Origin: Halorubrum depositum
GTDB lineage: Archaea > Halobacteriota > Halobacteria > Halobacteriales > Haloferacaceae
Direction of reading: 5' to 3'
Assembly (NCBI RefSeq): GCF_007671725.1
Contig: NZ_VCNM01000002.1
Span: 1,302,001-1,366,000 of the forward strand
DNA: 64,000 nt
Shown here: positions 1-64,000 of the stretch, piece by piece
How positions within the stretch are numbered: the first letter of the stretch is position 1
Layout of the letters: each line of letters opens with the position of its first letter
Made by a program: the position numbers and the translations under genes
Notes under the pieces: model-generated
Told to the model about the DNA's origin: nothing
Databases searched by the model: none
What the model saw: the letters and a program-made list of their open reading frames with translations, nothing else

Positions 1-973
1 CCTCGGTGAGCGCCTGCTCGGAGCGGTAGGCGGCGCCGGCGTAGAAGGTGCGGATCACGTTGACGCCGAGCTCCTCTAAGGCGTCCGGAACGGTCCAGAA
101 GTTGCCGATCGAGGAGGACATCTTCTCGCCCTCCATCTCCAGGAGGCCGACGTGGAGCCAGTGGCGGGCGAACGTCTCGCCGGTCGCCGCCTCCGACTGC
201 GCAATCTCGTTCTCGTGGTGCGGGAAGACCAGATCGCGCCCGCCCATGTGGATATCGAGGGTGTCGCCGAGGTGCGTCGTCGACATCGCCGAGCACTCGA
301 CGTGCCACCCCGGGCGCCCCTCGCCCCACGGGGAGTCCCACGTCTCGCCCTCCGGCACGGCGTCGCCGTGGTCGTGCTTCGCGTGCTCGCGCGCGGCGGT
401 CTCGCTCACGCCCCCGGCCTTCCACAGCGCGAAGTCCGAGGGGTTGCGCTTCTCCGACCGCTCGTCCGGCTCGCCCTGCGCCTCCAGCTCGTCGACGTCC
501 TGGTTCGAGAGCTTCCCGTACTCCTCGAACGTCGTGACGTCGAAGTAGACGGAGCCGTTCGACTCGTAGGCGTACCCCTTCTCGACGAGCGTCTCGACGA
601 GGTCGCGGATCTCCGGCACGTGCTCGGTGACGCGGGGGTACACCTCCGCGCGCAGGAGGTTCAGCCCGCGCATCGCGTCGAAGGTGGTCGCGGTGAACGC
701 CTCTGCCACGTCGCGCTCGGCGGCCCACTCGTCGCGCTCGCCGACGCGGGCCGTGATCTTCTCGTTGACGTCGGTGACGTTCTCGACGTGACGCACGTCG
801 TAGCCGAGGTGCGCCAGCCACCGGTGGAGGACGTCGGCGTGGAACCACAGCCGGGCGTGGCCGAGGTGGGGGTCGTCCGACACCGTCAGCCCGCAGACGT
901 ACAGCGTGACGTCGCCGTCGGCCGTGAACTCGACGCGCTCGTCTGCCAGGGTGTCGGTAACGACGAGACTCAT
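1..973 (-). CDS. cysS: Cysteine--tRNA ligase, N-terminal part (gene runs off the left edge)
   Basis: Charges tRNA-Cys with cysteine in the cytoplasm. The minus strand reads MSLVVTDTLADERVEF, followed about 25 residues later by YVCGLTVSDDPHLGHAR. This is the class I cysteinyl-tRNA synthetase start, with the zinc-ligand Cys of the YVCG segment and the HIGH signature as HLGH. About 324 codons are present, and the KMSK loop and tRNA-binding C terminus lie beyond base 1. The ATG at 971-973 is chosen because a TATA-like element lies 25-33 bases upstream, as expected for a leaderless haloarchaeal transcript. Identity is secure; only completeness is unknown. Confidence 0.93.
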   Translation of the reverse strand, partial: MSLVVTDTLADERVEFTADGDVTLYVCGLTVSDDPHLGHARLWFHADVLHRWLAHLGYDVRHVENVTDVNEKITARVGERDEWAAERDVAEAFTATTFDAMRGLNLLRAEVYPRVTEHVPEIRDLVETLVEKGYAYESNGSVYFDVTTFEEYGKLSNQDVDELEAQGEPDERSEKRNPSDFALWKAGGVSETAAREHAKHDHGDAVPEGETWDSPWGEGRPGWHVECSAMSTTHLGDTLDIHMGGRDLVFPHHENEIAQSEAATGETFARHWLHVGLLEMEGEKMSSSIGNFWTVPDALEELGVNVIRTFYAGAAYRSEQALTE

Positions 974-997
974 TAGCGGGTGATTGCCGGGGTGAGA

Positions 998-1006
998 CTT
1001 TTAAAT
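998..1006 (-). promoter_or_regulatory. TATA-like element of cysS
   Basis: On the minus strand this reads ATTTAAAAG, 25-33 bases ahead of the cysS ATG. It implies a transcript starting at or within a few bases of the start codon. Confidence 0.5.
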
Positions 1007-1104
1007 CGTCGGATCGCGCGAAGGTACGGGGACGAGCCCTCCCGATGCTCCGGCCGCTCGGAGGCGCGCGCCACGCACCGCCGCATGCGATTAATACGCC
1101 GTCG

Positions 1105-2379
1105 TCACTCCTCCTGTGTCGTCCACGCCGCGTCGTAGCCCGCGTCGCGCACCGCCTTCAGGACCCGATCGACGTGGGCCGGACCGTTGGTCTCCACCTC
1201 GAACACGAGGTCGGCGTCGCCGACCGGCAGGTCCGGCCGGCTGCGTTCGTGGCGCACCGTCCGGATGTTCGCGCGCTCCGCGCCGATCAGGGTGGCGATC
1301 TCCCCCATCGTCCCCGGCGTGTCGTCGATCCGGACGGACAGCTCGATCAGCTGATGGCGGTCGACCAGCGCGTGAGTCACCACCTCCTTCAGCGTCGTGA
1401 CGTCGATGTTGCCGCCGCAGAGCAGCGGAACGACCGTCTCGCCGGCCATACCGAGCTCGTCGACGGCGTCGTCGTCGAGGAGGGCGGCCGCCGCGGTCGC
1501 GCCCGCACCCTCGATCATCTGCTTCGCGCGCTCCAAGAGGAGCAGGATGGCGTTCGCCACGTCGTCGTCGCTGATGACGACCGTCTCGTCGAGGTGTTCC
1601 CGCAGGAGCCCGAAGGTGAGCTCGCTCAGTCCGCCGGTCGCGATCCCGTCCGCGATGGTGTCCGGCTCCTCCCGCGTCACGAGCTCGCCCGCCCGCAGGC
1701 TCTCCGAGAGCGTCGACGCCCCCTCGGTCTGAACGCCGACCACCCGCGTCTCCGGCGATCGGGCCTTGACCGCGGTGGCGACCCCGCCCGCGAGCCCGCC
1801 GCCCCCGACGGGAACGAGGACGGTGTCGACTTCGGGCACCTGTTCGAGCACCTCCAGCCCGAGCGTGCCCTGGCCGGCGACGACGTCCGGGTCGTCGAAC
1901 GCGTGGACGAACCGGACCCCGGGCTCGTCGGTCAAGGTCCGGGCGTGTGACATCGCCTCCGGGAACGCGCTCCCCCGGAGGACCACCGACGCGCCGTACC
2001 CGCGGGTCGCCTCGATCTTCGCCGCCGGCGCCGACTCCGGCATCACGATCGTCGCGTCGATCCCCGCGTCGGCCGCCGCGAGGGCGACCCCCTGCGCGTG
2101 GTTGCCCGCGCTCGCGGCCACCACGCGGTCGATCCCGGGGCCGTCGTCGGCGTCCCCCTCGGCCGACGCGTTCCCCTCGACGGCCAGCGAGATCGCGTTG
2201 TACGCGCCGCGGGTCTTGAACGAGCCGCTACGCTGGAGGTGTTCCATCTTCAGCCGAACGTCGGCGCCGCACCGATCGCTCAGCGATCGGCTCCGCTCGA
2301 CCGGCGTCCGCTGGACGATATCGGTCGCGGCGATCCGGTCCGCGGCGGCCTCGACGTCCGCGAGCGTGACGGAGGACAT
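1105..2379 (-). CDS. ilvA: Threonine ammonia-lyase (threonine dehydratase) with C-terminal ACT domain
   Basis: PLP enzyme that deaminates threonine to 2-oxobutanoate, the first step toward isoleucine. It has 424 residues. The PLP lysine is K55 in the motif SGSFKTRGA. A glycine-rich phosphate-binding loop reads PVGGGGLAGG, and CGGNID lies near the end of the catalytic domain. From about residue 340 a single ACT domain begins (LIELSVRIDDTPGTMGEI), which normally senses amino acids and gives feedback control. Length and architecture match the short biosynthetic or catabolic threonine dehydratases with one ACT domain, so a catabolic TdcB-like role is possible. The branched-chain aminotransferase gene is about 28 kb away. 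Confidence 0.92.
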   Translation of the reverse strand: MSSVTLADVEAAADRIAATDIVQRTPVERSRSLSDRCGADVRLKMEHLQRSGSFKTRGAYNAISLAVEGNASAEGDADDGPGIDRVVAASAGNHAQGVALAAADAGIDATIVMPESAPAAKIEATRGYGASVVLRGSAFPEAMSHARTLTDEPGVRFVHAFDDPDVVAGQGTLGLEVLEQVPEVDTVLVPVGGGGLAGGVATAVKARSPETRVVGVQTEGASTLSESLRAGELVTREEPDTIADGIATGGLSELTFGLLREHLDETVVISDDDVANAILLLLERAKQMIEGAGATAAAALLDDDAVDELGMAGETVVPLLCGGNIDVTTLKEVVTHALVDRHQLIELSVRIDDTPGTMGEIATLIGAERANIRTVRHERSRPDLPVGDADLVFEVETNGPAHVDRVLKAVRDAGYDAAWTTQEE

Positions 2380-2478
2380 GACGGCGGTGTTCGCGCGATC
2401 GGCTCAAAAGGGCTCGGGTGGGAAGCGGGGTCGCAGCGGACCGTTCCGTCCGCCGCGGGAAGCCGCCGAATGAGGATC

Positions 2479-2592
2479 TCACCGCTTCCCGAGCGCCTCC
2501 TCGAAGAGCCGCTGCGCGCGCTCGTCCCCTCTCGCGGTCGACGATCGGGTGCGGGTAGCCGAGGACGATCGCACCGCGTTCCACCCGAAATT
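2479..2592 (-). pseudogene. Probable relic of the 3' end of a photolyase/cryptochrome gene, frameshifted
   Basis: The minus strand encodes VERGAIVLGYPHPIVDRER. After a one-base shift in a run of four G (near 2537) it continues DERAQRLFEEALGKR and a TGA at 2479-2481. The pattern YPxPIVDxxxxRxxAxxxFEEALG is the typical last 30-40 residues of class I DNA photolyases and cryptochromes. No upstream part of such a gene remains, because a separate plus-strand gene starts at 2631. The reading combines two frames, so chance similarity cannot be fully excluded, but the short string includes the conserved PIVD and ends at a stop where the family ends. Confidence 0.5.
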
Positions 2593-2630
2593 CACCCGTG
2601 CGCTTAAGCCGACGAGCCCGAAGCGGGGGT

Positions 2631-2993
2631 ATGGAACCGCTCGTCGTCGCCATCCTCGTCGGCGTCCCGCTCGCGTGGCTCGTCGGCTTCGCGGCGTACG
2701 TCTACGTCGACGCGCCGAAACACGGGATGGACCGGCGGAAGTGGGCGCTCATCGCCTTCGTCGTCCCGCTGTTCGGGCTCTTCGCGTACCTCTTCGAGCG
2801 CGACGAGCAGTCGTACGACCCCTCCGAAGACCCGTACGCCGGCGGGAGCGACGCGCGAAAGGCCGGCCTCGCGGTCCACGAGAACCGGCGCGGCGAGAAG
2901 CCGCTCGGCCCGGCGGGAACCGAGGCCGACGACGAGGCGGACGAGGACGACGAGTGGGACGATCCCCCGGGCGTCGACCTCGACGAGGACTGA
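2631..2993 (+). CDS. Small membrane protein with acidic C-terminal tail
   Basis: A 120-residue haloarchaeal protein. Residues 1-25 form a hydrophobic segment (MEPLVVAILVGVPLAWLVGF). A second segment follows a short basic loop (KHGMDRRKW) at about residues 40-60, and the last 60 residues are hydrophilic and end in Asp/Glu clusters. This layout suggests two membrane spans with a cytoplasmic acidic tail. The ATG at 2631 is chosen because it opens directly into the hydrophobic segment; the in-frame codon at 2598 would add an unlikely Arg-rich leader. I do not recognise a function. The convergent neighbour at 3024 is only 30 bases away. Confidence 0.7.
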   Translation: MEPLVVAILVGVPLAWLVGFAAYVYVDAPKHGMDRRKWALIAFVVPLFGLFAYLFERDEQSYDPSEDPYAGGSDARKAGLAVHENRRGEKPLGPAGTEADDEADEDDEWDDPPGVDLDED

Positions 2994-3023
2994 CGCGCCG
3001 GCCGGTGGGCCGACCGCGGCGAC

Positions 3024-3437
3024 TCACAGCACGTCCAGCAGCGCCGCCCGCCGCCGGTCGAGGTCGAACGCGGCGTCCGCGGCGTCGAGCCGCTCGAGGA
3101 ACGCGAAGACGTCGGCGCCCGACCGCTCCGCGTGCTCGACGAGCGCCTCGATCGAGGCGCGGTTGAGCGCGAACGACTCCAACTGGCCGCAGACGAGCGC
3201 GAGCGCGACGCCGGCCTCGCCGGCGGGGAACGCGGGGTCGACCGCGGAGAGGTCGGCGGGAGAGCCGTCGGCATCGATGTCGCCCTCGTCGATATCGACC
3301 CCGTCGTCGCTCCCGTCGGCGGCGAACGTCCGCAGACAGCGGGTGCAGATCGCCGTCCTCGCGGCCGGCGCGTGCTCGCGGATCGCGGACGGGACGGCGA
3401 ACGCGACGAGGTCGGCGTCACAGCGGGGACAGGACAT
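3024..3437 (-). CDS. Small haloarchaeal protein with two N-terminal Cys pairs
   Basis: A 137-residue protein starting MSCPRCDADLV, with a second pair (CTRC) at about residues 32-35. The four Cys form a plausible zinc ribbon. The middle is Asp-rich, and the C-terminal half (from about residue 65) looks helical. Families of this shape occur widely in Halobacteria as uncharacterised proteins. It precedes the ATP synthase operon on the same strand and lies downstream of atpD, with 63 bases between them, so it might be read as a trailing cistron. No function is assigned. Confidence 0.7.
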   Translation of the reverse strand: MSCPRCDADLVAFAVPSAIREHAPAARTAICTRCLRTFAADGSDDGVDIDEGDIDADGSPADLSAVDPAFPAGEAGVALALVCGQLESFALNRASIEALVEHAERSGADVFAFLERLDAADAAFDLDRRRAALLDVL

Positions 3438-3500
3438 GAGAAGCGAGATGGATGAGACGACGGGTTCGACCGGTAGGACGGCGCGAGTCGACGGAAGCGG

Positions 3501-4199
3501 TCAGTCCGCGGGCTCCGGCTCCTCGGTCGCGGCCGCCTCGGCGGCGGCCTCGGCTTCCGCCTCCGCCTTCTCCTCTTCCTCCTTCTTGGCCTTGATCTTC
3601 TTCAGGCGGAAGATCTCCTCGCGCTCCTGCTCTTCGAGCTTCTGCTCGATGTACTCCTGGTTCTCGTAGAGGGTCGGGAGGAGCGTGAACTCCAGGGCGT
3701 TCACGCGGCGCTTGGTGGTCTCGATCTCCGTGAGCATCTTCTTCATGGCAGTCTCGACCTCCGCCGCGAGGATGATCTTCTCTAACAGCTCCTCGTAGGC
3801 GTCGGCGGCCTCGTCGATGCGGGCGGAGGAGCCGAGCAGCCCGTAGCCGCGCTCGTCGAGGCTCTTCTTCACCTTCGACGACTCGATCTGCGGGACGACC
3901 ACGCCCATGATGTTCTTCGACTGGGTGGTGATCTCCGGGTGCTCTTTCAGCGCCGCGGCCGCGCCGCGGACGGCGACGTCGCCCTCCATCGCCCGGGCCA
4001 TGTCGATCTTGCGCTGGGCCGTCTCGTAGTTCTCGGACACGTCGGAGCGGACGTCCTGCGCCTGATCGAGGATGTCCATGAACTCCATGATGAGGCCGTC
4101 GCGCTTCTGTTCGAGGGTGTCGTGACCGCGCTCGGAGAGCTCGATGCGGTCCTCGATCGCCATCAGGTTCTTCCGCGTCGGTTTGACGTCCTTGGCCAT
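3501..4199 (-). CDS. atpD: A-type ATP synthase subunit D (central stalk)
   Basis: Central rotor shaft that links the catalytic A3B3 head to the membrane ring. The 232 residues begin [20 protein letters not shown], the usual subunit D start (PTR-x-L/N-L-x2-L/I). Long N- and C-terminal helices form an antiparallel coiled coil, seen as heptads at residues 1-75 and 120-200. The haloarchaeal tail is Ala/Glu-rich (about residues 200-232). It is the last gene of the operon order, but 121 bases separate it from atpB and a TATA-like box sits in that gap, so it can probably be transcribed on its own as well. Confidence 0.95.
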
Positions 4200-4228
4200 C
4201 TTATTGGGGGAACGTTCCGCTCCGAGGC

Positions 4229-4239
4229 GGATAATTCTT
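4229..4239 (-). promoter_or_regulatory. Putative promoter of atpD
   Basis: The AT-rich heptamer GAATTAT on the minus strand is centred about 35 bases upstream of the atpD ATG, inside an otherwise GC-rich 121-base gap. This spacing allows a start site about 10 bases before the gene. Confidence 0.4.
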
Positions 4240-4320
4240 TTCAGTCGTGACGTGTCGCGCGCGAGCGGCGCCCGCCGACGCCGCCGCTAGCCGAGGGCGA
4301 AAAGCGGAAAGAAAGCCGCG

Positions 4321-5742
4321 TCAGTCGGCCGCTTCGACGACTTCGCGCTCGGAGTCGTCCTCGCGGTAGTGCTCCTCGATGAACTCCTCGTCGATCCGGT
4401 TGAGGGCGTCCGTCGGAAGCATCGAGAGCAGGTCCCAGCCGATTTCCAGCGTCTCCTCGATGTCGCGATTCGTGTCGAAGCCCTGGTCGACGAACTCCGA
4501 CTCGAACGCGTCCGCGAAGTCGAGGTACTTGTTGTCGAGCTCCGAGAGCGCCTCGCGCCCGACGATGTTCACGAGGTCGCGCAGGTCCTCGCCCTCCGCG
4601 TACGCCGCGAACATCTGGTCTTTCACGTCGGCGTGGTCCTCGCGGGTGAGCCCCTCGCCGATGCCGTCGTCCATCAGCCGCGACAGGCTGGGGAGCACGT
4701 TGATCGGCGGCTGCAGGCCCTGACTGTTGAGGTCGGGGTCGACGTAGATCTGCCCCTCCGTGATGTACCCGGTCAGGTCCGGGATCGGGTGGGTGTCGTC
4801 GTCGCCCGGCATCGTGAGGATCGGGATCTGCGTCACCGACCCGTCACGACCCTGGATCCGCCCGGCGCGCTCGTACAGCTGCGCCAGGTCGGTGTACATG
4901 TATCCGGGGTAACCCCGGCGACCCGGGACCTCCTCGCGGGCCGCCCCGATCTCCCGGAGCGCCTCGCAGTAGTTGGTCATGTCCGTCAGGATGACGAGGA
5001 CGTGGTAGTCCTTCTCGAAGGCGAGGTACTCGGCCGTGGTGAGCACCATCCGCGGGGTGACCGTCCGCTCGACGGCGGGGTCGTCCGCGAGGTTCATGAA
5101 GACGACGGAGCGCTCCAGCGCACCGGTGCGCTCGAAGTCCTCCATGAACTCGTTCGCCTCCTCCTGGGTGATCCCCATCGCGCCGAAGATGACGGCGAAC
5201 TCGGAGCTCTCCTCGTCGTCGCCCTCCTCCTCTTCCGGCACGCTCGCCTGCCGGGCAATCTGCATCGCCAGCTCGCTGTGCGGCTGCCCGGAGCTGGAGA
5301 AGATCGGGAGCTTCTGGCCGCGGACGAGGGTGTTCATCCCGTCGATCGCGGAGACGCCCGTCTCGATGAACTCCTCGGGGTACTCCCGGGAGTACGGGTT
5401 GATCGCCGCGCCGACGATGTCCTGGCGTTCCTCGGGGACGATCTCCGGGCCGTCGTCGATCGGGCGGCCGGAGCCGTCGAGGACCCGCCCGAGGAGGTCC
5501 TCGGTGACGGGCATCTTCATCGTCTCGCCCAGGAAGCGGACGGACGCGTTCTGGTCGATACCGGAGGTGCCCTCGAACACCTGGATGGCGACGACGCCCT
5601 CCGAGGATTCGAGCACCTGTCCGCGCAGCGTCTCCCCCTGTGCCGTCTCGATCTCGACGATCTCGTCGTAGCCGATCGCCTCGTCGACCTCGGCGTACAC
5701 GAGGGGGCCGCTGATCTCGGTGATTGTCTGATACTCTTTCAT
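4321..5742 (-). CDS. atpB: A-type ATP synthase subunit B (non-catalytic nucleotide-binding subunit)
   Basis: Regulatory subunit that alternates with AtpA in the A3B3 hexamer. From the ATG at 5740-5742 it is 473 residues, starting [20 protein letters not shown]. It carries the beta-barrel N domain, then the segment [19 protein letters not shown] where the catalytic subunit would have a Walker A loop; the missing GxxxxGKT is normal for B subunits. The open frame continues upstream of the ATG but only as an out-of-frame shadow of atpA. Two bases separate it from the atpA stop, which implies translational coupling. Confidence 0.97.
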
Positions 5743-5744
5743 GG

Positions 5745-7523
5745 TCAGTAGAGGCTCCGGAGTTCCTCGGTGATCTCCGCTTTGAGCTCCTCGACGTACT
5801 CCTCGTACTCCTCCTGGACGCCGATCCGGTTGATCCGGGGGGCGGCCTCGGTGTCGACGATCTCCTCGACGGGGACGCCCGCCTCGAGCGCCTTGAACGC
5901 CTCGTCGTTGAACGTCTCGATCGTCGTCAGCATGAGGTACGTCTTCTCCGGCGGACAGAACGTGTCCACCGGGTGGAACGCGTTCTGCTGGAGGTACGCC
6001 TCGCGCAGGTAGCGGGCGACCTCCAGGGTGAGCTGCTGGTCGTCGGGCAGGGCGTCCTTCCCGACGAGCTGGACGATCTCCTGCAGCTCGGTCTCCTCGT
6101 CGAGCACGTCGACCGCCCACTGGCGCTTCTCGGCCCAGTCGTCGGCGACCTCGCTCTCGAACCACGGGTCGAGCTGGTCTTTGTACAGCGAGTACGACTC
6201 GTTCCAGTTGATCGACGGGAAGTGGCGGCGCTCCGCTAAGTCCGCGTCGAGCGCCCAGAACGTCTTCACGATGCGCAGCGTGTTCTGGGTGACCGGCTCG
6301 GAGAAGTCGCCGCCGGGCGGCGACACCGCGCCGATCGCCGAGACGGAGCCCTCCGTCCCGTTGACGTTCTCGAAGTAGCCGGCGCGCTCGTAGAACTGCG
6401 CGAGCCGGGCGGCGAGGTACGCGGGGTACCCCTCCTCGCCGGGCATCTCCTCTAGCCGGGAAGAGATCTCGCGCATCGCCTCCGCCCACCGCGAGGTGGA
6501 GTCGGCCATCAGCGCCACGTCGTACCCCATGTCGCGGTAGTACTCGGCGATCGTGATCCCCGTGTAGATGCAGGACTCACGCGCCGCGACGGGCATGTTC
6601 GACGTGTTCGCGATGAGCGAGGTGCGGGCCATCAGCGGGTTGCCGTTGGCCGGGTCCTCCAGCTCGGGGAAGTCCTCGATGACCTCGGTCATCTCGTTGC
6701 CGCGCTCGCCGCAGCCGACGTAGACGATGATGTCCGCGTCGGCGTACTTCGCGAGCTGGTGCTGGGTGACCGTCTTCCCGGAGCCGAACGGGCCCGGGAT
6801 CGCGGCCGTCCCGCCCTTCGCGATGGGGAACAGGCCGTCGAGGATGCGCTGGCCGGACACCAGCGGCGTCCGGGGCGTCTTCTTGTTCGCGGAGGGACGC
6901 GCCTCGCGGACGGGCCACTCCTGGTGCATCGAGACGTCCGTCCCGTTGGCGAGCTCGGCGACCGTCTCGGTGACGTCGAACGAGCCCGACTCGACGGCGG
7001 TGACCTCGGTGGTCTCGTCCTCTTCGAGGGCGTCCGGCGGCACCATCACCTTGTGGTCGATGGTGACCGTCTCCTCGACGACGCCGACGACGTCGCCGCG
7101 GCCGACCTCGTCGCCGACCTCGACGGTGGGCTCGAACGCCCACTCCTCCTCGAGGTCGATGCCGGGCGCGTCGACCCCGCGGTCGAGGTACGGACTGCCC
7201 ATCTTGCCCTCCAGCACGTCCAGGGGACGCTGGACGCCGTCGTAGATGGCGTCCAGCATGCCCGGACCAAGGTCGACCGACAGCGGCTCGCCCGTGTTCT
7301 CGACGGGCTCGCCGGGGGCGACCCCGGAGGTCTCCTCGTACACCTGAATGGTCGTGATGTCGCCTTCGATCTCGATCACTTCCCCCATGAGGCCTTCGTC
7401 GCCGACGTAGACGACGTCGTTCATGCGGGCGTCGAGGTCGCGGGCGCTCACGACCGGACCGCTCACGCTTTGGATGACACCGTTTTCGGTTGTGGTGGTC
7501 TCCGTGGATTCTGCTTTACTCAT
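5745..7523 (-). CDS. atpA: A-type ATP synthase subunit A (catalytic)
   Basis: Catalytic subunit of the archaeal rotary ATP synthase. It has 592 residues, as usual for the family. It shows the N-terminal barrel, the bulge domain characteristic of A/V-type subunits (about residues 115-205), Walker A GPFGSGKT at 244-251, the GERGNE segment that carries the catalytic Glu, and the conserved [12 protein letters not shown] stretch. No intein is present, although this is a known intein host gene in some archaea. One base separates it from the atpF stop codon. Confidence 0.98.
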
Positions 7524-7524
7524 G

Positions 7525-7851
7525 TTAGTCCTCCTCCATCAGGTCGATCCCGATGGCTCGTTTGATCTGGTCGCGCAGCCCGCCGCTGCCGGCGCCGGCG
7601 CCGCCGAGCGTGACGAGCACGGGCTCGATGCTCCCCTCCACCGACTCGCGGGTCCCCCGCGAGAGGTGGTCGAGGTCGTCGTCGTGCATCACGATGATGC
7701 CGGTGTCCTCGTCGTCGAGGGTCCGTTCGACGGCGTCGTCGAGCCGCTCGTCCTTCTCGTCGTCCGGGACGTTCTCGAACTTCCGCACGCCGGCGAGCCG
7801 GAACCCGGTCGTGAACTCGGGGCTGCCGACGACGGCGATCTCCTGGCTCAT
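7525..7851 (-). CDS. atpF: A-type ATP synthase subunit F
   Basis: Small stalk subunit that binds subunit D and modulates nucleotide turnover. From the ATG at 7849-7851 it has 108 residues: [21 protein letters not shown], then an alternating beta/alpha pattern with [10 protein letters not shown]. This matches the family's Rossmann-like fold and size. The open frame extends far upstream only as a shadow of atpC. Its ATG overlaps the atpC stop by four bases, so translation is probably coupled. Confidence 0.95.
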
Positions 7852-8894
7852 GTTATCACCAGCTCCGATTCGATCTCGTCGGCCGACAGCCCGGCCTCCT
7901 TCCCGCGGGCGATCGCCCGGATGTTCTCCACCTCGCGCTCCTTCGCGAGGATGTAGGAGATGACCGGGGTGACCGACACCGGGTGGATCGTCCCGAGCCG
8001 GTCGCCGTACGCCAGCAGCGCGGCGTCGGTCGCGTGCTCGAACGCGATGAGGCTGTCCGCCTCCTCGAGTTCGCGCAGCGCCGGGCCGAGCTCGTCGGCG
8101 TACTGGCTGTCCGCGATGTACTCCACGAGCTCGTCGAGGTTCCGCGCGAGCCGCGCGAGCGACCCGCGAGTAAAGAGCTCGCCGCCCTCGATGAAGTACG
8201 CGGCGGGGTCGATGTCCGCGCCCGACCGGGCGAGCCGGAGGGCGTTGGTCGCGTTCCGGAAGTCGACCTCCGCCTTGAGGAACGCCTCGTACTGTCGGGT
8301 CGGCTCGTCGTTGCCGAGCCCCGAGAGGAGCCGCTCGTAGAACGCGCGGTCGACGGCGTTCTCGAGGGGGACCAGCACGTCCGTCTCCTCGTACTCGGCG
8401 TACGCCTCGCGGAGCGGCGGCCCGTAGATCGTGTCCTCCAGCACCTCGACGACGGCGTCGATCGAGTCGGCCTCCAGCAGGCGCCGGATCAGACGGTCGT
8501 CGAACTCCCCGGCGCGGATCAGGTCGACCTCGATGTCGGACTGGTCCGCGTCCGTGTAGACGCCGCGGATGACCGTCTTCACGTTCCACGCGTCGAACTT
8601 GCGGAGGTAGCGGGCTATCTGGTCGTACAGCGTTCCCTCGCTCCACTCTAAGATCCCCTCGAACTGCTGTGCGAGGTTCCGGTTCAGCGCGTACTCGATG
8701 AGGTCCACGCCGCCGTGGCGGCTCCCGAGGGCGTTGATCTCACGGCCGTAGCTGGACTCCTCCATGAACCGGGCGATCTCCGCCGGACCCATGCGGGTCA
8801 GCTTGCGGTACTCCTCGTCCCCGTAGAGGCTGCCGCGGCGGGCGCGAACCCGCGCGACGACGTACTCCGGGTTCGAGCTCCCGACGGCGCTCAT
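7848..8894 (-). CDS. atpC: A-type ATP synthase subunit C
   Basis: Funnel-shaped subunit (eukaryotic d homologue) that sits on the membrane ring and connects it to the central stalk. The 348 residues read MSAVGSSNPEYVVARVRARRG, then helical repeats with conserved Tyr/Arg-Glu pairs such as LIEYALNRNLAQQFE and YLRKFDAWNVKTVIRG. Both ends overlap neighbours by four bases (atpE upstream, atpF downstream), in keeping with fixed stoichiometry from one transcript. Confidence 0.95.
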   Translation of the reverse strand: MSAVGSSNPEYVVARVRARRGSLYGDEEYRKLTRMGPAEIARFMEESSYGREINALGSRHGGVDLIEYALNRNLAQQFEGILEWSEGTLYDQIARYLRKFDAWNVKTVIRGVYTDADQSDIEVDLIRAGEFDDRLIRRLLEADSIDAVVEVLEDTIYGPPLREAYAEYEETDVLVPLENAVDRAFYERLLSGLGNDEPTRQYEAFLKAEVDFRNATNALRLARSGADIDPAAYFIEGGELFTRGSLARLARNLDELVEYIADSQYADELGPALRELEEADSLIAFEHATDAALLAYGDRLGTIHPVSVTPVISYILAKEREVENIRAIARGKEAGLSADEIESELVIT

Positions 8895-9469
8895 TGGTCG
8901 AACAGCCGCTCCGAGATGTTCTTCAACTCGTCGTCCCAGACGGACTCCAGGACCGAGTCGAACGTGTTGTTCACGCGAACGCGAGAGGTGTCGCTCTCGG
9001 CGACCACGCCGCCGAGACAGTCGACCTCGCCGTCGACCTCGGCGTTGCGGTCCGCGACGAGCTCCTCGAGGAGCTCGACGTCCTCGGCGCGGGTGTAGAC
9101 GGCGACGTCCTCGTCGTCGTCGAACTCCGCGAGGCTCGCGTCGAGCAGCGTCTCGGTCAGCTCGCGCCGGCGGTCGTCGTCGAGCCCCTCGATGGCGGCC
9201 TCGACGTCGTCGCGGACGTCTTCGAGGACGTCGCGGCGGGCGCCGAGCCGTTCCTGTTTGGCCTCGAGCTTGGCCGACGAGAGCGTCTGCTCGCGCTCCT
9301 GGTCGATCTGTCGGTCGACCTCCGCGAGCCGCTCCTCGCGGATGCGCTCGGCGTCGGTCTCCGCCTCGGCGACGATCTCGTCCGCCTCGGACTCCGCCGC
9401 TTCGCGGATCTCCTCTGCACGCGCGCGGGCTTCGTCTCGAACGTCCTCAACGACAGTGTCCAAACTCAT
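8891..9469 (-). CDS. atpE: A-type ATP synthase subunit E (peripheral stalk)
   Basis: Forms the peripheral stator stalk as a coiled coil with AtpH. The 192 residues start MSLDTVVEDVRDEARARAEE, a long charged helix rich in Ala, Glu and Arg to about residue 95. A globular alpha/beta C-terminal domain (about 100-192) follows and binds the A3B3 head. Composition and length fit the family. Downstream it overlaps atpC by four bases; upstream a 21-base gap separates it from atpK. Confidence 0.93.
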   Translation of the reverse strand: MSLDTVVEDVRDEARARAEEIREAAESEADEIVAEAETDAERIREERLAEVDRQIDQEREQTLSSAKLEAKQERLGARRDVLEDVRDDVEAAIEGLDDDRRRELTETLLDASLAEFDDDEDVAVYTRAEDVELLEELVADRNAEVDGEVDCLGGVVAESDTSRVRVNNTFDSVLESVWDDELKNISERLFDQ

Positions 9470-9490
9470 TGGTGTAAAGGGGGGTACCGC

Positions 9491-9742
9491 TTAGACGATG
9501 AAGACGACGACGAGTGCGAGGATAACGATCGTCTCGGGAAGGACCGTCAGGATGAGCCCGTTGACGAAGAGGTCGTCGTCCTCGGCCATCGCGCCGACGG
9601 CGGCCGAGCCGATCCCACGCTCTGCGTAGCCGGCACCGAGGGCCGCGAGACCGACGGCGAGCGCCGCGGCGGCGCTCGGATCAGTCAGTGTTCCTCCGGT
9701 GGACAGTACGGCGTTCCCGAGTGCGTTGGTAGCTTCAAGCAT
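9491..9742 (-). CDS. atpK: A-type ATP synthase subunit K (membrane rotor ring, proteolipid)
   Basis: Two-helix proteolipid (83 residues) that forms the ion-carrying ring. Helix 1 covers about residues 22-48 (AAAALAVGLAALGAGYAERG) and helix 2 about residues 58-83. The ion-carrying glutamate is E70 in the motif LPET. I see no helix-1 glutamine of the kind found in many sodium-binding rings, which agrees with proton coupling, but this is inference. A separate AT-rich box in the 166-base gap before the gene may raise expression to match ring stoichiometry. Confidence 0.95.
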   Translation of the reverse strand: MLEATNALGNAVLSTGGTLTDPSAAAALAVGLAALGAGYAERGIGSAAVGAMAEDDDLFVNGLILTVLPETIVILALVVVFIV

Positions 9743-9908
9743 TGGTAGTAGTTCCGGTTGCTCGTCTCCGAACAGTAGCTAGTTGCCGCCACAGTAGTCA
9801 TAAAGCTTCCCAAAACGACCGAACGGAACGCCCGCGACGGCGGGCGAAGAGACGCCTCTCGGCGCGTTCCGCTCCGAGAAAATCCGACCGGACGGAGGGA
9901 TACCGCGG
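9743..9908. promoter_or_regulatory. Gap between atpI and atpK with a putative internal promoter
   Basis: This is the only large gap in the H-to-B part of the operon. On the minus strand AAGCTTTATGA (9798-9808) lies about 57 bases upstream of atpK, allowing a start site near 9776 and a leader of some 33 bases. An extra promoter here would supply more of the multicopy ring subunit. Confidence 0.35.
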
Positions 9909-12146
9909 CTACCGATCGTCGGCGGTGTACTCCCGGTCGTAGCCGAACGGGAGGTACGTCTCCCCGCCGCCCTCGTAGAACTTCCCGAAGAACTCGACGT
10001 ACTCGAGACGCACGGCCTGGATGCCGGCCGACGTGACGCCGAGCAGGAGGACCACGACGTGGCCGACGAACGCCACCGCGATGCCGGCGAGGAGCGCGAT
10101 GACGCCGACGAGGCCGGGCTCGAACGCCGTCGTCAGCCCGGCGAAGACGAGCTCGTACTCGCCGCCGTTCGCGACGGAGTGCTCCTGAACGTACGAGAGG
10201 TACTCCGGCGTGAAGATGAAGTGGAAGCTCCCGTCGCCGCCGCCGTCGATGTACGCGCCGAACGCGAGCAGGTTCACCGCGAGCGCCATCCCGCCCTTCG
10301 CGAGCAGCACCGCCATGATCCGGGCGTACGAGATGACGTTGACGATCGGCGAGAGCACCTCGGCGAGCTCCGGCGGCTCGCCGATCGCGAGCAGCACCAC
10401 GCCGAGTCCGGCGGCGACGACCCCGCCGATCCCGACCGCGACCGGGAAGCCGGCGAACGACACCGCCCCGAAGGTGAGAATCGAGAACGACTCGAAGAGG
10501 AAGTCGGGCTTCGGACCCGGCAGGTGCTGGCTGAAGATCCAGATCCACGCGCCGTTGAGCAGCAGCAGCCACGACCCGCCCTCGTACAGCGCGTGTTTGA
10601 GGTCGTGCTGCTGGTAGTTGCTCACGAACGAGAGGGCGTGACCCACGTTCAGGTGAACGATCCCGAACAGCACGCTCACGATGAGGAACGACAGCGCCCA
10701 GTCGAGGTCGGCCGGCGAGAGCCCCTTCCCGGCGACCGGCCAGTGGACGTCACCGGGCAGCAGCTGGTAGGCGTGGTAGCCGAACACGTCGATCCCGAAG
10801 TAGATCCCGAACAGGATCGTGAAGCCGCCGGCCCACATCGCGACGGCGCCGAGCTCGCGGAAGGTGCCGTCGTATCGGCTGTACATGAAGTAGCCGATCG
10901 CGGCGTAGAGGACGCCGTAGCCGACGTCGCCGATCATGAACCCGAACATGAGCGGGAACGTGAGGAACACGAGGAGCGTCGGGTCGAACTCCGAGTACTT
11001 CGGCCGGCCGAACCCCTGCACGAGCAGCTCGAACGGGCCCGCCGCGCTCCCGTTGTCCTGGACGACCGGCGGCTCGTCGTCGCCGTGCATCGCGTGGCCG
11101 CCGTCGGTGGCGGCCGCCTTCTCGGTTGTCGCGTCCGCCGCGTCGTCGGTCGCGCTCGCGGAGCCGCCCCCGTCGCCGCCCACCGCCTCGGTGTGGTGGT
11201 CGCCGTCGGGCGTGAACGAGGCGCGCTCGAGCTCCTCGACCTCGACGTGGTCGCCGACGGCGTCGGCGATGGCCGCCTCGAAGTCGGGGTAGGCGTCCGT
11301 GGGGATCCACCCCTCGGCGACGAACGCGTTCTCCGTGGTCGCGAACGAGAGCGGCGCCTCCTTCTTCTCGGCCTCGATGGTGAGCTGCTCCTCGGCGCGA
11401 AGCAGGAAGCCGGCCGCCTCCTCCTTCACGTCGGCGAGGTCGGCCTCGACCGACTCGAGGTCGGCCCGCAGCTCCTCGCGCTCGCGCTCCAGCTCCGCGA
11501 CGTAGTCGGCGGGGCTGGCGTCGGCCTCGGGGACCTCCAGCAGCGCGATGTCGACGCCGACGAGCGAGTCCTGCAGGACCCCCGCCTCGGCCCCCTCGGC
11601 GGGCTTCGCGAAGATCGCCACGACGTCGCTCCCGGCGAACACCTCGTAGGCGTCGATCCCGTCGGCGTCGGCGAGCGTCGCCTCGACCGCGTCGGGCTTG
11701 GCCTCGCCGACGACGACCTCCAGCGAGTCGTAGCCGCGGAGCAGGTCGAGCTCGATGCCGAGGTCCGCGAACGGCTCCATCCGATCGATCTCCTCCTCGC
11801 GGTCGCGGATCTCGGCCTGGAGCTCGTCCCGCCGGTCGTTGAGCGCGTTGACGCGCTCTCGGACGTCTTCGAGCTCGCGTTCGAGCTCCTCGTCGTCGAG
11901 CGCGCGGACCGCGTCGGCCTCGTCGCCCTCGACGTCGAGCACGCTCTCCAGCGAGCGGACGGTGACGAGCCGCTCGTTCACCGTCTCGGCGCCTTCGAGC
12001 GACTCGCCGGGCTCGAACCCCTCGTAGCGCTCGTCGTAGTCCGTGACGTGCAGCGAGTGGTGCGCGTACGCCGCCTCGATGACGTCGTCGATGACGCGCT
12101 TCGAGCCCGTCACCGACACCTTGCTCATCCGCTCAGGCCTGAGCAT
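9909..12146 (-). CDS. atpI: A-type ATP synthase subunit I (membrane stator, a-subunit homologue)
   Basis: Stator subunit that forms the ion half-channels and anchors the peripheral stalks. It has 745 residues. The soluble N-terminal half (1 to about 375) contains long coiled-coil stretches. A haloarchaeal low-complexity insert rich in Ala, Asp, Gly and His lies at about 310-370, followed by about eight membrane spans. The start MLRPERMSKVSVTG is favoured because this opening is typical, but it overlaps atpH by 14 bases. The internal ATG at 12126-12128 (MSKVSV) is the alternative. The conserved ion-path Arg was not pinpointed. Confidence 0.93.
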   Translation of the reverse strand: MLRPERMSKVSVTGSKRVIDDVIEAAYAHHSLHVTDYDERYEGFEPGESLEGAETVNERLVTVRSLESVLDVEGDEADAVRALDDEELERELEDVRERVNALNDRRDELQAEIRDREEEIDRMEPFADLGIELDLLRGYDSLEVVVGEAKPDAVEATLADADGIDAYEVFAGSDVVAIFAKPAEGAEAGVLQDSLVGVDIALLEVPEADASPADYVAELEREREELRADLESVEADLADVKEEAAGFLLRAEEQLTIEAEKKEAPLSFATTENAFVAEGWIPTDAYPDFEAAIADAVGDHVEVEELERASFTPDGDHHTEAVGGDGGGSASATDDAADATTEKAAATDGGHAMHGDDEPPVVQDNGSAAGPFELLVQGFGRPKYSEFDPTLLVFLTFPLMFGFMIGDVGYGVLYAAIGYFMYSRYDGTFRELGAVAMWAGGFTILFGIYFGIDVFGYHAYQLLPGDVHWPVAGKGLSPADLDWALSFLIVSVLFGIVHLNVGHALSFVSNYQQHDLKHALYEGGSWLLLLNGAWIWIFSQHLPGPKPDFLFESFSILTFGAVSFAGFPVAVGIGGVVAAGLGVVLLAIGEPPELAEVLSPIVNVISYARIMAVLLAKGGMALAVNLLAFGAYIDGGGDGSFHFIFTPEYLSYVQEHSVANGGEYELVFAGLTTAFEPGLVGVIALLAGIAVAFVGHVVVLLLGVTSAGIQAVRLEYVEFFGKFYEGGGETYLPFGYDREYTADDR

Positions 12147-12489
12147 CCACCGCCTCCTCGGCCTGTTGGTTCACCGCTTCCTCGAACCGTTCGACTGCGT
12201 AGTCGACGGCCGAATCCACGCGCTCGCGGGCCTCGCGTTCGAGCTCGTCGCGGTCGGACCGACCCGACTCGAGGATCTCCTCGCGGCGTTCCTCGATCTC
12301 CTCGCGGGCCGCTTCGAGCCGCGCTTCGGCCTCGGACTCCGCCTCCTCCGCGGCCTCCTCGCGGATCGCCTCCGCGCGCTCCCGAGCCTCGGCGAGGCGC
12401 TCGTCGGCGTCCGATTCCGCCTCCGCGATGATCTCGTCCGCCTCCCGTTCAGCCTCCTTGATCCGGTCGAGCACCTCTGGTCTGGCCAT
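12133..12489 (-). CDS. atpH: A-type ATP synthase subunit H (peripheral stalk coiled coil)
   Basis: First gene of the operon. The 118 residues read MARPEVLDRIKEAEREADE, then an almost unbroken charged helix of Ala, Glu and Arg heptads. This is the peripheral-stalk partner of subunit E. Archaeal H subunits are about 100-110 residues, so the size fits. It is the promoter-proximal cistron; see the TATA-like box at 12521-12529. Confidence 0.88.
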   Translation of the reverse strand: MARPEVLDRIKEAEREADEIIAEAESDADERLAEARERAEAIREEAAEEAESEAEARLEAAREEIEERREEILESGRSDRDELEREARERVDSAVDYAVERFEEAVNQQAEEAVDAQA

Positions 12490-12520
12490 GCTACTAATCG
12501 CCTGAAACTCTACAAGCGAC

Positions 12521-12529
12521 GTATAAGGT
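12521..12529 (-). promoter_or_regulatory. Promoter of the ATP synthase operon
   Basis: ACCTTATAC on the minus strand lies 32-40 bases ahead of the atpH ATG in a divergent intergenic region shared with the MinD-like gene. It is the only good TATA-like match on that strand here. Confidence 0.5.
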
Positions 12530-12645
12530 GTTTGCGAAAGTTGGCGGGCGTCGCCCCCGGTATCGGCGGGGGTCGACGAGGGATCGGCGGCGGCCGACCC
12601 CCTCGGTCCGGCGTCCGGCGACGTCCAGCGGTGCCCGCCGCCTAC

Positions 12646-12655
12646 ATTTAAGTAC
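12646..12655 (+). promoter_or_regulatory. TATA-like element of the minD-like gene
   Basis: CATTTAAGTA ends 22 bases before the ATG at 12677, which predicts a leaderless transcript divergent from the ATP synthase operon. Confidence 0.55.
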
Positions 12656-12676
12656 CAGTCGCCGGACCGTCACCGT

Positions 12677-14209
12677 ATGGCAACGGTGTATGCGGTCGCG
12701 TCGGCGAAAGGTGGGGTCGGGAAGACCACCACGACCGCGGCGATGGCGACGATCCTGGCGGGCTCAGGCGCCGACGTCGTCGCGATCGACGCCGACATCG
12801 GTATGGCGAACCTCGCGGGCGCGCTGGGCGTGACGCCCGGCGAGACGACGCTCCACGACGTGCTCGCGGGGCGAGCCGACCCGCTCGACGCGGTCCACGA
12901 GGGGCCCGAGGGGCTCCGCGTCGTCCCCGGTTCGGACGACCTCGACGCGTACGCGTCGGCGGACCCGGCCGGACTCGGCGACGTGGTCGACGCCTTCGAG
13001 GGCGCCGACTACGTCCTCGTCGACGCCGGCGCGGGGCTCTCGCACGACTCCAGCCTCCCGCTCGCGATCGCCGACGAGACGCTGCTCGTCTCGACCGCCG
13101 AGCGGAGCGCCCTCGGCGACACCGAGAAGACCCGACAGCTCGCCGAGCGGCTCGGCGGCGAAGTCGCCGGCGCCGCGATCACCCGCGTCGACCCCGACGC
13201 CGACCCCGACGAGGTCGGCGCCGACGGGCTCGGCGACGTCGGAGGCGTGCTCGACGCGCCGGTCCTCGGCCGGATCCCGGAGGACGACGCGGTGGTGCGG
13301 GCGGCGACCGCGAACAGCCCGCTCCCGACGTTCGCGCCGGACGCGCCCGCCACCCGTGCCTACCGGGACCTCACGCGGGCCCTGACGGGCGCGACCGTCG
13401 AGGGCGCCGGGGTCGGCGAGTCCGGCGGGACCGACGAGGCCGGCGAGGCCGACGAAGACGAGGAAGCGGACGACTCCGCGGAGACCGATGACACCGACGA
13501 GGAGGACGACGCCCACGAGGCGGAAGACGCCGAGGCGACCGCCGAGTCCGAAGACGGGCCGGCGGACGACGCCGGAGACCCCGTTGACGCCGACGAGGAC
13601 ATCATCGTCGCCGACGCCGAGTCGGGCGGGCTGAGCGATCCGGGCGACGAGGAGGAGATCATCGTCGCCGACGAGGGCCCCGTCCCGGAGGAGGGCGACG
13701 CGGACGCGGGGGCGACCGGCGAGACGGAGACCGTCGGCGAGGAGCGCGTCGACGGCGACGACCTCGAGGCGATGATCGAGGAGGACGCGGACGAGGCCGA
13801 GGCGTTCGACGACGAGTCCGCGGCGGACGACTCCGGCCTCGACGACGAGTCCACGGCTGACGACGTCGAAGAGGCGACGCCGGAGGACACCGAAGAAGCG
13901 ACCGCAGACGACGAGGAAGCGACCGACGGTACGGAGGTTGACGAGGCAGAGGCCGACGAGGTCTCGGAGGTTGACGAGGCAGAGACCGACGAGGCGGAAG
14001 AGGCCGATCCGGACGACGAGCTCGCGGGGAGCGTCCCGTTCCGCGACGACGACACCGGCGGTATGAACACCGTGCTCTCCGAGGGCGACGGAGACGCGGA
14101 GGAGACGGAGGACGCGGAGAGCGAGACGGCGGACGACGGCGAGAAGGACGACGATGAGAGGGACGACGGCAGCGGCGGCGGCTTCTTCAGTCGGCTGTTC
14201 GGGCGGTAG
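12677..14209 (+). CDS. minD4: MinD/ParA-type ATPase with long acidic tail and terminal amphipathic peptide (MinD4-like)
   Basis: Cell-positioning ATPase of 510 residues. The MinD domain (1 to about 240) has the deviant Walker A motif KGGVGKTT at 11-18, DADIGMANLAGALG after it, and a Walker B-like segment LVDAGAG. Residues 245-498 are extremely rich in Asp, Glu, Ala and Thr and must be disordered. Two copies of an IIVAD motif interrupt them (306-313 and 324-333), as does SVPFRDDDTGGMNTVLSEG (452-470). The protein ends GGGFFSRLFGR, much like the amphipathic membrane-targeting peptide of bacterial MinD. From memory, Haloferax MinD4, which positions archaella and chemosensory arrays, has such a tail and lies near the atp operon. 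The symbol rests on that and was not searched. Confidence 0.8.
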   Translation: MATVYAVASAKGGVGKTTTTAAMATILAGSGADVVAIDADIGMANLAGALGVTPGETTLHDVLAGRADPLDAVHEGPEGLRVVPGSDDLDAYASADPAGLGDVVDAFEGADYVLVDAGAGLSHDSSLPLAIADETLLVSTAERSALGDTEKTRQLAERLGGEVAGAAITRVDPDADPDEVGADGLGDVGGVLDAPVLGRIPEDDAVVRAATANSPLPTFAPDAPATRAYRDLTRALTGATVEGAGVGESGGTDEAGEADEDEEADDSAETDDTDEEDDAHEAEDAEATAESEDGPADDAGDPVDADEDIIVADAESGGLSDPGDEEEIIVADEGPVPEEGDADAGATGETETVGEERVDGDDLEAMIEEDADEAEAFDDESAADDSGLDDESTADDVEEATPEDTEEATADDEEATDGTEVDEAEADEVSEVDEAETDEAEEADPDDELAGSVPFRDDDTGGMNTVLSEGDGDAEETEDAESETADDGEKDDDERDDGSGGGFFSRLFGR

Positions 14210-14233
14210 GCGGGTCGGGACGCGCCCGCGACC

Positions 14234-15205
14234 TCAGGCCTCGGAGGGAGCCTCCGCCCGGTCGCGGATGAGCTCGCGGATCTCCTCGGGGTCGGTGATG
14301 CCCGCGAGCTCCTCGCAGGAGACTAGCGCGGTGCCGTCGACCGACTCGCGTTTCTCGTCCTCCTCGGTGAAGTAGACGGAGCGCGTGCGGGCGACCTCGC
14401 CGATCGAGGACATGATCCGCGCGCGCTTCTCCGCGGCGGGGGTGAACGCCGAGTGGCCGGTGAGCACGCGGGTCTCGGCGCGCTGCTCGTCCTCCGAGAC
14501 CGCCTTGAACGGTGCACGGGCGGTCGGGTGGACCGTGAAGCCGGCGTTGGTGAGCACGTGGAGGACGTGCTCGTCGTCGGGGTGAGTCTCGGGCGCCGAG
14601 GGGGTCGGGTCGGCGTCGCGCACCTCGTCTGCCCCCTCCAGCACGTCGACCGGGCTGGAGAACGGCTCGTTGAACAGCTCCTCCAGCTGGATCGCGACCT
14701 CGATGGAGGCGTTCATCCCGTCCTCGTACTTCGAGACGGTGCGCCGGGAGACGCCGAGCTCGGTCGCGAGCCGACCGAGCGACCAGCCGCGCTCCTCGCG
14801 CTCGTCGGCGAGGAGGTCACCGTCGAGGCTCACGTAGAGCCCGCCGGGCGCCGCGTAGATGAGCGGCGGCATCCCCTCGACGAACAGGTCGTACCCCGTG
14901 TCGGGGTTGATCACCGGGACGCCGTGCCGGAAGTAGACGACGCCGGGCTTCAGCTCCTCGTCGCGGGTCCGGATCCCGATCACCATCGGCGTCGCCCGCA
15001 GGTACTCGCCGAGCCGGCGCATCTCCGCGCCGGTCTCCGCGTCCAGTGCGTCGACGTTGCCGAGGATCTTCAAGAGGAGGAGGTCCTCGTCGCGCCGGGC
15101 CGCCACGTCGAAGCTCTTGGGCCGGACCGCACACCGGTCGCTGACGAGGAAGCCCGCGTCCTCCAGCATCGCGGTGACGTTTTCGATCAGCGCAGTCCGG
15201 GACAT
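14234..15205 (-). CDS. XRE-type helix-turn-helix transcriptional regulator
   Basis: A 323-residue archaeal regulator. The N-terminal 115 residues form a restriction-endonuclease-like or sensor-like domain ([19 protein letters not shown]). A Cro/C1 helix-turn-helix lies at about 130-185 ([21 protein letters not shown]). The C-terminal domain is about 110 residues and includes [20 protein letters not shown]. Proteins with this layout are conserved in euryarchaea as putative HTH-type regulators with unknown targets. It converges with the MinD-like gene (24-base gap) and is divergent from tiaS. A TATATA element at 15226-15236 lies 21-31 bases ahead of its ATG. Confidence 0.88.
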
Positions 15206-15225
15206 ACCCGAGATAAGCGGTTCGC

Positions 15226-15236
15226 CGTATATATGC
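15226..15236 (-). promoter_or_regulatory. TATA-like element of the XRE-type regulator
   Basis: GCATATATACG on the minus strand is 21-31 bases upstream of the regulator's ATG at 15205. Confidence 0.55.
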
Positions 15237-15415
15237 GTTGTGTCACTTGCACTCGCGCGAAAGCGCCGCCCGCTTGCGGTTTCCCCGTCCGATCCGGCGG
15301 TGCGGTTAAGTACCGATGCGGGGATAGAGCGCCGGACCGCGGCGGACGACCGTCGCGAACGCGCCCCCGAGCGCCCGGCCGAAACGGGTTTGTCCCGGAC
15401 CGGGCAAGGGCGCGT

Positions 15416-16882
15416 ATGCCCATCGTCGCCGTCGACGACACCGACTCCCGCGAGCGCGGGATGTGCACGACGTACGTCGGCGCGCGGCTCGCGGAGCGCC
15501 TCGAAGCGGCCGGGGGGCGGGTCCGCCGCCGGCTCCTCGTCCGGCTGAACCCCGCCGTGAAACACAAGACGCGCGGGAACGCCGCCGTCGCGGTCCACGT
15601 CTCCGAAGTCGACCCGGCGGCGGCGTTCGACCTCGCCGCGGAGGCGGTCCGGGAGTTCGCCGCGGTCGACGACCCGCGGACCTCCCCGGGCGTCGTCGTC
15701 GCCGACGTCGACGTCGCGGGGGACCCGTTCGCGCCGGTCGCCCCCGCCGACCCCTCGGAGGACGCCGGCGACGCATCGGCGACGCCGTCGCGGATCCCCG
15801 ACGCCGTCGCCGACTTCGCCCGCCGCGCGCTCCGGCACCGGATCGGGATCGACGAGGCCCTCGACCTCGCCGAGGCGCACGGCTACCGGCACGCCGCGTT
15901 CGGGGCGGGCGGGGAGACAGAGGCGGCGGCCGTCGCCGGTCGCGGGCGGATCGGCGCGCTCGCCGCGGTCGGCGCCCCGGCCGCGTCCGACGACTGGACG
16001 GCGGAGCGCATCTCCTACCGCGAACTGGACCGCTGCGGGACCCCCCGCGACGTCGACGTCGAGAGCGTCTTCGCCGCGGCCGACGCGGGGTACCCGACCG
16101 TCTGGGACACCGTCGACCGCGAGACGGGCGCGCCAGTCTGCGTCCCCAACGCCCCCGGCCCGATCCTCCACGGGATCCGCGGCGACGACCCGGCGACGTG
16201 CAGAGAGGTCGCCGAGGCGATCGAGAGCGAGCCGGTCGAGCGCGCCGCGACCTTCCTCACGAACCAGGGCACCGACGCCCACCTCGTGCCCGGCCGGATC
16301 GGCGCCCTCCGCGACGGCGCGGGCTACCGCGTCGCTGGCGCGGTCACAGGGGAACCGGAGACGAAACGGGGGGGTCACGTCCACGTCGACGTGGCGGCGC
16401 CGGGGGCGAACGAGGGCGACGACGCCGGCGCGACCGATGACGACACGGCCCGCCTCAGGTGCGTCGCCTTCGCGCCGACCGGCCGCTTCCGCGACCGCGT
16501 GCGCGCCCTTCGACCCGGCGACCGGGTGACCCTGTGCGGCGAGCACGAGCGGCGCGGCTCAGCGAGAGGCAACGCGAGGAAACCAGAGGCAGGGGGACCG
16601 ACCGCGACGCTCAAACTGGAGAAGTTCGCGGTTCGCGACCTCGTGCGGACCGAGCCGGCGGTGCCGACCTGCCCGGGCTGCGGGCGGTCGATGTCGTCGG
16701 CGGGGCGGGGACAGGGGTACCGCTGCCGTGACTGCGACACCGCCGCGCCCGGGAAGGTCGACCGCGAGGTCGACCGCGACCTGGAGCCCGGCTGGTACGA
16801 GGTACCCCCGAGCGCCCGGCGCCACGTCGCGAAGCCGCTCGTGCGGGGCGGGTTCGACGCGCCGATCCACCCGGAGCGGTGA
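15416..16882 (+). CDS. tiaS: tRNA(Ile2) 2-agmatinylcytidine synthetase
   Basis: Modifies C34 of the tRNA-Ile that reads AUA by adding agmatine, using ATP. The 488 residues start [20 protein letters not shown], the characteristic DDTDS start of the kinase-like domain, and continue [21 protein letters not shown] nucleic-acid-binding OB-type domain follows. The C-terminal zinc ribbon has Cys pairs near residues 419-422 (CPGC) and 437-440 (CRDC). Two acidic inserts (about residues 100-125 and 320-345) are likely halophilic linkers. The ATG at 15416 is chosen because the DDTDS motif must lie close to the N terminus. Confidence 0.93.
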
Positions 16883-16908
16883 AGTGGGCCGGACGCGACC
16901 CATCGGCC

Positions 16909-17295
16909 ATGTCCGGGATCGTCTTCCACGGAACGGAGAACCGAGTCGGCGTCGTCGACTTCTACCGCGAGGAACTGGACGCCGAGACGTGGCTCGAACA
17001 GCCCGACTGCACGATTCTCCGCCACGATAACCTCCTGTTCGGCTTCTGCGACCGCGACGAGACCGAGACGTGCGGGACGTTCACATTCGTCTACCCCGAC
17101 CGCGAGGCGGTCGACGACGTGCGGGAGTGCCTCGTCGAGGCGAGCGACTGCCGGGACGACGAGAGCGCGCCCGGCGCGGTCGAGGAACCGAGGGAGAACG
17201 AGCGGTACGACATCTACCAGTTCTTCGCCGAGGACCCCGACGGCCGGACCGTCGAGTGTCAGGCGTTCCTCGGCGACGACGTGGAACCGATTTAA
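16909..17295 (+). CDS. VOC (glyoxalase/dioxygenase-like) family protein
   Basis: 128 residues: MSGIVFHGTENRVGVVDFY, then FCDRDETETCGTFTFVYPDREAVDDV, and near the end YQFFAEDPDGRTVECQAFL. The FAEDPDGRxxE pattern with an acidic ligand in the last strand is the hallmark of the vicinal oxygen chelate fold. Substrate cannot be deduced, and such small proteins include glyoxalase-like enzymes and resistance proteins. It starts 26 bases after tiaS. The GTG at 16879 would add ten residues that do not fit the fold. Confidence 0.75.
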   Translation: MSGIVFHGTENRVGVVDFYREELDAETWLEQPDCTILRHDNLLFGFCDRDETETCGTFTFVYPDREAVDDVRECLVEASDCRDDESAPGAVEEPRENERYDIYQFFAEDPDGRTVECQAFLGDDVEPI

Positions 17296-17337
17296 GAAGG
17301 CCAGACGAAGCGGGCGAACGGGGCCGAACCGACCGGT

Positions 17338-17568
17338 TCAGTCGTCGAGCGCCCGCTCCTCGCGCCACTCAGCGGCGCGGTCGAGCGCGGTCTCGCGGTC
17401 GTCGAAGCGCTCGCGCTCGTAGGCCGACGCGTCGGCGGCCTGTTCCATCACGTCGAGGCGGACGACGAACCCGCCGTCGGCGCGCTCGCGGACGCGGACC
17501 GTCGCGTAGCCGTCGGAGCGCTCCCACTCGGTGATCGTGTCGTCCTCGCGTCCCAGAGACCAGTTCAT
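17338..17568 (-). CDS. Small haloarchaeal protein of unknown function
   Basis: 76 residues, MNWSLGREDDTITEWERSDG, then alternating short strands and a charged C-terminal helix (FDDRETALDRAAEWREERAL). It resembles the many 70-90-residue uncharacterised haloarchaeal proteins with a beta-hairpin plus helix. No Cys or membrane segment is present. It is convergent with the VOC gene and followed upstream on the same strand by a tiny zinc-finger gene. Confidence 0.7.
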   Translation of the reverse strand: MNWSLGREDDTITEWERSDGYATVRVRERADGGFVVRLDVMEQAADASAYERERFDDRETALDRAAEWREERALDD

Positions 17569-17642
17569 ACCTCAGGGGGCGGGCGCGGCGGCTAAAACGG
17601 CCCGGTTCGGGCGCGCGGCGGGTGGGGGCCCGGTACGACGGT

Positions 17643-17783
17643 CTACGCCTCGTCGACCGGGCCCGTCGTGTGCGAACAGACCGGGCAGACGGCGTAGCCG
17701 AGGGTGTCGTACGGGACGGACGCCGAGGGGGCGGTCACGTCGCACTCCGGGCAGTCGAACGTCGACGCGTTCTCGATGCTCAT
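17643..17783 (-). CDS. Tiny zinc-finger protein (46 residues)
   Basis: Reads MSIENASTFDCPECDVTAPS and ends CPVCSHTTGPVDEA before TAG. Two CPxC pairs (residues 11-14 and 33-36) are spaced for a single treble-clef-like or ribbon zinc site. Haloarchaea encode many such one-domain zinc proteins, several linked by genetics to stress or biofilm traits, but the role of this one is unknown. The Cys spacing, acidic linker and haloarchaeal codon use support a real gene. Confidence 0.65.
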   Translation of the reverse strand: MSIENASTFDCPECDVTAPSASVPYDTLGYAVCPVCSHTTGPVDEA

Positions 17784-17847
17784 GTCTCACTGTAGCACGG
17801 CGACCCATATGGTTACGCGCCGCCTGCCGCGCCGTCAACGAGGCTCT

Positions 17848-17857
17848 ACTTATAAAC
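17848..17857 (+). promoter_or_regulatory. TATA-like element of the M24 peptidase gene
   Basis: ACTTATAAAC lies 23-32 bases before the ATG at 17880, giving a leaderless transcript. Confidence 0.6.
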
Positions 17858-17879
17858 GACCGCCGGGCCGAAGACGGCC

Positions 17880-19037
17880 ATGGCCGACGACATCCACGCG
17901 GACCGACGGGCGCGCGCCGCCGAGCGGCTCCGAGCGGTCGACGCCGACGAGCTCGTCTGCTTCCCGAGCCGGAACCTCCAGTACCTCACCGGATTCGACG
18001 AGGAGCCGAGCGAGCGGCACTTCCTGCTCGCGGTGCCGGCGGCGGAGAACGGGAACGGGGGCGCCGACGGAGGCGACGCGACGGGCGACGGGAACGCGCC
18101 CGCCCTCCTCGTCCCGTCGCTGTACGAATCGCAGGTGCGCGAGGAGACGAGCGTCGCCGACGTGCGGACGTGGGCCGACGGCGACGATCCGGTCGCGGCC
18201 GCGCGCGACCTGCTCGCCGACCGCGGCCTCCGCGAGGGGCGCCTGCTCGTCGACGACGCGATGTGGGCGACGTTCACCCAGGACCTCCGGGCGGCGGCGC
18301 CGGACGCGACGTGGGGACTCGCGAGCGAGGCCCTCGCCGACCTCCGGGTCCGCAAGGACGCCGCGGAGCTGGCGGCGCTGCGCGAGGCGGCCGCCGCCGC
18401 GGACGCGACCGTCCGCGACCTCCGCGAGCTGGGCGCCGACGCGGTCGGGACGACGGAGCGCGAGCTCGCCGAGTGGATCGCCGACCGGCTGGCCGCGCAC
18501 GGGGGGACCGGCGTCTCGTTCGAGACGATCGTGGGGTCCGGTCCGAACGGCGCGAAGCCGCACCACGGCCACGGTGACCGCGAGATCCGGGCAGGCGAGC
18601 CCGTCGTGCTCGACTTCGGGACGCGCGTCGACGGCTACCCCTCCGACCAGACGCGCACGCTCGTCTTCGACGGTGACCCACCCGCGGAGTACGAGCGCGT
18701 CCACGAGACGGTCCGGGAGGCGCAGGCGGCCGCGGTCGACGCCGTCGAGCCGGGCGTCACGGCCGCCGCGGTCGACCGGGCCGCGCGCGAGGTGATCGAG
18801 GCGGCGGGGTACGGCGACGCGTTCGTCCACCGGACCGGCCACGGGGTCGGGCTCGACGTCCACGAGGAGCCGTATCTCGTCGCGGGCAACGAGCGCGAGC
18901 TCGAGCCGGGGATGGTCTTCTCCGTCGAACCGGGTGTGTACCTCGACGGGCGGTTCGGCTGCCGGATCGAAGACCTCGTCGTCGTCACGGCCGACGGTCG
19001 GGAGCGCCTGAACGACACCGACCGCGGCTGGCGGTGA
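17880..19037 (+). CDS. M24 family metallopeptidase (Xaa-Pro dipeptidase/aminopeptidase-like)
   Basis: Cytoplasmic peptidase of 385 residues with the creatinase-like N domain (1 to about 150) and the pita-bread catalytic domain. All five metal ligands can be seen: the two Asp in VLDFGTRVDGYPSDQTRT, His in HRTGHGVGLDVHEEPYL, and Glu in VEPGVYLDG and CRIEDLVVVT. It therefore looks catalytically intact and specific for X-Pro peptides. A short acidic insert near residues 55-75 is halophilic. A second, more divergent M24 gene lies at 36469-37860. Confidence 0.9.
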   Translation: MADDIHADRRARAAERLRAVDADELVCFPSRNLQYLTGFDEEPSERHFLLAVPAAENGNGGADGGDATGDGNAPALLVPSLYESQVREETSVADVRTWADGDDPVAAARDLLADRGLREGRLLVDDAMWATFTQDLRAAAPDATWGLASEALADLRVRKDAAELAALREAAAAADATVRDLRELGADAVGTTERELAEWIADRLAAHGGTGVSFETIVGSGPNGAKPHHGHGDREIRAGEPVVLDFGTRVDGYPSDQTRTLVFDGDPPAEYERVHETVREAQAAAVDAVEPGVTAAAVDRAAREVIEAAGYGDAFVHRTGHGVGLDVHEEPYLVAGNERELEPGMVFSVEPGVYLDGRFGCRIEDLVVVTADGRERLNDTDRGWR

Positions 19038-19409
19038 CCGGTCCGTCCGGTCGCGGCGTCGAGGGGTCCGTATCCGTGAAGTGAGGACCGCGCGAAGAGA
19101 GACGAAAAAGGGGAGCGTGGGGGAGAGGCGCGCCGAAAACCGGCGCGCCGGGGGCCCGACGCGAGATGCGGGAGCCGTGTGCCTGCTCCGCAATCGGTGG
19201 TTATTGCCGAATCCTATAGTTGTGATACCGAATTATTTCGGTTTCCGGAGTCGGTCGTCAGTCGCGGGGAGACGAACGTATCGGTAATTATTCCGGACGG
19301 AAGAGAACGAAAGCCGATCTTTCGGGCGATCGAGCGGCGCTCCGCGGCGGGGGATCGGCGGCCGCTCGGCATCGAAACCATTAGTGTCGCCGGAGCGGAA
19401 CCGCGGGGT
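19038..19409. other. 372-base gene-free stretch with two AT-rich inverted-repeat motifs
   Basis: Between the peptidase and the next gene, 19195-19320 is clearly AT-richer than its surroundings. It holds a perfect inverted repeat ACCGAATTATTTCGGT (19227-19242) and the related CGGTAATTATTCCG (19282-19295), about 55 bases apart. They look like a repeated operator or a relic. No convincing TATA box precedes the gene at 19410 and no ORF is supported here. Confidence 0.4.
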
Positions 19410-19697
19410 ATGAGCGACAACGACGAGGCCGAGGAGAGCGAACCGGCCGTCGAGCTCGGCGAGGGACCGGACGTGGCGGGCGAGCCGATCGCCCGCGTCG
19501 CGTCCCGGCTCACGTGGCCCGCGAAGCGCAGCGACGTCGCCGCACAGGAGGGCGACGCGACGGTCCGGAGCCCGAACGGCGCTCGCGATCTCGACGACGT
19601 CCTCGCGGACTCCGACGTGCCGCTGTTCGAGAGCCGCAGCGAGTTCGTTGCGGAGGTCGAGGAGCTCGTCGGGCGCGGTCCGGTCGCGACCGAGTAG
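19410..19697 (+). CDS. Small acidic haloarchaeal protein (DUF5789-like)
   Basis: 95 residues: acidic start MSDNDEAEESEPAVELGEG, then ARVASRLTWPAKRSDVAAQEGD, DLDDVLADSDVPLFESRSEF and a C-terminal helix. The order of a wP-x4-S element, a TVRSPNGAR-like strand and a short helix matches what I remember of DUF5789, a family restricted to Halobacteria. Function is unknown. The family name is from memory and was not searched. Confidence 0.75.
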   Translation: MSDNDEAEESEPAVELGEGPDVAGEPIARVASRLTWPAKRSDVAAQEGDATVRSPNGARDLDDVLADSDVPLFESRSEFVAEVEELVGRGPVATE

Positions 19698-19704
19698 CAT
19701 CGTC

Positions 19705-19746
19705 GGTCCGTCCCGCCCGGTCCGTCCCGCCCGGTCCGTCCCGCCC
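19705..19746 (+). repeat. Three perfect tandem copies of a 14-base unit
   Basis: GGTCCGTCCCGCCC is repeated three times without change in the 121-base gap between two small genes. It is probably a slippage product. Its effect, if any, is unknown. Confidence 0.85.
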
Positions 19747-19818
19747 GATCCTGCCCCGCTTCGTTCCGACCCGCTCCTCCGCCGCGGCCTTTTTGTTCCG
19801 ACGACGCGGAGTCGACGT

Positions 19819-20265
19819 ATGGCGATCCCCTTCGATCCGCACGAGCTGGACCCCGAGGAGTACGGCGAGACGCGCGCGACGCTGTCGATGGACCACGAGT
19901 CCGCGATCGAGCGCGTCCGCGAGGTGTGTCTCGACGCCGGCTTCGGCATCCCGGTCGAGTTCTCCCCGTCCGAGATGCTGAACGAGAAGGTCGACGCCGA
20001 CCGCGACCCGTACTACGTCCTCGGCGCCTGCAACCCGGCGATGGCGGACCGCGCGCTCGACGCGACCGACAAGCGCATCGGCGGGCTGTTCCCCTGCAAC
20101 ATGATCGTCTGGGAGGAGTCGCCCGGCGAGCAGGTCGTCTACCACGTCTCGATCATGAAGATCGCGCGCCTCCTCGGCATGCCCGTCGACGACGAGGAGA
20201 TGGACGCGATAATCGAGGACACCGGCGAGATGGTCGACGCGGTGTTCGCGGAGCTGGCGGAGTAG
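19819..20265 (+). CDS. DUF302 domain protein
   Basis: 148 residues: MAIPFDPHELDPEEYGETRA, then HESAIERVREVCLDAGFGIPVEF, YYVLGACNPAMADRALDATD and IGGLFPCNMIVWEESPGEQV. The G-x-CNP-x-A and LLPCNMVV-like elements are the signature of DUF302 (TT1751-like fold). Members are widespread and their role is unsettled; some occur with redox or membrane proteins. Two Cys (in GACNP and FPCN) are conserved-looking. Structured repeat copy 1 follows directly. Confidence 0.9.
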   Translation: MAIPFDPHELDPEEYGETRATLSMDHESAIERVREVCLDAGFGIPVEFSPSEMLNEKVDADRDPYYVLGACNPAMADRALDATDKRIGGLFPCNMIVWEESPGEQVVYHVSIMKIARLLGMPVDDEEMDAIIEDTGEMVDAVFAELAE

Positions 20266-20326
20266 TCGACGGCGACGGCGTCTCCGCGACGATGTTTTTA
20301 AAGAGGTCCGAGATCGACGAGTCCAG

Positions 20327-20335
20327 TATATAAAC
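20327..20335 (+). promoter_or_regulatory. TATA-like element before structured repeat copy 1
   Basis: TATATAAAC lies directly upstream of the element at 20341. It would start transcription about 25 bases downstream, inside the first hairpin region. This is a candidate promoter if the element is a gene. Confidence 0.35.
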
Positions 20336-20340
20336 GGCCG

Positions 20341-20600
20341 GTGCGGTGGCGCGCCGGTGAGCGCCCGTGAGGGCGCGAACCGAGCGCGAGGGAGGCGGCG
20401 GTCCGGCGCGGCCGCGCCCGCGCCGGAGCGTCCGCCGAGGCTGGGGAGGCGTGAGGTGCGGAGCGGCCGCGGACGGGTGGGACTCAAAGGGGCAGCCGTG
20501 AGCGGGGCGCAGGCGACCTAAGGACCGCAGGGAGGGAGCGGTAGCGACCGACAGAGGACCGCAGCGAGCGTGCGCCCCGCTCACGGCTGGGGCTTTGGAG
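20341..20600 (+). ncRNA. Dispersed structured element, copy 1 (candidate non-coding RNA)
   Basis: A 260-base element in the gap between the DUF302 and khtU genes, closely related to 30141-30386. Shared parts, in order, are TGCGGTGGCGCGC, a variable GC hairpin, GAGGCTGGGGAGGCGTGAGG, GTGGGACTCAAAGGGG, a closing stem, and GGGGCTTTGG. The stem arms 20493-20511 (CAGCCGTGAGCGGGGCGCA) and 20571-20589 pair perfectly over 19 bp around a 59-base inner region. Five stem positions differ from copy 2 and all are compensated, which means selection on structure. Strand is inferred from the upstream TATA box. A mobile MITE-like repeat is the main alternative to an RNA gene. Confidence 0.6.
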
Positions 20601-20686
20601 GCTGTCACCGACGATCTCAGGTCAGCTATATATAAACGAGCGACCGGACCGTCAGATGTCCCCGCCGACGGTCCCGAGTCGATCGA

Positions 20687-21922
20687 TCACAGCCGATCCG
20701 TCCCGCCGTCATCCACGCCTCGATCCAGCCACGAGACCGCGACCGACTCGAACGGCCCGGAGTACTGCATCAGCGTCGTCCCGAGGATTGCCATCACGAG
20801 CACGTAGCCGACCGCGAACGCGTTGATCGTCTGGGCGATCGCCGGGTCGAACGTCCCCGCCTCGGCCCCGCTCACGGCGACCGTCGCGATGATCAGCGAG
20901 AACTCCCCGCGGGTCGTCATCCCGAGCGCGACGCGGGTCGACCGCCGGGTGTCGAGATCGAAGGCCCGCCCGGCGAAGAAGCCGGTGACGAGCTTCGTCG
21001 GCGTCGTCACGAGCACCGCGAGCGCGATCAGCGCCGCCACGCCGCCGAACAGCAGCGGGTCGGTGACGAGCCCGATCCAGAAGAAGAACACCGCCGCGAA
21101 CGTGTCGCGGACGGGTTCGAGCAGCGTCTCGATCTCGTGGGCGTACTCCGTCGAGGCGAACGCCATCCCGACGAAGAAGGCCGCGACCGCCTCGCTGACG
21201 CCGAGCGCGAGCGCCGCGCCGGCGACGAGCACCACGGTCGCGATCGACCGGAGCGCGACGAACTCCGGGTTGTCGGTCGCCACCAGCCGGTCGAACGCCG
21301 GCGTGCCGTACTGGACCGCGGCCAGCAGCGCGAGGATGAACCCGACCGCGATCCCGACGTCGACCGCGGCCGCGACCACATCGCCGCCACCGAGCACGAG
21401 TGCGGAGGCCACGGCGAGGTAGACGGCGATAAACAGGTCCTCGTAGACGAGGGTCCCGAGCAGCGGCTCGGCCTCGTCGTTGGCGATCCAGCCGAGGTCG
21501 ATGAGCGACTTCGTGATCACCGCCGACGAGGAGATGTACACGATCCCGGCGAGCAGGAACGCGGGCAGGAGCGCCCCGAAGACGAGCCAGCCGAGGACGA
21601 GCCCGGCCCCGAAGTTCGCGAGGTCGATCGTCCCCGCCGTCCCGATCTGGCGCCGCCGCGCGAGCAGGCGGTCGAGGTTGAACTCCAGCCCGAGGAAAAA
21701 GAGGAGGAAGACGATCCCGAGCTCCGCGCCGAGCGCGATGAACTCCGTCTCGGGGACGTAGACGGTCCCGACCGCCGGCAGCGCGAGCCGCCCGAGGACG
21801 AACTCCCCGAGCAGCATCCCGGCGACGATGTAGAAGGGGATCACGGACTGGCCGACGCGGTTCGCGAGCCCGCCGGCGACCGCGACCGCGGCGAACATGA
21901 CGCCGACGTCGAGCAGCGCCAC
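20687..21922 (-). CDS. Cation:proton antiporter, CPA2 membrane subunit (KhtU/KefB-like)
   Basis: 411 residues with 11-12 membrane spans starting MALLDVGVMFAAVAVAGGLA from a GTG codon. Conserved elements of the CPA2 (PF00999) family are visible: LFFLGLEFNLDRLL, the ISSSAVITKSLIDLGWIANDEAE region with its ion-path acidic residues, and MTTRGEFSLI. There is no cytoplasmic TrkA-N domain, so the regulatory part is the separate TrkA-C protein encoded just upstream (82 bases). This is the arrangement of KhtTU-type K+/H+ antiporters. The likely role is K+ or Na+ efflux in pH or osmotic control. Confidence 0.85.
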   Translation of the reverse strand: MALLDVGVMFAAVAVAGGLANRVGQSVIPFYIVAGMLLGEFVLGRLALPAVGTVYVPETEFIALGAELGIVFLLFFLGLEFNLDRLLARRRQIGTAGTIDLANFGAGLVLGWLVFGALLPAFLLAGIVYISSSAVITKSLIDLGWIANDEAEPLLGTLVYEDLFIAVYLAVASALVLGGGDVVAAAVDVGIAVGFILALLAAVQYGTPAFDRLVATDNPEFVALRSIATVVLVAGAALALGVSEAVAAFFVGMAFASTEYAHEIETLLEPVRDTFAAVFFFWIGLVTDPLLFGGVAALIALAVLVTTPTKLVTGFFAGRAFDLDTRRSTRVALGMTTRGEFSLIIATVAVSGAEAGTFDPAIAQTINAFAVGYVLVMAILGTTLMQYSGPFESVAVSWLDRGVDDGGTDRL

Positions 21923-22004
21923 TACCGGCCACCTCCGGGGCGGGCTATCGGAGCGGTCGAGCCGGCTATCGGAGCGATCGCCCCGACCGCGTCGTCGCGG
22001 CCGC

Positions 22005-22484
22005 TCATCCGGTGAGGAGCTCCTCGAACGCCGCGCAGTTCTCCGGCGTCCCCACTCCGATGACCGTGTCGCTCTCGCGGAGCGTCGTGTCGGCGCTCGG
22101 GCTGTCGATGACCTCGCCGTCGCGCTGGATCGCCACGACGGCGAGTCCGGTCCGGTTGCCGATGTCCGCGCTCTCCAGCGTCTCGCCGATGAGCGGCGAT
22201 CCCGGCTGGAGCTCGTACCACTCCAGGAGGATGCCGCCGGGCAGGGTCGTCTCCTGCGTGTCGGGCTCGACCGGCTGGAAGTACGCGCCCTCGACGATCG
22301 AGCCGATCGTCCGGGCGAGGTCGTCGCCGAACTCGAACACCTTCTCCGAGTCGGCGTCCGGGTCGGGCCGGCGGAACAGCTCGCGTTTGCCCGTGTTGTG
22401 GATGACGACGACCATCTCGCCGTCGTCGAGCTCGATCTCGAACTTCTTCCCGACGCCGGGGAGGTCGGATTCGCGGATCGTCAT
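22005..22484 (-). CDS. Antiporter regulatory subunit with TrkA-C (RCK-C) domain (KhtT-like)
   Basis: 159 residues: MTIRESDLPGVGKKFEIELD and a small N-terminal beta domain, then TrkA-C from about residue 70 (EWYELQPGSPLIGETLESAD and DTVIGVGTPENCAAFEELL). KhtT proteins share exactly this order and gate the partner antiporter, in some bacteria by binding a nucleotide such as c-di-AMP. The ATG at 22482-22484 is chosen because GCGTAATAGG (22504-22513) gives a TATA-like box 20-29 bases upstream. It is the first gene of a two-gene operon with the antiporter. Confidence 0.85.
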   Translation of the reverse strand: MTIRESDLPGVGKKFEIELDDGEMVVVIHNTGKRELFRRPDPDADSEKVFEFGDDLARTIGSIVEGAYFQPVEPDTQETTLPGGILLEWYELQPGSPLIGETLESADIGNRTGLAVVAIQRDGEVIDSPSADTTLRESDTVIGVGTPENCAAFEELLTG

Positions 22485-22503
22485 ACCGAGGGGAGCGGTG
22501 CCA

Positions 22504-22513
22504 GCGTAATAGG
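22504..22513 (-). promoter_or_regulatory. TATA-like element of the antiporter operon
   Basis: CCTATTACGC on the minus strand lies 20-29 bases ahead of the regulatory-subunit ATG. Confidence 0.45.
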
Positions 22514-22633
22514 TGTACACGTCGCGGGCGCCGGGCTCGGGCGACGATCGTGCGACGCGCGTGCGACCGGACGCCCCCGACGCGCGACCGCCCCGCACCA
22601 AACGCTAAGTGGGGTGAGACCGAGAGGTCGACC

Positions 22634-22981
22634 ATGTGGGGATCCCGGAGGAGCCGGGACCGGCGGACGGTGACCTGTATCGCGTGCGGCGACTCGCTGC
22701 TGCGCGAGGACGCGCGCGAGTACGACAAGGAGGGGGACCGCTGGAACCGGCGCGACAAGGAGTTCGAGTACCTCTGTACCGACTGCGACGACGAGCTCTG
22801 TCACCAGCCCCGCGACGGGCTCGAGTCGCTCGTCTGTTCCATCGAGGGCGACGGGCTCTCGCGCGAGGAGTTCCTCGGCCGCTACGCCGACGCAGTGGCG
22901 CTCGACGGGAGCGACGACGACGCGACCGGGTCTCGCGGCCGATCCGACCGCGACCGGGAGCCGTCGGACCGCGACCGCTAG
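22634..22981 (+). CDS. Small zinc-finger-like haloarchaeal protein
   Basis: 115 residues: MWGSRRSRDRRTVTCIACGD, with Cys pairs CIAC (about residues 15-18) and CTDC (about 49-52). Two further Cys (DELCHQP and LVCSIEG) follow, then a C-terminal Asp/Arg-rich tail (SDRDREPSDRDR). The four paired Cys suggest one zinc site. Such proteins are common in Halobacteria and uncharacterised. The ATG at 22634 excludes a low-complexity leader possible from 22550. Confidence 0.7.
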   Translation: MWGSRRSRDRRTVTCIACGDSLLREDAREYDKEGDRWNRRDKEFEYLCTDCDDELCHQPRDGLESLVCSIEGDGLSREEFLGRYADAVALDGSDDDATGSRGRSDRDREPSDRDR

Positions 22982-23081
22982 CGCGCTCCGCCGGCGCACC
23001 GCGTCCGACGGCCCCTCCCGCCCCCCGACGGGGCTTTCCGACCCCGACAGGCCTTTCTAACGGACCCGCGTTGGTCCCGGT

Positions 23082-24383
23082 ATGTCAGACGACGAGCCGA
23101 AACCGGGGTCCGCCGAGGACCAGGGTCCCGTGACGATCACGCCGGAGCTGGCGGACCGCCTCGCCGACAAGCGGGCGGACCTGTTCGAGGAGTTCGAGAT
23201 CCCCGACGAGTTCCCGAACGAGGTCCTGCGCGAGGCCGAGACTCGGACCGAGGGCGTGTACGAGGAGATCGAAGCCGAGATCGACGAGCGCGAGGACCTC
23301 CGCGACCTGACGACGTGGACCACCGACCCGGTCGACGCGCAGGACTTCGACGACGCGATCTCCATCGAGCGCGAGGAGGGCGCCTACCGGCTGTGGGTCC
23401 ACATCGCCGACGTCACCCACTACGTCACGCCCGACACGGCGATGTGGGAGGAGGCGGTGAAGCGCGCGAACACCGTCTACCTGCCCGACTACACGATCCA
23501 CATGCTCCCGCCGGTGCTCGCGGAGACGGTCTGCTCGCTCGTCCCCAACGAGGACCGGCTCGCGCACACCGTCGAGATGGAGATCGACGACGAGACGCTC
23601 TCGTTCGAGGACATCGACATCTACAAGTCCGTCATCAACTCCGACGAGCGGCTCACCTACTCCGAGTGTGAGAACCGCCTCGAAGATCCCTCGCTCCCCC
23701 TCGGCGAGGAGAACGCGCTCGCCTTCGAGCTCGCCGACCGGATGCACGAGCAGCGCAAGGAGGACGGATCGCTCGTGTTGAACCCGCGCCGCGACCGCGC
23801 GCACACCATCATCGAGGAGTCGATGCTGAAGGCGAACAAGGCGGTGACGCACACCCTGATGTGGGACCGCGGCGTCGAGGCGATGTACCGCGTCCACCCG
23901 CAGCCGACCCCCGACCAGTGGAGCGAGGCGCTGAAGGAGATCCAGGAGCTCAACGGCGTCTCCATCCCCGGCGACGCGTGGGGCGACGACCCGCGCAAGG
24001 CGGTCAACGCCGCCCTCGAAGAGTCTCCGGGGCGCCAGCTCAACAAGATCCAGCGCGCCGTGCTGAAGGTGATGCCCCGCGCGAAGTACATGAACGACCC
24101 GTTCGGCGGCCACCACGCGCTCAATTTCGACATCTACGGCCACTTCACCTCGCCCATCCGCCGGCTCTCGGACACGATCAACCACTGGATCGTCCACGAG
24201 AACGACGTGCCGGAGACCCTCGTCGAGCTGTGCGACCACGCCAGCGACCGACAGAAGGACGGCGAGACGGTCGAACGCATATACAAGCAGTTCCTCCAAG
24301 AGCAGGGGCTCGATCCCCACGCGGTGAACAACCGCGGGATCGAGGTCGTCGACGACGCCGAGGAAGCGAAACACACGGTCTAA
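23082..24383 (+). CDS. rnr: Ribonuclease R/II family exoribonuclease, catalytic domain only
   Basis: 3'-5' exoribonuclease of 433 residues. The RNB active site is visible as DPVDAQDFDDAIS (Asp82, Asp85/88, Asp90/91), with FGGHHALNFDIYGHFTSPIRR later. Bacterial RNase R has two cold-shock domains in front and an S1 domain behind; here both are absent and the RNB domain is nearly the whole protein. From memory, a short RNase R of this type is the known exonuclease in Haloferax, which lacks an exosome. It therefore probably does general RNA turnover. Confidence 0.9.
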   Translation: MSDDEPKPGSAEDQGPVTITPELADRLADKRADLFEEFEIPDEFPNEVLREAETRTEGVYEEIEAEIDEREDLRDLTTWTTDPVDAQDFDDAISIEREEGAYRLWVHIADVTHYVTPDTAMWEEAVKRANTVYLPDYTIHMLPPVLAETVCSLVPNEDRLAHTVEMEIDDETLSFEDIDIYKSVINSDERLTYSECENRLEDPSLPLGEENALAFELADRMHEQRKEDGSLVLNPRRDRAHTIIEESMLKANKAVTHTLMWDRGVEAMYRVHPQPTPDQWSEALKEIQELNGVSIPGDAWGDDPRKAVNAALEESPGRQLNKIQRAVLKVMPRAKYMNDPFGGHHALNFDIYGHFTSPIRRLSDTINHWIVHENDVPETLVELCDHASDRQKDGETVERIYKQFLQEQGLDPHAVNNRGIEVVDDAEEAKHTV

Positions 24384-24507
24384 CGCCTCGACTCGCCCGC
24401 CTCCCCTCGCGACTCCCCTCTCCCCGCCTCGGCTCCCCCCACCCGTCTCACCTTCCCTCACCCGCCCCGCCGAAGCGTATAGACCGTCGGAGTCCCTATC
24501 GTTCGAC

Positions 24508-24936
24508 ATGACCCATCACGACCACGACGAGCGCCGCGCCGCCGATCGGATCGCCGACCGGGACCGCACGCCGGCCGAGCGGGACGCGGAGCGAGCCGCC
24601 ACGGTCGGCGGGTTCACGGGAGCGGTCCTCGGCGCCCGCGGCGGTCCGATCGGCGCCGGGATCGGCGCTTTCCTCGGCGGATCGACCGGCTACGCCGTTG
24701 GCTACGCGCTGAGCGAACTGGAGGGGAAGCGCGACGACCCTCACGAGACGACGCTCGACGACTACGCGACCGGCGACGGGCCGGATCGCGTGGCGGGCGG
24801 CAGCCGAGACGACGCCGGCGACGATCATGGAGACGACGGACCGGTGCGGATCGAAGTCGGGGAGGAGGACGACGAGGGTAACGAAGGCGGCGAGGACAAC
24901 GAGGGCGGCGAGGACGACCACCGGTCCGGGAAGTGA
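24508..24936 (+). CDS. Small protein with glycine-zipper segment and acidic tail
   Basis: 142 residues: a charged His/Asp/Arg-rich start (MTHHDHDERRAADRIADRD), a glycine-zipper-like segment at about 35-72 (GGFTGAVLGARGGPIGAGIG and GGSTGYAVGYALSELEGK), and an acidic tail with a repeated EGGEDNEGGED element. The Gly/Ala pattern suggests membrane association, or a coat-like assembly like that of glycine-zipper lipoproteins. It carries no signal peptide. Function is unknown. The opposite-strand ORF here is judged a shadow. Confidence 0.6.
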   Translation: MTHHDHDERRAADRIADRDRTPAERDAERAATVGGFTGAVLGARGGPIGAGIGAFLGGSTGYAVGYALSELEGKRDDPHETTLDDYATGDGPDRVAGGSRDDAGDDHGDDGPVRIEVGEEDDEGNEGGEDNEGGEDDHRSGK

Positions 24937-24958
24937 CCGGCGCGCGCGACGCTCGTCG

Positions 24959-26233
24959 TCAGTCCCGCCGGGTCGCGAAGCGGGCGATCGCGGCCGCCGA
25001 GAGCGCGCCCGCGACCGCGATGCCGGCGAGGACGAGGAACAGCTCGCGGGGACCGGCGCGGGTGAGGACCCACCCCGCGAGCGCGGCGCCGAGCGAGCCG
25101 ACGCCGAAGATGCCGAGGTACGTGTAGCCGAACGAGATGCCGCGCGCCTCGCTCGGCGAGTAGGCCGCGACCGTCGCCTGCGAGAGCGGCTGCACGGTGA
25201 ACAGCGCGACGCCGAGCGCGAGCGAGACCGCGAGGAACGACGCGGTGGTCGCGCCGGCGGGGACGAACAGCAGCGCGAGGACCGCGAGGACGGACATGAG
25301 CGCGATCAGCCCCCGCTCCGGGCGGATCCGGTCGGCGATCCGCCCGCCGAGGTACTGCCCGAGGACGCCGACCGTGAGGACGGCGACGTACACGTACCGC
25401 GCGAGGTCGAACTCCTCGGCGTACGGGCTCTCGGGGTCGATGAGTTGGACGTCGATCAGCCCGCCGAGGGCGTCCCCGAGGAGGTCCGGCAGGAACGTGA
25501 GGAACGTCCGGTAGTAGAGCCCGCTGAACGTGACGAACGCGAACACGATCAGGAACCCCCCGGCGAGCAGGACCCGCGTGTCGTCGACGATCGTGGCCGG
25601 CGACACCTCGCCTTTGGCGCCGCCGCTTCCGGCGGCGCTCCCTCCCTCATCCCCGCCGTCGGCGGCCGCGGACGCCGGGAGCGCCGCGTCGACGTCGACG
25701 GTGACGCCGTACGCGGCGACGGCGACGGCGGGAACCGTGAGCGCGGCCGCGACGATCCGCCAATCGAACGCCAGGAGGAGCAGCGCGGTCGCCAGCGGGC
25801 CGAGGGCGATGCCGAGGTTGCCGCCGATCCCGTGGTAGCCGAGCGCGGTCCCGCGCTGCTCCACGGACTTGGAGAGCAGCGACAGCCCCGCGGGGTGGTA
25901 GACGCTCGCGGTGACGCCCCACACGCCGATGGCGAGCGCGAGCGCGAGCAGGTTCGGGGCGACGCTCACGAGGAGGAACGACGCCGCCATCCCGCCGAGA
26001 CACGCGAGGATGAGCGGCTTGGAACCGAACCGGTCGACAAGGATGCCGCCGGGGAGCGCGCCGACCCCGAACAGCCCGTAGCCGACGGTGGAGACGAGCC
26101 CGAGCGTGGCCGCGGTCGTCGAGAACTCCGCGATCCACACCGTCAGCAGGATCGGGATCGAGAGCTCGTAGGTGTGAACGAGCCCGTGCGAGCCGGCGGT
26201 GAAGGCGACGATCCGTCTCTCGGCGCGGTCCAT
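24959..26233 (-). CDS. Major facilitator superfamily transporter
   Basis: 424 residues, about 12 hydrophobic segments, starting MDRAERRIVAFTAGSHGLVH. The MFS loop 2-3 element is seen as GALPGGILVDRFGSKPLIL, the equivalent in the second half as GQYLGGRIADRIRPERGLI. Between the halves lies a 35-residue Ala/Gly/Asp/Ser-rich linker. The HTYELSIPILLTVW start recalls fosmidomycin-resistance-type (Fsr-like) MFS proteins, but the substrate cannot be assigned. It converges with the glycine-zipper gene. Confidence 0.85.
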   Translation of the reverse strand: MDRAERRIVAFTAGSHGLVHTYELSIPILLTVWIAEFSTTAATLGLVSTVGYGLFGVGALPGGILVDRFGSKPLILACLGGMAASFLLVSVAPNLLALALAIGVWGVTASVYHPAGLSLLSKSVEQRGTALGYHGIGGNLGIALGPLATALLLLAFDWRIVAAALTVPAVAVAAYGVTVDVDAALPASAAADGGDEGGSAAGSGGAKGEVSPATIVDDTRVLLAGGFLIVFAFVTFSGLYYRTFLTFLPDLLGDALGGLIDVQLIDPESPYAEEFDLARYVYVAVLTVGVLGQYLGGRIADRIRPERGLIALMSVLAVLALLFVPAGATTASFLAVSLALGVALFTVQPLSQATVAAYSPSEARGISFGYTYLGIFGVGSLGAALAGWVLTRAGPRELFLVLAGIAVAGALSAAAIARFATRRD

Positions 26234-26326
26234 CGGCCGACCGTTCCCCGCGACCGGGCATAGCTCCGGTGGTTGCTGCCGGGGTTGCCGGGAGTGACGG
26301 CCCCGGACGACCCCCGGACGCCCGCG

Positions 26327-26953
26327 TCACTCCAGATCCGACGGCTGGGTGCCGACCCCCTCCGGCCAGCCCGTCGGTTGCGCCGCGCTCGGCTCGGCGT
26401 GCGACCGCTTCAGCACCATCGGCGTGCGCTCCAGGGAGAGCACGAGCTCGTCGTCCTGGTTGTACGCGCGCAGTTCCGTGGTGACGATCCCGACGTGGTC
26501 GCGGGAGTCGGACTCGCGCTTGTCGAGCACCTCGGACTCCGCGAACAGCGTGTCGCCGTGGAAGACGGGCGCGTGGTGGCGGATCTCGTCGTAGCCGAGG
26601 TTCGCGGTGGCGTTGGCGCTCACGTCGACGACGCTCATCCCGACCGCCAGCGCGATGACGAAGGTGCCGTCGACGAGGCGCTCGCCGAACTCCGTCTCGG
26701 CGGCGTACGCCTCGTTGAAGTGCATCGGATTGACGTTCATCGTGAGGTTGGTGAACCAGACGTTGTCCGTCTCGGTCACCGTCCGCCCGTACGGGTGCTT
26801 GTACACGTCGCCGACCGCGAAGTCCTCGTAGTACCGGCCCTCCCAGCCGGCGACGAGCCGGCGGTCGGCGCCGCCGTCGGTCGCGGCGGTCGGATTTCGC
26901 TCGTCGGTCGCGTCTGAGCTCCCGCGGTCGTGCGCGTCGGTGTCGCGAACCAT
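26327..26953 (-). CDS. MaoC-like hot-dog-fold dehydratase/hydratase
   Basis: 208 residues. A disordered start of about 35 residues is followed by YYEDFAVGDVYKHPYGRTVT, then WFTNLTMNVNPMHFNEAYA (the hydratase element with catalytic Asn/His positions), GERLVDGTFVIALAVGMSV and HAPVFHGDTLFAESEVLDK. It belongs to the MaoC/R-hydratase family and most resembles single-domain forms close to mesaconyl-CoA or beta-methylmalyl-CoA hydratases. The substrate is probably an enoyl-CoA thioester. No pathway partners are adjacent, so the role is open. Confidence 0.87.
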   Translation of the reverse strand: MVRDTDAHDRGSSDATDERNPTAATDGGADRRLVAGWEGRYYEDFAVGDVYKHPYGRTVTETDNVWFTNLTMNVNPMHFNEAYAAETEFGERLVDGTFVIALAVGMSVVDVSANATANLGYDEIRHHAPVFHGDTLFAESEVLDKRESDSRDHVGIVTTELRAYNQDDELVLSLERTPMVLKRSHAEPSAAQPTGWPEGVGTQPSDLE

Positions 26954-27015
26954 ACCGCGTACCGAGGGGAACGACCGACAAAAAGAGGACCGGGTTCGCG
27001 GGACCCGCCCGCGCG

Positions 27016-27150
27016 TTACACGAAGTTGAACGAGGTGTACAGCAGCAGCGCGACGGAGACGACGATGACGAGCACCAGCCAGCCGATCATGATCGCGCCC
27101 ATCTGGCGATGCGAGAGGTTCGTTCCCTCGAGGATCTCTGAGACGCCCAT
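27016..27150 (-). CDS. Tiny single-span membrane protein (44 residues)
   Basis: Reads MGVSEILEGTNLSHRQMGAI, then a hydrophobic helix of about 23 residues ending LLLYTSFNFV. The ATG at 27148-27150 is preferred over longer in-frame starts because a TATA-like AGTATTTAAT (27171-27180) lies 21-30 bases upstream. The function is unknown. Because it is only 44 residues long the gene call rests on the promoter spacing and the clean signal-anchor shape. Confidence 0.6.
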   Translation of the reverse strand: MGVSEILEGTNLSHRQMGAIMIGWLVLVIVVSVALLLYTSFNFV

Positions 27151-27170
27151 ATCCCGACCGATTCGCCGAG

Positions 27171-27180
27171 AGTATTTAAT
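27171..27180 (-). promoter_or_regulatory. TATA-like element of the 44-residue membrane protein gene
   Basis: ATTAAATACT on the minus strand is 21-30 bases ahead of the ATG at 27150. Confidence 0.5.
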
Positions 27181-27330
27181 GGCTTCCAACGGAACGGGCG
27201 CGACCGTCTCGTCGTCGGAGTCCGGAGACACGCGATCGCTGTAGGTCCGGGCGAGGACCGGACTAGTGGGTTCCGTACGCATCGCGCACAAGTCAATGAT
27301 TTTGACCGTGTGTGCCTAATTTTCGGCGCT

Positions 27331-27340
27331 GATATTTATG
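27331..27340 (+). promoter_or_regulatory. Probable promoter of the pilin gene
   Basis: GATATTTATG is the best TATA-like site upstream of the pilin. A start about 25 bases later leaves a leader of some 70-75 bases, unusual beside the leaderless genes around it and possibly regulatory. Confidence 0.4.
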
Positions 27341-27437
27341 CCAGTAAGTACATAAGGTGGCTCCGTTAATCAGAGAGTAACCAGCTAACCGATCGGAACG
27401 GACGGCCGTTTCGTCGGTGGACCGCTGGGTTCAAACT

Positions 27438-27923
27438 ATGAAACCAAGCAACCTGTTCAATTCGGACGACCGTGCCGTGAGTCCCGTTATCGGAGTCATA
27501 CTCATGGTCGCAATCACCGTGATCCTGGCCGCCGTCATCGGGACGTTCGTGCTCGGTCTGGGTGACTCGCTCGGCGACAGTCAGCCGACGGCGCAGTTAG
27601 ATGCCAGCATCGACTACAGTAATAATAATATTACAGTCGAACACGGTGGCGGAGATCCGATTGCAGCCGGCGAAATGACTATGATTGTCAACTACAACGG
27701 CAGCAGCTACCAGTCCAACGGAGCATACAGTGAAAGGCTGACTGTGGGCGACCAGTTCGTGGGAGAAGTTGGAAGCCCCGGTACTACTGTAACCGCTAAC
27801 GCAGATGAGGAAGTTCGTATCCGAATTATTCATGAAAGCAGTGGTTCAGTTCTTCTTGACCGAACAATTGACACGACTGGTTCTGTCAATATTGGAGACA
27901 GTTTCCCTCTCAGCGCAGCATAA
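27438..27923 (+). CDS. Type IV pilin with class III signal peptide (PilA-like)
   Basis: Secreted adhesion-pilus subunit of 161 residues. The start MKPSNLFNSDDRAVSPVIG is followed by a hydrophobic helix up to about residue 40 (VILMVAITVILAAVIGTFVL). A prepilin peptidase (PibD) site is expected before AVSP. This is the conserved Pilin_N (DUF1628) H-domain of haloarchaeal PilA proteins. The remaining 120 residues form a Ser/Asn/Gly-rich beta domain with possible N-glycosylation sites (NNITV, NYNGSSY). The gene uses more A/T-ending codons than its neighbours, which fits transfer or fast divergence of surface proteins. The matching assembly genes may be those at 42093-45850. Confidence 0.9.
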   Translation: MKPSNLFNSDDRAVSPVIGVILMVAITVILAAVIGTFVLGLGDSLGDSQPTAQLDASIDYSNNNITVEHGGGDPIAAGEMTMIVNYNGSSYQSNGAYSERLTVGDQFVGEVGSPGTTVTANADEEVRIRIIHESSGSVLLDRTIDTTGSVNIGDSFPLSAA

Positions 27924-27942
27924 GTAATCAATTCTACCGTCA

Positions 27943-27959
27943 TCGGTTTTTTTTTATTT
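27943..27959 (+). terminator. T-tract terminator of the pilin gene
   Basis: Nine T in a row followed by ATTT, about 25 bases after the pilin stop, in GC-rich surroundings. Archaeal RNA polymerase terminates at such T-runs on the non-template strand. Confidence 0.7.
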
Positions 27960-28271
27960 CGCGTTCAATACAGTAGTTAGAGACATACGATGTTACAGAG
28001 CTACTGAACTGTACCAAGATGGTGTCGCCCACATCGCACTGTAATTCACTTTGCAACGCCACTCACGAGGGACTGCACTAGTCGAGTTCCTTGCCGACTC
28101 CCACACGTCCCGTGCCAGCCGAATCTTCGATCCCGACTCGTCGCAGTAGTGAGTTACCATCTCTGTGATCCGGTCCAGATCGCGCCGGGTTCGCTCATAC
28201 CTAAAGATACAGACTCGCATGAATCATGGATGTCAGCAAACGGGACCACGCGAGGGAAAGAACGAAGTGAG
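27960..28271. other. AT-richer stretch between pilin and tRNA, with one unassigned open frame
   Basis: About 310 bases of lower GC. A minus-strand frame of 75 codons at 27993-28220 ([20 protein letters not shown]) has no similarity I recognise and no clear promoter. It could be a relic of an element that once entered at the tRNA gene, because it lies on the tRNA 3' side. I did not find a second copy of the tRNA 3' end that would mark an attachment site. Confidence 0.3.
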
Positions 28272-28343
28272 TGGACTCGCGGGGATTTGAACCCCGGGCC
28301 TCTTCCTTGCGAAGGAAGCGATCTGCCGCTGATCTACGAGCCC
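28272..28343 (-). tRNA. tRNA-Ala, anticodon CGC
   Basis: A 72-base cloverleaf on the minus strand: acceptor GGGCTCG with CGAGTCC, D arm with AGCGGCA loop, anticodon stem CTTCC/GGAAG around loop TTCGCAA, T arm CGGGG-TTCAAAT-CCCCG, and discriminator A. The third acceptor pair is G-U, the main alanine identity element. Anticodon CGC reads GCG codons, which are frequent here. CCA is not encoded. No intron is present. A box reading TACAAATAC (28367-28375) lies about 25-32 bases before the mature 5' end. Confidence 0.97.
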
Positions 28344-28366
28344 GCACCCGGAACCAATCGCCGTTC

Positions 28367-28375
28367 GTATTTGTA
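28367..28375 (-). promoter_or_regulatory. TATA-like element of tRNA-Ala
   Basis: TACAAATAC on the minus strand is 24-32 bases upstream of the mature tRNA 5' end. Confidence 0.5.
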
Positions 28376-28598
28376 CCTTACCTTTCGACGACCCGCACGC
28401 GGGTGGTTCGCAGGCGACGACGCCCGTCACAGCTCGCGACGAGCACCGCCGATACCGACGGAATTAGATAGCCGGCCGCGCGACGTGCAGTCGAAACGAT
28501 CCCCTTGCGCGTCGATTCCACTTCTTAACCTGTTTAACGTTTTTGAGACGCATCCCACATTCGTTACTCTTTTGCGTGCGGGCGACCCAGATCCGAGC

Positions 28599-29381
28599 AT
28601 GGCAGAAGCGACGGCGACGACGGACCCCGACCCGGCCGCGATCGCGGCCCTGAAACACGTCGGGCTCGTCGGCGGCCTGACCGAGACGAAGGTGTCGTGC
28701 GCGGCGCTGGGCGACCGCCTCGACGCCTCGACGCAGACCGCCTCCCGGCGGTTGCAGACCCTCGAATCCGCGGGGTACATCGAGCGCGACGTTGTCGGCG
28801 ACGGCCAGTGGGTGCGCGTCACCGACGCGGGCGAGGCGGCCCTCCGCGCGGAGTACGCCGACTACCGCCGGCTGTTCGAGAGCGAGGTCGAGCTCGTCCT
28901 CCGCGGCGCCGTCACCGGCGGGATGGGTGAGGGACGCCACTACATCACCCTCTCCGGCTACGCCGAGCAGTTCCGCGAGCGCCTCGGCTACGAACCGTTC
29001 CCGGGCACGCTCAACGTCGACCTGACCGAGGAGAGCGTCCGGCGGCGCGGCGAGATGGCCGGCATCGACGCGGTCCCGATCGACGCGTGGGAGGACGAGG
29101 ACCGCACCTACGGCGCGGCCTCGTGTTACGGCGTCACCCTCGTCGCCGGCGACGACCGCTACGAGGAGGTCCACGCGATCGTCCCCGACCGCACCCACCA
29201 CGACGACGACCAGCTGGAGCTGATCGCCCCCGAGCGCCTCCGCGACGCGCTCGCGCTCGACGACGGCCACGATGTCGAGGTCCGGGTGGCGGCGACGAGC
29301 CGGGCGGACGAGCCCGCGGAGGACGCGGAGGGCGCGGACGACGCCGCCGAGCCCGACGCCCCCGAGACGGAGGCGGCCTGA
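28599..29381 (+). CDS. ribK: CTP-dependent riboflavin kinase fused to a winged-helix domain (RbkR-type)
   Basis: Makes FMN from riboflavin, using CTP in archaea. The 260 residues hold an N-terminal helix-turn-helix (about 15-80, [20 protein letters not shown]). The RibK barrel follows from about 95: [31 protein letters not shown] (with the conserved PGTLN), and a C-terminal [12 protein letters not shown] helix. An acidic tail of about 30 residues is added. From family knowledge, RbkR proteins both phosphorylate riboflavin and repress riboflavin genes. The stop codon overlaps the ribB start (TGATG), and ribE lies 9 kb away. Confidence 0.92.
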
Positions 29382-30133
29382 TGCGCGCCGACGTCGACGC
29401 CGACGGCGACGCGGAGGTCGCCCCCGAGGCCGAGGCCGGAACGACCGCCGACGCGGAGGCCACCGACGCGGCCGAGTCTGTCGAGCGCGCGCTCGCGGCC
29501 TTCCGCGCCGGCGACCCGGTCTGCGTCCACGACTTCGCCGACCGCGAGGGGGAGACGGACATCGTCTACCCGGCCGGCGCCGTCGACGAGGCCGCGGTCG
29601 CGCACATGCGCAACGACGCCGGCGGGCTGATCTGCGTCGCGGTCGCAGACCCCGTCGCGAACGCGTTCGGGCTCCCGTTCCTCGCCGACGCGCTCGACCA
29701 CCCCGCGGTCGACGACGACCCGGACTACGACGACCGCTCCTCGTTCTCCCTCCCCGTGAACCACCGCGAGACGTTCACCGGGATCACGGACGAGGACCGC
29801 GCGCGGACCATCGTCGAGCTCGCGGGCGCGGCCGCCGACGTCGACGCCGACCCCGCAGGGTACGGTCCCGAAGACTTCGCGGCGGAGTTCCGCGCGCCCG
29901 GCCACGTCCACGTGCTCCGGGGCGACCGCGACGGGCTCGGCGGCCGGACCGGTCACACGGAGCTCGGACTCGCGATGGCCGAGGCCATCGGCGCCGCCCC
30001 CGCCGCCGTGGTCTGCGAGATGCTCGACGACGAGACGGGCGCCGCGCTGGCGCCCGCGGATGCCGAGGCGTACGCCCGCCGGCGACAGATTCCCTACGTC
30101 GAGGGCGCCGCGCTCGTCGAGGCGCTTAAATAA
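29381..30133 (+). CDS. ribB: 3,4-dihydroxy-2-butanone 4-phosphate synthase
   Basis: Makes the four-carbon unit of riboflavin from ribulose 5-phosphate. Of its 250 residues the first 35 are an Ala/Asp/Glu-rich leader. The catalytic features follow: HDFADREGETDIVYPA (acidic Mg2+ loop), MRNDAGGLICVAV, NHRETFTGITDEDRART (the TGI-x-DRA element) and GRTGHTELGLAMAEA (RxGHTE). The C terminus ends just before structured repeat copy 2. It is translationally coupled to ribK by the TGATG overlap. Confidence 0.93.
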   Translation: MRADVDADGDAEVAPEAEAGTTADAEATDAAESVERALAAFRAGDPVCVHDFADREGETDIVYPAGAVDEAAVAHMRNDAGGLICVAVADPVANAFGLPFLADALDHPAVDDDPDYDDRSSFSLPVNHRETFTGITDEDRARTIVELAGAAADVDADPAGYGPEDFAAEFRAPGHVHVLRGDRDGLGGRTGHTELGLAMAEAIGAAPAAVVCEMLDDETGAALAPADAEAYARRRQIPYVEGAALVEALK

Positions 30134-30140
30134 GCGAACG

Positions 30141-30386
30141 ATGCGGTGGCGCGCGCCTCCGAGCGGCCGCCCTCGGCGGCCGCGAGGTGCGCGTGCGAGG
30201 GAGTCGCTGGCGCCCTCGGCGCCAGCGACGAGGCTGGGGAGGCGTGAGGTGCGGTTGCGGTCGGGGTGGGACTCAAAGGGGCAGCCGCGAGAGGCACGGA
30301 GGCGACGCAAGCACCGCAAGGAAGGAGCGTAGCGACTGACTGAGAAGCGCAGCGAGCGTCCGTGCCTCTCGCGGCTGGGGCTTTGG
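30141..30386 (+). ncRNA. Dispersed structured element, copy 2 (candidate non-coding RNA)
   Basis: A 246-base element starting eight bases after the ribB stop, with the same order of conserved blocks as 20341-20600. Its variable hairpins are different but equally perfect (GCGGCCGC-CCTC-GGCGGCCGC and TCGCTGGCGCC-CTC-GGCGCCAGCGA). The closing stem arms 30282-30300 (CAGCCGCGAGAGGCACGGA) and 30359-30377 pair over 19 bp around a 58-base inner region. CTTAAATAA (30125-30133) at the ribB end may serve as a TATA box. Compensated changes against copy 1 support a conserved fold. No protein frame is shared by the copies in any credible way. Confidence 0.6.
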
Positions 30387-30484
30387 TGGTGTTCTCCGTC
30401 GCCCCAGTATCTACGAGATATAAGTGAACAGCGAGGACTCCGGCAGCATTCGACTCGTAATAGTCGCGTTCTCCGCATGTCGCA

Positions 30485-30494
30485 GATTTAAGAC
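30485..30494 (+). promoter_or_regulatory. TATA-like element of ilvE
   Basis: AGATTTAAGA lies 22-31 bases before the ilvE ATG, giving a leaderless transcript. Confidence 0.6.
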
Positions 30495-30515
30495 CGACGG
30501 CCGCAACCTCCGGGT

Positions 30516-31445
30516 ATGGGATTCGACGAGATGGACGTCGACACGATCTGGAAGAACGGGGAGTTCCTCGACTGGGAGGACGCGACGACCCACGTTCTGA
30601 CCCACGCGCTCCACTACGGGAGCGGCGTGTTCGAGGGCGTCCGCTGTTACGACACCGAGCAGGGGCCGGCGGTGTTCCGGTGGGAGGAACACCTCGACCG
30701 GCTGTTCGACTCCGCGAAGATGTACGACATGGAGATCGAGCACTCCCGCGAGGAGATCACCGAGGCAACCCTCGAACTCCTCGACCGGCAGGACCTCGAC
30801 TCCGCGTACATCCGCCCGATCGCCTACTACGGGTACGACTCGCTCGGCGTCTCGCCGAGGGACTGCCCGACCGACCTCGTGCTCGCGGCGTGGCCGTGGG
30901 GCGCGTACCTCGGCGAGGAGGCCCTCGAAGAGGGCGTCGACGTGATGGTCTCCTCGTGGCGGAAGCACGCCTCCTCGCAGGTGCCGACGAACGTGAAGAC
31001 CACCGGCCTCTACGTCAACTCCATGCTCGCGGGCGAGGAGGCCCGGCGGAACGGCTACGTCGAGGCGATCGTCTTGAACAAGGAGGGGAACGTCGCCGAG
31101 GGGCCGGGCGAGAACGTGTTCATGGTGAACGACGGCGAGATCTACACCACCGGGCCGGCCCAGTCCATCCTCGAGGGGATCACCCGCGACACCGTCATCG
31201 CGCTCGCCGAGGAGCGCGGCTACGAGGTCCACGACGAGGCCGTCATCTCCCGCGGCCAGCTGTACACCGCCGACGAGCTGTTCTTCACCGGCTCCGCGGC
31301 CGAGGTCACCCCTATCCGCTCCGTCGACGACACCGAGATCGGCGCGGGCACCCGCGGTCCGGTCACCGAGGAGCTCCAGGGCGCCTTCTTCGACCTCGTC
31401 GAGCGCCGGACCGACGACCACGACGACTGGTTCACGTACCTGTAG
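30516..31445 (+). CDS. ilvE: Branched-chain amino acid aminotransferase
   Basis: Transfers amino groups between glutamate and the 2-oxo acids of Leu, Ile and Val. The 309 residues of a fold-type IV PLP enzyme include HALHYGSGVFEGVRCYD near the N terminus, the PLP lysine K161 in VPTNVKTTGLYVNSM, NEGNV-like EGNVAEGPGENVFMV, and DELFFTGSAAEVTPI near the C terminus. Length is standard. Several in-frame Met follow, but the ATG at 30516 is supported by the TATA spacing. Confidence 0.94.
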   Translation: MGFDEMDVDTIWKNGEFLDWEDATTHVLTHALHYGSGVFEGVRCYDTEQGPAVFRWEEHLDRLFDSAKMYDMEIEHSREEITEATLELLDRQDLDSAYIRPIAYYGYDSLGVSPRDCPTDLVLAAWPWGAYLGEEALEEGVDVMVSSWRKHASSQVPTNVKTTGLYVNSMLAGEEARRNGYVEAIVLNKEGNVAEGPGENVFMVNDGEIYTTGPAQSILEGITRDTVIALAEERGYEVHDEAVISRGQLYTADELFFTGSAAEVTPIRSVDDTEIGAGTRGPVTEELQGAFFDLVERRTDDHDDWFTYL

Positions 31446-31510
31446 GCAGGTGGTACGCTCTCGGTCGGAGCCTCTCCGCCGCGCCTGAAATTATCGCCGC
31501 CGCCCCACGT

Positions 31511-32215
31511 TCAGTCGTTCCCGCCGTCCGTCGACGGGCGCTCCGTCTCTCCGGGGGTACCGTCGGTGCGGACGCCGCCGACGCCGCCCGGCCGCCGGGT
31601 GCGGTCGTCGGGGGGCGCCTCCTCCTGAACGGGGACCTGGTGAGCGGACTCGGCGAAGCCGGCCGAGAGGACGCGGGTCATCCCCTCCTCGACGGTCTCG
31701 CCGGTCTCCTCGATGCGCTCCGGCTCGACCTCGATGACGAAGCCGGTGGTGATGTTCGGCGCCGTCGGCATGAACAAGACGATCTTCCCGTCGCGGGTCT
31801 TCTTCCCGGTCCGGAACGCAGTCATGCGGATCCCCGGCCACGTCTCGATGTACACCGGGCTCTGGAGCTCGTCCGTCCCGGAGACCGCCGTCTCGATCGC
31901 GAGCTTGGAGGCGTTGTACACCACGCGCAGCGCCGGGATCCGGTTTATCGCACCGTCGACGGCGGACTCCGCGATCCGTCCGAACGTCGTCCGCATGAGG
32001 TAGCCGACCGCGAGGACGACGGTCGCGAACACCGCGAGCGCGATGATCACGCGGGAAATCGGCTCCAGCGGACCGGGGATGATCGCCGGCTGCAGCCCCT
32101 CGATGAGAGGGATCGAGGCGATGTAGCGGTAGATCCACTGGATGACGAGGAGGAGGACTAGGAGGGGCGCCAACACGATGAGCCCGCTGGCGAAGTCGCG
32201 TTTCCACGTGGACAT
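31511..32215 (-). CDS. DUF502 family membrane protein
   Basis: 234 residues with two membrane spans, at about 9-30 (GLIVLAPLLVLLLVIQWIY) and 52-75. A soluble domain follows with NRIPALRVVYNASKLAIETA, WPGIRMTAFRTGKKTRDG and FMPTAPNITTGFVIEVEP. These are the conserved elements of DUF502, a family found in bacteria, archaea and plants (COV-like proteins) whose function is unclear. The last 30 residues are a disordered Pro/Gly/Thr-rich tail. It converges with ilvE. Confidence 0.9.
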   Translation of the reverse strand: MSTWKRDFASGLIVLAPLLVLLLVIQWIYRYIASIPLIEGLQPAIIPGPLEPISRVIIALAVFATVVLAVGYLMRTTFGRIAESAVDGAINRIPALRVVYNASKLAIETAVSGTDELQSPVYIETWPGIRMTAFRTGKKTRDGKIVLFMPTAPNITTGFVIEVEPERIEETGETVEEGMTRVLSAGFAESAHQVPVQEEAPPDDRTRRPGGVGGVRTDGTPGETERPSTDGGND

Positions 32216-32367
32216 CTATCGGGTGGGTATGCGGCGGCGACCCTTAAGAGGGCTTCTACCGGAGCGGCCGGCGGGCGAGATGACGGGCGGGGAGACGGGC
32301 GAGGCGAGGCGACGGGCCGGGCGAGGCGGACGGGGAGAGGCGGGCGACGAGCACACCGATCGCGGGC

Positions 32368-33207
32368 TCACCGACCCGCGACGGCGCGCAGCGCGAACGT
32401 CAGGTTCTCTCTGCGCTCGCGGACGCGACGGTAGAAGTAGGAGAGCCACCTGTCGCCGTACGGCGCGTACTGGACCACGTCGACGCCCTGCGCGGCGAGG
32501 TCGCGCTGGGCGTCCTCGCGGACGCCCATCAGCATCTGGACCTCGTAGTCGGTGCCGTGCTCGCGCGCGAGGCGGTCGGCCAGCGAGATCATCGCGGGAT
32601 CGTGGCTGCCGACGGCGACGCCCCGGTCCCGGCGCTCGAAGAGGAAGCGGAGGTCCTCGCGGTACGCCTCGTCGACGCGCGACCGCTCTTCGTACGCGAT
32701 CGACGCCGGCTCGTCGTACGCCCCCTTCACGAGCCGGATCGCTCCCGGGACGTCGACGAGGCGCTCGAGGTCCTCGCGGGTGCGCCTGAGGTTGGACTGC
32801 ACGCACTGCCCGACGCTCCACGGGTAGTCGGCGGCGATCGACTCGAAGGCGTCGAGCGTGGCGTCGGTGGTGTCGGCGCCCTCCATGTCACACCAGACGA
32901 AGGCGTCGCGCTCGTGGGCACGGGCGACGATCTCGCGATAGTGTTCCTCGAACAGGTCGCTCGAGACGTCGAGCCCGATCTGTGAGGGTTTCACCGAGAC
33001 GCAGGCATCGAGGCCGCTGTCGGCGATGTCGTCCAACAGCGAGAGGTACGCGTCGACGTCGGCGCGCGCGTCGGCGGGACTGTCGTAGTGCTCGCCGAGC
33101 AGGTTGACGACGACGGCGATACCGTCCTCGTTGCAGGCCCGGACGTGGTCGAGGGCTTCCGGGACGCTCTCGCCGGCGACGAACCGCCGCGCGATCGGAG
33201 GGATCAT
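32368..33207 (-). CDS. putA: Proline dehydrogenase
   Basis: FAD enzyme that oxidises proline to pyrroline-5-carboxylate at the membrane. It is the monofunctional short type with 279 residues. The barrel elements are [105 protein letters not shown] and near the end [19 protein letters not shown], the proline-site signature. The ATG at 33205-33207 is used; the longer frame is a shadow of carS. Whether P5C dehydrogenase is encoded elsewhere cannot be seen. The symbol follows common usage for this enzyme. Confidence 0.92.
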
Positions 33208-33280
33208 ACCGGATCTGAGGGCGGCGACGACTTCACTGTTGTCGAAGCGCGGGTCTCGTGGATCGGCGAGACGGATCCGT

Positions 33281-33290
33281 GGTTTATATA
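33281..33290 (+). promoter_or_regulatory. TATA-like element of carS
   Basis: GGTTTATATA lies 24-33 bases before the carS ATG. Confidence 0.6.
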
Positions 33291-33313
33291 CTCCCGACGG
33301 GAGTGGACCGGGT

Positions 33314-33856
33314 ATGATCGGTTCGCTCGTGGCGACGGCGTTCTGGGCGATGGTGCCCGCGTACGTGCCCAACAACGCCGCGGTGCTCGCCGGCGGCGGC
33401 CGCCCCATCGACGGCGGCCGCGAGTGGCGCGGGGCGCGCCTGCTCGGCGACGGGAAGACGTGGCGCGGCACGGCTGTCGGCACCCTCGTCGGCGTCGTCC
33501 TCGCGGTCGCGCTCAACGCGGTCAACGGCCCCGCGAGCGCCGCCCTCGGCGTCGACCTCCCGACGTTCGCGCTCCCCGCGGCGGTCGCGCTCGCATTCGG
33601 CGCGATGTGCGGCGACATCGGCGCCTCCTTCCTCAAGCGCCGCTCCGGCCGCGAGCGCGGCGCCGCGTTCCCCGGACTGGACCAGCTCGACTTCGTCGCC
33701 GGGGCGCTGCTGGCCGTCTTCGTCGTCGACACCGACTGGGCGCTGGCGACGTTCACGCCGTCCGTCCTCGTCGTCGTCCTCGCGATGACCCCCGTCCTCC
33801 ACGTGGTCACGAACGTCGGCGCCTACCTCCTCGGGCTGAAGAACGAGCCCTGGTAG
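33314..33856 (+). CDS. carS: CDP-archaeol synthase
   Basis: Membrane enzyme that activates digeranylgeranylglyceryl phosphate with CTP, the entry to archaeal phospholipid head groups. It has 180 residues and about five spans. Family motifs are [17 protein letters not shown] at the N terminus, [15 protein letters not shown] (the GDGKTxRG nucleotide-binding element), and [20 protein letters not shown] with the conserved Lys/Arg loop and GLDQLDF after it. It is divergent from proline dehydrogenase. The GGGP synthase of the same pathway lies at 38941-39639. Confidence 0.93.
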
Positions 33857-33964
33857 GCGAGGCGGTCGGCCCGTCGCTTGCGGAGGGGCGCGCGTCCGGC
33901 CCGACCGCGACCGTCGAACTCGCCGCCAGTCGCCACCGGCGCGCTCCGCTCGCGGCCGTACTAC

Positions 33965-33977
33965 GTGAATAGTTCAC
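33965..33977. repeat. Perfect short inverted repeat in a 257-base gap
   Basis: GTGAATAGTTCAC has 5-base arms around TAG. It lies in an AT-rich part of the gap between carS and the zinc-finger gene, about 140 bases ahead of the latter. It may be an operator; nothing else but a TATA box is seen in this gap. Confidence 0.35.
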
Positions 33978-34080
33978 AATAAACACGACACAGCACGCCG
34001 ACGTAGAGACGTGCACACGATCTGACGAGATAACCGATCGTTCGTGGTCGATGTGACGGTTCAGTGAGAACCACGGGAAG

Positions 34081-34090
34081 ATATATATAC
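34081..34090 (+). promoter_or_regulatory. TATA box of the 60-residue zinc-finger gene
   Basis: ATATATATAC, 24-33 bases ahead of the ATG at 34114. It is one of the strongest TATA matches in the window and suggests high expression. Confidence 0.65.
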
Positions 34091-34113
34091 TCGCGTGCCA
34101 TTCGTTAGCACGC

Positions 34114-34296
34114 ATGTCTAGTAGTGCACCCAGTTCGGACGACGACGTGCTCGACGAGTTCCTGTCCGATCGCGGCCACGAGACCGAGATCGTACGCTGG
34201 GAGCGGTCCTATAACAAACTCCAGTGTCCGGAGTGCGGTGCACTCCACCCCGAGGGAACGGCGCGGTGTGAGGTCTGCGACTGGCGCCCGACCTGA
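34114..34296 (+). CDS. Small zinc-finger protein (HVO_0416-like)
   Basis: 60 residues: an acidic start with DDDVLDEFLSDRGHETE, the strand WERSYNKLQCPECGALHPEG, then CEVCDW at the end. Two Cys pairs (CPEC and CEVC) form one zinc site. I recall a haloarchaeal family named after HVO_0416 with this order, but the match is from memory. Haloferax deletion work has linked several such proteins to growth and biofilm traits. The very good TATA box suggests an abundant product. Confidence 0.75.
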   Translation: MSSSAPSSDDDVLDEFLSDRGHETEIVRWERSYNKLQCPECGALHPEGTARCEVCDWRPT

Positions 34297-34384
34297 CGCT
34301 GACGCCGGCTCACGGGCGGTTAGCGGTTTTCTTTCGGTTACACTCGGCGGCAGTATTATGTAGTATCAATCGATAGTGACGACC

Positions 34385-34543
34385 ATGCCGACCTGCCAGA
34401 ACTGCGGTTCGTTCGTCACGACCGATTACGTTCGGGTGTTCACCCCGAACGAGGTCGATCGCCCCCGCGTCTGCCCCGCCTGCGAGGACCTCGTCCGCGA
34501 CGGCGCCGACGTTCGGGAGGCGCGCGCGACGCGAAGCAACTGA
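34385..34543 (+). CDS. Small zinc-finger protein (52 residues)
   Basis: Starts MPTCQNCGSFVTTDYVRVF and contains CPACEDLVRDG. The pairs CQNC (4-7) and CPAC (30-33) make one zinc site. The sequence looks like the DUF7563-type mini-proteins I remember from haloarchaeal annotation. It lies 88 bases after another zinc mini-protein on the same strand. The AT-rich stretch just before it (34350-34375) contains TATGTAGTAT, a possible promoter. Confidence 0.72.
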   Translation: MPTCQNCGSFVTTDYVRVFTPNEVDRPRVCPACEDLVRDGADVREARATRSN

Positions 34544-34594
34544 CCTGTCAGGCGACGGATCGTAGCGTTTCGACCGGAACGACCCCGAGCCACG

Positions 34595-34604
34595 GCGTTT
34601 AAGG
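34595..34604 (+). promoter_or_regulatory. TATA-like element of the helicase gene
   Basis: GCGTTTAAGG lies 24-33 bases ahead of the helicase ATG at 34628. Confidence 0.5.
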
Positions 34605-34627
34605 AGAACCGGGATCAGGGATACACA

Positions 34628-36472
34628 ATGACCGAGCCCACGGTGACGCGACTGTTCGGCGGTCCGGGCAGCGGGAAGACCACGGCGCTGCTCGACCGCG
34701 TCGAGGGGATCCTCGAAGACGACGAGGCCGACGTCCGCGACGTGCTCGTCGTCTCGTACACGCGCGCGGCCGCCGCCGAGATCCGCGAGCGCCTCGCGGA
34801 GCGGCTCGACGTCTCCCCCCGCAGCCTCCAGGGGAACGTCAGCACCATGCACGCGAAGGCGTACGAGCTGTTGGACCTCTCCCGGGGCGACGTCGTGGGC
34901 GAGGACGACAAGGAGGCGTTCTGCGAGGAGTACGGCATCGAGTTCGAGGACCAGCACGGCGGCGCCGGCCGCCGGACCGCCCGGTCGACGACGATCGGGA
35001 ACAAGATCATCGCCACCTCCCAGTGGCTCCAGCGCACCGAGCGCGACGTCGCCGACTGGTACGACGTCCCCTTCCAGTGGAACGTCGAGGAGGTCCGGCT
35101 GCCGCCAGAGGAGGACCCCAACGCCCAAGAGGGGAACAAGTACACCCCGACGTGGCCCTCGGACGACGAGCGGATCGACATCCCCGAGACGATCCGCGCG
35201 TGGCGGGCGTACAAGGGCGACAACGACCTCGTCGGCTTCGCGGACATGCTCGAACGGGTCGCGCAGCGCTCGCTCGTCCCCAGCGTCGACTACCTGATCA
35301 TCGACGAGTTCCAGGACATCACGACGCTGCAGTACAACGTCTTCCAGGAATGGCGGCCGCACATGGAGAAGGTGCTCATCGCCGGCGACGACGACCAGGT
35401 CGTCTACGCGTGGCAGGGCGCCGACCCCGACCTCCTGCTGGACACCGACGTCGACGAGGACGTCGTGCTCCCGAACTCCTACCGGCTCCCCTCCGAGATC
35501 CTCAACGTCGTCAACGCGGAGATCCGCCACATCGACAAGCGCCAGGAGAAGGACCTCCACCCGCGCAAGGAGGGCGGCACCGTCGAGGCGATCCAGTCGC
35601 CGTCGATGATCGAGCTCGTCCGGAACGTCCGGTACACGGTCGAGGACGACGAGGGCGACGTGATGTGCCTGTTCCGCGCCCGCTACCAGATGTTCGACTT
35701 CATCGACGAGTTCATCGACCACGGGATCCCGTTCACGATGCTCACGGACGGGCGGATGTGGACCGACCGCGTGCAGGACTACGTCAGCGCGATCGAGAAG
35801 ACCGAGACGGGCGACCCCGTGAACGGCTTGGAGGCCCGCCGGCTCGCCGACATGCTCCAGGACTCGGCGTTCGGGACCCACGACCGCGACGAGTTCTACG
35901 ACTTCCTCGACGACCGCGAGGAGGCCGCCGACGCCGACGACGTCTCGCTGATCGAGGTGACGCCCGAGGAGCTCGACGACCACATCCCGTTCATGCCGGA
36001 CGCCGCGAGCGCCGACGACATGGTCCGGAAGGTGACGAGCTTCCAGCGGAAGTCGATGGGCGCGTACTTCGGCGGCGACTACGAGGGGATGGACCCGACC
36101 CGCGTCCGCGTCGGCACAATCCACTCCGCGAAGGGCCGCGAGGCCGACCACGTGTTCGTCGCGACCGACCTCACGGAGAAGGTCGTCGAGCAGATGGCGG
36201 CCTCCATCGACGACCCGACCGACGTCGACGGCGTCGAGGAGTTCACGAAGGCGACGAGCCCCGTCCCCGTCCTCACCGACAACGAGCGCCGGGTGTTCTA
36301 CGTCGGGATGTCCCGCGCCCGCGAGCGGCTCGTGATCATGGAGAGCCTCATCGGCGGGGCGCCGACGCTCCCGATCAGCGTCCTGCTGTTCAACGAGCTC
36401 CGCGACGAGACCCCCGAGGAGCTCGTCGAGGAGGTCCAGGCCGAGCTGGCGGTCCCCGAACCGGAGCCGTGA
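34628..36472 (+). CDS. UvrD/Rep-type superfamily 1A DNA helicase
   Basis: ATP-driven 3'-5' DNA helicase of 614 residues. Motif I is GGPGSGKTT (11-19), followed by VVSYTRAAAAEIRERL (Ia), IIDEFQDIT (motif II), AGDDDQVVYAWQGADP (III), VGTIHSAKGREADHVFVATD (V) and RRVFYVGMSRARERLVI (VI). All ATPase and DNA-contact motifs look intact. It is shorter than bacterial UvrD and carries haloarchaeal acidic inserts. Its stop is overlapped by the GTG start of the M24 gene. A role in DNA repair or replication-fork processing is likely; the exact pathway is unknown. Confidence 0.9.
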   Translation: MTEPTVTRLFGGPGSGKTTALLDRVEGILEDDEADVRDVLVVSYTRAAAAEIRERLAERLDVSPRSLQGNVSTMHAKAYELLDLSRGDVVGEDDKEAFCEEYGIEFEDQHGGAGRRTARSTTIGNKIIATSQWLQRTERDVADWYDVPFQWNVEEVRLPPEEDPNAQEGNKYTPTWPSDDERIDIPETIRAWRAYKGDNDLVGFADMLERVAQRSLVPSVDYLIIDEFQDITTLQYNVFQEWRPHMEKVLIAGDDDQVVYAWQGADPDLLLDTDVDEDVVLPNSYRLPSEILNVVNAEIRHIDKRQEKDLHPRKEGGTVEAIQSPSMIELVRNVRYTVEDDEGDVMCLFRARYQMFDFIDEFIDHGIPFTMLTDGRMWTDRVQDYVSAIEKTETGDPVNGLEARRLADMLQDSAFGTHDRDEFYDFLDDREEAADADDVSLIEVTPEELDDHIPFMPDAASADDMVRKVTSFQRKSMGAYFGGDYEGMDPTRVRVGTIHSAKGREADHVFVATDLTEKVVEQMAASIDDPTDVDGVEEFTKATSPVPVLTDNERRVFYVGMSRARERLVIMESLIGGAPTLPISVLLFNELRDETPEELVEEVQAELAVPEPEP

Positions 36473-37860
36473 GCGACGGGAGCGGCGGCCGAGACGTCGC
36501 GCCCGCCGGAAGCGATCCACACCTCCGACCCCTCCGGACCGATCTCACCCCGATCGTCGAGGCGATCGAGGCCGCCGACGCCGACGCGTTCGTCGCCGTC
36601 GGCGACCGCTTCGACGACGACCTGCGGTATCTCACGCGCTTTTCCGGACCGGACCGGGCGTACGCGTTGGTGGTGGTCCCCAGAGGGAACGCCGAGCGCG
36701 GCGACAGCGGAGACGAGACCGACGCCCCCCGTGCCGTCTGCTGTGCCCCCGCCCTGTTCGCCGAGCAGGCCGAGCGGGAGTTCGTCGCCGGCGCGAGGGC
36801 TCGACACGGCGGTGGCGACGGAAGCGTCGACACCGCCTTCCACGACGGCGTCGCCCGCGAGGTGCAGACCGAGAGCGTCGGCGATCACGCCGGGGAGCGC
36901 GCGGCCGCGGCGGTCGCGGACCTGCTCGGCGACTCCGGGGGCGCCTCCACCGTCCTCGTCCCGCCGTCGATCCCCCACGACGCCGCCGTCTACCTCGAAC
37001 GCGCGGGCAACGAACTCGCGTCGACCGACGCGGTGACGACGGCGCGGGCCCGGAAGACCGACGCCGAAGTCGACCGCCTCCGCCGCGTCCAGCGCGCGAC
37101 GGCCGCGGGGATGGCCCGCGCCGAGACCGTGCTGGCGGGCTCGGAGACCGTGCCGGCGGGCTCGGAGACCGTGCCGGCGGACTCGGAGGCCGACGAGGCC
37201 GAGGCGGGGAGACCGGTCCTCCGCTGGGAGGGCGCCCCGCTGACGACCGAGCGGCTCCGCCGCGAGGTGAACGCAGTCCTCGCCGCCCGCGGCGTCCGCG
37301 ACGCCGGCAACACCGTGATCGGCGCCGGGCCGTCGGCGGCGGACCTCCACTACGTCGGCGACGAGCCGGTCCGGCCGGGCGAGACGGTCCTGCTCGACGT
37401 CTCGCCGCGCGGCCCCGACGGCTACTACGGCGACATGACCCGGACGTTCGTCGTCGACGGCGACGGCGGGTGGGAGCGTCGTGCGTACGTCGCGGTCGAG
37501 GCCGCCCGGGAGGCCGCGCTCGCGGAGGTCGAACCGGGCGTCCCGGCCAAGACCGTCCACGGCGAGGCGGCCGCCGAGCTGGCCGCGTACGGGTTCGACC
37601 CGAACGCCGACGAGGGAGAGACCGGGTTCACCCACGGCACCGGCCACGGCGTGGGGATGAGCCTCCACGAGTCGCCGTCGCTGTCGGGCGCGGGCGAGCT
37701 ACGGCCGGGCCACGTCGTGACGATAGAGCCCGGCGTCTACGATCCCGACGTGGGGGGCGTCCGGCTGGAGGACCTCGTCGTCGTCACCGAGGACGGGTAC
37801 GAGATCCTCGCGGAGTACCCGTTCGGGATCGTGCCGGAAGCGCGCGACGGGCGCGAGTGA
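36469..37860 (+). CDS. M24 family peptidase, divergent Xaa-Pro aminopeptidase
   Basis: 463 residues from the GTG at 36469-36471, which overlaps the helicase stop (GTGA), so translation is probably coupled. The N-terminal creatinase-like domain is long and acidic. The catalytic domain keeps the ligands: both Asp in LLDVSPRGPDGYYGDMTRT, His in HGTGHGVGMSLHES, and Glu in IEPGVYDPD and VRLEDLVVVT. An unusual 21-residue insert made of three VxAGSET-like repeats (37129-37191) separates the two domains. The protein may trim X-Pro peptides; the functional link to the helicase is unclear. Confidence 0.88.
   Translation: MSDGSGGRDVAPAGSDPHLRPLRTDLTPIVEAIEAADADAFVAVGDRFDDDLRYLTRFSGPDRAYALVVVPRGNAERGDSGDETDAPRAVCCAPALFAEQAEREFVAGARARHGGGDGSVDTAFHDGVAREVQTESVGDHAGERAAAAVADLLGDSGGASTVLVPPSIPHDAAVYLERAGNELASTDAVTTARARKTDAEVDRLRRVQRATAAGMARAETVLAGSETVPAGSETVPADSEADEAEAGRPVLRWEGAPLTTERLRREVNAVLAARGVRDAGNTVIGAGPSAADLHYVGDEPVRPGETVLLDVSPRGPDGYYGDMTRTFVVDGDGGWERRAYVAVEAAREAALAEVEPGVPAKTVHGEAAAELAAYGFDPNADEGETGFTHGTGHGVGMSLHESPSLSGAGELRPGHVVTIEPGVYDPDVGGVRLEDLVVVTEDGYEILAEYPFGIVPEARDGRE
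37129..37191 (+). repeat. Three tandem 21-base repeats inside the M24 gene
   Basis: Units encode VLAGSET, VPAGSET and VPADSEA, in frame and nearly identical at DNA level. They lie in an interdomain linker, so copy-number change by slippage would alter only linker length. Confidence 0.9.
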
Positions 37861-37878
37861 GGACGCCTCGGCCGCCGA

Positions 37879-38154
37879 TCACTTCTCGACGGATTCCCCG
37901 TCGGACTCCGCGGCGACCGACTCGTCCCCGGGCCGGAACTGCCGGGGGAGCAGCCCCGAGACCAGCCCGCGGAGGATCCGGCCCGGGTCGAGGAAGTACT
38001 GGGGGAGCACGACCATCGCGACGGCGACGACCAACAGCCCGGCGCCGAGCGCGAGCTCGCCGGCGAACAGCCGGACGACGGCGTAGTTCGCGAGCGGCAG
38101 CGCGAACACGAGCGACGCCGCCAGCCCGATCATGTCCATCAGCCCGAGGTTCAT
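37879..38154 (-). CDS. Small membrane protein, two spans
   Basis: 91 residues: MNLGLMDMIGLAASLVFALP, a first hydrophobic span (about 5-25), a second span (LALGAGLLVVAVAMVVLPQY, about 34-53), then FLDPGRILRGLVSGLLPRQF and an acidic tail. It is a conserved-looking haloarchaeal membrane protein of unknown role. It converges with the M24 gene (18-base gap) and is divergent from ribE. Confidence 0.7.
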   Translation of the reverse strand: MNLGLMDMIGLAASLVFALPLANYAVVRLFAGELALGAGLLVVAVAMVVLPQYFLDPGRILRGLVSGLLPRQFRPGDESVAAESDGESVEK

Positions 38155-38306
38155 TGGCGGCGGGTTGGCGCCGGGCGTTCAAAAGGGGCCCGGCGGCGAC
38201 CGCTCGAAACGGGACGCGGCGGCGACGCGACGGCGACGCCGGTGGGGCGGATCGAAACGCCACCCGAACACCGAACCGATATGTGTCGCGCGCGCCCAGT
38301 TCCGGT

Positions 38307-38924
38307 ATGTTCACCGGCATCGTCGAGGGCACCGGCACGGTCCGCGACCGGACCGAGACCGCCGACGGGCTCCGACTTCGGATCGGCGTCGACGGGTTCG
38401 ACGACCTCCACCACGGCCAGTCGATAAGCGTCAGCGGCGTCTGCCTGACCGTCGAGGAGTACGCGGTCGGCGACGAGGAGTCCGACGACGACGGCTGGTT
38501 CGAGGTGTTCCTCGCGAGCGAGACGGTCGCGAAGACGTACCTCGGGGAGCTCCGCGAGGGCGACGCGGTCAACGTCGAGCGCGCCATGCCCGCCGACGGT
38601 CGGTTCGACGGCCACGTCGTGCAGGGCCACGTCGACACCGTCGCCGAGGTGACGGGGATCGAGCGCGTCGGCGAGGACTGGCGGTTCGCGTTCGCGATCC
38701 CCGAGGGCCACGCCGACTACCTCGTCGACAAGGGGTCGGTGACGCTCGACGGGATCTCGCTGACGGTCGCCGAGAAGCGCGACGGCGAGTTCGACGTCGC
38801 GATCATCCCGACGACGTACGAGCTGACGACGCTCTCGGAGAAGTCGGTCGGCGACCCGATCCACTTGGAGGTCGACGTGATCGCGAAGTACGTCGAGAAC
38901 ATGGTCGACGGGTACGCTGGATAG
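38307..38924 (+). CDS. ribE: Riboflavin synthase (alpha type, RibE)
   Basis: Dismutates two 6,7-dimethyl-8-ribityllumazine molecules to riboflavin. The 205 residues show the two homologous barrels: MFTGIVEGTGTVRDR and ISVSGVCLTVEEY in the first, RFDGHVVQGHVDTVAEVTG and GSVTLDGISLTVAEK in the second, then VDVIAKYVENMV at the end. This bacterial-type enzyme is typical of haloarchaea, whereas many other archaea use a different (RibC-type) synthase. A short Asp/Glu insert (EESDDDGW) is halophilic. It lies apart from ribK-ribB, 8.2 kb downstream. Confidence 0.94.
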   Translation: MFTGIVEGTGTVRDRTETADGLRLRIGVDGFDDLHHGQSISVSGVCLTVEEYAVGDEESDDDGWFEVFLASETVAKTYLGELREGDAVNVERAMPADGRFDGHVVQGHVDTVAEVTGIERVGEDWRFAFAIPEGHADYLVDKGSVTLDGISLTVAEKRDGEFDVAIIPTTYELTTLSEKSVGDPIHLEVDVIAKYVENMVDGYAG

Positions 38925-38940
38925 CCCCTTTCCCGGCGCC

Positions 38941-39639
38941 TTACGCGTCCTTCGCGCCCTTCACCGTCTCGCGGACCGCGTCGACGCCCTCGTCGTGAAG
39001 CAGGTCGCCGACGACGATCACGTCGCTGTGGGCGGCCATCTCGTTGGCCGACTCGTAGTCGTGAATTCCGCCGCCGTAGAAGAGGGTGGCGTCGTCGAGC
39101 GCGTCGTGGGCGGCGCCGACCTTCTCCGTGTCCCCGAAGGTGCCGGAGTACTCGACGTAGACGATCTCCTGGCCGAACATCCGTTCGGCGACCTTCGCGT
39201 ACGCCCCCACGTCGTCGGCGCTGAGGTCGCAGTCGGCCTGGGTCAGCTGGGCGACCGACGCCTCGGGGTTCAGCACGATGTACGCCTCGGTGTGCGTCCG
39301 GTCCCAGTCGAGGTCGTCGATGCGGACCCACTCCTTGTGGGCGCCCGTGATCCAGAAGGGGCCGCCGGCGTTGAACACCGTCGGGATCAGGTAGCCGTCG
39401 AGCGCCGGCGAGTCGATGACGACGCCCGGGTTCGACGGCTCCTGGTACAGCGGGACGTCGTACTCGGCCGCGGCGTCGACGACGCGCGTCATCTTCTCCG
39501 CGGTGATGTCGAGGGTCCCGCCGATCTCGATCGCGTCGGTGCCGGTGCGGCAGACGTCCTCGAAGGTCTCGCCGTCCCGCAGCTCCTTGTCGGGATCGAC
39601 CTTCAGCACGTGGTCCCAGTCGTCCCACGGGTTGCTCAT
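38941..39639 (-). CDS. Geranylgeranylglyceryl phosphate synthase
   Basis: Prenyltransferase that forms the first ether bond of archaeal lipids from sn-glycerol 1-phosphate and GGPP. The 232 residues of a TIM barrel read [93 protein letters not shown] and [20 protein letters not shown], with VVGDLLHD near the end. The last two are the phosphate-binding glycine motifs. The ATG at 39637-39639 is preferred; a GTG fifteen bases upstream is possible. It belongs to the same pathway as carS. Confidence 0.93.
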
Positions 39640-39755
39640 CGGGAACGACTCCACCGGGCGGCACCAAAAAGGTGCGGAACCTGCCTCGTCGGTCCGGGGA
39701 CGGCGACGCTCCTCCCCGACACCGGACGACGCGGAAGGCGGCCGAACGACCCCGG

Positions 39756-40835
39756 TCAGAGCAGGTCGTCGAGCTCGTCGTTGTCGAACGCGGACGCGGG
39801 GTCGACCCGCTCTTCCGGCTCGTCGCGGACCGCCTGCCGGGCGCGTTCGAGGAACTCCTCCACCCGGCGGGAGCGCTCGACGCCGCCGAGCAGCACGAGC
39901 GCCGCGATCCGGTCGGAGTCGAGCGGGAAATCACCGCCGCGCACCTGCATCGATCCCGTCTCCTCCTGGAGCCACTTTCGCGCCTTCTCCGCGCCCTTCC
40001 GGGAGATGCGGTCGGGGTCGCCCGCGACGGCGACGAGGGCGGCGTCGGCCTCGGTCGCGCTCGGGAGCGACATCCCCGTCATCACCGCGCTTCGGACCGT
40101 ACTCATCACGGTCGTGACGTTCTCCTCGGCGTCCTCGGCGGCCGGGGCCGAGGCGAACCCGACGGCCGCCATCCCGCCGGCCCGCAGCGTGTTGATCACC
40201 TCGCTCGTGTCGACGACCGACTCGGCGACGCCCTCGACCGACTCGCCGGCGGCCAGGAGGAGCCCGACGCGCCGCGCCATCGACTCGTTGATCGCGGCGA
40301 AGCCGCCCTCCACCGACTCCCCCGAGGCGCGCCACGCGTCGTTGTCGAGCAGTATCGTCGCGTCCGCCTCCCGCACCAGCGTCTTCAGCGACCGCCCCGC
40401 GTTCACCTGGTACATCGCCCCCTCGTCGCGGCCGGGGAGGATGCCGATCGCGTACACCGGGACGTCGTACACCCGGCTCAGCTCGCGGACGAGGACGGGC
40501 GCGCCGCCCGAGCCGGTGCCGCCGCCGAGCCCGGCGACCACGAACAGCGCCTCGGCCTCCGCGGTCACCTTCGACGCGAGCGCGTCCAGCACCTCGACGG
40601 CGTCTTCGTCCATCACCTCGGCGCCCAGCTCGTTGTCGCCGCCGACGCCGTGTCCGTTCACCCTGGACTGCCCGACGAGGACCGTGTCGAGCGGGAGCGG
40701 GTCGAGGTCCCCCGCGGCCGTGTTGACCGCGAGCGCGTCCAGCACCGCGCCGTAGCCGGCGTCGGCGTCGAACTGCGCGAGAGCGGTCGCGAGCTTCCCG
40801 CCCGCCTGTCCGACGCCGAGGAGGACTGTCTTCAT
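39756..40835 (-). CDS. cetZ: CetZ-type tubulin/FtsZ superfamily GTPase
   Basis: Cytoskeletal GTPase that in haloarchaea controls cell shape. The 359 residues start [19 protein letters not shown], with the nucleotide-binding G1 segment. The tubulin signature GGGTGSGG is at 104-111, and [20 protein letters not shown] follows as the linker region. The C-terminal domain contains the T7-loop area. The tail ([19 protein letters not shown]) is a short acidic peptide. The protein lacks the FtsZ-specific C terminus and fits the CetZ group; I cannot tell which paralogue. GTATTACGC (40859-40867) serves as its TATA-like box in a 75-base divergent promoter region. Confidence 0.9.
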
Positions 40836-40858
40836 GATCCGAAGGTTACCAATCCGGC

Positions 40859-40887
40859 GTATTACGCTTTCCCCCGAGATTTAAGTA
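40859..40887. promoter_or_regulatory. Divergent promoter pair between cetZ and the coiled-coil gene
   Basis: Leftward box GCGTAATAC (complement of 40859-40867) is 24-32 bases from the cetZ ATG. Rightward GATTTAAGTA (40878-40887) is 24-33 bases from the ATG at 40911. Both predict leaderless transcripts. Confidence 0.55.
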
Positions 40888-40910
40888 CGAAATCGAGGCC
40901 AACCGGGAGC

Positions 40911-41483
40911 ATGTCGAACGCCACCGACGAGAGAAGCCGGCCGTCGGGCCGCAGAGAGGAGACGACCGCCGAGGCCGACGAGACAGCGGACGCCGACGGA
41001 CCGAGCGACGTGAGCAACGGAGACCGGCTCGACGAGCGCCTCGGCGCCGTCGAGCGGGCCCTGACCGCGTCCGACGCGACGGTCGCCGACCTCGGCGACG
41101 GCGCCGCCGCGGCCGCGGAACGCGAGGCGCTGGAGTCGCGCGTGGAAGAGCTCGAGTCTCGCGTCGAGGAGCTGGAGGCCGCCACGCAGGCGATTCGGGG
41201 GTACGTGGGATCGGTTCGGGCCGTCAACCGCGAAGTCGAACGACGAGCCGACCTCGCGTTAGCGAGAGCGAGCCGAGGCGAGGACGCCGACCGAGCCACC
41301 GAACGCCCGAGAGACGGGCTCCCCGCCGACGCGGTGCCGAGCGAGGACGCCCTCGACGCCGCCGTGCCGGAGGACGATCCCCGCGCGCCGGAAGCGGCGG
41401 ATCGGGACGCTGTCGATGGGGAAGACGGCGGGAACGAGTCGCGGCGAGACGGCCCCTTGGACCGACTCCGTGAGTCCCTGTAG
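40911..41483 (+). CDS. Acidic coiled-coil protein upstream of the pilus operon (DUF7310-like)
   Basis: 190 residues. The first 40 are disordered and acidic. A coiled coil runs from about 42 to 110 with the repeated REALESRVEELESRVEELE heptads and ATQAIRGYVGSVRAVNREVE. The tail is disordered. I remember a haloarchaeal family of this shape (DUF7310) placed at the head of PilB/PilC operons; that link is from memory. It has its own promoter and precedes the next gene by 78 bases, so it may be the first cistron. Confidence 0.72.
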   Translation: MSNATDERSRPSGRREETTAEADETADADGPSDVSNGDRLDERLGAVERALTASDATVADLGDGAAAAAEREALESRVEELESRVEELEAATQAIRGYVGSVRAVNREVERRADLALARASRGEDADRATERPRDGLPADAVPSEDALDAAVPEDDPRAPEAADRDAVDGEDGGNESRRDGPLDRLRESL

Positions 41484-41561
41484 GGCGGACCACGCGACGG
41501 GTTCGGGGAGCGCGGCGCTGACCGCGGGTGCGGCGCGGATCGCGAGTGCGGCGAGCGAACC

Positions 41562-42059
41562 GTGATCCGCGTCGTCCTCACGGTCCTCGTCGCCGTCGCC
41601 CTCCTCGCGGCCGCGACGCCGGCGCTGGAGGACGCCCGGGCGACCACGACCGCCGAGCGGCTCGAGGCCGAGACGGACCGCGTCGAGCGGGCCGTCGGCG
41701 GCCTCGTCGCGGGCTCCGTGAGCGTCGGGGATCCGTCGCTCGCCGCGCGGACGACGGTGATCGTCCGCGCGCCGAGCGGGTTCGGGGCGGCGCCGATCGA
41801 CCGCGTCGCGCTCGTGGAGATCGGGGACGGCGGCGGGGCGGCGACCGTAGAGTCGGGCGTCACGGACGCGGACGTCGCGCTCCGCTATCGGATCGACGGC
41901 GGACCCGAACGGACCGCGCCGATCGCGCCCGGAGGCGTCGATGCGGCGGTCGCGGTCGACGGCGGCGCGATCGCGCTCCGGCCGGGCGGCGAGAGCCGAC
42001 TGGTGCTCCGCCTCGTCGACGACGGCGGGCCGACCGTCCGGATCGCCAGGGTCGGGTGA
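41562..42059 (+). CDS. Secreted or membrane-anchored protein of the pilus operon (DUF7311-like)
   Basis: 165 residues from a GTG: MIRVVLTVLVAVALLAAATP is a signal-anchor helix. The remainder is a beta-rich domain outside the membrane (TTVIVRAPSGFGAAPIDRVA, GGESRLVLRLVDDGGPTVRI). It lies 33 bases ahead of the PilB-like gene, whose own TATA box is directly after this stop. It is a likely accessory subunit of the pilus machine. The family name is from memory. Confidence 0.7.
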   Translation: MIRVVLTVLVAVALLAAATPALEDARATTTAERLEAETDRVERAVGGLVAGSVSVGDPSLAARTTVIVRAPSGFGAAPIDRVALVEIGDGGGAATVESGVTDADVALRYRIDGGPERTAPIAPGGVDAAVAVDGGAIALRPGGESRLVLRLVDDGGPTVRIARVG

Positions 42060-42061
42060 GC

Positions 42062-42071
42062 GTTTATATAC
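42062..42071 (+). promoter_or_regulatory. TATA-like element of the pilB-like gene
   Basis: GTTTATATAC starts three bases after the previous stop and lies 22-31 bases before the GTG at 42093, so pilB probably has its own leaderless transcript. Confidence 0.6.
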
Positions 42072-42092
42072 GATGCCGGGAGCACGCCCGCC

Positions 42093-44018
42093 GTGAACCT
42101 CGATCTCCCCTCGCTGTCGCGGAGCGGCGACGGCGAGCCGTCGCTGCGATCGCTACCGTGGACCGACGACGAGCGGGACTGTCGGTGTGAGCCGTCGTTC
42201 CGAGAGCCGGTCGGCACGGGCGTCGGCGACCGGGTCGTGCTCGCGGTCGACGCCGGGGAGTGTCCCGGCCGCGGCGACCTCGCCGAGAGCCCGGACTGCC
42301 TCGCGACCGTCGTCGAGGCGCTCACCGAGCGCGACGCCGACGTGATCAGGACCCGTCACCGGGGAAGAGAGCGGGCGTACGCCGGGCGGGCCGCCGCGTG
42401 CCTCGTCGCGGCGGGGCGGTTCCGCGAGCGCGTGGGATTCCACGAGACGCGGCTCGCCGACCGCGTGGCGCGCGATCCGGTCGGCGCCGCTCGGGAGGCC
42501 GCCGGACGGGAGGGACCGCCGGCCCGGATCGCCGCGGAGACGGGCCTGTCAGCGGTCGTCGAGAGCGCCGAGGGGGTCGGAGACGCGTTGCGAGCACACG
42601 TCGGGCCCCGTATCGCGGCCGCACGGGTCGCGACCGCGCCGCCGCCCGGGGCCGTGCTCGCCGACCGCTGGGAGCTCGACACCGGCGCTACCGTCCGGCT
42701 GTACGAGGGGTCGGGACCGCTCCGGACGTACCACCTCACGCCGCCGGTCCGGGAGCTCGACGACGGAGCGATCGACCGGCTCGGCGACGCCAAGCGGCGG
42801 CTGCTCGACGATCCGACCGGCGGAGAGCGGGCGCCCGGTCGCGCGGCGCGAGCGGCCGCCGAGGACGGCGACCCCGTCTCGACGCTGGCCGAGGTGCTCC
42901 GGCGACACACGCGCGGATACGGCGCGTTCGAGCACGTGTTCGCCGACGATCGGGTGAGCGACGCGACGCTGTCGGCGCCGGTGACCGAGAACCCGCTCCG
43001 GGTCGTCGTCGACGGCGAGCGCTGCCGGACGAACGTGCGGCTCCCGCCCGAGGGGGCCGCCACGCTGGCCTCCCGGCTCCGGCGAACCAGCGGGCGGGGA
43101 TTCTCCCGGGCGAGCCCCACGCTCGACGCGACGCTGGAGACGGACGCGGGCCGCGTCCGCGTGGCCGCGACGACCGACCCCGCCAGCGACGGGCTCTCGT
43201 TCGCGTTCCGCCGCGGCGACGCCGAGGCGTGGACCCTCGCGCGGCTCGCGGACGTCGGGACGGTCACCCCGGCCGCCGCGGGGCTCCTCTCCGTCGCCGT
43301 CGAGCGCGGCGTGACGGGGCTCGTGGCCGGCGGGCGCGGCGCCGGGAAGACGACCGCGCTCGGCGCGCTCCTGTGGGAGCTTCCCGCGGAGACGCGGTCG
43401 ATCCTGATAGAGGACACGCCCGAGCTCCCGGCGAGCGCCCTGACAGGCGCCGGCCGAGACGCGCAGCGGCTCCGCGTCGGCGACGGGGCGGAGCCGTCGC
43501 CGAGCGACGCCGTCCGGACCGCGCTCCGGCTCGGCGGCGGCGCGATCGTCGTCGGTGAGGTCCGCGGCGAGGAGGCGCAGGCCCTCTACGAGGCGATGCG
43601 CGTCGGCGCGGCCGGCGAGACGGTGCTGGGGACGATCCACGGAGAGGATCCGGGCGCCGTCCGAGAGCGAGTCGTCTCCGATCTCGGCGTGTCGCCCTCG
43701 TCGTTCGCCGCGACCGACCTGATCGTCCTCCTCGACGATCACCGCGTCGACGCGATCGCCGAGGTGGTCGGTCACGGAGACGGCGCCGCGTTCGACCCGC
43801 TGTTCGAGCGCACGGCCGGAGGGCTGACCCCGACCGGGCGGATAGACCGCGGCGAGAGCCGGCTCGTCGAGCGGCTCGCGGGGACCGAGGAGTCGTACGC
43901 CGCGGCCAAGGCGGCCGTCGAGGAACGCGGCGAGCGGATCCGCGAGGCGGTCGCCACCGGTCGGACGGAGCCGGAGCGGTACGTCGAGTTCGTCGCCGCG
44001 AGCGGTGAGATCGAATGA
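42093..44018 (+). CDS. Type II/IV secretion ATPase, PilB-like
   Basis: Assembly motor of a type IV pilus-like machine, 641 residues from a GTG. The N-terminal domain contains several Cys (DCRCEPSF, GECPGRGDL, PDCLATV) that may bind a metal. The ATPase core shows Walker A GGRGAGKTT (413-421, K419), Asp-box-like ILIEDTPELPA, Walker B GAIVVGEVRGEEAQALYEAM and the His-box GTIHGEDPGAVRERV. It is distinct from the archaellum ATPase. Its last four bases overlap the PilC-like start (ATGA). Its substrate may be the pilin at 27438 or unlinked pilins. Confidence 0.88.
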   Translation: MNLDLPSLSRSGDGEPSLRSLPWTDDERDCRCEPSFREPVGTGVGDRVVLAVDAGECPGRGDLAESPDCLATVVEALTERDADVIRTRHRGRERAYAGRAAACLVAAGRFRERVGFHETRLADRVARDPVGAAREAAGREGPPARIAAETGLSAVVESAEGVGDALRAHVGPRIAAARVATAPPPGAVLADRWELDTGATVRLYEGSGPLRTYHLTPPVRELDDGAIDRLGDAKRRLLDDPTGGERAPGRAARAAAEDGDPVSTLAEVLRRHTRGYGAFEHVFADDRVSDATLSAPVTENPLRVVVDGERCRTNVRLPPEGAATLASRLRRTSGRGFSRASPTLDATLETDAGRVRVAATTDPASDGLSFAFRRGDAEAWTLARLADVGTVTPAAAGLLSVAVERGVTGLVAGGRGAGKTTALGALLWELPAETRSILIEDTPELPASALTGAGRDAQRLRVGDGAEPSPSDAVRTALRLGGGAIVVGEVRGEEAQALYEAMRVGAAGETVLGTIHGEDPGAVRERVVSDLGVSPSSFAATDLIVLLDDHRVDAIAEVVGHGDGAAFDPLFERTAGGLTPTGRIDRGESRLVERLAGTEESYAAAKAAVEERGERIREAVATGRTEPERYVEFVAASGEIE

Positions 44019-45850
44019 CGGGAACGGTCGACGGTCCGACCGGCGGCTCGCCGACGGCGCCCCCGAGCGAGGACGGCGACGCGGACGAGTCGGCCGAGCT
44101 CCGACGCGCGGTCGCGTTCCTCGGCTGGGAGGCTTCGGCCGAACGGGTCGTCGAGCTCGGGTATCGGGTCGGGATCGGCGTCGGCCTCCTCTGCGTCGTC
44201 GCGCTCTCGGCTTTCGTCGGCCCGATCCCGGGAGCGCTCGCCGGGCTCGCCGGAGGGTTGGCGGCGACCCACGCGGTCCATAGAGCGCCGGTGTGGCTCG
44301 CCGCACTCCGTCGGACCCGGGCGCTCGGCGCGGCCCCCGGACTCGTCGGCCGGCTCGTGTTGCGGATGCGGCTGGACCCCTCGGCGGAACGTGCGGTCCG
44401 GTTCGCCGCCCGCACCGGAGACGGACCGCTCGCCGACGGACTGGCGCGCCACGAGCGCGGGAGCGCGGACGGGCCGACGAGCGGGCTCCGGGCGTTCGCC
44501 CGCGAGTGGCGACCGTGGTTCCCCGCGATCGACCGCGCCGCCGCGCTGGTCCGGACGGCCGCGTCGGCTCCGGCGGAGCGGCGGGGGCGCTGTCTGGACC
44601 GCGCGCTGGACGCGACGATCGCCGGGACGACCGACCGGCTCGCGGCGTTCGTCGGCGAGGTCCGCGGCCCCGTCTCGGCGCTGTACGCCTTCGGCGTGCT
44701 CCTCCCGTTGGCCCTGATCGCCCTGCTGCCCGCGGCGGCCGCGTCCGGCGTGCCGGTCGGGTCCGGCGTCGTCGCCGGCCTGTACCTCGGCGTGCTTCCC
44801 GCCGGGCTGCTGGCCGCGTCGGCGTGGCTGCTCTCGCGGAGACCGGTCGCGTTCGCGCCGCCGTCGATCGACGGCGACCACCCGGACGTGCCGGAGCGGG
44901 GGCGACACGCCGTCGCGGCCGGCGCGCTCTCCGGACTCGTCGCGGCCGCGATCGCCGCACGGCTGGTCGCCGGATGGGCCGCGCCGGTGGCCTGCGTCGG
45001 CGTCGGAGCGGGGGCGGCGCTTCTCGTCGGGGTACGACGCCGGCGGGCGGCACTCTCCGAGATCCACGCCGTCGAACGGAGGCTCCCGGACGCCATGACG
45101 GTCGTCGGCGGCGACGTGGCCGAGGGCGTCGCCGTCGAGACGGCGATCGCGAACGCCGGCGAGCGGCTCGACGGCGCGACCGGCGACCTGTTCGAACGCG
45201 CCGGACGCCGGAGCGAGACCCTCCGAGTCGGCGTTCGGGAAGCGTTTCTCGGCCGCGGCGGCCCCGCCGTTCCGGTCCCCTCGCCGCGGGTCCGCGGCGC
45301 GGTCGCCCTGCTGGCCGTCGCCGCGCGAGAGGGGAGCCCGGCGGGCGACGTGCTCCTCGAACTCGCCGACCAGCTGGAGGAGCTCCGCGCGCTCGAAACG
45401 GACGCGCGACGACAGCTCGCGACGGTGACCGGGACGCTGACGAACACCGCCGCGGTGTTCGCGCCGCTCGTCGGCGGGGCGACGGTCGCGCTCGCGACGG
45501 GGATCGACACCGTCGACGCCGGCGGGCTGGGCGCCGGAGCGACCGCCGGTGCGGACGCGCTCGGGGTCGGGGTTGGGGGCGGGGGTACCGCCGGCGCCGG
45601 AGGCGGAGGTGTGACCGAGCCGACCGCGGGCTCCGCCGCCGGCTCCGGCACCGGAACGCTCTCGGTCCCGGTGCTCGGTCGGATCGTCGGCGCCTACGTG
45701 CTGATCCTCGCGGCGCTGCTCACCGCGTTGGCGACCGGGCTGGATCGCGGCTTCGACCGGACGCTGGTGGCCTACCGCGTGGGGATCGCGCTGCCGACCG
45801 CGACGGCGACGTACCTCGTCGCGTTCGCCGGCGCGGGAGCGTTGCTGTAG
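44015..45850 (+). CDS. Polytopic membrane protein of pilus/type II secretion type, PilC-like
   Basis: Platform protein of 611 residues that sits in the membrane under the PilB-like ATPase. It shows two copies of the T2SSF-type layout: a span near 45-75, a cytoplasmic helical domain, and spans at about 220-275. A second set is followed by a soluble domain (RLPDAMTVVGGDVAEGVAVE), with spans at the C terminus. A Gly/Thr/Ala-rich loop of about 40 residues near 500-550 (VGGGGTAGAGGGGVTEPTAG) is unusual and probably external. It overlaps pilB by four bases, so the pair is co-translated. Confidence 0.85.
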   Translation: MTGTVDGPTGGSPTAPPSEDGDADESAELRRAVAFLGWEASAERVVELGYRVGIGVGLLCVVALSAFVGPIPGALAGLAGGLAATHAVHRAPVWLAALRRTRALGAAPGLVGRLVLRMRLDPSAERAVRFAARTGDGPLADGLARHERGSADGPTSGLRAFAREWRPWFPAIDRAAALVRTAASAPAERRGRCLDRALDATIAGTTDRLAAFVGEVRGPVSALYAFGVLLPLALIALLPAAAASGVPVGSGVVAGLYLGVLPAGLLAASAWLLSRRPVAFAPPSIDGDHPDVPERGRHAVAAGALSGLVAAAIAARLVAGWAAPVACVGVGAGAALLVGVRRRRAALSEIHAVERRLPDAMTVVGGDVAEGVAVETAIANAGERLDGATGDLFERAGRRSETLRVGVREAFLGRGGPAVPVPSPRVRGAVALLAVAAREGSPAGDVLLELADQLEELRALETDARRQLATVTGTLTNTAAVFAPLVGGATVALATGIDTVDAGGLGAGATAGADALGVGVGGGGTAGAGGGGVTEPTAGSAAGSGTGTLSVPVLGRIVGAYVLILAALLTALATGLDRGFDRTLVAYRVGIALPTATATYLVAFAGAGALL

Positions 45851-45877
45851 CGACCGGTCCGCGTGCTCCGAGCGACC

Positions 45878-45887
45878 GTTTAAATAC
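45878..45887 (+). promoter_or_regulatory. TATA-like element ahead of the accessory gene at 45909
   Basis: GTTTAAATAC lies 22-31 bases before the GTG start, dividing the pilus cluster into a motor part and an accessory part with separate promoters. Confidence 0.6.
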
Positions 45888-45908
45888 CAAGCCGCGGCCA
45901 GCCGCTCC

Positions 45909-46397
45909 GTGTTCGAGACTCACCTCGACGCGACGTACGCGTGGCTCGGCCTCGCCGCAGTGAGCGTCGCGACGGCCGGCGTCGCCGCGACGCTCCCGGC
46001 GTCGCCGCCGCCGGACGCGGCCGGTGTCGCACACACGATCGAGACGGTCGCCGACGGGGAGTACCCCGCGACGGCGGAACACGGACTCGCGGCCGATCGA
46101 CTCCGTCTCACGCCTCGGTCGATCTCGCTCGACGGCGACGGCGGAAGCGCCCGGGCGCCGCTCCACGGGCCGCGGATAACGCCGGTCCCGCCCAGCGTAC
46201 GGGGCGGTACGGATAACGACCGCCTCCGACGGGTGCTCGACGGCGTCCCGCCGGACGCCGCGTTCGACGACCCCGACGGGCTGGCCGCGGCGGCGGAGCG
46301 CGCGCGGAACGCCGACCGCGGGTGGCGACCGGCGCCGGAGCGGCTCACCGTGCGGCGAGTGCATTACGGAGGGGTACATGTCACGCTCGTCGGGTGA
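45909..46397 (+). CDS. Membrane-anchored protein of the pilus operon
   Basis: 162 residues from a GTG: MFETHLDATYAWLGLAAVSV, then a hydrophobic segment to about residue 30, and a Pro/Gly/Asp-rich external part ending VRRVHYGGVHVTLVG. It looks like a type II-anchored or pseudopilin-like protein. Its last 20 bases overlap the next gene. I do not recognise a family securely; haloarchaeal DUF7283-type proteins occupy such a position from memory. Confidence 0.65.
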   Translation: MFETHLDATYAWLGLAAVSVATAGVAATLPASPPPDAAGVAHTIETVADGEYPATAEHGLAADRLRLTPRSISLDGDGGSARAPLHGPRITPVPPSVRGGTDNDRLRRVLDGVPPDAAFDDPDGLAAAAERARNADRGWRPAPERLTVRRVHYGGVHVTLVG

Positions 46398-46818
46398 GCC
46401 GTCCGACGCCCGGAGCGGGACCGCGGACCGCGCCGCGGTCGAGCCGCTCGCCGCGCTCGTCGCGGTGCTGGCCGTCGGAGCGGCGCTGGGACTGTACGCC
46501 GTCGCGCTCGACGACGCGGCGGTCGATCGGGACCGACCGAGCGCCGAGACATCCCTCGACCGGGCCGAACGGGCGGCGACCGTCGGCAGCGTCGTCGAAC
46601 CGGACCGGCTCCGCGACGTCGACGCGTTCCGATATCCGACGACGGTGACGGCCAGCGCCGACGGGAGGACGTGGCGGATCGAGTCGGGACCGAACGCACC
46701 GGAGGGTGCGGCGGTCGAGGGCGACGATGCGACCGCGGTCGCCGAGCGGCCGGTGACCGTGCGAGTCGGCCCGGGGCGGAACGTCCGCGGGACCCTTCGC
46801 GTGGTGGTCCGCCGGTGA
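46378..46818 (+). CDS. Pseudopilin-like accessory protein (DUF7285-like)
   Basis: 146 residues. After a 20-residue hydrophilic leader the sequence DRAAVEPLAALVAVLAVGAA continues as a hydrophobic helix. The arrangement resembles pilin sites (DRAVSPVIG), including a Pro at the same place and an acidic residue just before it, so prepilin-peptidase processing is possible. The rest is a small beta domain ending RGTLRVVVRR. The start overlaps the previous gene by 20 bases and the end overlaps the next by four (GTGA), so all three are coupled. Confidence 0.68.
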   Translation: MSRSSGEPSDARSGTADRAAVEPLAALVAVLAVGAALGLYAVALDDAAVDRDRPSAETSLDRAERAATVGSVVEPDRLRDVDAFRYPTTVTASADGRTWRIESGPNAPEGAAVEGDDATAVAERPVTVRVGPGRNVRGTLRVVVRR

Positions 46819-47501
46819 CGAGCACCGTGCTCGACGTGACGGTCCTGCTTCTCTGCGTGTCCGCGAGCGTCGTCGCGCTCGGGGGCGTCGGCGGGGATGC
46901 GGGGACAAACGGACCGACCGCCGACGAGACGGCCGATCGGCTGGTGACCGAGACGGTGACGGTCCGATACCGCGCCCCGGGAGCGGCGAACGACACCCGG
47001 ACGGTGCACGCGACGCGCGCCGAACTGCTCGCGCTGCTCGTCGCAGGACGCGGAAGCGACGACGACCGCGCCTCGCGGGACGGCGAAGACGTCGCCCGAG
47101 ACGCGTTCGAGTCGCGGGCGACGGAGGCGGTCGCCGCGGAACTGGGCGGTCGGACGCGGATCGACGCGACGGTTCCGGCGGCCGCGAACCGGGAGCGCGG
47201 GCCGTCGAGGTCGACGTCCGACCGACGCGTTCCGAGTCGCCGACCGACGCGGCGAGGGGCCGGCGCGGTGGCCGTGTCCGGCGGGCCAAACGCGCCGCGA
47301 CCGCTCCGTCTGGATACCGTGCGCACCGGGAGCGCCGGGCCGCGAACCGAAACGGATCGACCGACGGACCGGGTGAAAACGGTCGCCGCCGGCCCCGAGC
47401 CGCCGCGGAACGCCGACGTGGCGACGGCGGTGGTCACGCATCCGGCGCCGGACCCCGCCGAGGCGGAGGGTCCGATTCGGATCGTCGTGAGGAGGTGGTG
47501 A
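46815..47501 (+). CDS. Secreted accessory protein of the pilus operon (DUF7284-like)
   Basis: 228 residues from a GTG overlapping the previous stop: MTSTVLDVTVLLLCVSASVV forms a short N-terminal hydrophobic helix starting at residue 5. A Thr/Arg/Asp-rich external part follows, ending EGPIRIVVRRW. The similar ends (VVVRR and IVVRRW) in neighbouring proteins suggest related folds. The family name is from memory. Function in pilus assembly is inferred only from context. Confidence 0.65.
   Translation: MTSTVLDVTVLLLCVSASVVALGGVGGDAGTNGPTADETADRLVTETVTVRYRAPGAANDTRTVHATRAELLALLVAGRGSDDDRASRDGEDVARDAFESRATEAVAAELGGRTRIDATVPAAANRERGPSRSTSDRRVPSRRPTRRGAGAVAVSGGPNAPRPLRLDTVRTGSAGPRTETDRPTDRVKTVAAGPEPPRNADVATAVVTHPAPDPAEAEGPIRIVVRRW
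47490..47497 (+). promoter_or_regulatory. Strong Shine-Dalgarno site that decides the next start
   Basis: AGGAGGTG matches the archaeal anti-Shine-Dalgarno almost fully. It sits six bases ahead of the GTG at 47504-47506. The earlier GTG codons (47495 and 47498) overlap the site itself and are less likely starts, although 47498 would give a GTGA overlap. Such a strong site is rare in this window. Confidence 0.6.
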
Positions 47502-47503
47502 GC

Positions 47504-50500
47504 GTGGCGAACCGCGACGGAGCGCCCGCTCGCGACGGACGGCGGTTCACGGTCGACGAGCGGGCGCGCGTCCCGTTCGCGCTGATCGGCGTGCTGCTGC
47601 TCGTGACGAGCACGGCGTACGCCGCGGGGATCGCGGACCAAGGACTCGTCGGCGAGGACCGGAGCGTCGAGCGGGCCGTCGAACGCGTCGACGCCGACGC
47701 CACCGCCGCGCTGCGGGCCGCGGCGCGCGACGCGGCGCACGACGCGGCGCGAGAACCGGTGACACGGGCGCCCGAGACGGGCGCCGCGGCCGGAGCGGTT
47801 CGCGAGGGATCGGCCTTCGCGGACGCGTTTCGGATCCGGCTCGCGGTCGCCGGCGCCGACGCGCTCTCCGCGGTCGACGCCGAGATCGGCTCGGTGAGGG
47901 CGACGGCGTCGCTGCCGGCGGTCGAGGACCGGCAAGACCTCGCGTCGGCCCGCGACCGCGTCCGCGTCGAGCCGGCGGCGAACGGGACCGCGACCCGGGT
48001 GACCTTCGAGGGGGTCGCGACGACCGCGACCCGGAACGGGCGAACGGTCGTGAACCGCACCGTGGACAGGACCGTCGTGGTGGCCGTCCCGACGCTCGCC
48101 GCCCACGAGCGGACGGAGCGGTTCGAAGAACGGCTCGACAGGGGGCCGGTCGAGGGACCGGGTCTCGGTCGACAGCTCACGGCGAGCCTCTATCCGATGA
48201 CGTGGGCGAGGGGGTACGCGCAGTACGCCGGGGCGCCGGTCGAGAACGTCCTCGCGAACCGACACGTGGAGCTGTCGACGAACGCGGGGCTCGTCAGGAC
48301 CCAGCGCGCCGTCTTCGGGACGAGCGATCCGGACGCCCGCGGCGGAGTCGCCCGGGCCACGGCGCGCACCGGGGTGAGCGACCTCCTCGCGCCCACCGGG
48401 GTCAAGGAAGCCTCGTGGACCGACGCGGTGCTCGGGGCACCGACGCCGACCGGTACCGCCGCGTCGCGAGCGGGCCCCGGAGGGGACTCGAACGGAGAGA
48501 CGAGCGAGGACGACGCGTTCGAGGTGAAACGAAACCGGACGGAGGAGGAGACGCCGGTTCCGATCGGACACGCGGCGGACGTCGGCGCGACTCGCGTCCA
48601 CGACGACCTCGACGAGGTGATCGGGGGCGCGTACCGGGTCGAGGCCGACGTGGCGACCGCGACGGCGCAGGTCGCGGACGGCGGGCGGCTCTCGCCTCCC
48701 TCTCCGGACGGCGCGGCGGCCGGCGAGTGGGAACGCGTCGACGCGTCGCGGTCAGAGCGCCTGGAGGGCGTCTCCGGAAGCGATGTGCCGCGGGGAATCC
48801 CCGCGGGTACCGTCGACCCCGGGGAGCCGGTCTCGTTCGGTGACGCGACCCGCGAGGTGACCGTCGAACGCACCGCGACGGCGACGTGGGAGCGGGAAGT
48901 CGTGGAGCGGGGTCCGAACGGGAGCGTCGTCGACCGCACCGTTCATCGGACGACCACGAGCGACGAGGCGACGGACCGCTACCGAGTCCGCGTCTCGGTG
49001 ACGGGGCGGCACGCGCCGAGAGGCGGCGCACCGGACCGGCCCGCTGCGACGTTCGGGGCGGCGAGCGCGACCGGCGTCCCGGACCTGCGAGAGACGCCGG
49101 CGGCCGCGCGCTCGGCGCTCGGGGTCGACACGGCGACCGGGGTGGACAGCCTCGCGCGCGACGCGGTTCAGGGCGGCGACGTCGGCGATTCGACGGTCGT
49201 CCACGGGTCGCCGTCGGACGCCGGACGGGACCGCGTGGCGGCGGACGTCGCGGCGCTCGCCGCCGAGGTCCGGGAGTTCGAGACCGACGCATCGATGGAG
49301 GCGGCGGCGGTCGGCGAGGCGGAGCCGTACGCCGACCTCGCCGATGCGGTCCGCGACCGACGCGCGGCGCTCGTCGACGCGCCGGCGACGTACGACGGCG
49401 CGGCCGATCGGGCGCGGGTCGCCGCCCGCGCGACCTACGTCGACGCCGTCATCGAGGAGCTGGAGGCGGCCGCAGACGATCGCGAGACGGCGACTGACAG
49501 CGTGCTCGACGGCGTGAACGATGCGTTCGGCGGCCCCTCCGTCGGCGAGGCGATCGCCGCTCGCGAGGCCGCGAAGGATCCGGGCACGTACACGGTCGCC
49601 GACGACGGCCCCGGGGGAGCGGTGACCTTCTCGCCGCGGGGGTCTCCGGGGTACCTGCCGCGGACGACGGTCGAGGGCGAACGGGTGGACGCCGCGGAGG
49701 ACGGCTCGACGCGGCCGCTCGCCGTCCGCAACGTGAACTACGCCACCGTCCCGTACGGCGAGCTGTCGAGCGGGATCGTGGACCGGATCCTCGGCGCCGG
49801 CGACACCGTCCGGATCGGCACCGCCGGGCGGGCGCTCCTCCTCGCCGACGAGGCGCTGGCCGCGGACGAGGATCCGGGGCTCCGCAACGACCGGGACGCG
49901 CTCGCGGAACGGGTCGGCGGCTCGCTGCGCGAAGTCGACCGCCAACTGGAGGGCGTACTGCGGGACCGGACCTCGCTGTCGCGGGAGGAACGGCGCGACG
50001 CGGTCGACGAGGCCGCCGCGTCCTACGGCTCGGCCGGCGACAGAGCGGCCGCGGTCGGCGAGGGCGAGTACGCCGAGCGGGTCGCCGCCGAGGCCGCGGC
50101 CGCCGGCTCGCTCTCGGCCGCGGCGGAGGCGTCGCTGGCCGCGCACCTCCGCGTCGCGACGCGGAACGCGGCGGGTCGAGACGACGTTCGGGTTCCGACG
50201 CGGATCGTCGAACCGCCGACGAAGGGCGCGCGGCTCCTGCCCAGGGACCGCATGGAGAAGGCGATAGAGAAGGAAGCCGCGCGCGCCGGCGGGGCCGCGA
50301 CGAGGGAGCTGAGCGAGAGGGCAGCCGCGGAGCTCGGCGAGGAGTGGTCGCTGAAGCCCGCCCGGAGCGTCGGTGCGGGGCTCCCGGTCGCGCCGGTGCC
50401 CGGCTACTGGGTGACGACGGTGAACGCTTGGCGGGTGCAGGTCCGCGGGGAGTACCCGCGGTTCGCGCTGCGCGCCGACGTCGGCACGCCGGGCGAGCCG

Positions 50501-50740
50501 TTCGAGTACGTCCGACAGGAGGGCGACGTGACGATCGAGATCGACAGAGAGACCGTTCGGCTCGGCTCGACGGAGCCGGTCCGATTCGAGACGGGGACCG
50601 TCGTCGCGGTCGCGGTGCCCGCCGGCCCGCCGGGAGTCGGCGACGTCGACGGAGTCCGTGACGAGCGCTCGGCCGGGTGGCCCTGTCCGGGCGGGGCGGA
50701 GGCCTCGGACCGAGGGGAAAAAGCGTGCGCGACTCCGTGA
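47504..50740 (+). CDS. Large membrane-anchored surface protein of the pilus operon (DUF7286-like)
   Basis: About 1,078 residues. After a short hydrophilic leader comes ERARVPFALIGVLLLVTSTA, a signal-anchor or pilin-like helix. A very long external part follows: Ala/Arg/Asp-rich helices, NGTATRVTFEG-type beta stretches and several possible N-glycosylation sites. It contains SLYPMTWARGYAQYAGAPVENVLA-like and YVDAVIEELEAAADDRETAT-like segments and ends with KPARSVGAGLPVAPVPGYWV-type sequence and a beta domain. It may be a tip adhesin or a scaffold for the minor subunits. The 1 kb-residue scale is unusual beside its small partners. The family label is from memory. Confidence 0.72.
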   Translation: MANRDGAPARDGRRFTVDERARVPFALIGVLLLVTSTAYAAGIADQGLVGEDRSVERAVERVDADATAALRAAARDAAHDAAREPVTRAPETGAAAGAVREGSAFADAFRIRLAVAGADALSAVDAEIGSVRATASLPAVEDRQDLASARDRVRVEPAANGTATRVTFEGVATTATRNGRTVVNRTVDRTVVVAVPTLAAHERTERFEERLDRGPVEGPGLGRQLTASLYPMTWARGYAQYAGAPVENVLANRHVELSTNAGLVRTQRAVFGTSDPDARGGVARATARTGVSDLLAPTGVKEASWTDAVLGAPTPTGTAASRAGPGGDSNGETSEDDAFEVKRNRTEEETPVPIGHAADVGATRVHDDLDEVIGGAYRVEADVATATAQVADGGRLSPPSPDGAAAGEWERVDASRSERLEGVSGSDVPRGIPAGTVDPGEPVSFGDATREVTVERTATATWEREVVERGPNGSVVDRTVHRTTTSDEATDRYRVRVSVTGRHAPRGGAPDRPAATFGAASATGVPDLRETPAAARSALGVDTATGVDSLARDAVQGGDVGDSTVVHGSPSDAGRDRVAADVAALAAEVREFETDASMEAAAVGEAEPYADLADAVRDRRAALVDAPATYDGAADRARVAARATYVDAVIEELEAAADDRETATDSVLDGVNDAFGGPSVGEAIAAREAAKDPGTYTVADDGPGGAVTFSPRGSPGYLPRTTVEGERVDAAEDGSTRPLAVRNVNYATVPYGELSSGIVDRILGAGDTVRIGTAGRALLLADEALAADEDPGLRNDRDALAERVGGSLREVDRQLEGVLRDRTSLSREERRDAVDEAAASYGSAGDRAAAVGEGEYAERVAAEAAAAGSLSAAAEASLAAHLRVATRNAAGRDDVRVPTRIVEPPTKGARLLPRDRMEKAIEKEAARAGGAATRELSERAAAELGEEWSLKPARSVGAGLPVAPVPGYWVTTVNAWRVQVRGEYPRFALRADVGTPGEPFEYVRQEGDVTIEIDRETVRLGSTEPVRFETGTVVAVAVPAGPPGVGDVDGVRDERSAGWPCPGGAEASDRGEKACATP

Positions 50741-50782
50741 GTCGACCGCAGCCGTTTTGAGAGGCGCCGACCGAGGGCGACC

Positions 50783-51271
50783 ATGTTTCACGAGGTCGTC
50801 GAGGGCGGGACGGCGTCCGGTGTCGGTACGGGCGGGAGCCCCGACGCCGGCGAGAGCACCGACGCGGACGGGGACGAGGTGACCCCGGCCGCGTTGCTCG
50901 CGGCGTTCGAGGCGATGGTGCGCGAGTCGGTGACCGAGGCCGGGAGCGAGCGCGTCGTCGACGAGACCGGCGTCGACGAGCCGGCCGTCGAGGCGGCCGC
51001 CGCGGGCGACGCGGCGGATCTCGGCGTGACCGACGCGGCGGCGATCGTCGCGGTGACCGCCGACCGCGACGCCGACGCGCTCGTCGCGGAGCTGCGCGAC
51101 CACCTGCTGATGGGGATGGCGACGGCGGTGCTCGACGTCGACACCATCGCGGCGGCGATCGACGCGGACCTCACCGGACAGGAGGTCCAACAGGTCCTCG
51201 AGGGGCGCGCGGGGATGACGCTGGAACAGCTCGCGGAGGTCATGGCGGTCATCGAGCGCCGCAAGCGATGA
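50783..51271 (+). CDS. Small helical haloarchaeal protein (DUF5791-like)
   Basis: 162 residues: MFHEVVEGGTASGVGTGGSP, an acidic disordered stretch, then helices including LLAAFEAMVRESVTEAGSER, ELRDHLLMGMATAVLDVDTI and EVQQVLEGRAGMTLEQLAEV. It is a soluble protein with no Cys or spans. I recall the DUF5791 family of Halobacteria as having this order. The stop overlaps the SDR start by four bases (ATGA). Confidence 0.7.
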   Translation: MFHEVVEGGTASGVGTGGSPDAGESTDADGDEVTPAALLAAFEAMVRESVTEAGSERVVDETGVDEPAVEAAAAGDAADLGVTDAAAIVAVTADRDADALVAELRDHLLMGMATAVLDVDTIAAAIDADLTGQEVQQVLEGRAGMTLEQLAEVMAVIERRKR

Positions 51272-52188
51272 GGGTCGTCGTCGTCGGCTGCGGCTACGTC
51301 GGCCTCGAATTGACGGCGCAGCTCGCCGAGCGGGGACACGTGGTGACGGGCGTGCGGCGGTCGGACGCCGGGATCGACGCCATCGAGGAGATCGGAGAAC
51401 AGATCGACGGCGGCGGCACGGTGGACGCGGCCCGCGCGGACGCGACCGACCCGGCGTCGATCGACGCGCTCCCCGACGCGGACGCCGTCGTCTTCGCGGC
51501 CAGCTCGGGCGGTCGCGGCGCCGACGCGGCCCGCGAGGTGTACGTCGACGGCCTCCGGAACGTGATCGAGGCGTACGCGGCGCGGCCGTCGCCGCCGGAC
51601 AGGCTCGTCTACACCTCCTCGACGGGCGTGTACGGCGACCACGACGGCGCGTGGGTCGACGAGGAGACGCCGATCGACCCGACCACGGAGAAGACGCGAG
51701 TCCTCGCCGAGGCGGAGCGGATCGCGCTCGAGGCGGGCGACGACGCCGGGATAGACGGGACCGTCGCCCGGTTCGCGGGGCTGTACGGACCGGACCGGTA
51801 TCGCCTGGAGCGGTACGTCGAGGGGCCCGTCACGGCGGGGTATCTCAACATGGTTCACCGGGACGACGCCGCGGGGGCGATCCGGTACCTCCTCGAGGCG
51901 GACCGCGCGCTCGGCGAGGCCGTCGTGGTCGTCGACGACGAGCCGGTCGACAAACATGCGTTCGCCGACTGGCTCGCCGACGAGTGCGGCGTGCCGCGGC
52001 CGGAGAAGCGGTCGAAGGCCGAGCGGATCGCGGCCGGCGACCTCTCCGCGGCCGCGGAACGGCGGATCCGAACGAGCAAGCGCTGTTCGAACGACCGCCT
52101 GCGCGCGCTCGGCTACGAGTTCGCCTACCCGACGTTCCGCGAGGGGTACCGCGACGCGGTGCGGTCGTTCCGCGCGGCCGAGGAGTAA
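51268..52188 (+). CDS. NAD-dependent epimerase/dehydratase family protein (extended SDR)
   Basis: 306 residues. It starts MRVVVVGCGYVGLELTAQLA, the GxxGxxG-like dinucleotide loop at residues 8-13. It continues VVFAASSGGRGADAAREVYV and YTSSTGVYGDHDGAWVDEET (catalytic Ser/Thr and Tyr of the SDR triad), and RFAGLYGPDRYRLERYV. Metal ligands and transferase motifs are absent. The substrate is probably a nucleotide sugar or a related compound; the family is too broad for more. It is coupled with the gene before it. Confidence 0.85.
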   Translation: MRVVVVGCGYVGLELTAQLAERGHVVTGVRRSDAGIDAIEEIGEQIDGGGTVDAARADATDPASIDALPDADAVVFAASSGGRGADAAREVYVDGLRNVIEAYAARPSPPDRLVYTSSTGVYGDHDGAWVDEETPIDPTTEKTRVLAEAERIALEAGDDAGIDGTVARFAGLYGPDRYRLERYVEGPVTAGYLNMVHRDDAAGAIRYLLEADRALGEAVVVVDDEPVDKHAFADWLADECGVPRPEKRSKAERIAAGDLSAAAERRIRTSKRCSNDRLRALGYEFAYPTFREGYRDAVRSFRAAEE

Positions 52189-52267
52189 GCGACCCCCGAG
52201 CCCGACGTCGTCTGTCGGTCGGAACAGTAACGAACCTTCATGTGGGGGGAGGGAGTCTCGGGGACAC

Positions 52268-53443
52268 ATGTGGAGCCTGAGCGCGACAGACGAGCGGCTC
52301 TCGCAGGCGGGGACGCTCGCTCGAGAGAACCCGGAGCTGACGGCGGTCGCGGTCGTCGTCGCGCTCGTCGCAGTCACCGGGGGATACCTCCTGTTCCGCG
52401 CCCGCTGGACGAGCGGCGTCCGGTTCCGGCGACTGCTGGCCGACCAGGACGAGATCACGGTGCTGATGCACCCGAACCCCGACCCGGACGCGATGTCGTC
52501 CGCCCTCGGCGTCGCGTCGCTCGCCTCGCAGGTCGGCGTCGACGCGACGGTGCAGTATCCCGGACAGATCCGCCATCAGGAGAACCGCGCGTTCCGAACG
52601 GTGCTCGACCTAGAGCTCGAGACGATCGAACACGTGAGCGACCTCGCCGCTGAGTCGGTCGTACTGGTCGACCACAACGAACCGCGGGGGTTCGCCGGCG
52701 CGGACGGCGTGCTCCCGATCGCGGTCGTCGACCACCACCCCGGCGACGGCGCGGGAGAGCGGTTCACCGACGTCCGCACCGACTACGGCGCGACCGCCTC
52801 CGTCGTCGCCGAGTACTTCAAGGAGAACGACGCGACCCCGGTCCCGCCGGACAAGCACGCGAGCGAGACCGACAGCGACCTCACCCTCCCGACGGACACC
52901 GCGACCGGACTGCTGTACGGGATCCTCTCCGACACGAAACACCTCACCGTCGGCGCGAGCGAGCCGGACTTCGCGGCCGCCGCGTACGTCTACCCCGGCG
53001 TCGATCAGGACCGCCTCGACCGCATCGCCAATCCCGCGGTCGACGCAGAGGTGTTGGAGGTGAAGGCGCGCGCCATCGCCGGGCGCCGCGTCGAGGGCTC
53101 GTTCGCGGTGGCCGACGTGGGCGGCGTGAACAACGTCGACGCGATCCCGCAGGCGGCCGACGAGCTGATCCAGCTCGAAGGGGTCAGCGCTGTCGTGGTG
53201 ATCGGCGAGCGGGACGGGACGGTCCACCTCTCCGGACGCTCCCGGGACGACCGGGTCCACATGGGCAACGCGATCGAGTCGGTGCTCGCGGACGTCGAGA
53301 ACGGCGACGGCGGCGGCCACTCGCGGATGGGCGGCGGGACCGTCGCACCGCGGATCGACCCGACGGGCGAGGACGGTCCGAAGGCGGTCGACCGGGACGA
53401 GCTGGCCGACGCGCTGTTCCGAGCGATGGCCGGCGACGTGTGA
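52268..53443 (+). CDS. Membrane-anchored DHH-family phosphoesterase
   Basis: 391 residues. One membrane span at about 24-43 (AVVVALVAVTGGYLLFRARW) precedes the DHH domain: TVLMHPNPDPDAMSSALGVA (motif I), VVLVDHNEP (II), and the DHH triad in IAVVDHHPGDG (III). The DHHA1 domain follows with GGGHSRMGGGTV, the substrate-binding glycines. All metal-binding acidic and His residues are present. Related enzymes cleave short oligonucleotides (NrnA) or cyclic dinucleotides (GdpP); the membrane anchor resembles GdpP in layout. c-di-AMP exists in Haloferax, so this is a candidate phosphodiesterase by inference only. Confidence 0.87.
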   Translation: MWSLSATDERLSQAGTLARENPELTAVAVVVALVAVTGGYLLFRARWTSGVRFRRLLADQDEITVLMHPNPDPDAMSSALGVASLASQVGVDATVQYPGQIRHQENRAFRTVLDLELETIEHVSDLAAESVVLVDHNEPRGFAGADGVLPIAVVDHHPGDGAGERFTDVRTDYGATASVVAEYFKENDATPVPPDKHASETDSDLTLPTDTATGLLYGILSDTKHLTVGASEPDFAAAAYVYPGVDQDRLDRIANPAVDAEVLEVKARAIAGRRVEGSFAVADVGGVNNVDAIPQAADELIQLEGVSAVVVIGERDGTVHLSGRSRDDRVHMGNAIESVLADVENGDGGGHSRMGGGTVAPRIDPTGEDGPKAVDRDELADALFRAMAGDV

Positions 53444-53516
53444 CCGTCGTCGGGGAGCGGGGAGAGGCGCGGCGTCGGGTGCCAGTTTTTAATTGTCGGG
53501 CCGCGGAGTGGGCGGT

Positions 53517-53648
53517 ATGAACCTCGATATCCCGACCGACGACGGCTGGCGCGCGCTCGCGGGCGTCGGCGTCGGCTACGCGCTCGCGACCGGGCTGGTC
53601 TTCCTCCTGCTGTTCGCGGTGCCGTACCTCGTCGTGCAGGCGTTGTAA
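53517..53648 (+). CDS. Tiny membrane protein (43 residues)
   Basis: Reads MNLDIPTDDGWRALAGVGVG, then a hydrophobic helix ending VPYLVVQAL. TTTTTAATTG (53485-53494) lies 23-32 bases upstream of its ATG as a TATA-like box. It is convergent with the PAN gene (27 bases). The function is unknown; the promoter spacing and clean single-span architecture support a real gene. Confidence 0.6.
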   Translation: MNLDIPTDDGWRALAGVGVGYALATGLVFLLLFAVPYLVVQAL

Positions 53649-53675
53649 GCGCGGAAAACCGGAGTGTAACCGGGA

Positions 53676-54890
53676 TCAGGCGAACGCGAGCGAGTCGTCG
53701 GCGCCGCTCTCGTCGTCCTGCTGGAGCTTCTCGTGAGCCTCGAGGAAGTCGTCGAGCGTGACCTCGGTGCGGTCGTCGCGGATGGCGAACATCCCGGCCT
53801 CCGTGCAGATGGCCTTGATGTCGGCGCCGGACGCGTCGGGGGTCATCTCGGCGAGCTCGTCGAAGTCGATGTCGCTCGCGAGGTTCATCTTCCGGGTGTG
53901 GATCTGGAAGATGATCTCGCGGCCGTCGGTGTTCGGCTTGGGCACCTCGATGAGGCGGTCGAACCGGCCCGGGCGGAGGATGGCGGGGTCGAGCATGTCG
54001 AAGCGGTTCGTCGCGGCGATGATGCGGACCTCGCCGCGCTCGTCGAAGCCGTCCATCTCGGAGAGCAGCTGCATCATCGTCCGCTGGACCTCGGCGTCGC
54101 CCGACGTCTTCGAGTCCGTCCGCTTCGAGGCGATCGCGTCGATCTCGTCGATGAAGAGGACGGCGGGCTGGTTCTCGCGGGCGACCTCGAACAGGTCGCG
54201 GACGAGCTTCGCGCCCTCGCCGATGAACTTGTGGACGAGCTCGGAGCCGGCCATCTTGATGAACGTCGCGTCCGTCTCGTTGGCGACGGCCTTCGCGAGC
54301 ATCGTCTTCCCCGTGCCCGGCGGGCCGTACAGCAGGACGCCGCTGGGCGGCGTGATCCCGACGTCCTCGAACATGTCGGGGTGTTCGAGGGGCATCTCGA
54401 CGGTCTCGCGGACCTCCTGCATCTGGTCTTCGAGTCCGCCGATGTCGGCGTAGGTGACGTCCGGGGAGTGTTCGACCTGCATGACGCGGGCGCGGACGTC
54501 CGTCTCCTTCTCCAGCTTCTTCACGACCGAGAGGGAGTTGTTGACCGCGACCCGGTCGTCGGGGTCGAGCTTCTCGCGCATCTCCGCGGTGATCTCCGTG
54601 AGTGCCTCCTGGTTGTTGCCGTGCTGTTTGATCACGGCCCCGTCGGGCGTGATCTCCTGGACGGTCGCCACGAACAGCGGGGACTGCTTCAGCTTCTTGT
54701 TCTCGTGGGTGAGCCGCTCGAGCTTCTGCTGGTACTTGTTGTTCTCCGCGTTCGCGTCGAGGAGCTTGTCGCGCATCTCCTCGTTCTGCGACTCCAGCAC
54801 GTCGAGCTCCTCCTGGAGGGACTCGATCTTCTCCTGTCTCGACGCCGACCCCTCGTAGGGCATCTCGACGTCGTCGACGGTGTCAGTCAT
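53676..54890 (-). CDS. pan: Proteasome-activating nucleotidase (AAA+ unfoldase)
   Basis: Hexameric ATPase that unfolds proteins and feeds them to the 20S proteasome. The 404 residues show an N-terminal coiled coil (about 18-70), an OB domain (ATVQEITPDGAVIKQHGNN), Walker A GPPGTGKT at 189-196, Walker B VLFIDEIDAIASKR, the second-region ATNRFDMLDPAILRPGRFDR and the sensor helices. The protein ends DDSLAFA. The usual C-terminal HbYX docking motif is therefore represented as A-F-A, with Phe for Tyr. Two PAN paralogues exist in many haloarchaea and I cannot tell which this is. Confidence 0.96.
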   Translation of the reverse strand: MTDTVDDVEMPYEGSASRQEKIESLQEELDVLESQNEEMRDKLLDANAENNKYQQKLERLTHENKKLKQSPLFVATVQEITPDGAVIKQHGNNQEALTEITAEMREKLDPDDRVAVNNSLSVVKKLEKETDVRARVMQVEHSPDVTYADIGGLEDQMQEVRETVEMPLEHPDMFEDVGITPPSGVLLYGPPGTGKTMLAKAVANETDATFIKMAGSELVHKFIGEGAKLVRDLFEVARENQPAVLFIDEIDAIASKRTDSKTSGDAEVQRTMMQLLSEMDGFDERGEVRIIAATNRFDMLDPAILRPGRFDRLIEVPKPNTDGREIIFQIHTRKMNLASDIDFDELAEMTPDASGADIKAICTEAGMFAIRDDRTEVTLDDFLEAHEKLQQDDESGADDSLAFA

Positions 54891-54911
54891 TGTCCGTAAT
54901 AAGGCGTCTCG

Positions 54912-54920
54912 CGCGTAAGA
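54912..54920 (-). promoter_or_regulatory. TATA-like element of pan
   Basis: TCTTACGCG on the minus strand lies 22-30 bases upstream of the pan ATG. It is weak but well placed. Confidence 0.35.
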
Positions 54921-54991
54921 GGTTTCGGGTGGGGGAGAGTAGAGCGAGACGAACCGACGGAGTAATTCCTAGTGGTAATTAAACAGGATAG

Positions 54992-55000
54992 TAAATATTA
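54992..55000 (+). promoter_or_regulatory. AT-rich promoter of the winged-helix gene
   Basis: TAAATATTA, inside an AT-rich block of about 60 bases (54960-55020), lies 31-39 bases upstream of the ATG at 55031. Its flanks GATA and TATC (54987-55002) form short inverted arms, a possible autoregulatory site. Confidence 0.45.
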
Positions 55001-55030
55001 TCTAACGGCATGAGATAAGGCTAGGTACGC

Positions 55031-55294
55031 ATGAGCACCACCGACGCCGTCACCGCCGACGAGGACGTCACGGACCGCTGGAACGCCGTCCGCGATCTGC
55101 CCCCGAGCGCGAAGCTCGTGGCCAAGGTCCTCGACTACAACGACACGCTGACGCAGAGCGAGCTCGCCGAGGAGACGCTGCTACCGCCCCGGACCGTCAG
55201 GTACGCGCTCTCGCGGCTGGAGGAGGAGGACGTGGTCGACTCGCGGTTCTCCTTCACCGACGCCCGGAAGCGGCTGTACACGCTCGCGGTGTGA
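55031..55294 (+). CDS. Small winged-helix DNA-binding protein
   Basis: 87 residues: MSTTDAVTADEDVTDRWNAV, then a MarR/TrmB-like winged helix with LPPSAKLVAKVLDYNDTLTQ, ELAEETLLPPRTVRYALSRL as recognition region, and the wing VVDSRFSFTDARKRLYTLAV. It consists of the DNA-binding domain only, like many haloarchaeal mini-regulators. The target is unknown. The upstream AT-rich block with short inverted arms may be its own operator. It is divergent from pan. Confidence 0.82.
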   Translation: MSTTDAVTADEDVTDRWNAVRDLPPSAKLVAKVLDYNDTLTQSELAEETLLPPRTVRYALSRLEEEDVVDSRFSFTDARKRLYTLAV

Positions 55295-55393
55295 GTCGGG
55301 GAGGCGGACGCGGCCGGAGCGGTCACGGCCGGAGCGGTCACCGTCGCCGACCGGGATCCCCCTCCTTATCGGCGATGCCGACGCAGAGGCGCC

Positions 55394-55672
55394 ATGGTCT
55401 CGACCGCCGCCGTCAAACGGGCGCTGACCGCGTTGGCGACGCGCACCGACACCGCGACCCGGCCGTACGTCGCCGTGATCGACGAGGCCGAGGCCGCGCG
55501 AACCGACCTGCGTCGCGCCGCCGCCTTCGTCGACTCGGTCGGGCTCGACCGGCTGTCGGAGGCGGTCACGGCCGCGGAGCGCGACGGGAACGAGACCGCG
55601 GCCGAACGCGGTCGCGCCGCGCTCGCGGCCTACCGGGAATTTCGAGAGGCGGCGGCCGGCGGGGACCGGTGA
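55394..55672 (+). CDS. Small helical haloarchaeal protein
   Basis: 92 residues, Ala/Arg/Glu-rich and predicted all-helical (MVSTAAVKRALTALATRTDT, then VDSVGLDRLSEAVTAAERDG). It has no motif I can name. It sits between the winged-helix gene and mre11 on the same strand, 95 bases ahead of mre11, so it could be expressed with the repair operon. Similar small proteins precede mre11 in other haloarchaea as far as I recall. Confidence 0.65.
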   Translation: MVSTAAVKRALTALATRTDTATRPYVAVIDEAEAARTDLRRAAAFVDSVGLDRLSEAVTAAERDGNETAAERGRAALAAYREFREAAAGGDR

Positions 55673-55767
55673 ACGGTGGTCGGACCGCCGCCCGCTCCCC
55701 GGGCCGCCGACCACTTCCGCCCCGCCCCCGGAACCCCTAAACCCGACACCGGCCAAGAGCCGGGCAG

Positions 55768-57054
55768 ATGACGCGGGTGATCCACACCGGCGACACCCAC
55801 ATCGGGTACGCGCAGTACCACTCGCCGGTCCGACGACAGGACTTCCTCGACGCCTTCGCGGCCGTGGTCGACGACGCGGTCGACGGCGACGTCGACGCGG
55901 TGGTCCACGCGGGCGACCTCTTTCACGACCGACGGCCCGAGCTCGACGACCTGATGGGCACGATCTCCGTGCTCCGTCGGCTCGACGACGCCGGGGTCCC
56001 CTTCCTCGCGGTCGTCGGGAACCACGAGTCGACGCGGGGCGGCCAGTGGCTGGACCTGTTCGAGCGGCTGGGGCTCGCGACCCGGCTCGGCGACGGGCCG
56101 ACGGTCGTCGGCGACACGGCCTTCTACGGGCTCGACCACGTCCCCGTCTCCCGCCGTGACGACCTCGACTACGCGTTCGCGGACCACGACGCGGAGTACG
56201 CGGCACTCGTCGCGCACGGCCTCTTCGAGCCGTTCGGCTACGCCGACTGGGACACCGAAGAAGTGCTCGCGGAGAGCGACGTCGCGTTCGACGCGATGCT
56301 CCTCGGCGACAACCACACGCCCGACGTCGCCGAGGTCGCGGACACGTGGGTCACCTACCCGGGATCCACCGAGCGAGCGAGCGCGAGCGAGCGAGAGGGA
56401 CGCGGCTACAACCTCGTGACGTTCGACGCCGACGCCGCCGGGGGCGACGACCGCGTGGAGATCCGCCGGCGCGCGCTCGACACGCGCCCGTTCGTCTTCG
56501 TTGACGTCGACCTCCGCGAGGGTGAGGGCGCGGCGCGGGTCCGCGAGCGCGTCCGCCAACACGACCTCGACGACGCCGTCGTGCTCGTGAGCGTGACCGG
56601 CGACGGCGACCCCGTCACCCCGGCCGCGATCGAGGAGTTCGCGACCGAGGAGGGGGCGCTCATCGCCCGGGTCACCGACCGCCGCGAGGTCGAGACCGAC
56701 GCCGAGGTCGACGTGAGCTTCGCCGACCCCGAGGACGCCGTGCGGGAGCGGATCGAGGAGATGGCGCTCTCCGAGGCCGCCCGCGACGTCGACGAGGCGG
56801 TCCGCGCCGACACGCTCCCCGACAGCAACGTCCGAGAGACGGTGAAGGGGCGGGTCGAGGATCGGATCGACGACCTCGACGCGTTCGCGGGCGGCGACGC
56901 AGGCAGCGACGACGCCGATAGCGACGACGAAGGAGGTGTCGACGCCGAGTCAGACGACGCCGGCGGCGGAGGAGAGCACGGCGAGAGCGACGCGGACGAG
57001 ACGGACGGCGAGACCGCAACCGACGGCCAAGTGTCCATGGAGGACTACCTGTGA
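55768..57054 (+). CDS. mre11: DNA double-strand break repair nuclease Mre11
   Basis: Mn2+-dependent nuclease that with Rad50 processes DNA ends. The 428 residues hold the phosphoesterase motifs: TGDTHIGYAQYHSPVRRQDF (I), HAGDLFHDRRPELDD (II), VVGNHESTRGGQW (III, with GNHE), ALVAHGLFEPFGY (IV) and LLGDNHTPDVAEV (V). The capping domain follows to about 350, and an acidic disordered tail ends DGQVSMEDYL, a conserved-looking terminal peptide. The stop overlaps the rad50 GTG by four bases. Confidence 0.94.
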   Translation: MTRVIHTGDTHIGYAQYHSPVRRQDFLDAFAAVVDDAVDGDVDAVVHAGDLFHDRRPELDDLMGTISVLRRLDDAGVPFLAVVGNHESTRGGQWLDLFERLGLATRLGDGPTVVGDTAFYGLDHVPVSRRDDLDYAFADHDAEYAALVAHGLFEPFGYADWDTEEVLAESDVAFDAMLLGDNHTPDVAEVADTWVTYPGSTERASASEREGRGYNLVTFDADAAGGDDRVEIRRRALDTRPFVFVDVDLREGEGAARVRERVRQHDLDDAVVLVSVTGDGDPVTPAAIEEFATEEGALIARVTDRREVETDAEVDVSFADPEDAVRERIEEMALSEAARDVDEAVRADTLPDSNVRETVKGRVEDRIDDLDAFAGGDAGSDDADSDDEGGVDAESDDAGGGGEHGESDADETDGETATDGQVSMEDYL

Positions 57055-59738
57055 ACTTCGACCGAATCCGCCTCTCGAACTTCAAGCCGTACGGCGACGC
57101 CGACCTCCGGCTGACGAAGGGGGTCACGGTCATCCACGGGCTCAACGGCAGCGGCAAGTCGTCGCTGCTGGAGGCCTGCTTCTTCGCGCTGTACGGGTCG
57201 AAGGCGCTCGACGGCACCCTCGACGACGTCGTCACGAAGGGCGAGGAGGAGACGGAGGTCGAGCTGTGGTTCACCCACGACGGGACGCCGTATCGCATCG
57301 AGCGGCGGCTCCGGGTGTACGACGACCGGATCGACCACCAGTGCACGCTCGAATCGACCGACGGGACCGACGCGAGTCGCGACGGCGCGCGGGCCGTGCG
57401 CGAGTTCGTCACCGAGCTGCTCCGGATGGACGCCGAGGCGTTCGTCGGCTGCGCGTACGTGCGACAGGGCGAGGTGAACGAGCTGATCGACGCCACCCCG
57501 CGGGAGCGGCAGGACACCATCGACGACCTGCTCCAGCTCGGGAAGCTAGAGGAGTACCGCGAGCGCGCCGGGGACGCCCGGCTCGGCGTCGAGGACGTGC
57601 TGGAGAACCGCCGCGGGCGGCTCGACCAGCTCGACGATCAGATCGCGGCGAAGGAGGAGCGCGACCTCCACGAGCGGCTCAACGGGCTCGAGAGCGATCT
57701 CTCCGAGGTCACCGACGAGATCGACCGCTACGAGGACCAGCGCGAGCGGGCGAGGGAGACGCGAGAGGCCGCCGCGGAGACGCTCTCGACCCACGCGGAG
57801 AAGCGCGAGGAGCTGGAGGCGGTCGAGGCGGAGATCGACGAGATCGAGGAAGCGATCCGCGAGGCCGAGCGCGAGCGCGACGAACACCGGGACGCGATCC
57901 GGGAGGCCCGCGAGCGGATCGACGAGACCGAGGCCGCGATCGACGACCGGCTCGACGAGGCCGGCCTCGATGCGGCCGACGAAGAGGCCGTCGCGGCCCG
58001 CCGCGAGGCGCTCGACGACCGCGAGGCGGAGCTCCGCGAGGCGCTCGACGAGGAGCGGGTGAGCGCCGAGGCGTTCCGAAATCAGGCGACGAACCTCGCC
58101 GGGAAGGCCGACGACCTCGCCGACCGCGCCGCGGAGCTGGAGGGCGAGGCCGACGACCTCGCCGACGAGGCCGACGCGGCCGCCGAGGAGGCCGAGGAGC
58201 GCGAGTTCTCGATCGAGGAGCTCCGCGCAGAGGCCGAGGGGCTCCGCGAGCGGTTCGCGACCGCCGACGTCGACCGCGACGGGGTCGCCGACGAGCGCGA
58301 GGCGCGTCGCGAGCGACGCGGCGAGGTCCGCGAGCGGATCGCGGAGCTGTCCGCGGAGCTGAAGAACGCCCGCGAGCGCGTCGACGAGGCCGAGGCGCTG
58401 CTCGCGGCCGGGAAGTGTCCCGAGTGCGGCCAGCCCGTCGAGGACTCGCCGCACGCGACCGGGATCGAGGAGGACCGCGAGCGCGTCGACGAGCTGGAGT
58501 CCGCGCTCGAGGCGGCCCGCGAACGCGAGACGGAACTCGACGAGCGGATCGAGGGACTGGACGGGCTCGCGAAGGCCGCGGACCGGCTCGACGAGATCGA
58601 CGAGACGGTCGAGATGCTCGAGGAGCGGGTCGAGGAGAAGCGGGAGGAAGCGGAGCGGAAGCGAGAGGCGGCGGCGGAGAAGCGGGAGGCCGCGGCCGAG
58701 AAGCGCGAAGAAGCCGAGGAGACCCGAGAGGTCGCCGCGGAGAAGCGCGAGGAGGCCGAGGCGGCCGCGGATCGGGTGACCGAGCTCGAGGAGGCGCTCG
58801 CCGAGGTCGACGACGCCCGCGAGGCGGTGGACGCGGTCGAGGAGCGGACGGCGGCGGTCGCCGACGCGGAGTCGGCGATCGAGCGCCGCCGCGAGAGGCG
58901 GGCGACCCTCGAGGAGCTGAACGACGAGCGGCGCGACCGCCTCGCCGACAAGCGCGAGCGGCGCGACGAGCTCGCGGCCGCGGTCGACGAGGCGGCGGTC
59001 GACGAGGCGAAAAAGCGGAAGGAGGACGCCGAGGAGTACCTCGAGCGCGTCGACGGGGAGCTCGACCGGCTCGCGGAACGGCGGACGGAGCTGGAGAACG
59101 CGATCGGCGGCGTCAACGGCGAGATACGGGAGCTGGAGAACCTCCGTTCGGAGCGCGAGGAGCTGGCCGCGACCGTCGAGGCGCTCGAGGGGCTCCACGA
59201 GGAGACGAGCGAGCTGGAGGCGATGTACGGCGACCTCCGCGCGGAGCTCCGGCAGCGCAACGTCGCCGAGTTAGAGCGCACCCTCAACGAGACGTTCGAT
59301 CTGGTGTACGGCAACGACGCCTACTCGCACATCGAGCTCGACGGCGAGTACGCGCTCACCGTCTACCAGAAAGACGGCGAGGCGCTCGACCCCGGGCAGC
59401 TCTCCGGCGGCGAGCGCGCCCTGTTCAACCTCTCGCTGCGATGCGCGATCTACCGGCTGCTCTCGGAGGGGATCGAGGGCGCGGCGCCGACCCCGCCGCT
59501 CATCCTCGACGAGCCGACCGTCTTCCTCGATTCCGGGCACGTCTCCCGACTCGTCCGGCTCGTCGAGGAGATGCGCGGCTTCGGCGTCGAGCAGATCCTC
59601 ATCGTCAGCCACGACGACGAGCTGGTGGGCGCCGCCGACGAGCTGGTCACCGTCGAGAAGGAGCCGCGCTCGAACCGCTCGACGGCCCGCCGCGCGGACG
59701 CCGCCGAGCTCGACGTCGCGTCGCTCGCGGACGACTGA
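57051..59738 (+). CDS. rad50: DNA double-strand break repair ATPase Rad50
   Basis: SMC-like ATPase of 895 residues from a GTG, partner of Mre11. The N-terminal lobe carries Walker A GLNGSGKSSLLEACF (about 30-44) and the Q-loop region. Two long coiled coils flank the zinc hook CPECGQP at 456-462, with C456 and C459 as ligands. The C-terminal lobe has signature LSGGERALFNLSL, Walker B PLILDEPTVFLD and the His-switch IVSHDDEL. A stretch of near-identical KREAAAEKREAAAEKREEAE repeats at about 535-570 lengthens the second coil. The architecture is complete. Confidence 0.96.
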   Translation: MNFDRIRLSNFKPYGDADLRLTKGVTVIHGLNGSGKSSLLEACFFALYGSKALDGTLDDVVTKGEEETEVELWFTHDGTPYRIERRLRVYDDRIDHQCTLESTDGTDASRDGARAVREFVTELLRMDAEAFVGCAYVRQGEVNELIDATPRERQDTIDDLLQLGKLEEYRERAGDARLGVEDVLENRRGRLDQLDDQIAAKEERDLHERLNGLESDLSEVTDEIDRYEDQRERARETREAAAETLSTHAEKREELEAVEAEIDEIEEAIREAERERDEHRDAIREARERIDETEAAIDDRLDEAGLDAADEEAVAARREALDDREAELREALDEERVSAEAFRNQATNLAGKADDLADRAAELEGEADDLADEADAAAEEAEEREFSIEELRAEAEGLRERFATADVDRDGVADEREARRERRGEVRERIAELSAELKNARERVDEAEALLAAGKCPECGQPVEDSPHATGIEEDRERVDELESALEAARERETELDERIEGLDGLAKAADRLDEIDETVEMLEERVEEKREEAERKREAAAEKREAAAEKREEAEETREVAAEKREEAEAAADRVTELEEALAEVDDAREAVDAVEERTAAVADAESAIERRRERRATLEELNDERRDRLADKRERRDELAAAVDEAAVDEAKKRKEDAEEYLERVDGELDRLAERRTELENAIGGVNGEIRELENLRSEREELAATVEALEGLHEETSELEAMYGDLRAELRQRNVAELERTLNETFDLVYGNDAYSHIELDGEYALTVYQKDGEALDPGQLSGGERALFNLSLRCAIYRLLSEGIEGAAPTPPLILDEPTVFLDSGHVSRLVRLVEEMRGFGVEQILIVSHDDELVGAADELVTVEKEPRSNRSTARRADAAELDVASLADD

Positions 59739-59751
59739 TCGCGGCCGTCCC

Positions 59752-60222
59752 TCAGCCGCCCTCGGCGCGGTCGCGCCCCGCGGCAGCGTCCGCCTCGGAT
59801 CCGCCCCGCAGGAGTGCGATCGCCTCGCTCGCGTCGTCCGTCGCGACGTATCCCCGCCGGCCGTCGACGTCGACCTCGTCGATCAGGCCGGCCGCGCGGA
59901 GCTCCGTGACCGTTCCGTGGAGGTCGGACTCGCACAGGTCGGTCGCGTCGAGCAGCTCGATCACGGGGAGCGGCCCCTCGTCGACGACAACGGCGAGCAG
60001 GCCGAGAGATCGGTCGTCGTGGACCGCGCGCATCGCTTTGCGGACCGACGCGGGGATCCCGGAGGCCGCGGTCGCGAGCGGCGACTCGCCGTCGACGACG
60101 CGGAGCTCGTCGTTGTCGACGTAGCGCTCCGCGCCCGTGGCCGGGTCGCGGACTCGGCTCGACTCCGCCGAGCGCTTCACGAGGAGGTACGTGTCGCCGT
60201 CGGCGTCGCGGACCGTCTGCAT
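59752..60222 (-). CDS. Haloarchaeal protein with winged-helix-like C-terminal domain
   Basis: 156 residues: MQTVRDADGDTYLLVKRSAE and a small beta domain (to about 60), followed by a helical domain with SVRKAMRAVHDDRSLGLLAV, then DLHGTVTELRAAGLIDEVDV and a wing-like hairpin (GRRGYVATDDASEAIALL). It may be a transcription regulator. I recall a DUF7346 family of this shape, unverified. It converges with rad50. Confidence 0.68.
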   Translation of the reverse strand: MQTVRDADGDTYLLVKRSAESSRVRDPATGAERYVDNDELRVVDGESPLATAASGIPASVRKAMRAVHDDRSLGLLAVVVDEGPLPVIELLDATDLCESDLHGTVTELRAAGLIDEVDVDGRRGYVATDDASEAIALLRGGSEADAAAGRDRAEGG

Positions 60223-60248
60223 GGGTGAAAGAGCGCGGCCGCGAGGTA

Positions 60249-60701
60249 TTACGTTTCCGGGGGTGCGTCCCGGTCGTCGCCGTCGGTGTCACCGTCGCCG
60301 TCGGTGTCGCCGTCGGTGTCGCCGTCGGGATCGTCTGCGGTCGCCTCGTCGGCGTCGGACTCGTCCCGCGAGCGCTCCCAGGCGCGGTACGTCTGGTAGG
60401 TCCGAACGCCGGCGAGGAGCCCGGCGGCGAGGAGGACCGGCCCGACCCGCGACCACCCCTCGAAGTACCACACCATCGGGCCGAGCGCGACGAGGAGCAC
60501 CGCCGCGTTCGCGTAGATCACGGCGGCGACGAACGCGCGGAGCGTGTCGGAGTCGACGTCGCTCGCGCCCTCGAAGTCGCCGCCGTCGTCGAACGTCTTC
60601 ACCGAGGGCGCCTTCGGGATGTCCGGCGTCATCTCCCGCTCGGCGTCGGAGCTCTCGCCGAAGGAGACCTCTCCCTCGTCGTCCTCGTCGAGGCTGAACA
60701 C
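60249..60701 (-). CDS. Small membrane protein with acidic repeats (DUF7322-like)
   Basis: 150 residues from a GTG: VFSLDEDDEGEVSFGESSDA, then a soluble start, two membrane spans at about 55-75 (VAAVIYANAAVLLVALGPMV) and 82-102, and a tail of DTDGDTDGDGDTDGDD repeats. The DNA of the tail is a 12-base tandem repeat. The GTG is chosen because the Asp/Glu start is family-like and there is no ATG before residue 24. Function is unknown. Confidence 0.65.
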   Translation of the reverse strand: MFSLDEDDEGEVSFGESSDAEREMTPDIPKAPSVKTFDDGGDFEGASDVDSDTLRAFVAAVIYANAAVLLVALGPMVWYFEGWSRVGPVLLAAGLLAGVRTYQTYRAWERSRDESDADEATADDPDGDTDGDTDGDGDTDGDDRDAPPET

Positions 60702-60753
60702 GACCGACCGTACGCGGGGACGGGGCAAAGGAGTTCCGTCCGATCGCGCCGCC

Positions 60754-60927
60754 TCAGAGCGCGTCTGCGAGCCGAACCGTTCGGCTCGCCTCGACCCACG
60801 CCAGGGGGTTCGCGGCGTCGAACAACACCACGTTCCCGTCGTCCTCGTACACCTCGACCTCGGCGTCGACCGCGTCGCGACCGGCCGGGCGAGCCACCGC
60901 GGGTTCCGAACGTGGGTCCGAAGACAT
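60754..60927 (-). CDS. Tiny haloarchaeal protein (57 residues, DUF7331-like)
   Basis: Reads MSSDPRSEPAVARPAGRDAV, then DAEVEVYEDDGNVVLFDAAN and PLAWVEASRTVRLADAL. The order of a VYEDDGNVVLFD strand and an AWVxA segment is a repeated haloarchaeal pattern I remember as DUF7331. GCATTTAAT (complement of 60950-60958) is 23-31 bases upstream, so the ATG at 60925-60927 is preferred over the longer frame. Confidence 0.68.
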   Translation of the reverse strand: MSSDPRSEPAVARPAGRDAVDAEVEVYEDDGNVVLFDAANPLAWVEASRTVRLADAL

Positions 60928-60997
60928 GGACCGTGGTAAGTCATCACACATTAAATGCCTTTCCGTGGCGGGACTCCTCGCCGCACCCGAAAGCCGA

Positions 60998-61008
60998 GTT
61001 TTTTAGCC
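60998..61008 (+). promoter_or_regulatory. TATA-like element of polB
   Basis: GTTTTTTAGCC lies 22-32 bases before the polB ATG. Confidence 0.5.
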
Positions 61009-61029
61009 GGGTGCCGCCGAAGGACGTGT

Positions 61030-64000
61030 ATGACTCAGTCGGGGCTGTCGGACTTCCCGTCGACCGGTGACGCGGACGACGGCGAGGACGGCGGCACGGA
61101 AACCGAACGAGAGGACCTCGCCGCGCGGGAGGCGGCCGTCGTCGCCGGCGGCGGGCGAGGCCGCGTCAGCGACGTCGTCGACGTCGACGAGGCGAAGTTC
61201 CCGGAGTCGACCGGGACCGTCGAGCTGATGATCACCCAGATCGACTACGCCGTGGAGGGGTACGGGAGCGACGAGTACCCCGTCGTCCACGTCTTCGGCC
61301 GGCGCCCGGCGGAGAGCGTCGACGGCGAGGACGACGTCCGTGAGCACGTCCGCGTGCTCGGCGTCGAGCCGTACTTCTACGTCCCCACCGCCGACCTCGA
61401 CCGCGACCCCGTCGAGGCGTACGACGTCGTGATCGGGACGCGCGAGGAGGGCCCGGACGGCGAGCCGTACGAGAGCATCCGCGGCGAGCCGCTCACCCGG
61501 ATCGTCACTCGCACGCCGCGCGACGTCGGGAACATCCGCGACGACTTCGAGACCAGCTTCGAGGCGGACATCCTCTTCCCGAACCGCTTCCTGATCGACA
61601 ACGGGATCAACGGCGGGATGCGGGTCGAGGAGCGCCGGCTCGACGACGGCTCCGGGACGATGCAGGTCCACGAGGGACAGCTGGAGCCGGCCGAGGTCGA
61701 CGCCGACCTCCGCGTGAACACCTTCGACATCGAGGTCGACGACCGGCGCGGCTTCCCCGAGGACGGCGAGGAGCCGATCATCTGTCTCACGAGCCACGAC
61801 TCCTACGACGACGAGTACGTCGTCTGGCTGTACGACGCCCCCGAGGCCGAGATCCCGCCGCCCGAGGACCTCCCCGACTACGAGGGGATCGTCGACGACG
61901 GCGGGGAGCTCGATTTCAGGGTCCGCACGTTCGAGGAGGAGGCCGCGATGCTCGACGCGTTCGTCGACTACATCGACGACACCGACCCCGACCTCCTGAC
62001 GGGGTGGAACTTCGAGGACTTCGACGCGCCGTACGTCCTCGATCGGATGGAGGTGCTCGACGACGGGAGCCAGTACGACCTCTCCGTCGATCGCCTCTCC
62101 CGGATCGGCGAGGTGTGGCGCTCCGGCTGGGGCGGCCCCGACATCAAGGGCCGCGTCGTCTTCGACCTGCTGTACGCGTACAAGCGGACGATGTTCACGG
62201 AGCTGGAGTCGTACCGCCTCGACGCCGTGGGCGAGCGCGAGCTCGGCGTCGGCAAGGAGCGGTACACGGGCGACATCGGCGACCTCTGGGAGCAGGACCC
62301 CGAGCGCCTCTTGGAGTACAGCATCCGCGACGTGGAGCTCTGCGTCGAGATCGACCGAAAACAGGACGTGATCGCCTTCTGGGACGAGGTGCGCACCTTC
62401 GTCGGCTGCAAGATCGAGGACGCGCCGACCCCCGGCGACACGGTCGACATGTACGTCCTCCACAAGGCGTTCGGGAAGTTCGCGCTCCCCACGAAGGGCC
62501 AACAGGAGTCGGAGGATTTCGAGGGCGGCGCCGTCTTCGACCCGATCACCGGCGTCAAGGAGATGGTGACGGTCCAAGACTTAAAGAGCCTCTACCCGAT
62601 GTGCATGGTGACGATCAACGCGGGCCCGGAGACGAAGGTCGACCCCGCGGCGTACGACGGCGAGACGTACGTCGCGCCCAACGGGACGCACTTCCAGAAG
62701 GAGCCGGACGGGATCATGCGCGAGATGGTCGACGAGCTCCTCTCCGAGCGCGAGGAGAAGAAGGCGCTCCGGAACGACCACGACCCCGGCACCGAGCCGT
62801 ACGAGCAGTACGACCGACAGCAGGGAGCTGTCAAGGTGATTATGAACTGCTTCACGCCGGATACCGAGGTCGTGACCCCCGACGGCGTGCGGTCGATCAC
62901 GGACCTCGATGTCGGCGACGAAGTGTACTCCCTCGATCCGGACACCGAGGAAATGGAAATCAAGACCGTCGAGGAGACCCACGCGTACCCTGATTATCGG
63001 GGCGAACTCGTTGACGTCGAGACCTCGAAGATCGACTTTCGCGTGACGCCGAACCACCGGATGCTCGTCCGAAAGAACAAGACGAACGGTATCACCGAAG
63101 ACGGGTACGGTTTCGTGGAGGCGGGCGACCTCGACCGGGCGACAAACTACGAACTGCCACACGATTGGGAGGGACCGGACGGCGAACGGATCGACGAGGT
63201 CGATCTGACCGAACTCGTCGACGGCGAGTACGAGGTGTGGGTCCGACCAAGCGTCCACGGCCACACGTTCACCGCCGAGCTGGGCTGGACGCCGCGGCGT
63301 GTCCCGAAAGCGGACGTCGGCCAGACCGGCTACGTGTTCACGGCAGAGGAGTTCGAGGAACACCGCGAGTACGTCGAGTCGGTGTGCGAGACGAGTTTCG
63401 TTCACCGCGAGTCCGGCCGGAAGTGGATCCCGCGGACCTACGACGGCGACGATTTCCTCAATCTGCTCGCGTGGTACGTCACCGAAGGAAACGTGTACAC
63501 CTCAGAGGAGAAGACCTTCGGTGAGAATCACCGGGGCTCCGCGACGACGGTGAAGATCGCACAGAACGCCATCGCCGACGGGGGCGGCCACCACGCGAGC
63601 ATCGGCGAACTGCTCGACGGGATGGGGTTGGACTACTACGTCGACGACCGCAGCTACCAGTTCACGTCGGAGCTCCTCGGAGATCTGCTCCGAGAGATCT
63701 GCGGCGGCGACAGTTTCGAGAAACGGATTCCGGACATCGTGTTCGATGCGATCCGGACACAGAAGCGCCGCTTCTTGGAAACGCTGATCGACGGCGACGG
63801 GGATCGACAGTCGGAATCGTGGCGGTACACGACGTCGAGCGAGGAGTTACGAGACGACGTGCTCCGACTGTGCACACACCTCGGCTTGACTGCGAGCTAC
63901 AACCGTGACAGCGGGAGCTGGCGGATCTACGTGACGGAAGACGCGAAGAACACGCTGCGGATGCATCGGAGCGGATCGCGGAGCGAGGCCGAAGACGGCG
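61030..64000 (+). CDS. polB1: Family B DNA polymerase, interrupted by an intein (3' end beyond the window)
   Basis: Replicative or repair DNA polymerase. The first 606 residues are host protein: the acidic start, the exonuclease domain with NTFDIEVDDRRG (DIE at 233-235), LLTGWNFEDFDAPYVLDRM (Exo II), YSIRDVELCVEI (Exo III), and palm region II QDLKSLYP (517-523). The host sequence then reads QGAVKVIMN at 598-606, just before the expected SxYG of region III. There an intein begins (C607). Region I (YxDTDS) lies after the intein, beyond base 64000. The whole gene must be about 3.9 kb or more. Confidence 0.95.
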   Translation, partial: MTQSGLSDFPSTGDADDGEDGGTETEREDLAAREAAVVAGGGRGRVSDVVDVDEAKFPESTGTVELMITQIDYAVEGYGSDEYPVVHVFGRRPAESVDGEDDVREHVRVLGVEPYFYVPTADLDRDPVEAYDVVIGTREEGPDGEPYESIRGEPLTRIVTRTPRDVGNIRDDFETSFEADILFPNRFLIDNGINGGMRVEERRLDDGSGTMQVHEGQLEPAEVDADLRVNTFDIEVDDRRGFPEDGEEPIICLTSHDSYDDEYVVWLYDAPEAEIPPPEDLPDYEGIVDDGGELDFRVRTFEEEAAMLDAFVDYIDDTDPDLLTGWNFEDFDAPYVLDRMEVLDDGSQYDLSVDRLSRIGEVWRSGWGGPDIKGRVVFDLLYAYKRTMFTELESYRLDAVGERELGVGKERYTGDIGDLWEQDPERLLEYSIRDVELCVEIDRKQDVIAFWDEVRTFVGCKIEDAPTPGDTVDMYVLHKAFGKFALPTKGQQESEDFEGGAVFDPITGVKEMVTVQDLKSLYPMCMVTINAGPETKVDPAAYDGETYVAPNGTHFQKEPDGIMREMVDELLSEREEKKALRNDHDPGTEPYEQYDRQQGAVKVIMNCFTPDTEVVTPDGVRSITDLDVGDEVYSLDPDTEEMEIKTVEETHAYPDYRGELVDVETSKIDFRVTPNHRMLVRKNKTNGITEDGYGFVEAGDLDRATNYELPHDWEGPDGERIDEVDLTELVDGEYEVWVRPSVHGHTFTAELGWTPRRVPKADVGQTGYVFTAEEFEEHREYVESVCETSFVHRESGRKWIPRTYDGDDFLNLLAWYVTEGNVYTSEEKTFGENHRGSATTVKIAQNAIADGGGHHASIGELLDGMGLDYYVDDRSYQFTSELLGDLLREICGGDSFEKRIPDIVFDAIRTQKRRFLETLIDGDGDRQSESWRYTTSSEELRDDVLRLCTHLGLTASYNRDSGSWRIYVTEDAKNTLRMHRSGSRSEAEDG
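62848..64000 (+). mobile_element. Intein with LAGLIDADG homing endonuclease in polB (partial)
   Basis: Self-splicing protein element starting with Cys: CFTPDTEVVTPDGVRSITDL (block A) and block B FRVTPNHRMLVRK with the TxxH motif. The two LAGLIDADG-type motifs are seen as LLAWYVTEGNV (host-frame residues 812-822) and FLETLIDGDGD (915-925), so the endonuclease fold is present. At least 384 codons are visible. Base composition is clearly less GC-rich than the flanking polB. The C-terminal splicing blocks (HN and +1 Ser) are outside the window, so activity cannot be judged. Confidence 0.93.

Follow-up and report, generated by a model that had tools for sequence, protein, structure and literature searches.

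According to the available excerpts of a published account, the haloarchaeal protein MinD4 oscillates and forms polar caps in Haloferax volcanii, with the caps requiring both the Walker A and the Walker B motif while the oscillation is independent of both (PMC11621097, citing Nussbaum 2020). The same excerpts state that motility suffers when minD4 is deleted, when its Walker motifs are mutated or when the long C-terminal tail is truncated, and that another oscillator may interact with MinD4 (PMC11621097, citing Nussbaum 2020); what drives the ATPase-independent oscillation and how archaella and chemosensory arrays are placed by MinD4 are named there as open questions (PMC11621097). Excerpts of a second report describe MinD2 and MinD4 as acting jointly on ArlD and CheW foci (PMC11588486). 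In bacteria, residues 256–270 of Escherichia coli MinD were described as a C-terminal amphipathic membrane-targeting helix that acts weakly in one copy but effectively once the ATP dimer has formed, while the membrane-targeting sequence (MTS) of FlhG occupies a groove on the FlhG monomer itself (PMC6803595, excerpts).

The window, by which we mean the whole 64,000-nucleotide stretch of Halorubrum depositum DNA analysed here, lies on contig C2 of a 3.18 Mb genome and carries the gene of a MinD4-type ATPase of 510 aa (12677..14209, + strand). Like MinD4 of Haloferax volcanii (HVO_0322), the encoded protein is a MinD ATPase prolonged at its C-terminus by a tail, and both belong to one family-level set. 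With E. coli MinD it shares the MinD fold, the signature lysine and a C-terminal amphipathic helix, which in the window protein is a predicted one. The helix of E. coli MinD closely follows the ATPase domain, as far as the excerpts of the bacterial work describe it, whereas about 260 disordered residues separate the two in the window protein, whose genome furthermore has no match to the MinE profile PF03776 (control genomes matched in 3 of 14 cases). If the tip is the anchor it resembles, this candidate MinD-type anchor at the far end of a disordered acidic tether represents a geometry unlike that of bacterial MinD.

The ATPase domain comprises residues 1–240 (12677..13396, + strand) and features the deviant Walker A motif KGGVGKT with K11 and K16. 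It matches PF01656 with 67.9 bits against a cut-off of 25.4, while the NCBIfam profile minD_arch (TIGR01969) is matched with 194.4 bits (E 1.8e-57), slightly below its cut-off of 201.75. K11, K16, D38, D40 and D116 are invariant across 55 proteins, as is the K11–T17 stretch that forms the deviant Walker A motif KGGxGKT with its signature lysine. The AlphaFold2 model, for which 55 of the 129 distinct MinD4 proteins were aligned, gives residues 1–240 a MinD fold with pLDDT values mostly above 90. A Foldseek search with this model returned the MinD proteins of Pyrococcus and Archaeoglobus (1ion, 1g3q, 1hyq) as top matches with target TM scores of 0.88–0.92 and placed E. coli MinD (3q9l, target TM 0.79) as well as FlhG and FleN (4rz3, 5j1j) at lower ranks. 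The nearest solved relatives of the domain are archaeal MinD structures. FlhG and FleN are, like MinD4, MinD relatives that position flagella, and FlhG is described, in the excerpts available, to end in a membrane-targeting sequence. Neither FlhG nor FleN is known to possess a long acidic tail with docking peptides, and their partners FlhF and FleQ are not expected in archaea.

Homologues were collected from 119 genomes of the window's own family (labelled f1), 106 of which contained an ATPase-domain match at E 5.2e-53 or better, a cut chosen by us, and were taken to encode MinD4. After leaving aside L101 and L014 (contig ends), L165 (frame disturbed at an N run) and the duplicates L009, L010 and L012, the final set comprised 129 distinct MinD4 proteins from 26 genera, including those from extra Halorubrum genomes and named records. 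Within Halorubrum (genus label g1, so assigned because g1 genomes encode proteins identical to those of named Halorubrum records), MinD4 was found in 51 of 52 genomes, from which 36 distinct proteins were read. In a quick tree of 153 domains, the MinD4 proteins of the family are set apart from the clade holding most MinD paralogues, with weak deep branches and long branches disturbing the root. As the long-tailed MinD proteins of family f17 fall nearer to the paralogues and the short-tailed ones of f7 group with f6, claims on evolutionary depth are limited to family f1, and counts of the [VI]PF motif in families f6, f16 and f17 were taken as an aside only.

Genus g28 was assigned to Haloferax because its CetZ1 is 96–99 % identical to the chain of PDB entry 4b46, which we take to be CetZ1 of H. 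volcanii. Equivalence of the window protein to the studied HVO_0322 is therefore judged through genus-level homologues and would hold to the extent that these represent it. All ten Haloferax homologues end in a tip of the form GFFxRFLG and carry [VI]PF, PLVAEAE and VYTT(S/T)L in their tails. They differ from the window protein in lacking the IIVAD pair (0 of 10, with a single DIIVA in 2 of 10) and in their length of 591–735 aa compared to 510.

The genomic context differs as well. In the window, minD4 borders the A-type ATP synthase operon on one side and diverges from it, facing a small ORF (12133–12489, − strand), which we took to be atpH despite the absence of a Pfam match, and the V_ATPase_I gene (9909–12146); an HTH gene and tiaS follow downstream. 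Many Haloferax genes are instead found close to where the operon carries subunit D, and in most other genera the best match lies near this other end (subunit D gene, ATP-synt_D) or near the genes of CTP-dependent riboflavin kinase and DHBP synthase, which are located at 28–30 kb in the window. HVO_0322 itself presumably has a neighbourhood of the ATP synthase subunit D/riboflavin kinase type. Halorubrum, g12 and g14 have minD4 at the atpH end, but many other genera have it next to subunit D, a relocation in which the link to the ATP synthase operon was retained. A CetZ-family tubulin-like gene of 359 aa (39756–40835, − strand; CetZ_C 213 bits, Tubulin 99 bits) was also noticed about 26 kb from minD4, being one of five Tubulin-family matches in this genome.

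MinD4 and archaellin genes tend to occur together: among the 119 genomes, 95 have both, 11 only MinD4, 4 only archaellin and 9 neither. The corresponding Fisher p value of 8.5e-6 overstates the case, as the counts are not independent, the losses coming mainly from g3, g4 and g6, and as several genomes are incomplete. The table was compiled by hand, with G050 (below the cut-off) counted without archaellin and the unlisted G012 and G020 taken as lacking it. The window's genome encodes both archaellin and CheW.

The tail spans residues 241–510 (13397..14206, + strand). Its 270 residues include 61 Asp and 60 Glu, so 121 acidic residues or 45 % of the total, next to 6 Lys/Arg and 32 large hydrophobics, in good agreement with the acidic tail of about 250 residues that the preliminary description had claimed. 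Nearly all Ile, Leu, Phe and Met residues of the tail are confined to a few islands. In the AlphaFold2 model, pLDDT values of about 42–58 prevail over most of its length and helix 504–507 is the sole secondary structure, by which the tail is predicted to be disordered. Across the family, tail lengths range from 17 to 495 residues and neither sequence nor length of the linkers is constrained. Column identities were evaluated in an alignment of 24 of the 36 distinct Halorubrum proteins, in which the linkers reach a mean of 0.34 compared to 0.83 for the ATPase domain. On the codon level, the synonymous share among changed codons is only 0.10 in the linkers and 0.50 in the ATPase domain. The tip, the IIVA cores and the PF island described below have synonymous shares far above that of the linkers, which argues that they are kept as protein. 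The view of a tail that is not featureless but holds hydrophobic islands amid Asp and Glu is thereby borne out at the level of protein selection.

The most widespread of these islands is the C-terminal tip GGFFSRLFGR (residues 501–510, 14177..14206, + strand), a candidate membrane-targeting sequence. The preliminary description had reported a terminal amphipathic peptide, and a strict pattern for it was found in 128 of the 129 distinct MinD4 proteins from 26 genera of the family; the single exception, L142, ends with SFFGRLFRSS and represents a plain variant. The strict pattern matched none of 609 control-gene C-termini, and by eye the tip was absent from 24 other MinD-family C-termini (20 from fetched paralogue loci, 4 encoded in the genome of the window itself), which rules out a general haloarchaeal MinD trait. 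Its mean column identity in Halorubrum is 0.94 with a synonymous share of 0.80. The hydrophobic moment of the window tip is 0.63 and the median of all tips 0.61, compared to a control median of 0.38, with 59 of the 609 controls reaching the tip median. Helix 504–507 in the tip is the only one predicted in the tail, at a low confidence of pLDDT ~58. The likeness to the end of E. coli MinD claimed in the preliminary description is a putative one, the excerpts of PMC6803595 supporting only that E. coli MinD residues 256–270 are an amphipathic membrane-targeting helix. Judged from these sequences, the tip is the one constant part of MinD4 tails in the family and very probably serves as a membrane anchor.

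The PF island DELAGSVPFRDDDTGGMNTVLSE (residues 447–469, 14015..14083, + strand) carries the motifs [VI]PF and TxL and has a column identity of 0.91 in the 24 Halorubrum proteins, with a synonymous share of 0.66. It includes the segment GSVPFRDDDTGGMNTVLSE (residues 451–469, SVPFRDDD...MNTVLSE), which is present in the tail as claimed earlier. None of the 36 Halorubrum proteins lacks [VI]PF, and the motif also occurs in 45 of the 93 remaining family proteins, where it is distributed over 11 of 25 other genera and missing from 14. An aromatic-TxL motif was found outside Halorubrum in 38 of 93 proteins from 8 genera.

The IIVAD doublet module DEDIIVADAESGGLSDPGDEEEIIVADEG covers residues 306–334 (13592..13678, + strand), position 13592, from which the preliminary description started, being the codon of D306, the first residue of the first motif. 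The first core DIIVAD (residues 308–313, 13598..13615, + strand) lies within DEDIIVAD (306–313) and the second core EIIVAD (residues 327–332, 13655..13672, + strand) within EEEIIVAD (325–332). Both near-identical motifs are thus present as announced, while their distance from start to start is 19 residues and not 18. Three of the 36 distinct Halorubrum proteins lack the complete pair, two having one IIVAD-type copy and one having none, and the module reaches an identity of 0.73 compared to 0.34 for the linkers. The spacing is 19 residues in all 33 proteins with both copies. This fixed pitch, maintained while the linkers slide, suggests that the doublet forms a single composite site and not a pair of independent copies. 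The synonymous share is 0.68 in the IIVA cores and 0.18 in the variable spacer between them. On the DNA level, a count over both strands of the genome gave three occurrences of the pattern for (D/E)(D/E)(F/L/I/M/V)IVA(D/E), two of them being the IIVAD pair; the third looks to be in a non-coding frame (long open frame, judged by eye). A second island, ETETVGEERVDGDDLEAMIE (residues 349–368, 13721..13780, + strand), is found in some of the Halorubrum MinD4 tails with the consensus ETETVGExHVDGDDLEAMIE and an identity of 0.64 in the 24 aligned proteins.

Outside Halorubrum, a DIIVA-like motif was detected in only 12 of 93 proteins from 4 of 25 genera (g6, g8, g25 and g28), which rules out IIVAD as a family-wide MinD4 signature; across the proteins compared, the exact pair is essentially a Halorubrum form. 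The alignment of homologous tails, suggested earlier as a check on the conservation of the motifs, gives a divided answer, as the tip and [VI]PF are found deep in the family, whereas IIVAD is mainly restricted to Halorubrum. Absence of conservation of IIVAD or of the tip among the homologues, which would have spoken against the original proposal, did not occur.

To what extent such motifs recur by composition was assessed by shuffling within blocks of 40 residues in the 24 non-Halorubrum genera of the family with tails longer than 100 residues. In genus-equivalents, observed and shuffled values were 11.0 and 0.17 for [VI]PF, and 1.97 and 0.09 for [DE][IVL][IV]VA, the observed values being attained in none of 500 shuffles in either case and likewise in none of 500 for aromatic-TxL. 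As the patterns beyond those of the preliminary description were picked after viewing the tails, their shuffle tests were not blind, and an unbiased search of tails from 26 genera for three-residue patterns is the safer evidence. It ranked IPF first, with Y.T.L, I..AE and IIV also in the top list; AYR and its kin in the same list belong to the end of the ATPase domain and not to the tail. In 3,330 residues of control-gene acidic segments, [VI]PF, DIIVA and aromatic-TxL were not found once, although the MinD4 rate predicts about 8 of each. The looser pattern hxxAE is only 2.6 times commoner in MinD4 tails and was given no weight alone. The control genes are heuristic gene calls rather than annotation, and the shuffle and control-gene counts used 132 rows, including the three duplicates L009, L010 and L012. 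The tip and the tail peptides are under selection and not products of chance.

Taken together, it appears fairly probable that a MinD-type amphipathic helix, carried at the far end of a disordered linker with docking peptides, tethers the ATPase domain to the membrane. The MinD-fold domain of residues 1–240 should dimerise on ATP, the long acidic disordered tail would serve as a tether with the Halorubrum IIVAD doublet, [VI]PF and TxL as docking peptides, and the terminal amphipathic helix would represent the MinD-type membrane-targeting sequence. ATP dimerisation would then pair two tips, providing a hold on the membrane from which a polar cap may form, while the tether peptides would recruit a partner, either the placement machinery for motility and chemotaxis or an oscillator that moves MinD4 without the use of its own ATPase. 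The present analysis shows the fold and the disorder, both by prediction, and the selection on tip and peptides; oscillation, ATPase-dependent caps and the requirement for the tail come from the Haloferax work. That the tip binds the membrane, that the peptides dock and what they would dock to is what we infer. That the tail peptides dock something is likely; that the docked component is a separate oscillator or a polar motility factor is a more tentative proposal. The Haloferax results on tail truncation and on ATPase-independent oscillation, the latter implying a partner, fit this reading as given in the excerpts available.

A more specific version, in which we place little confidence, describes MinD4 as the passenger of a separate archaeal oscillator. 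[VI]PF and lineage-specific peptides would dock this oscillator or a polar motility scaffold, and the tip together with the ATP dimer would form the membrane cap. The lineage-specific part might be played by the IIVAD doublet in Halorubrum, bivalent with its 19-residue pitch, and by PLVAEAE and VYTTSL in Haloferax. If true, ATP-independent oscillation and ATP-dependent capping would be separated onto distinct tail peptides.

The alternative that survives best, though unlikely, is that only the tip matters and that the tail is a passive halophilic tether for solubility and spacing, with islands that have no partner and are either remnants or weakly structural. It draws on the free sequence and length of the linkers in tails of 17–495 residues, on the predicted disorder with no island docked, and on genus g24, whose 11 proteins retain the tip (e.g. 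GFLRWLLR) on tails of only 17–105 residues and in no case contain [VI]PF, DIIVA or aromatic-TxL. Archaellin genes are nevertheless present in 10 of the 11 genomes concerned, by which these peptides cannot explain the working of MinD4 in all lineages and are, as far as these sequences tell, dispensable in some lineage. A merely passive tail is, however, difficult to reconcile with synonymous shares of 68 % in the IIVA cores and 66 % in the PF island compared to 10 % in the linkers, with a spacing fixed in 33 of 33 proteins, and with the recurrence of [VI]PF among genera whose tails are otherwise unalignable.

Auto-inhibition, with the islands binding the protein's own ATPase domain instead of a partner, appears improbable. 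A precedent exists in the MTS of FlhG (PMC6803595, excerpts), and strand-like hydrophobic peptides on a nucleotide switch protein would suit such a role. The AlphaFold2 model based on 55 homologues shows no docking of the islands onto the ATPase domain and leaves them at low pLDDT, which speaks weakly against self-binding, since monomer models often miss weak contacts. A role of the acid-flanked IIVAD peptides as SUMO-interaction-like motifs reading the archaeal ubiquitin-like SAMP proteins is very improbable: an acidic flank with an Ile/Val run does resemble the SUMO-interaction consensus, but SAMPs are regarded as general in haloarchaea, whereas IIVAD is limited mainly to one genus. A compositional artefact of acidic low-complexity sequence, conceivable in haloarchaeal tails rich in Asp, Glu, Ala and Val and drawing on few codons, is scarcely credible and was ruled out for [VI]PF, DIIVA and aromatic-TxL by the block-shuffles and the motif-free control segments.

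With tethering and partner docking as the preferred reading, the earlier observation is confirmed and its interpretation partly supported. IIVAD, which had been given most weight, is under selection in Halorubrum, but the tip and [VI]PF reach much further, and the emphasis should move to these two in what is a variant of a known protein. The map of selected tail residues turns the need for a tail into a handful of small deletions and peptides for pull-down experiments. No published account of MinD4 tail motifs was found among titles and abstract openings, a search to which Nussbaum 2020 was external, and novelty in print is left unclaimed.

Tails outside this set of proteins show further variants. 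In family f7, the nearest MinD homologues combine a short tail lacking any hydrophobic tip with a conserved end of the VSSAIT(E/D)AE type that resembles the hxxAE of f1 tails (L201, L205, L207, L209, L213–L215, L218, L220, L221, L223, L226, L227, L244, L254, L257 and L263). The long-tailed MinD proteins of family f17 (L211, L224, L228–L230, L233 and others) bear GVLGR(L/I)GS(L/I)FK-type tips and contain [VI]PF in 16 of 17 cases; it is possible that the tail designs of f17 and f1 are convergent or shared, though the tree sets f17 nearer to other paralogues. Repeat-bearing tails were also observed, with ESEELELGEESD-like units in genus g15 (L116, L121) and PPEIDLSLPDPDE-like units in family f16 (L239).

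Follow-up and report, generated by a model that had tools for sequence, protein, structure and literature searches.

A covarying folded domain in haloarchaeal repeats that are probably IS6-type MITEs

Two structured repeats in a 64,000-nt stretch of the Halorubrum depositum genome (the whole stretch analyzed here, hereafter the window) probably belong to a family of non-autonomous transposable elements (MITEs) that spans the haloarchaeal class; the Halorubrum copies would be relics of this family, which would move by the mechanism proposed below. The earlier note had proposed either an undescribed haloarchaeal RNA that is abundant or a structured mobile repeat; abundance, structure and the lack of an Rfam match are confirmed. 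The mobile half of that reading is supported by relatives outside the genus, where the units have IS6-type ends and show 8-bp target duplications. The conserved structure itself is real and is more likely a DNA-level part of the mobile repeat than an RNA gene.

Both copies are present where they had first been reported (copy 1 at 20327-20640 and copy 2 at 30126-30424, AT boxes included; Table 1). As described then, the arms of the 19-bp stem are perfect in both copies and each of the five differences between the copies is compensated; in both, the stem does not end there, and beyond a symmetrical GGG/GGG internal loop CAAAG pairs with CTTTG. RNA folding is strong (z = −6.3 for copy 1 and −4.2 for copy 2, with none of 200 shuffles equaling either), and the window contains two occurrences of GGTGGGACTCAAAGGGG where 0.09 would be expected. 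Two of the initial claims need narrowing. The variable hairpins before GAGGCTGGGGAGG were said to be perfect in each copy, which is true of copy 2 (12 bp, 3-nt loop) but not of copy 1 (88% complementary, with internal loops). Likewise, structure rather than sequence is kept in the stems, but for the loops GGGACTCAAAGGGGCAG, GAGGCTGGGGAGG and GGG/GGG it is the sequence that is conserved. Spurious ORFs, reading for example ..GCPFESHP.., overlie the elements, as at 20153-20608 (−) of the window and at L455:1085-1618 (Halar_0093), and at least one stretch of this kind carries an annotation as a hypothetical protein. The sole Rfam match of the window is a tRNA-Ala (CGC) at 28271-28343 (−).

Table 1. 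Anatomy of the two element copies, in window positions
Feature	Position	Strand	Basis or remark
Copy 1, 5' AT box TATATAAA	20327..20334	.	sequence; 18 nt upstream of GGTGGCGCG
Copy 1, GGTGGCGCG and hairpin 1 with GA/GA internal loop	20345..20393	+	fold, 5' profile
Copy 1, hairpin 2, swappable module, imperfect (88% complementary)	20394..20436	+	
Copy 1, conserved block GAGGCTGGGGAGGCGTGAGG	20437..20456	+	alignment of copies
Copy 1, conserved block GGTGGGACTCAAAGGGG, opens 3' domain	20476..20492	+	
Copy 1, 19-bp stem, 5' arm	20493..20511	+	
Copy 1, 19-bp stem, 3' arm	20571..20589	+	
Copy 1, GGG, one side of the GGG/GGG internal loop, with CTTTG	20590..20597	+	CTTTG pairs with CAAAG at 20485-20489; inverted repeat, census
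Copy 1, 3' AT box TATAAACGAG	20631..20640	.	33 nt past domain; position of the IS6-type tip in relatives
Copy 2, 5' AT box TTAAATAA	30126..30133	.	overlaps stop codon of upstream gene
Copy 2, GGTGGCGCG and hairpin 1	30145..30202	+	sequence, fold
Copy 2, hairpin 2, perfect 12-bp stem, 3-nt loop	30203..30229	+	inverted repeat
Copy 2, conserved block GAGGCTGGGGAGGCGTGAGG	30230..30249	+	alignment
Copy 2, conserved block GGTGGGACTCAAAGGGG	30265..30281	+	
Copy 2, 19-bp stem, 5' arm	30282..30300	+	
Copy 2, 19-bp stem, 3' arm	30359..30377	+	
Copy 2, GGG and CTTTG	30378..30385	+	inverted repeat
Copy 2, 3' AT box TATAAG	30419..30424	.	at +33

Across the 3.18-Mb genome, GGTGGGACTCAAAGGGGCAGCC with at most two mismatches occurs 49 times, compared with no occurrence of the reversed control pattern, and the count of copies by covariance model that the earlier note had suggested returned 63 matches to the 3' domain, confirming that the element is abundant. 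In a set with one genome per species, the exact motif was found in 43 of 46 genomes of the genus, the highest count in one genome being about 155 copies, and 345 haloarchaea outside the genus all lacked it; Halorubrum salinarum carries a weak relative. The 5' half of the Halorubrum layout consists of an AT box (at −10 to −21 in the consensus of 46 copies in this genome), about 10 nt, GGTGGCGCG, hairpin 1, the variable hairpin 2, GAGGCTGGGGAGGCGTGAGG and a degenerate GTGCGG-rich spacer. It is followed by the 3' domain, whose length is constant at 122-123 nt and which runs from GGTGGGACTCAAAGGGGCAG through a long variable stem, a purine-rich apex in which GA/GA steps alternate with two-base-pair steps, and the second arm to GGGGCTTTGGAGGTGTTCACCG. 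A TATAA box lies no more than 75 nt past the domain in 66 of 137 copies, 49 of these boxes being exactly at +33 (3 in the control window), a rule that both window copies follow.

Structure statistics were calculated for 77 three-prime domains with a consensus of 29 pairs. The covariance-model test proposed in the earlier note found covariation far above background across these copies, as is characteristic of structured noncoding RNA families: intact pair cells made up 97.4% (83.7% in shuffles and 24-44% with slid partners), both sides had changed in 23 of the 29 pairs (13.5 in shuffles), the covariation score was 0.402 (0.151 shuffled), and none of 500 shuffles reached any of five measures. 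Point compensation was also seen in an otherwise fixed block, where CTCAAAG has become CTGAAAG together with CTTTG becoming CTTTC in Halobaculum copies. On the strand read here, the GGTGGGACT strand, the ratio of G.U to A.C is 52:17 in the genus and 37:12 elsewhere when the outermost pair is left out. Because these cells are not independent events, nominal p-values on them exaggerate the bias; by distinct contexts the ratios are 31:17 (p = 0.06) and 37:12 (p = 0.0005). Together with the covariation, the large excess of G.U over A.C shows that what folds is one particular single strand, whether RNA or single-stranded DNA. Under both RNA and DNA energy models, both strands fold significantly.

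The five changes between the window copies are not five independent events, because compensation arises in part from swaps of whole hairpins. Copies shared with the nearest species diverge by entire hairpins: at one orthologous locus they have an identical 3' domain but different hairpins 1 and 2, and a second locus shows the reverse pattern for these two hairpins. Such differences indicate that modules are exchanged between copies. The GGG/GGG loop is kept in 100 of 106 copies, the variants including single copies with CCC/GGG and GGG/CCC and another with CCC/CCC. The first two of these are the products that hairpin-templated correction would be expected to yield. At loci L166 and L032 the near-invariant GGG/GGG has been made complementary on one arm, likely a trace of such correction. 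Something nevertheless resists correction, given that 100 of 106 copies keep the loop. Even very strong covariation does not by itself establish an RNA, since a like signature would come from module swaps, from hairpin-templated correction or from selection acting on single-stranded DNA.

The domain is not confined to Halorubrum. With the covariance model, it was found in 135 of 170 genomes and 21 of 28 genera of the family in a scan that counted at most 20 copies per genome, 17 genera that were searched again had 4-87 domain copies, and in other haloarchaeal families it occurs in 28 of 40 genomes at up to 84 copies. Its loops are conserved over the whole class. Among the matches listed in a motif scan of all GTDB species, nearly all were haloarchaeal and one was a Prevotella record. 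A search for a viral origin gave no match among 2.9 million viral contigs or in a phage collection. Outside the genus the domain occurs singly or as divergent pairs: of 46 cases of neighboring domains, 44 were divergent, usually with 26-36 nt between them. The opposite, tail-to-tail order is rare (2/46) and is seen in G131 (L262).

We searched systematically for IS6-type tips around one or two domains and found 28 such units (25 under a stricter domain call), mostly of 198-378 bp with one of 505 bp, all too short for a transposase. Eight of the 28 have perfect 8-bp target duplications and two more have 7/8 (expected fraction 0.0013), and all 11 two-domain units are divergent. Counted by domain ends outside Halorubrum, 53 of 199 have IS6-like tips (4 in the control), mostly 37-58 nt outside the domain. 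Copies in G240 are more than 99% identical across about 350-377 bp, end in GGTACTGTTTAGATTAG and are flanked by the 8-bp target duplications TCAGCGAC and TCGAACCG. In G333, a 697-bp IS has ends GGCACTGTTCAGAT(T/A)AG, which match the unit tips GGTACTGTTTAGATTAG / GGTAGTGTTCAGATAAG, and its protein is an IS6-family transposase (NF033587, E = 2.9e-54). IS6 ends are defined by 8-bp repeats, GG tips and a cTGTt motif, and the two catalogued IS6 MITEs are 227 and 336 bp long (PMC7986276). The units outside the genus have the matching inverted repeats, 8-bp duplication, short length and cognate IS of an IS6-type MITE, whereas the Halorubrum copies, including those in the window, have neither tips nor a target duplication. 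These tips and duplications, and an IS with matching ends, identify the units as MITEs with a conserved folded domain. We use the label "IS6-type" because archaeal "IS6" elements have been argued to deserve a family of their own (PMC6807381).

IS6-like tips were found at none of 126 Halorubrum domain ends, where the TATAAACGAG box occupies the tip position instead, and flanks showed no excess of shared words indicative of target duplication. Within genomes no Halorubrum copies are near-identical (best ~86-92% identity), and the copies are old. Compared with the nearest species, whose coding flanks are ~92% identical, the element is common to 15 of 17 loci and two loci are empty; no clean empty site was recovered. 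This sharing of loci argues against current mobility in Halorubrum. In the absence of tips and target duplication, descent of these copies from IS6-type units is argued from domain homology and from where the AT box lies. The Halorubrum element, which is without tips, enlarged and mostly fixed, would then be descended from an IS6-type MITE or be a sister of one; that the AT box TATAAACGAG may be a diverged tip (compare TCTAAACAGTACC in G240) is only a suggestion.

In the mechanism that we propose, an IS6-type transposase would be supplied in trans, cutting at the tips and generating the 8-bp duplications, and the folded molecule would be mainly single-stranded DNA, exposed when the element is traversed by replication or by replicative transposition. 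At either end of a divergent pair, the strand that folds is the one with its 3' end at the nearest tip, as expected of the transferred strand, which makes a subterminal role in strand processing possible. If the folding strand in divergent units is indeed the transferred strand, the likeliest role of the fold would be in handling the ends of the element once they are single-stranded. The Halorubrum copies might be relics of such MITEs, or might no longer depend on them. Their shape could be maintained through selection, through exchange among copies and through hairpin-templated correction, in which one arm serves as the template for the other.

IS6-type transposition should require the tips alone, so mobility does not explain why the interior is conserved across the class. 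In a bolder reading, to which we give less credence than to the MITE assignment, the fold would have a function of its own, whether as an RNA or as a site in single-stranded DNA that acts in replicative transposition or replication. The domain would have been preserved within a MITE for as long as the class Halobacteria has existed, and Halorubrum, having lost mobility, would have kept it in immobile copies, up to about 155 per genome.

The main rival, and a rather unlikely one, is that the domain is specifically a structured noncoding RNA, or an RNA terminator or processing signal, with the MITE as its vehicle, every copy being transcribed from its own or a neighboring promoter and the fold being under selection as RNA. 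The strong covariation across 77 copies, the strand-specific G.U bias, the conserved unpaired blocks and constant length, and the point compensation between genera would all suit an RNA. However, the 5' AT box is only 18 nt upstream of GGTGGCGCG, which would place a normal archaeal start site inside the 5' arm, and an own promoter was rejected because this box is too close to the folded part. In the examples read, the ~33-nt centers of divergent pairs also lack a TATA-like box. Where neighboring genes are co-directional, the element lies on their strand in 22 cases and on the opposite strand in 19. A 3'-UTR or cis-regulatory role for neighboring genes was likewise rejected for lack of a strand preference, with a mild excess of convergent pairs (26 vs 17). 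The window copy has no Rfam match at E ≤ 1, and no relevant match was found among 4227 Rfam families even at a permissive threshold. Most apical loops, moreover, are triloops of the form C(GNA)G, which accounts for 37 of the 57 triloops in the genus and 45 of 54 elsewhere, and among tetraloops GNYA is as frequent as GNRA or commoner. C(GNA)G and C(GNNA)G are extra-stable hairpin loops of DNA, and RNA favors GNRA and UNCG; the loop pattern here is that of DNA rather than RNA. Solved GCGAAGC DNA mini-hairpins have been tabulated (PMC5430850). C-closed GNA triloops, no own promoter and no gene-strand preference together favor DNA over RNA.

Alternatively, the structure might be unselected, the perfect arms resulting from hairpin-templated (quasipalindrome) correction and module copying in inert repeats. 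Swaps of whole modules between orthologs, copies with the GGG/GGG loop made complementary, minimal 3-nt loops and tolerated nested hairpin inserts are consistent with this possibility. We nevertheless consider it improbable, as mismatched motifs that such correction would erase persist (100 of 106 copies have GGG/GGG, and all hairpin types seen have GA/GA loops), G.U is in excess over A.C on one strand, and loops are conserved across the class. A single-strand mobile element (HUH, IS200/IS605-like or REP/RAYT-like), in which a Y1 transposase would recognize the hairpin, as happens with PATEs and BIMEs, is very improbable despite its fit to the strand-specific fold, DNA-type loops, BIME-like inverted pairs and intergenic dispersal: no Y1_Tnp was found in this genome or in several others that have many copies, as many as 86, and units outside the genus have DDE-type ends and 8-bp duplications, which IS605-type elements and PATEs do not make (PMC3119063), so that this explanation is already largely refuted for tip-bounded units and could apply only to the Halorubrum copies. 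The presence of a Y1/HUH transposase was unrelated to element copy number, and no transposase was among the most frequent families in 100 proteins flanking the elements.

As MITEs with IS6-type ends, the units resemble MITEHarch3, a catalogued IS6-type MITE (PMC6807381) that is haloarchaeal by its name, in having no transposase gene, 8-bp target duplications and lengths of 200-380 bp. They would differ from it in holding a class-wide covarying 123-nt folded domain, and the Halorubrum copies differ from IS6-type MITEs in lacking tips. An inner GGGACTGAAAGGGG...GGGGCTTTCGAG would mark MITEHarch3 as a member of the same family. In strain DL31, which judging by the name is the presumed source of MITEHarch3, the copy that was read has no tips. 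Haloquadratum MITEs, PATEs and SMR are similarly abundant, transposase-free haloarchaeal repeats invaded by other small repeats, but PATEs have IS605-type palindromes and no target duplication, in contrast to the IS6-type ends, 8-bp duplications and class-wide conservation found here (PMC3119063). Bacterial REP/BIME sequences are also dispersed intergenic hairpins, often in inverted pairs and in up to ~150 copies, but they are ~35 nt long, whereas the present elements have a 123-nt domain with internal loops and DDE-type ends and need no RAYT/Y1 transposase. Rfam structured RNA families share a consensus structure with compensatory changes and differ in that none is a relevant match and in the DNA-type loops of the element. 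Integron attC sites fold as single strands and have variable stems and constant boxes. This likeness is no more than a lead, and the elements here are dispersed rather than arrayed.

A literature search on the motifs and on repeat terms found no description of the element, and the covarying class-wide 123-nt domain appears to be undescribed. MITE interiors are usually regarded as filler between the ends; in this family it is the interior that is conserved, in the form of a hairpin domain that covaries, is strand-specific and has a constant length, with divergent pairing and 1 to ~155 copies per genome. This makes it testable whether an IS6-type DDE element uses folded single strands or carries an RNA.

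Smaller repeats accompany some elements. Tandem tail units of 54-57 nt (GAGCGGCTGGGGCTTTGGAGGTGTTCACCG..TTTATAA) lie several in a row downstream of some elements (L094, L104; L021+, L040+). Two-hairpin mini-inserts of ~55-75 nt (GTCGCCGGCG..CGCCGGCTGCCAGAG..hairpin..GCTGG) occur in either orientation at the fixed loops of the element (L031, L032, L037, L040, L043 and L044 in this genome, at ~900-1150 in each) and resemble the palindrome-invading small mobile repeats of Haloquadratum. A second kind of two-hairpin insert, in which the linkers are CCAATC..GATGACG or GTTCGA..GTCATCACGA, was seen at L022, L034 and L037 in this genome, at L406-L409 in G240 and at L264 in another family. The presence of such inserts inside elements of different families of the order indicates that the mini-inserts are themselves widespread repeats.
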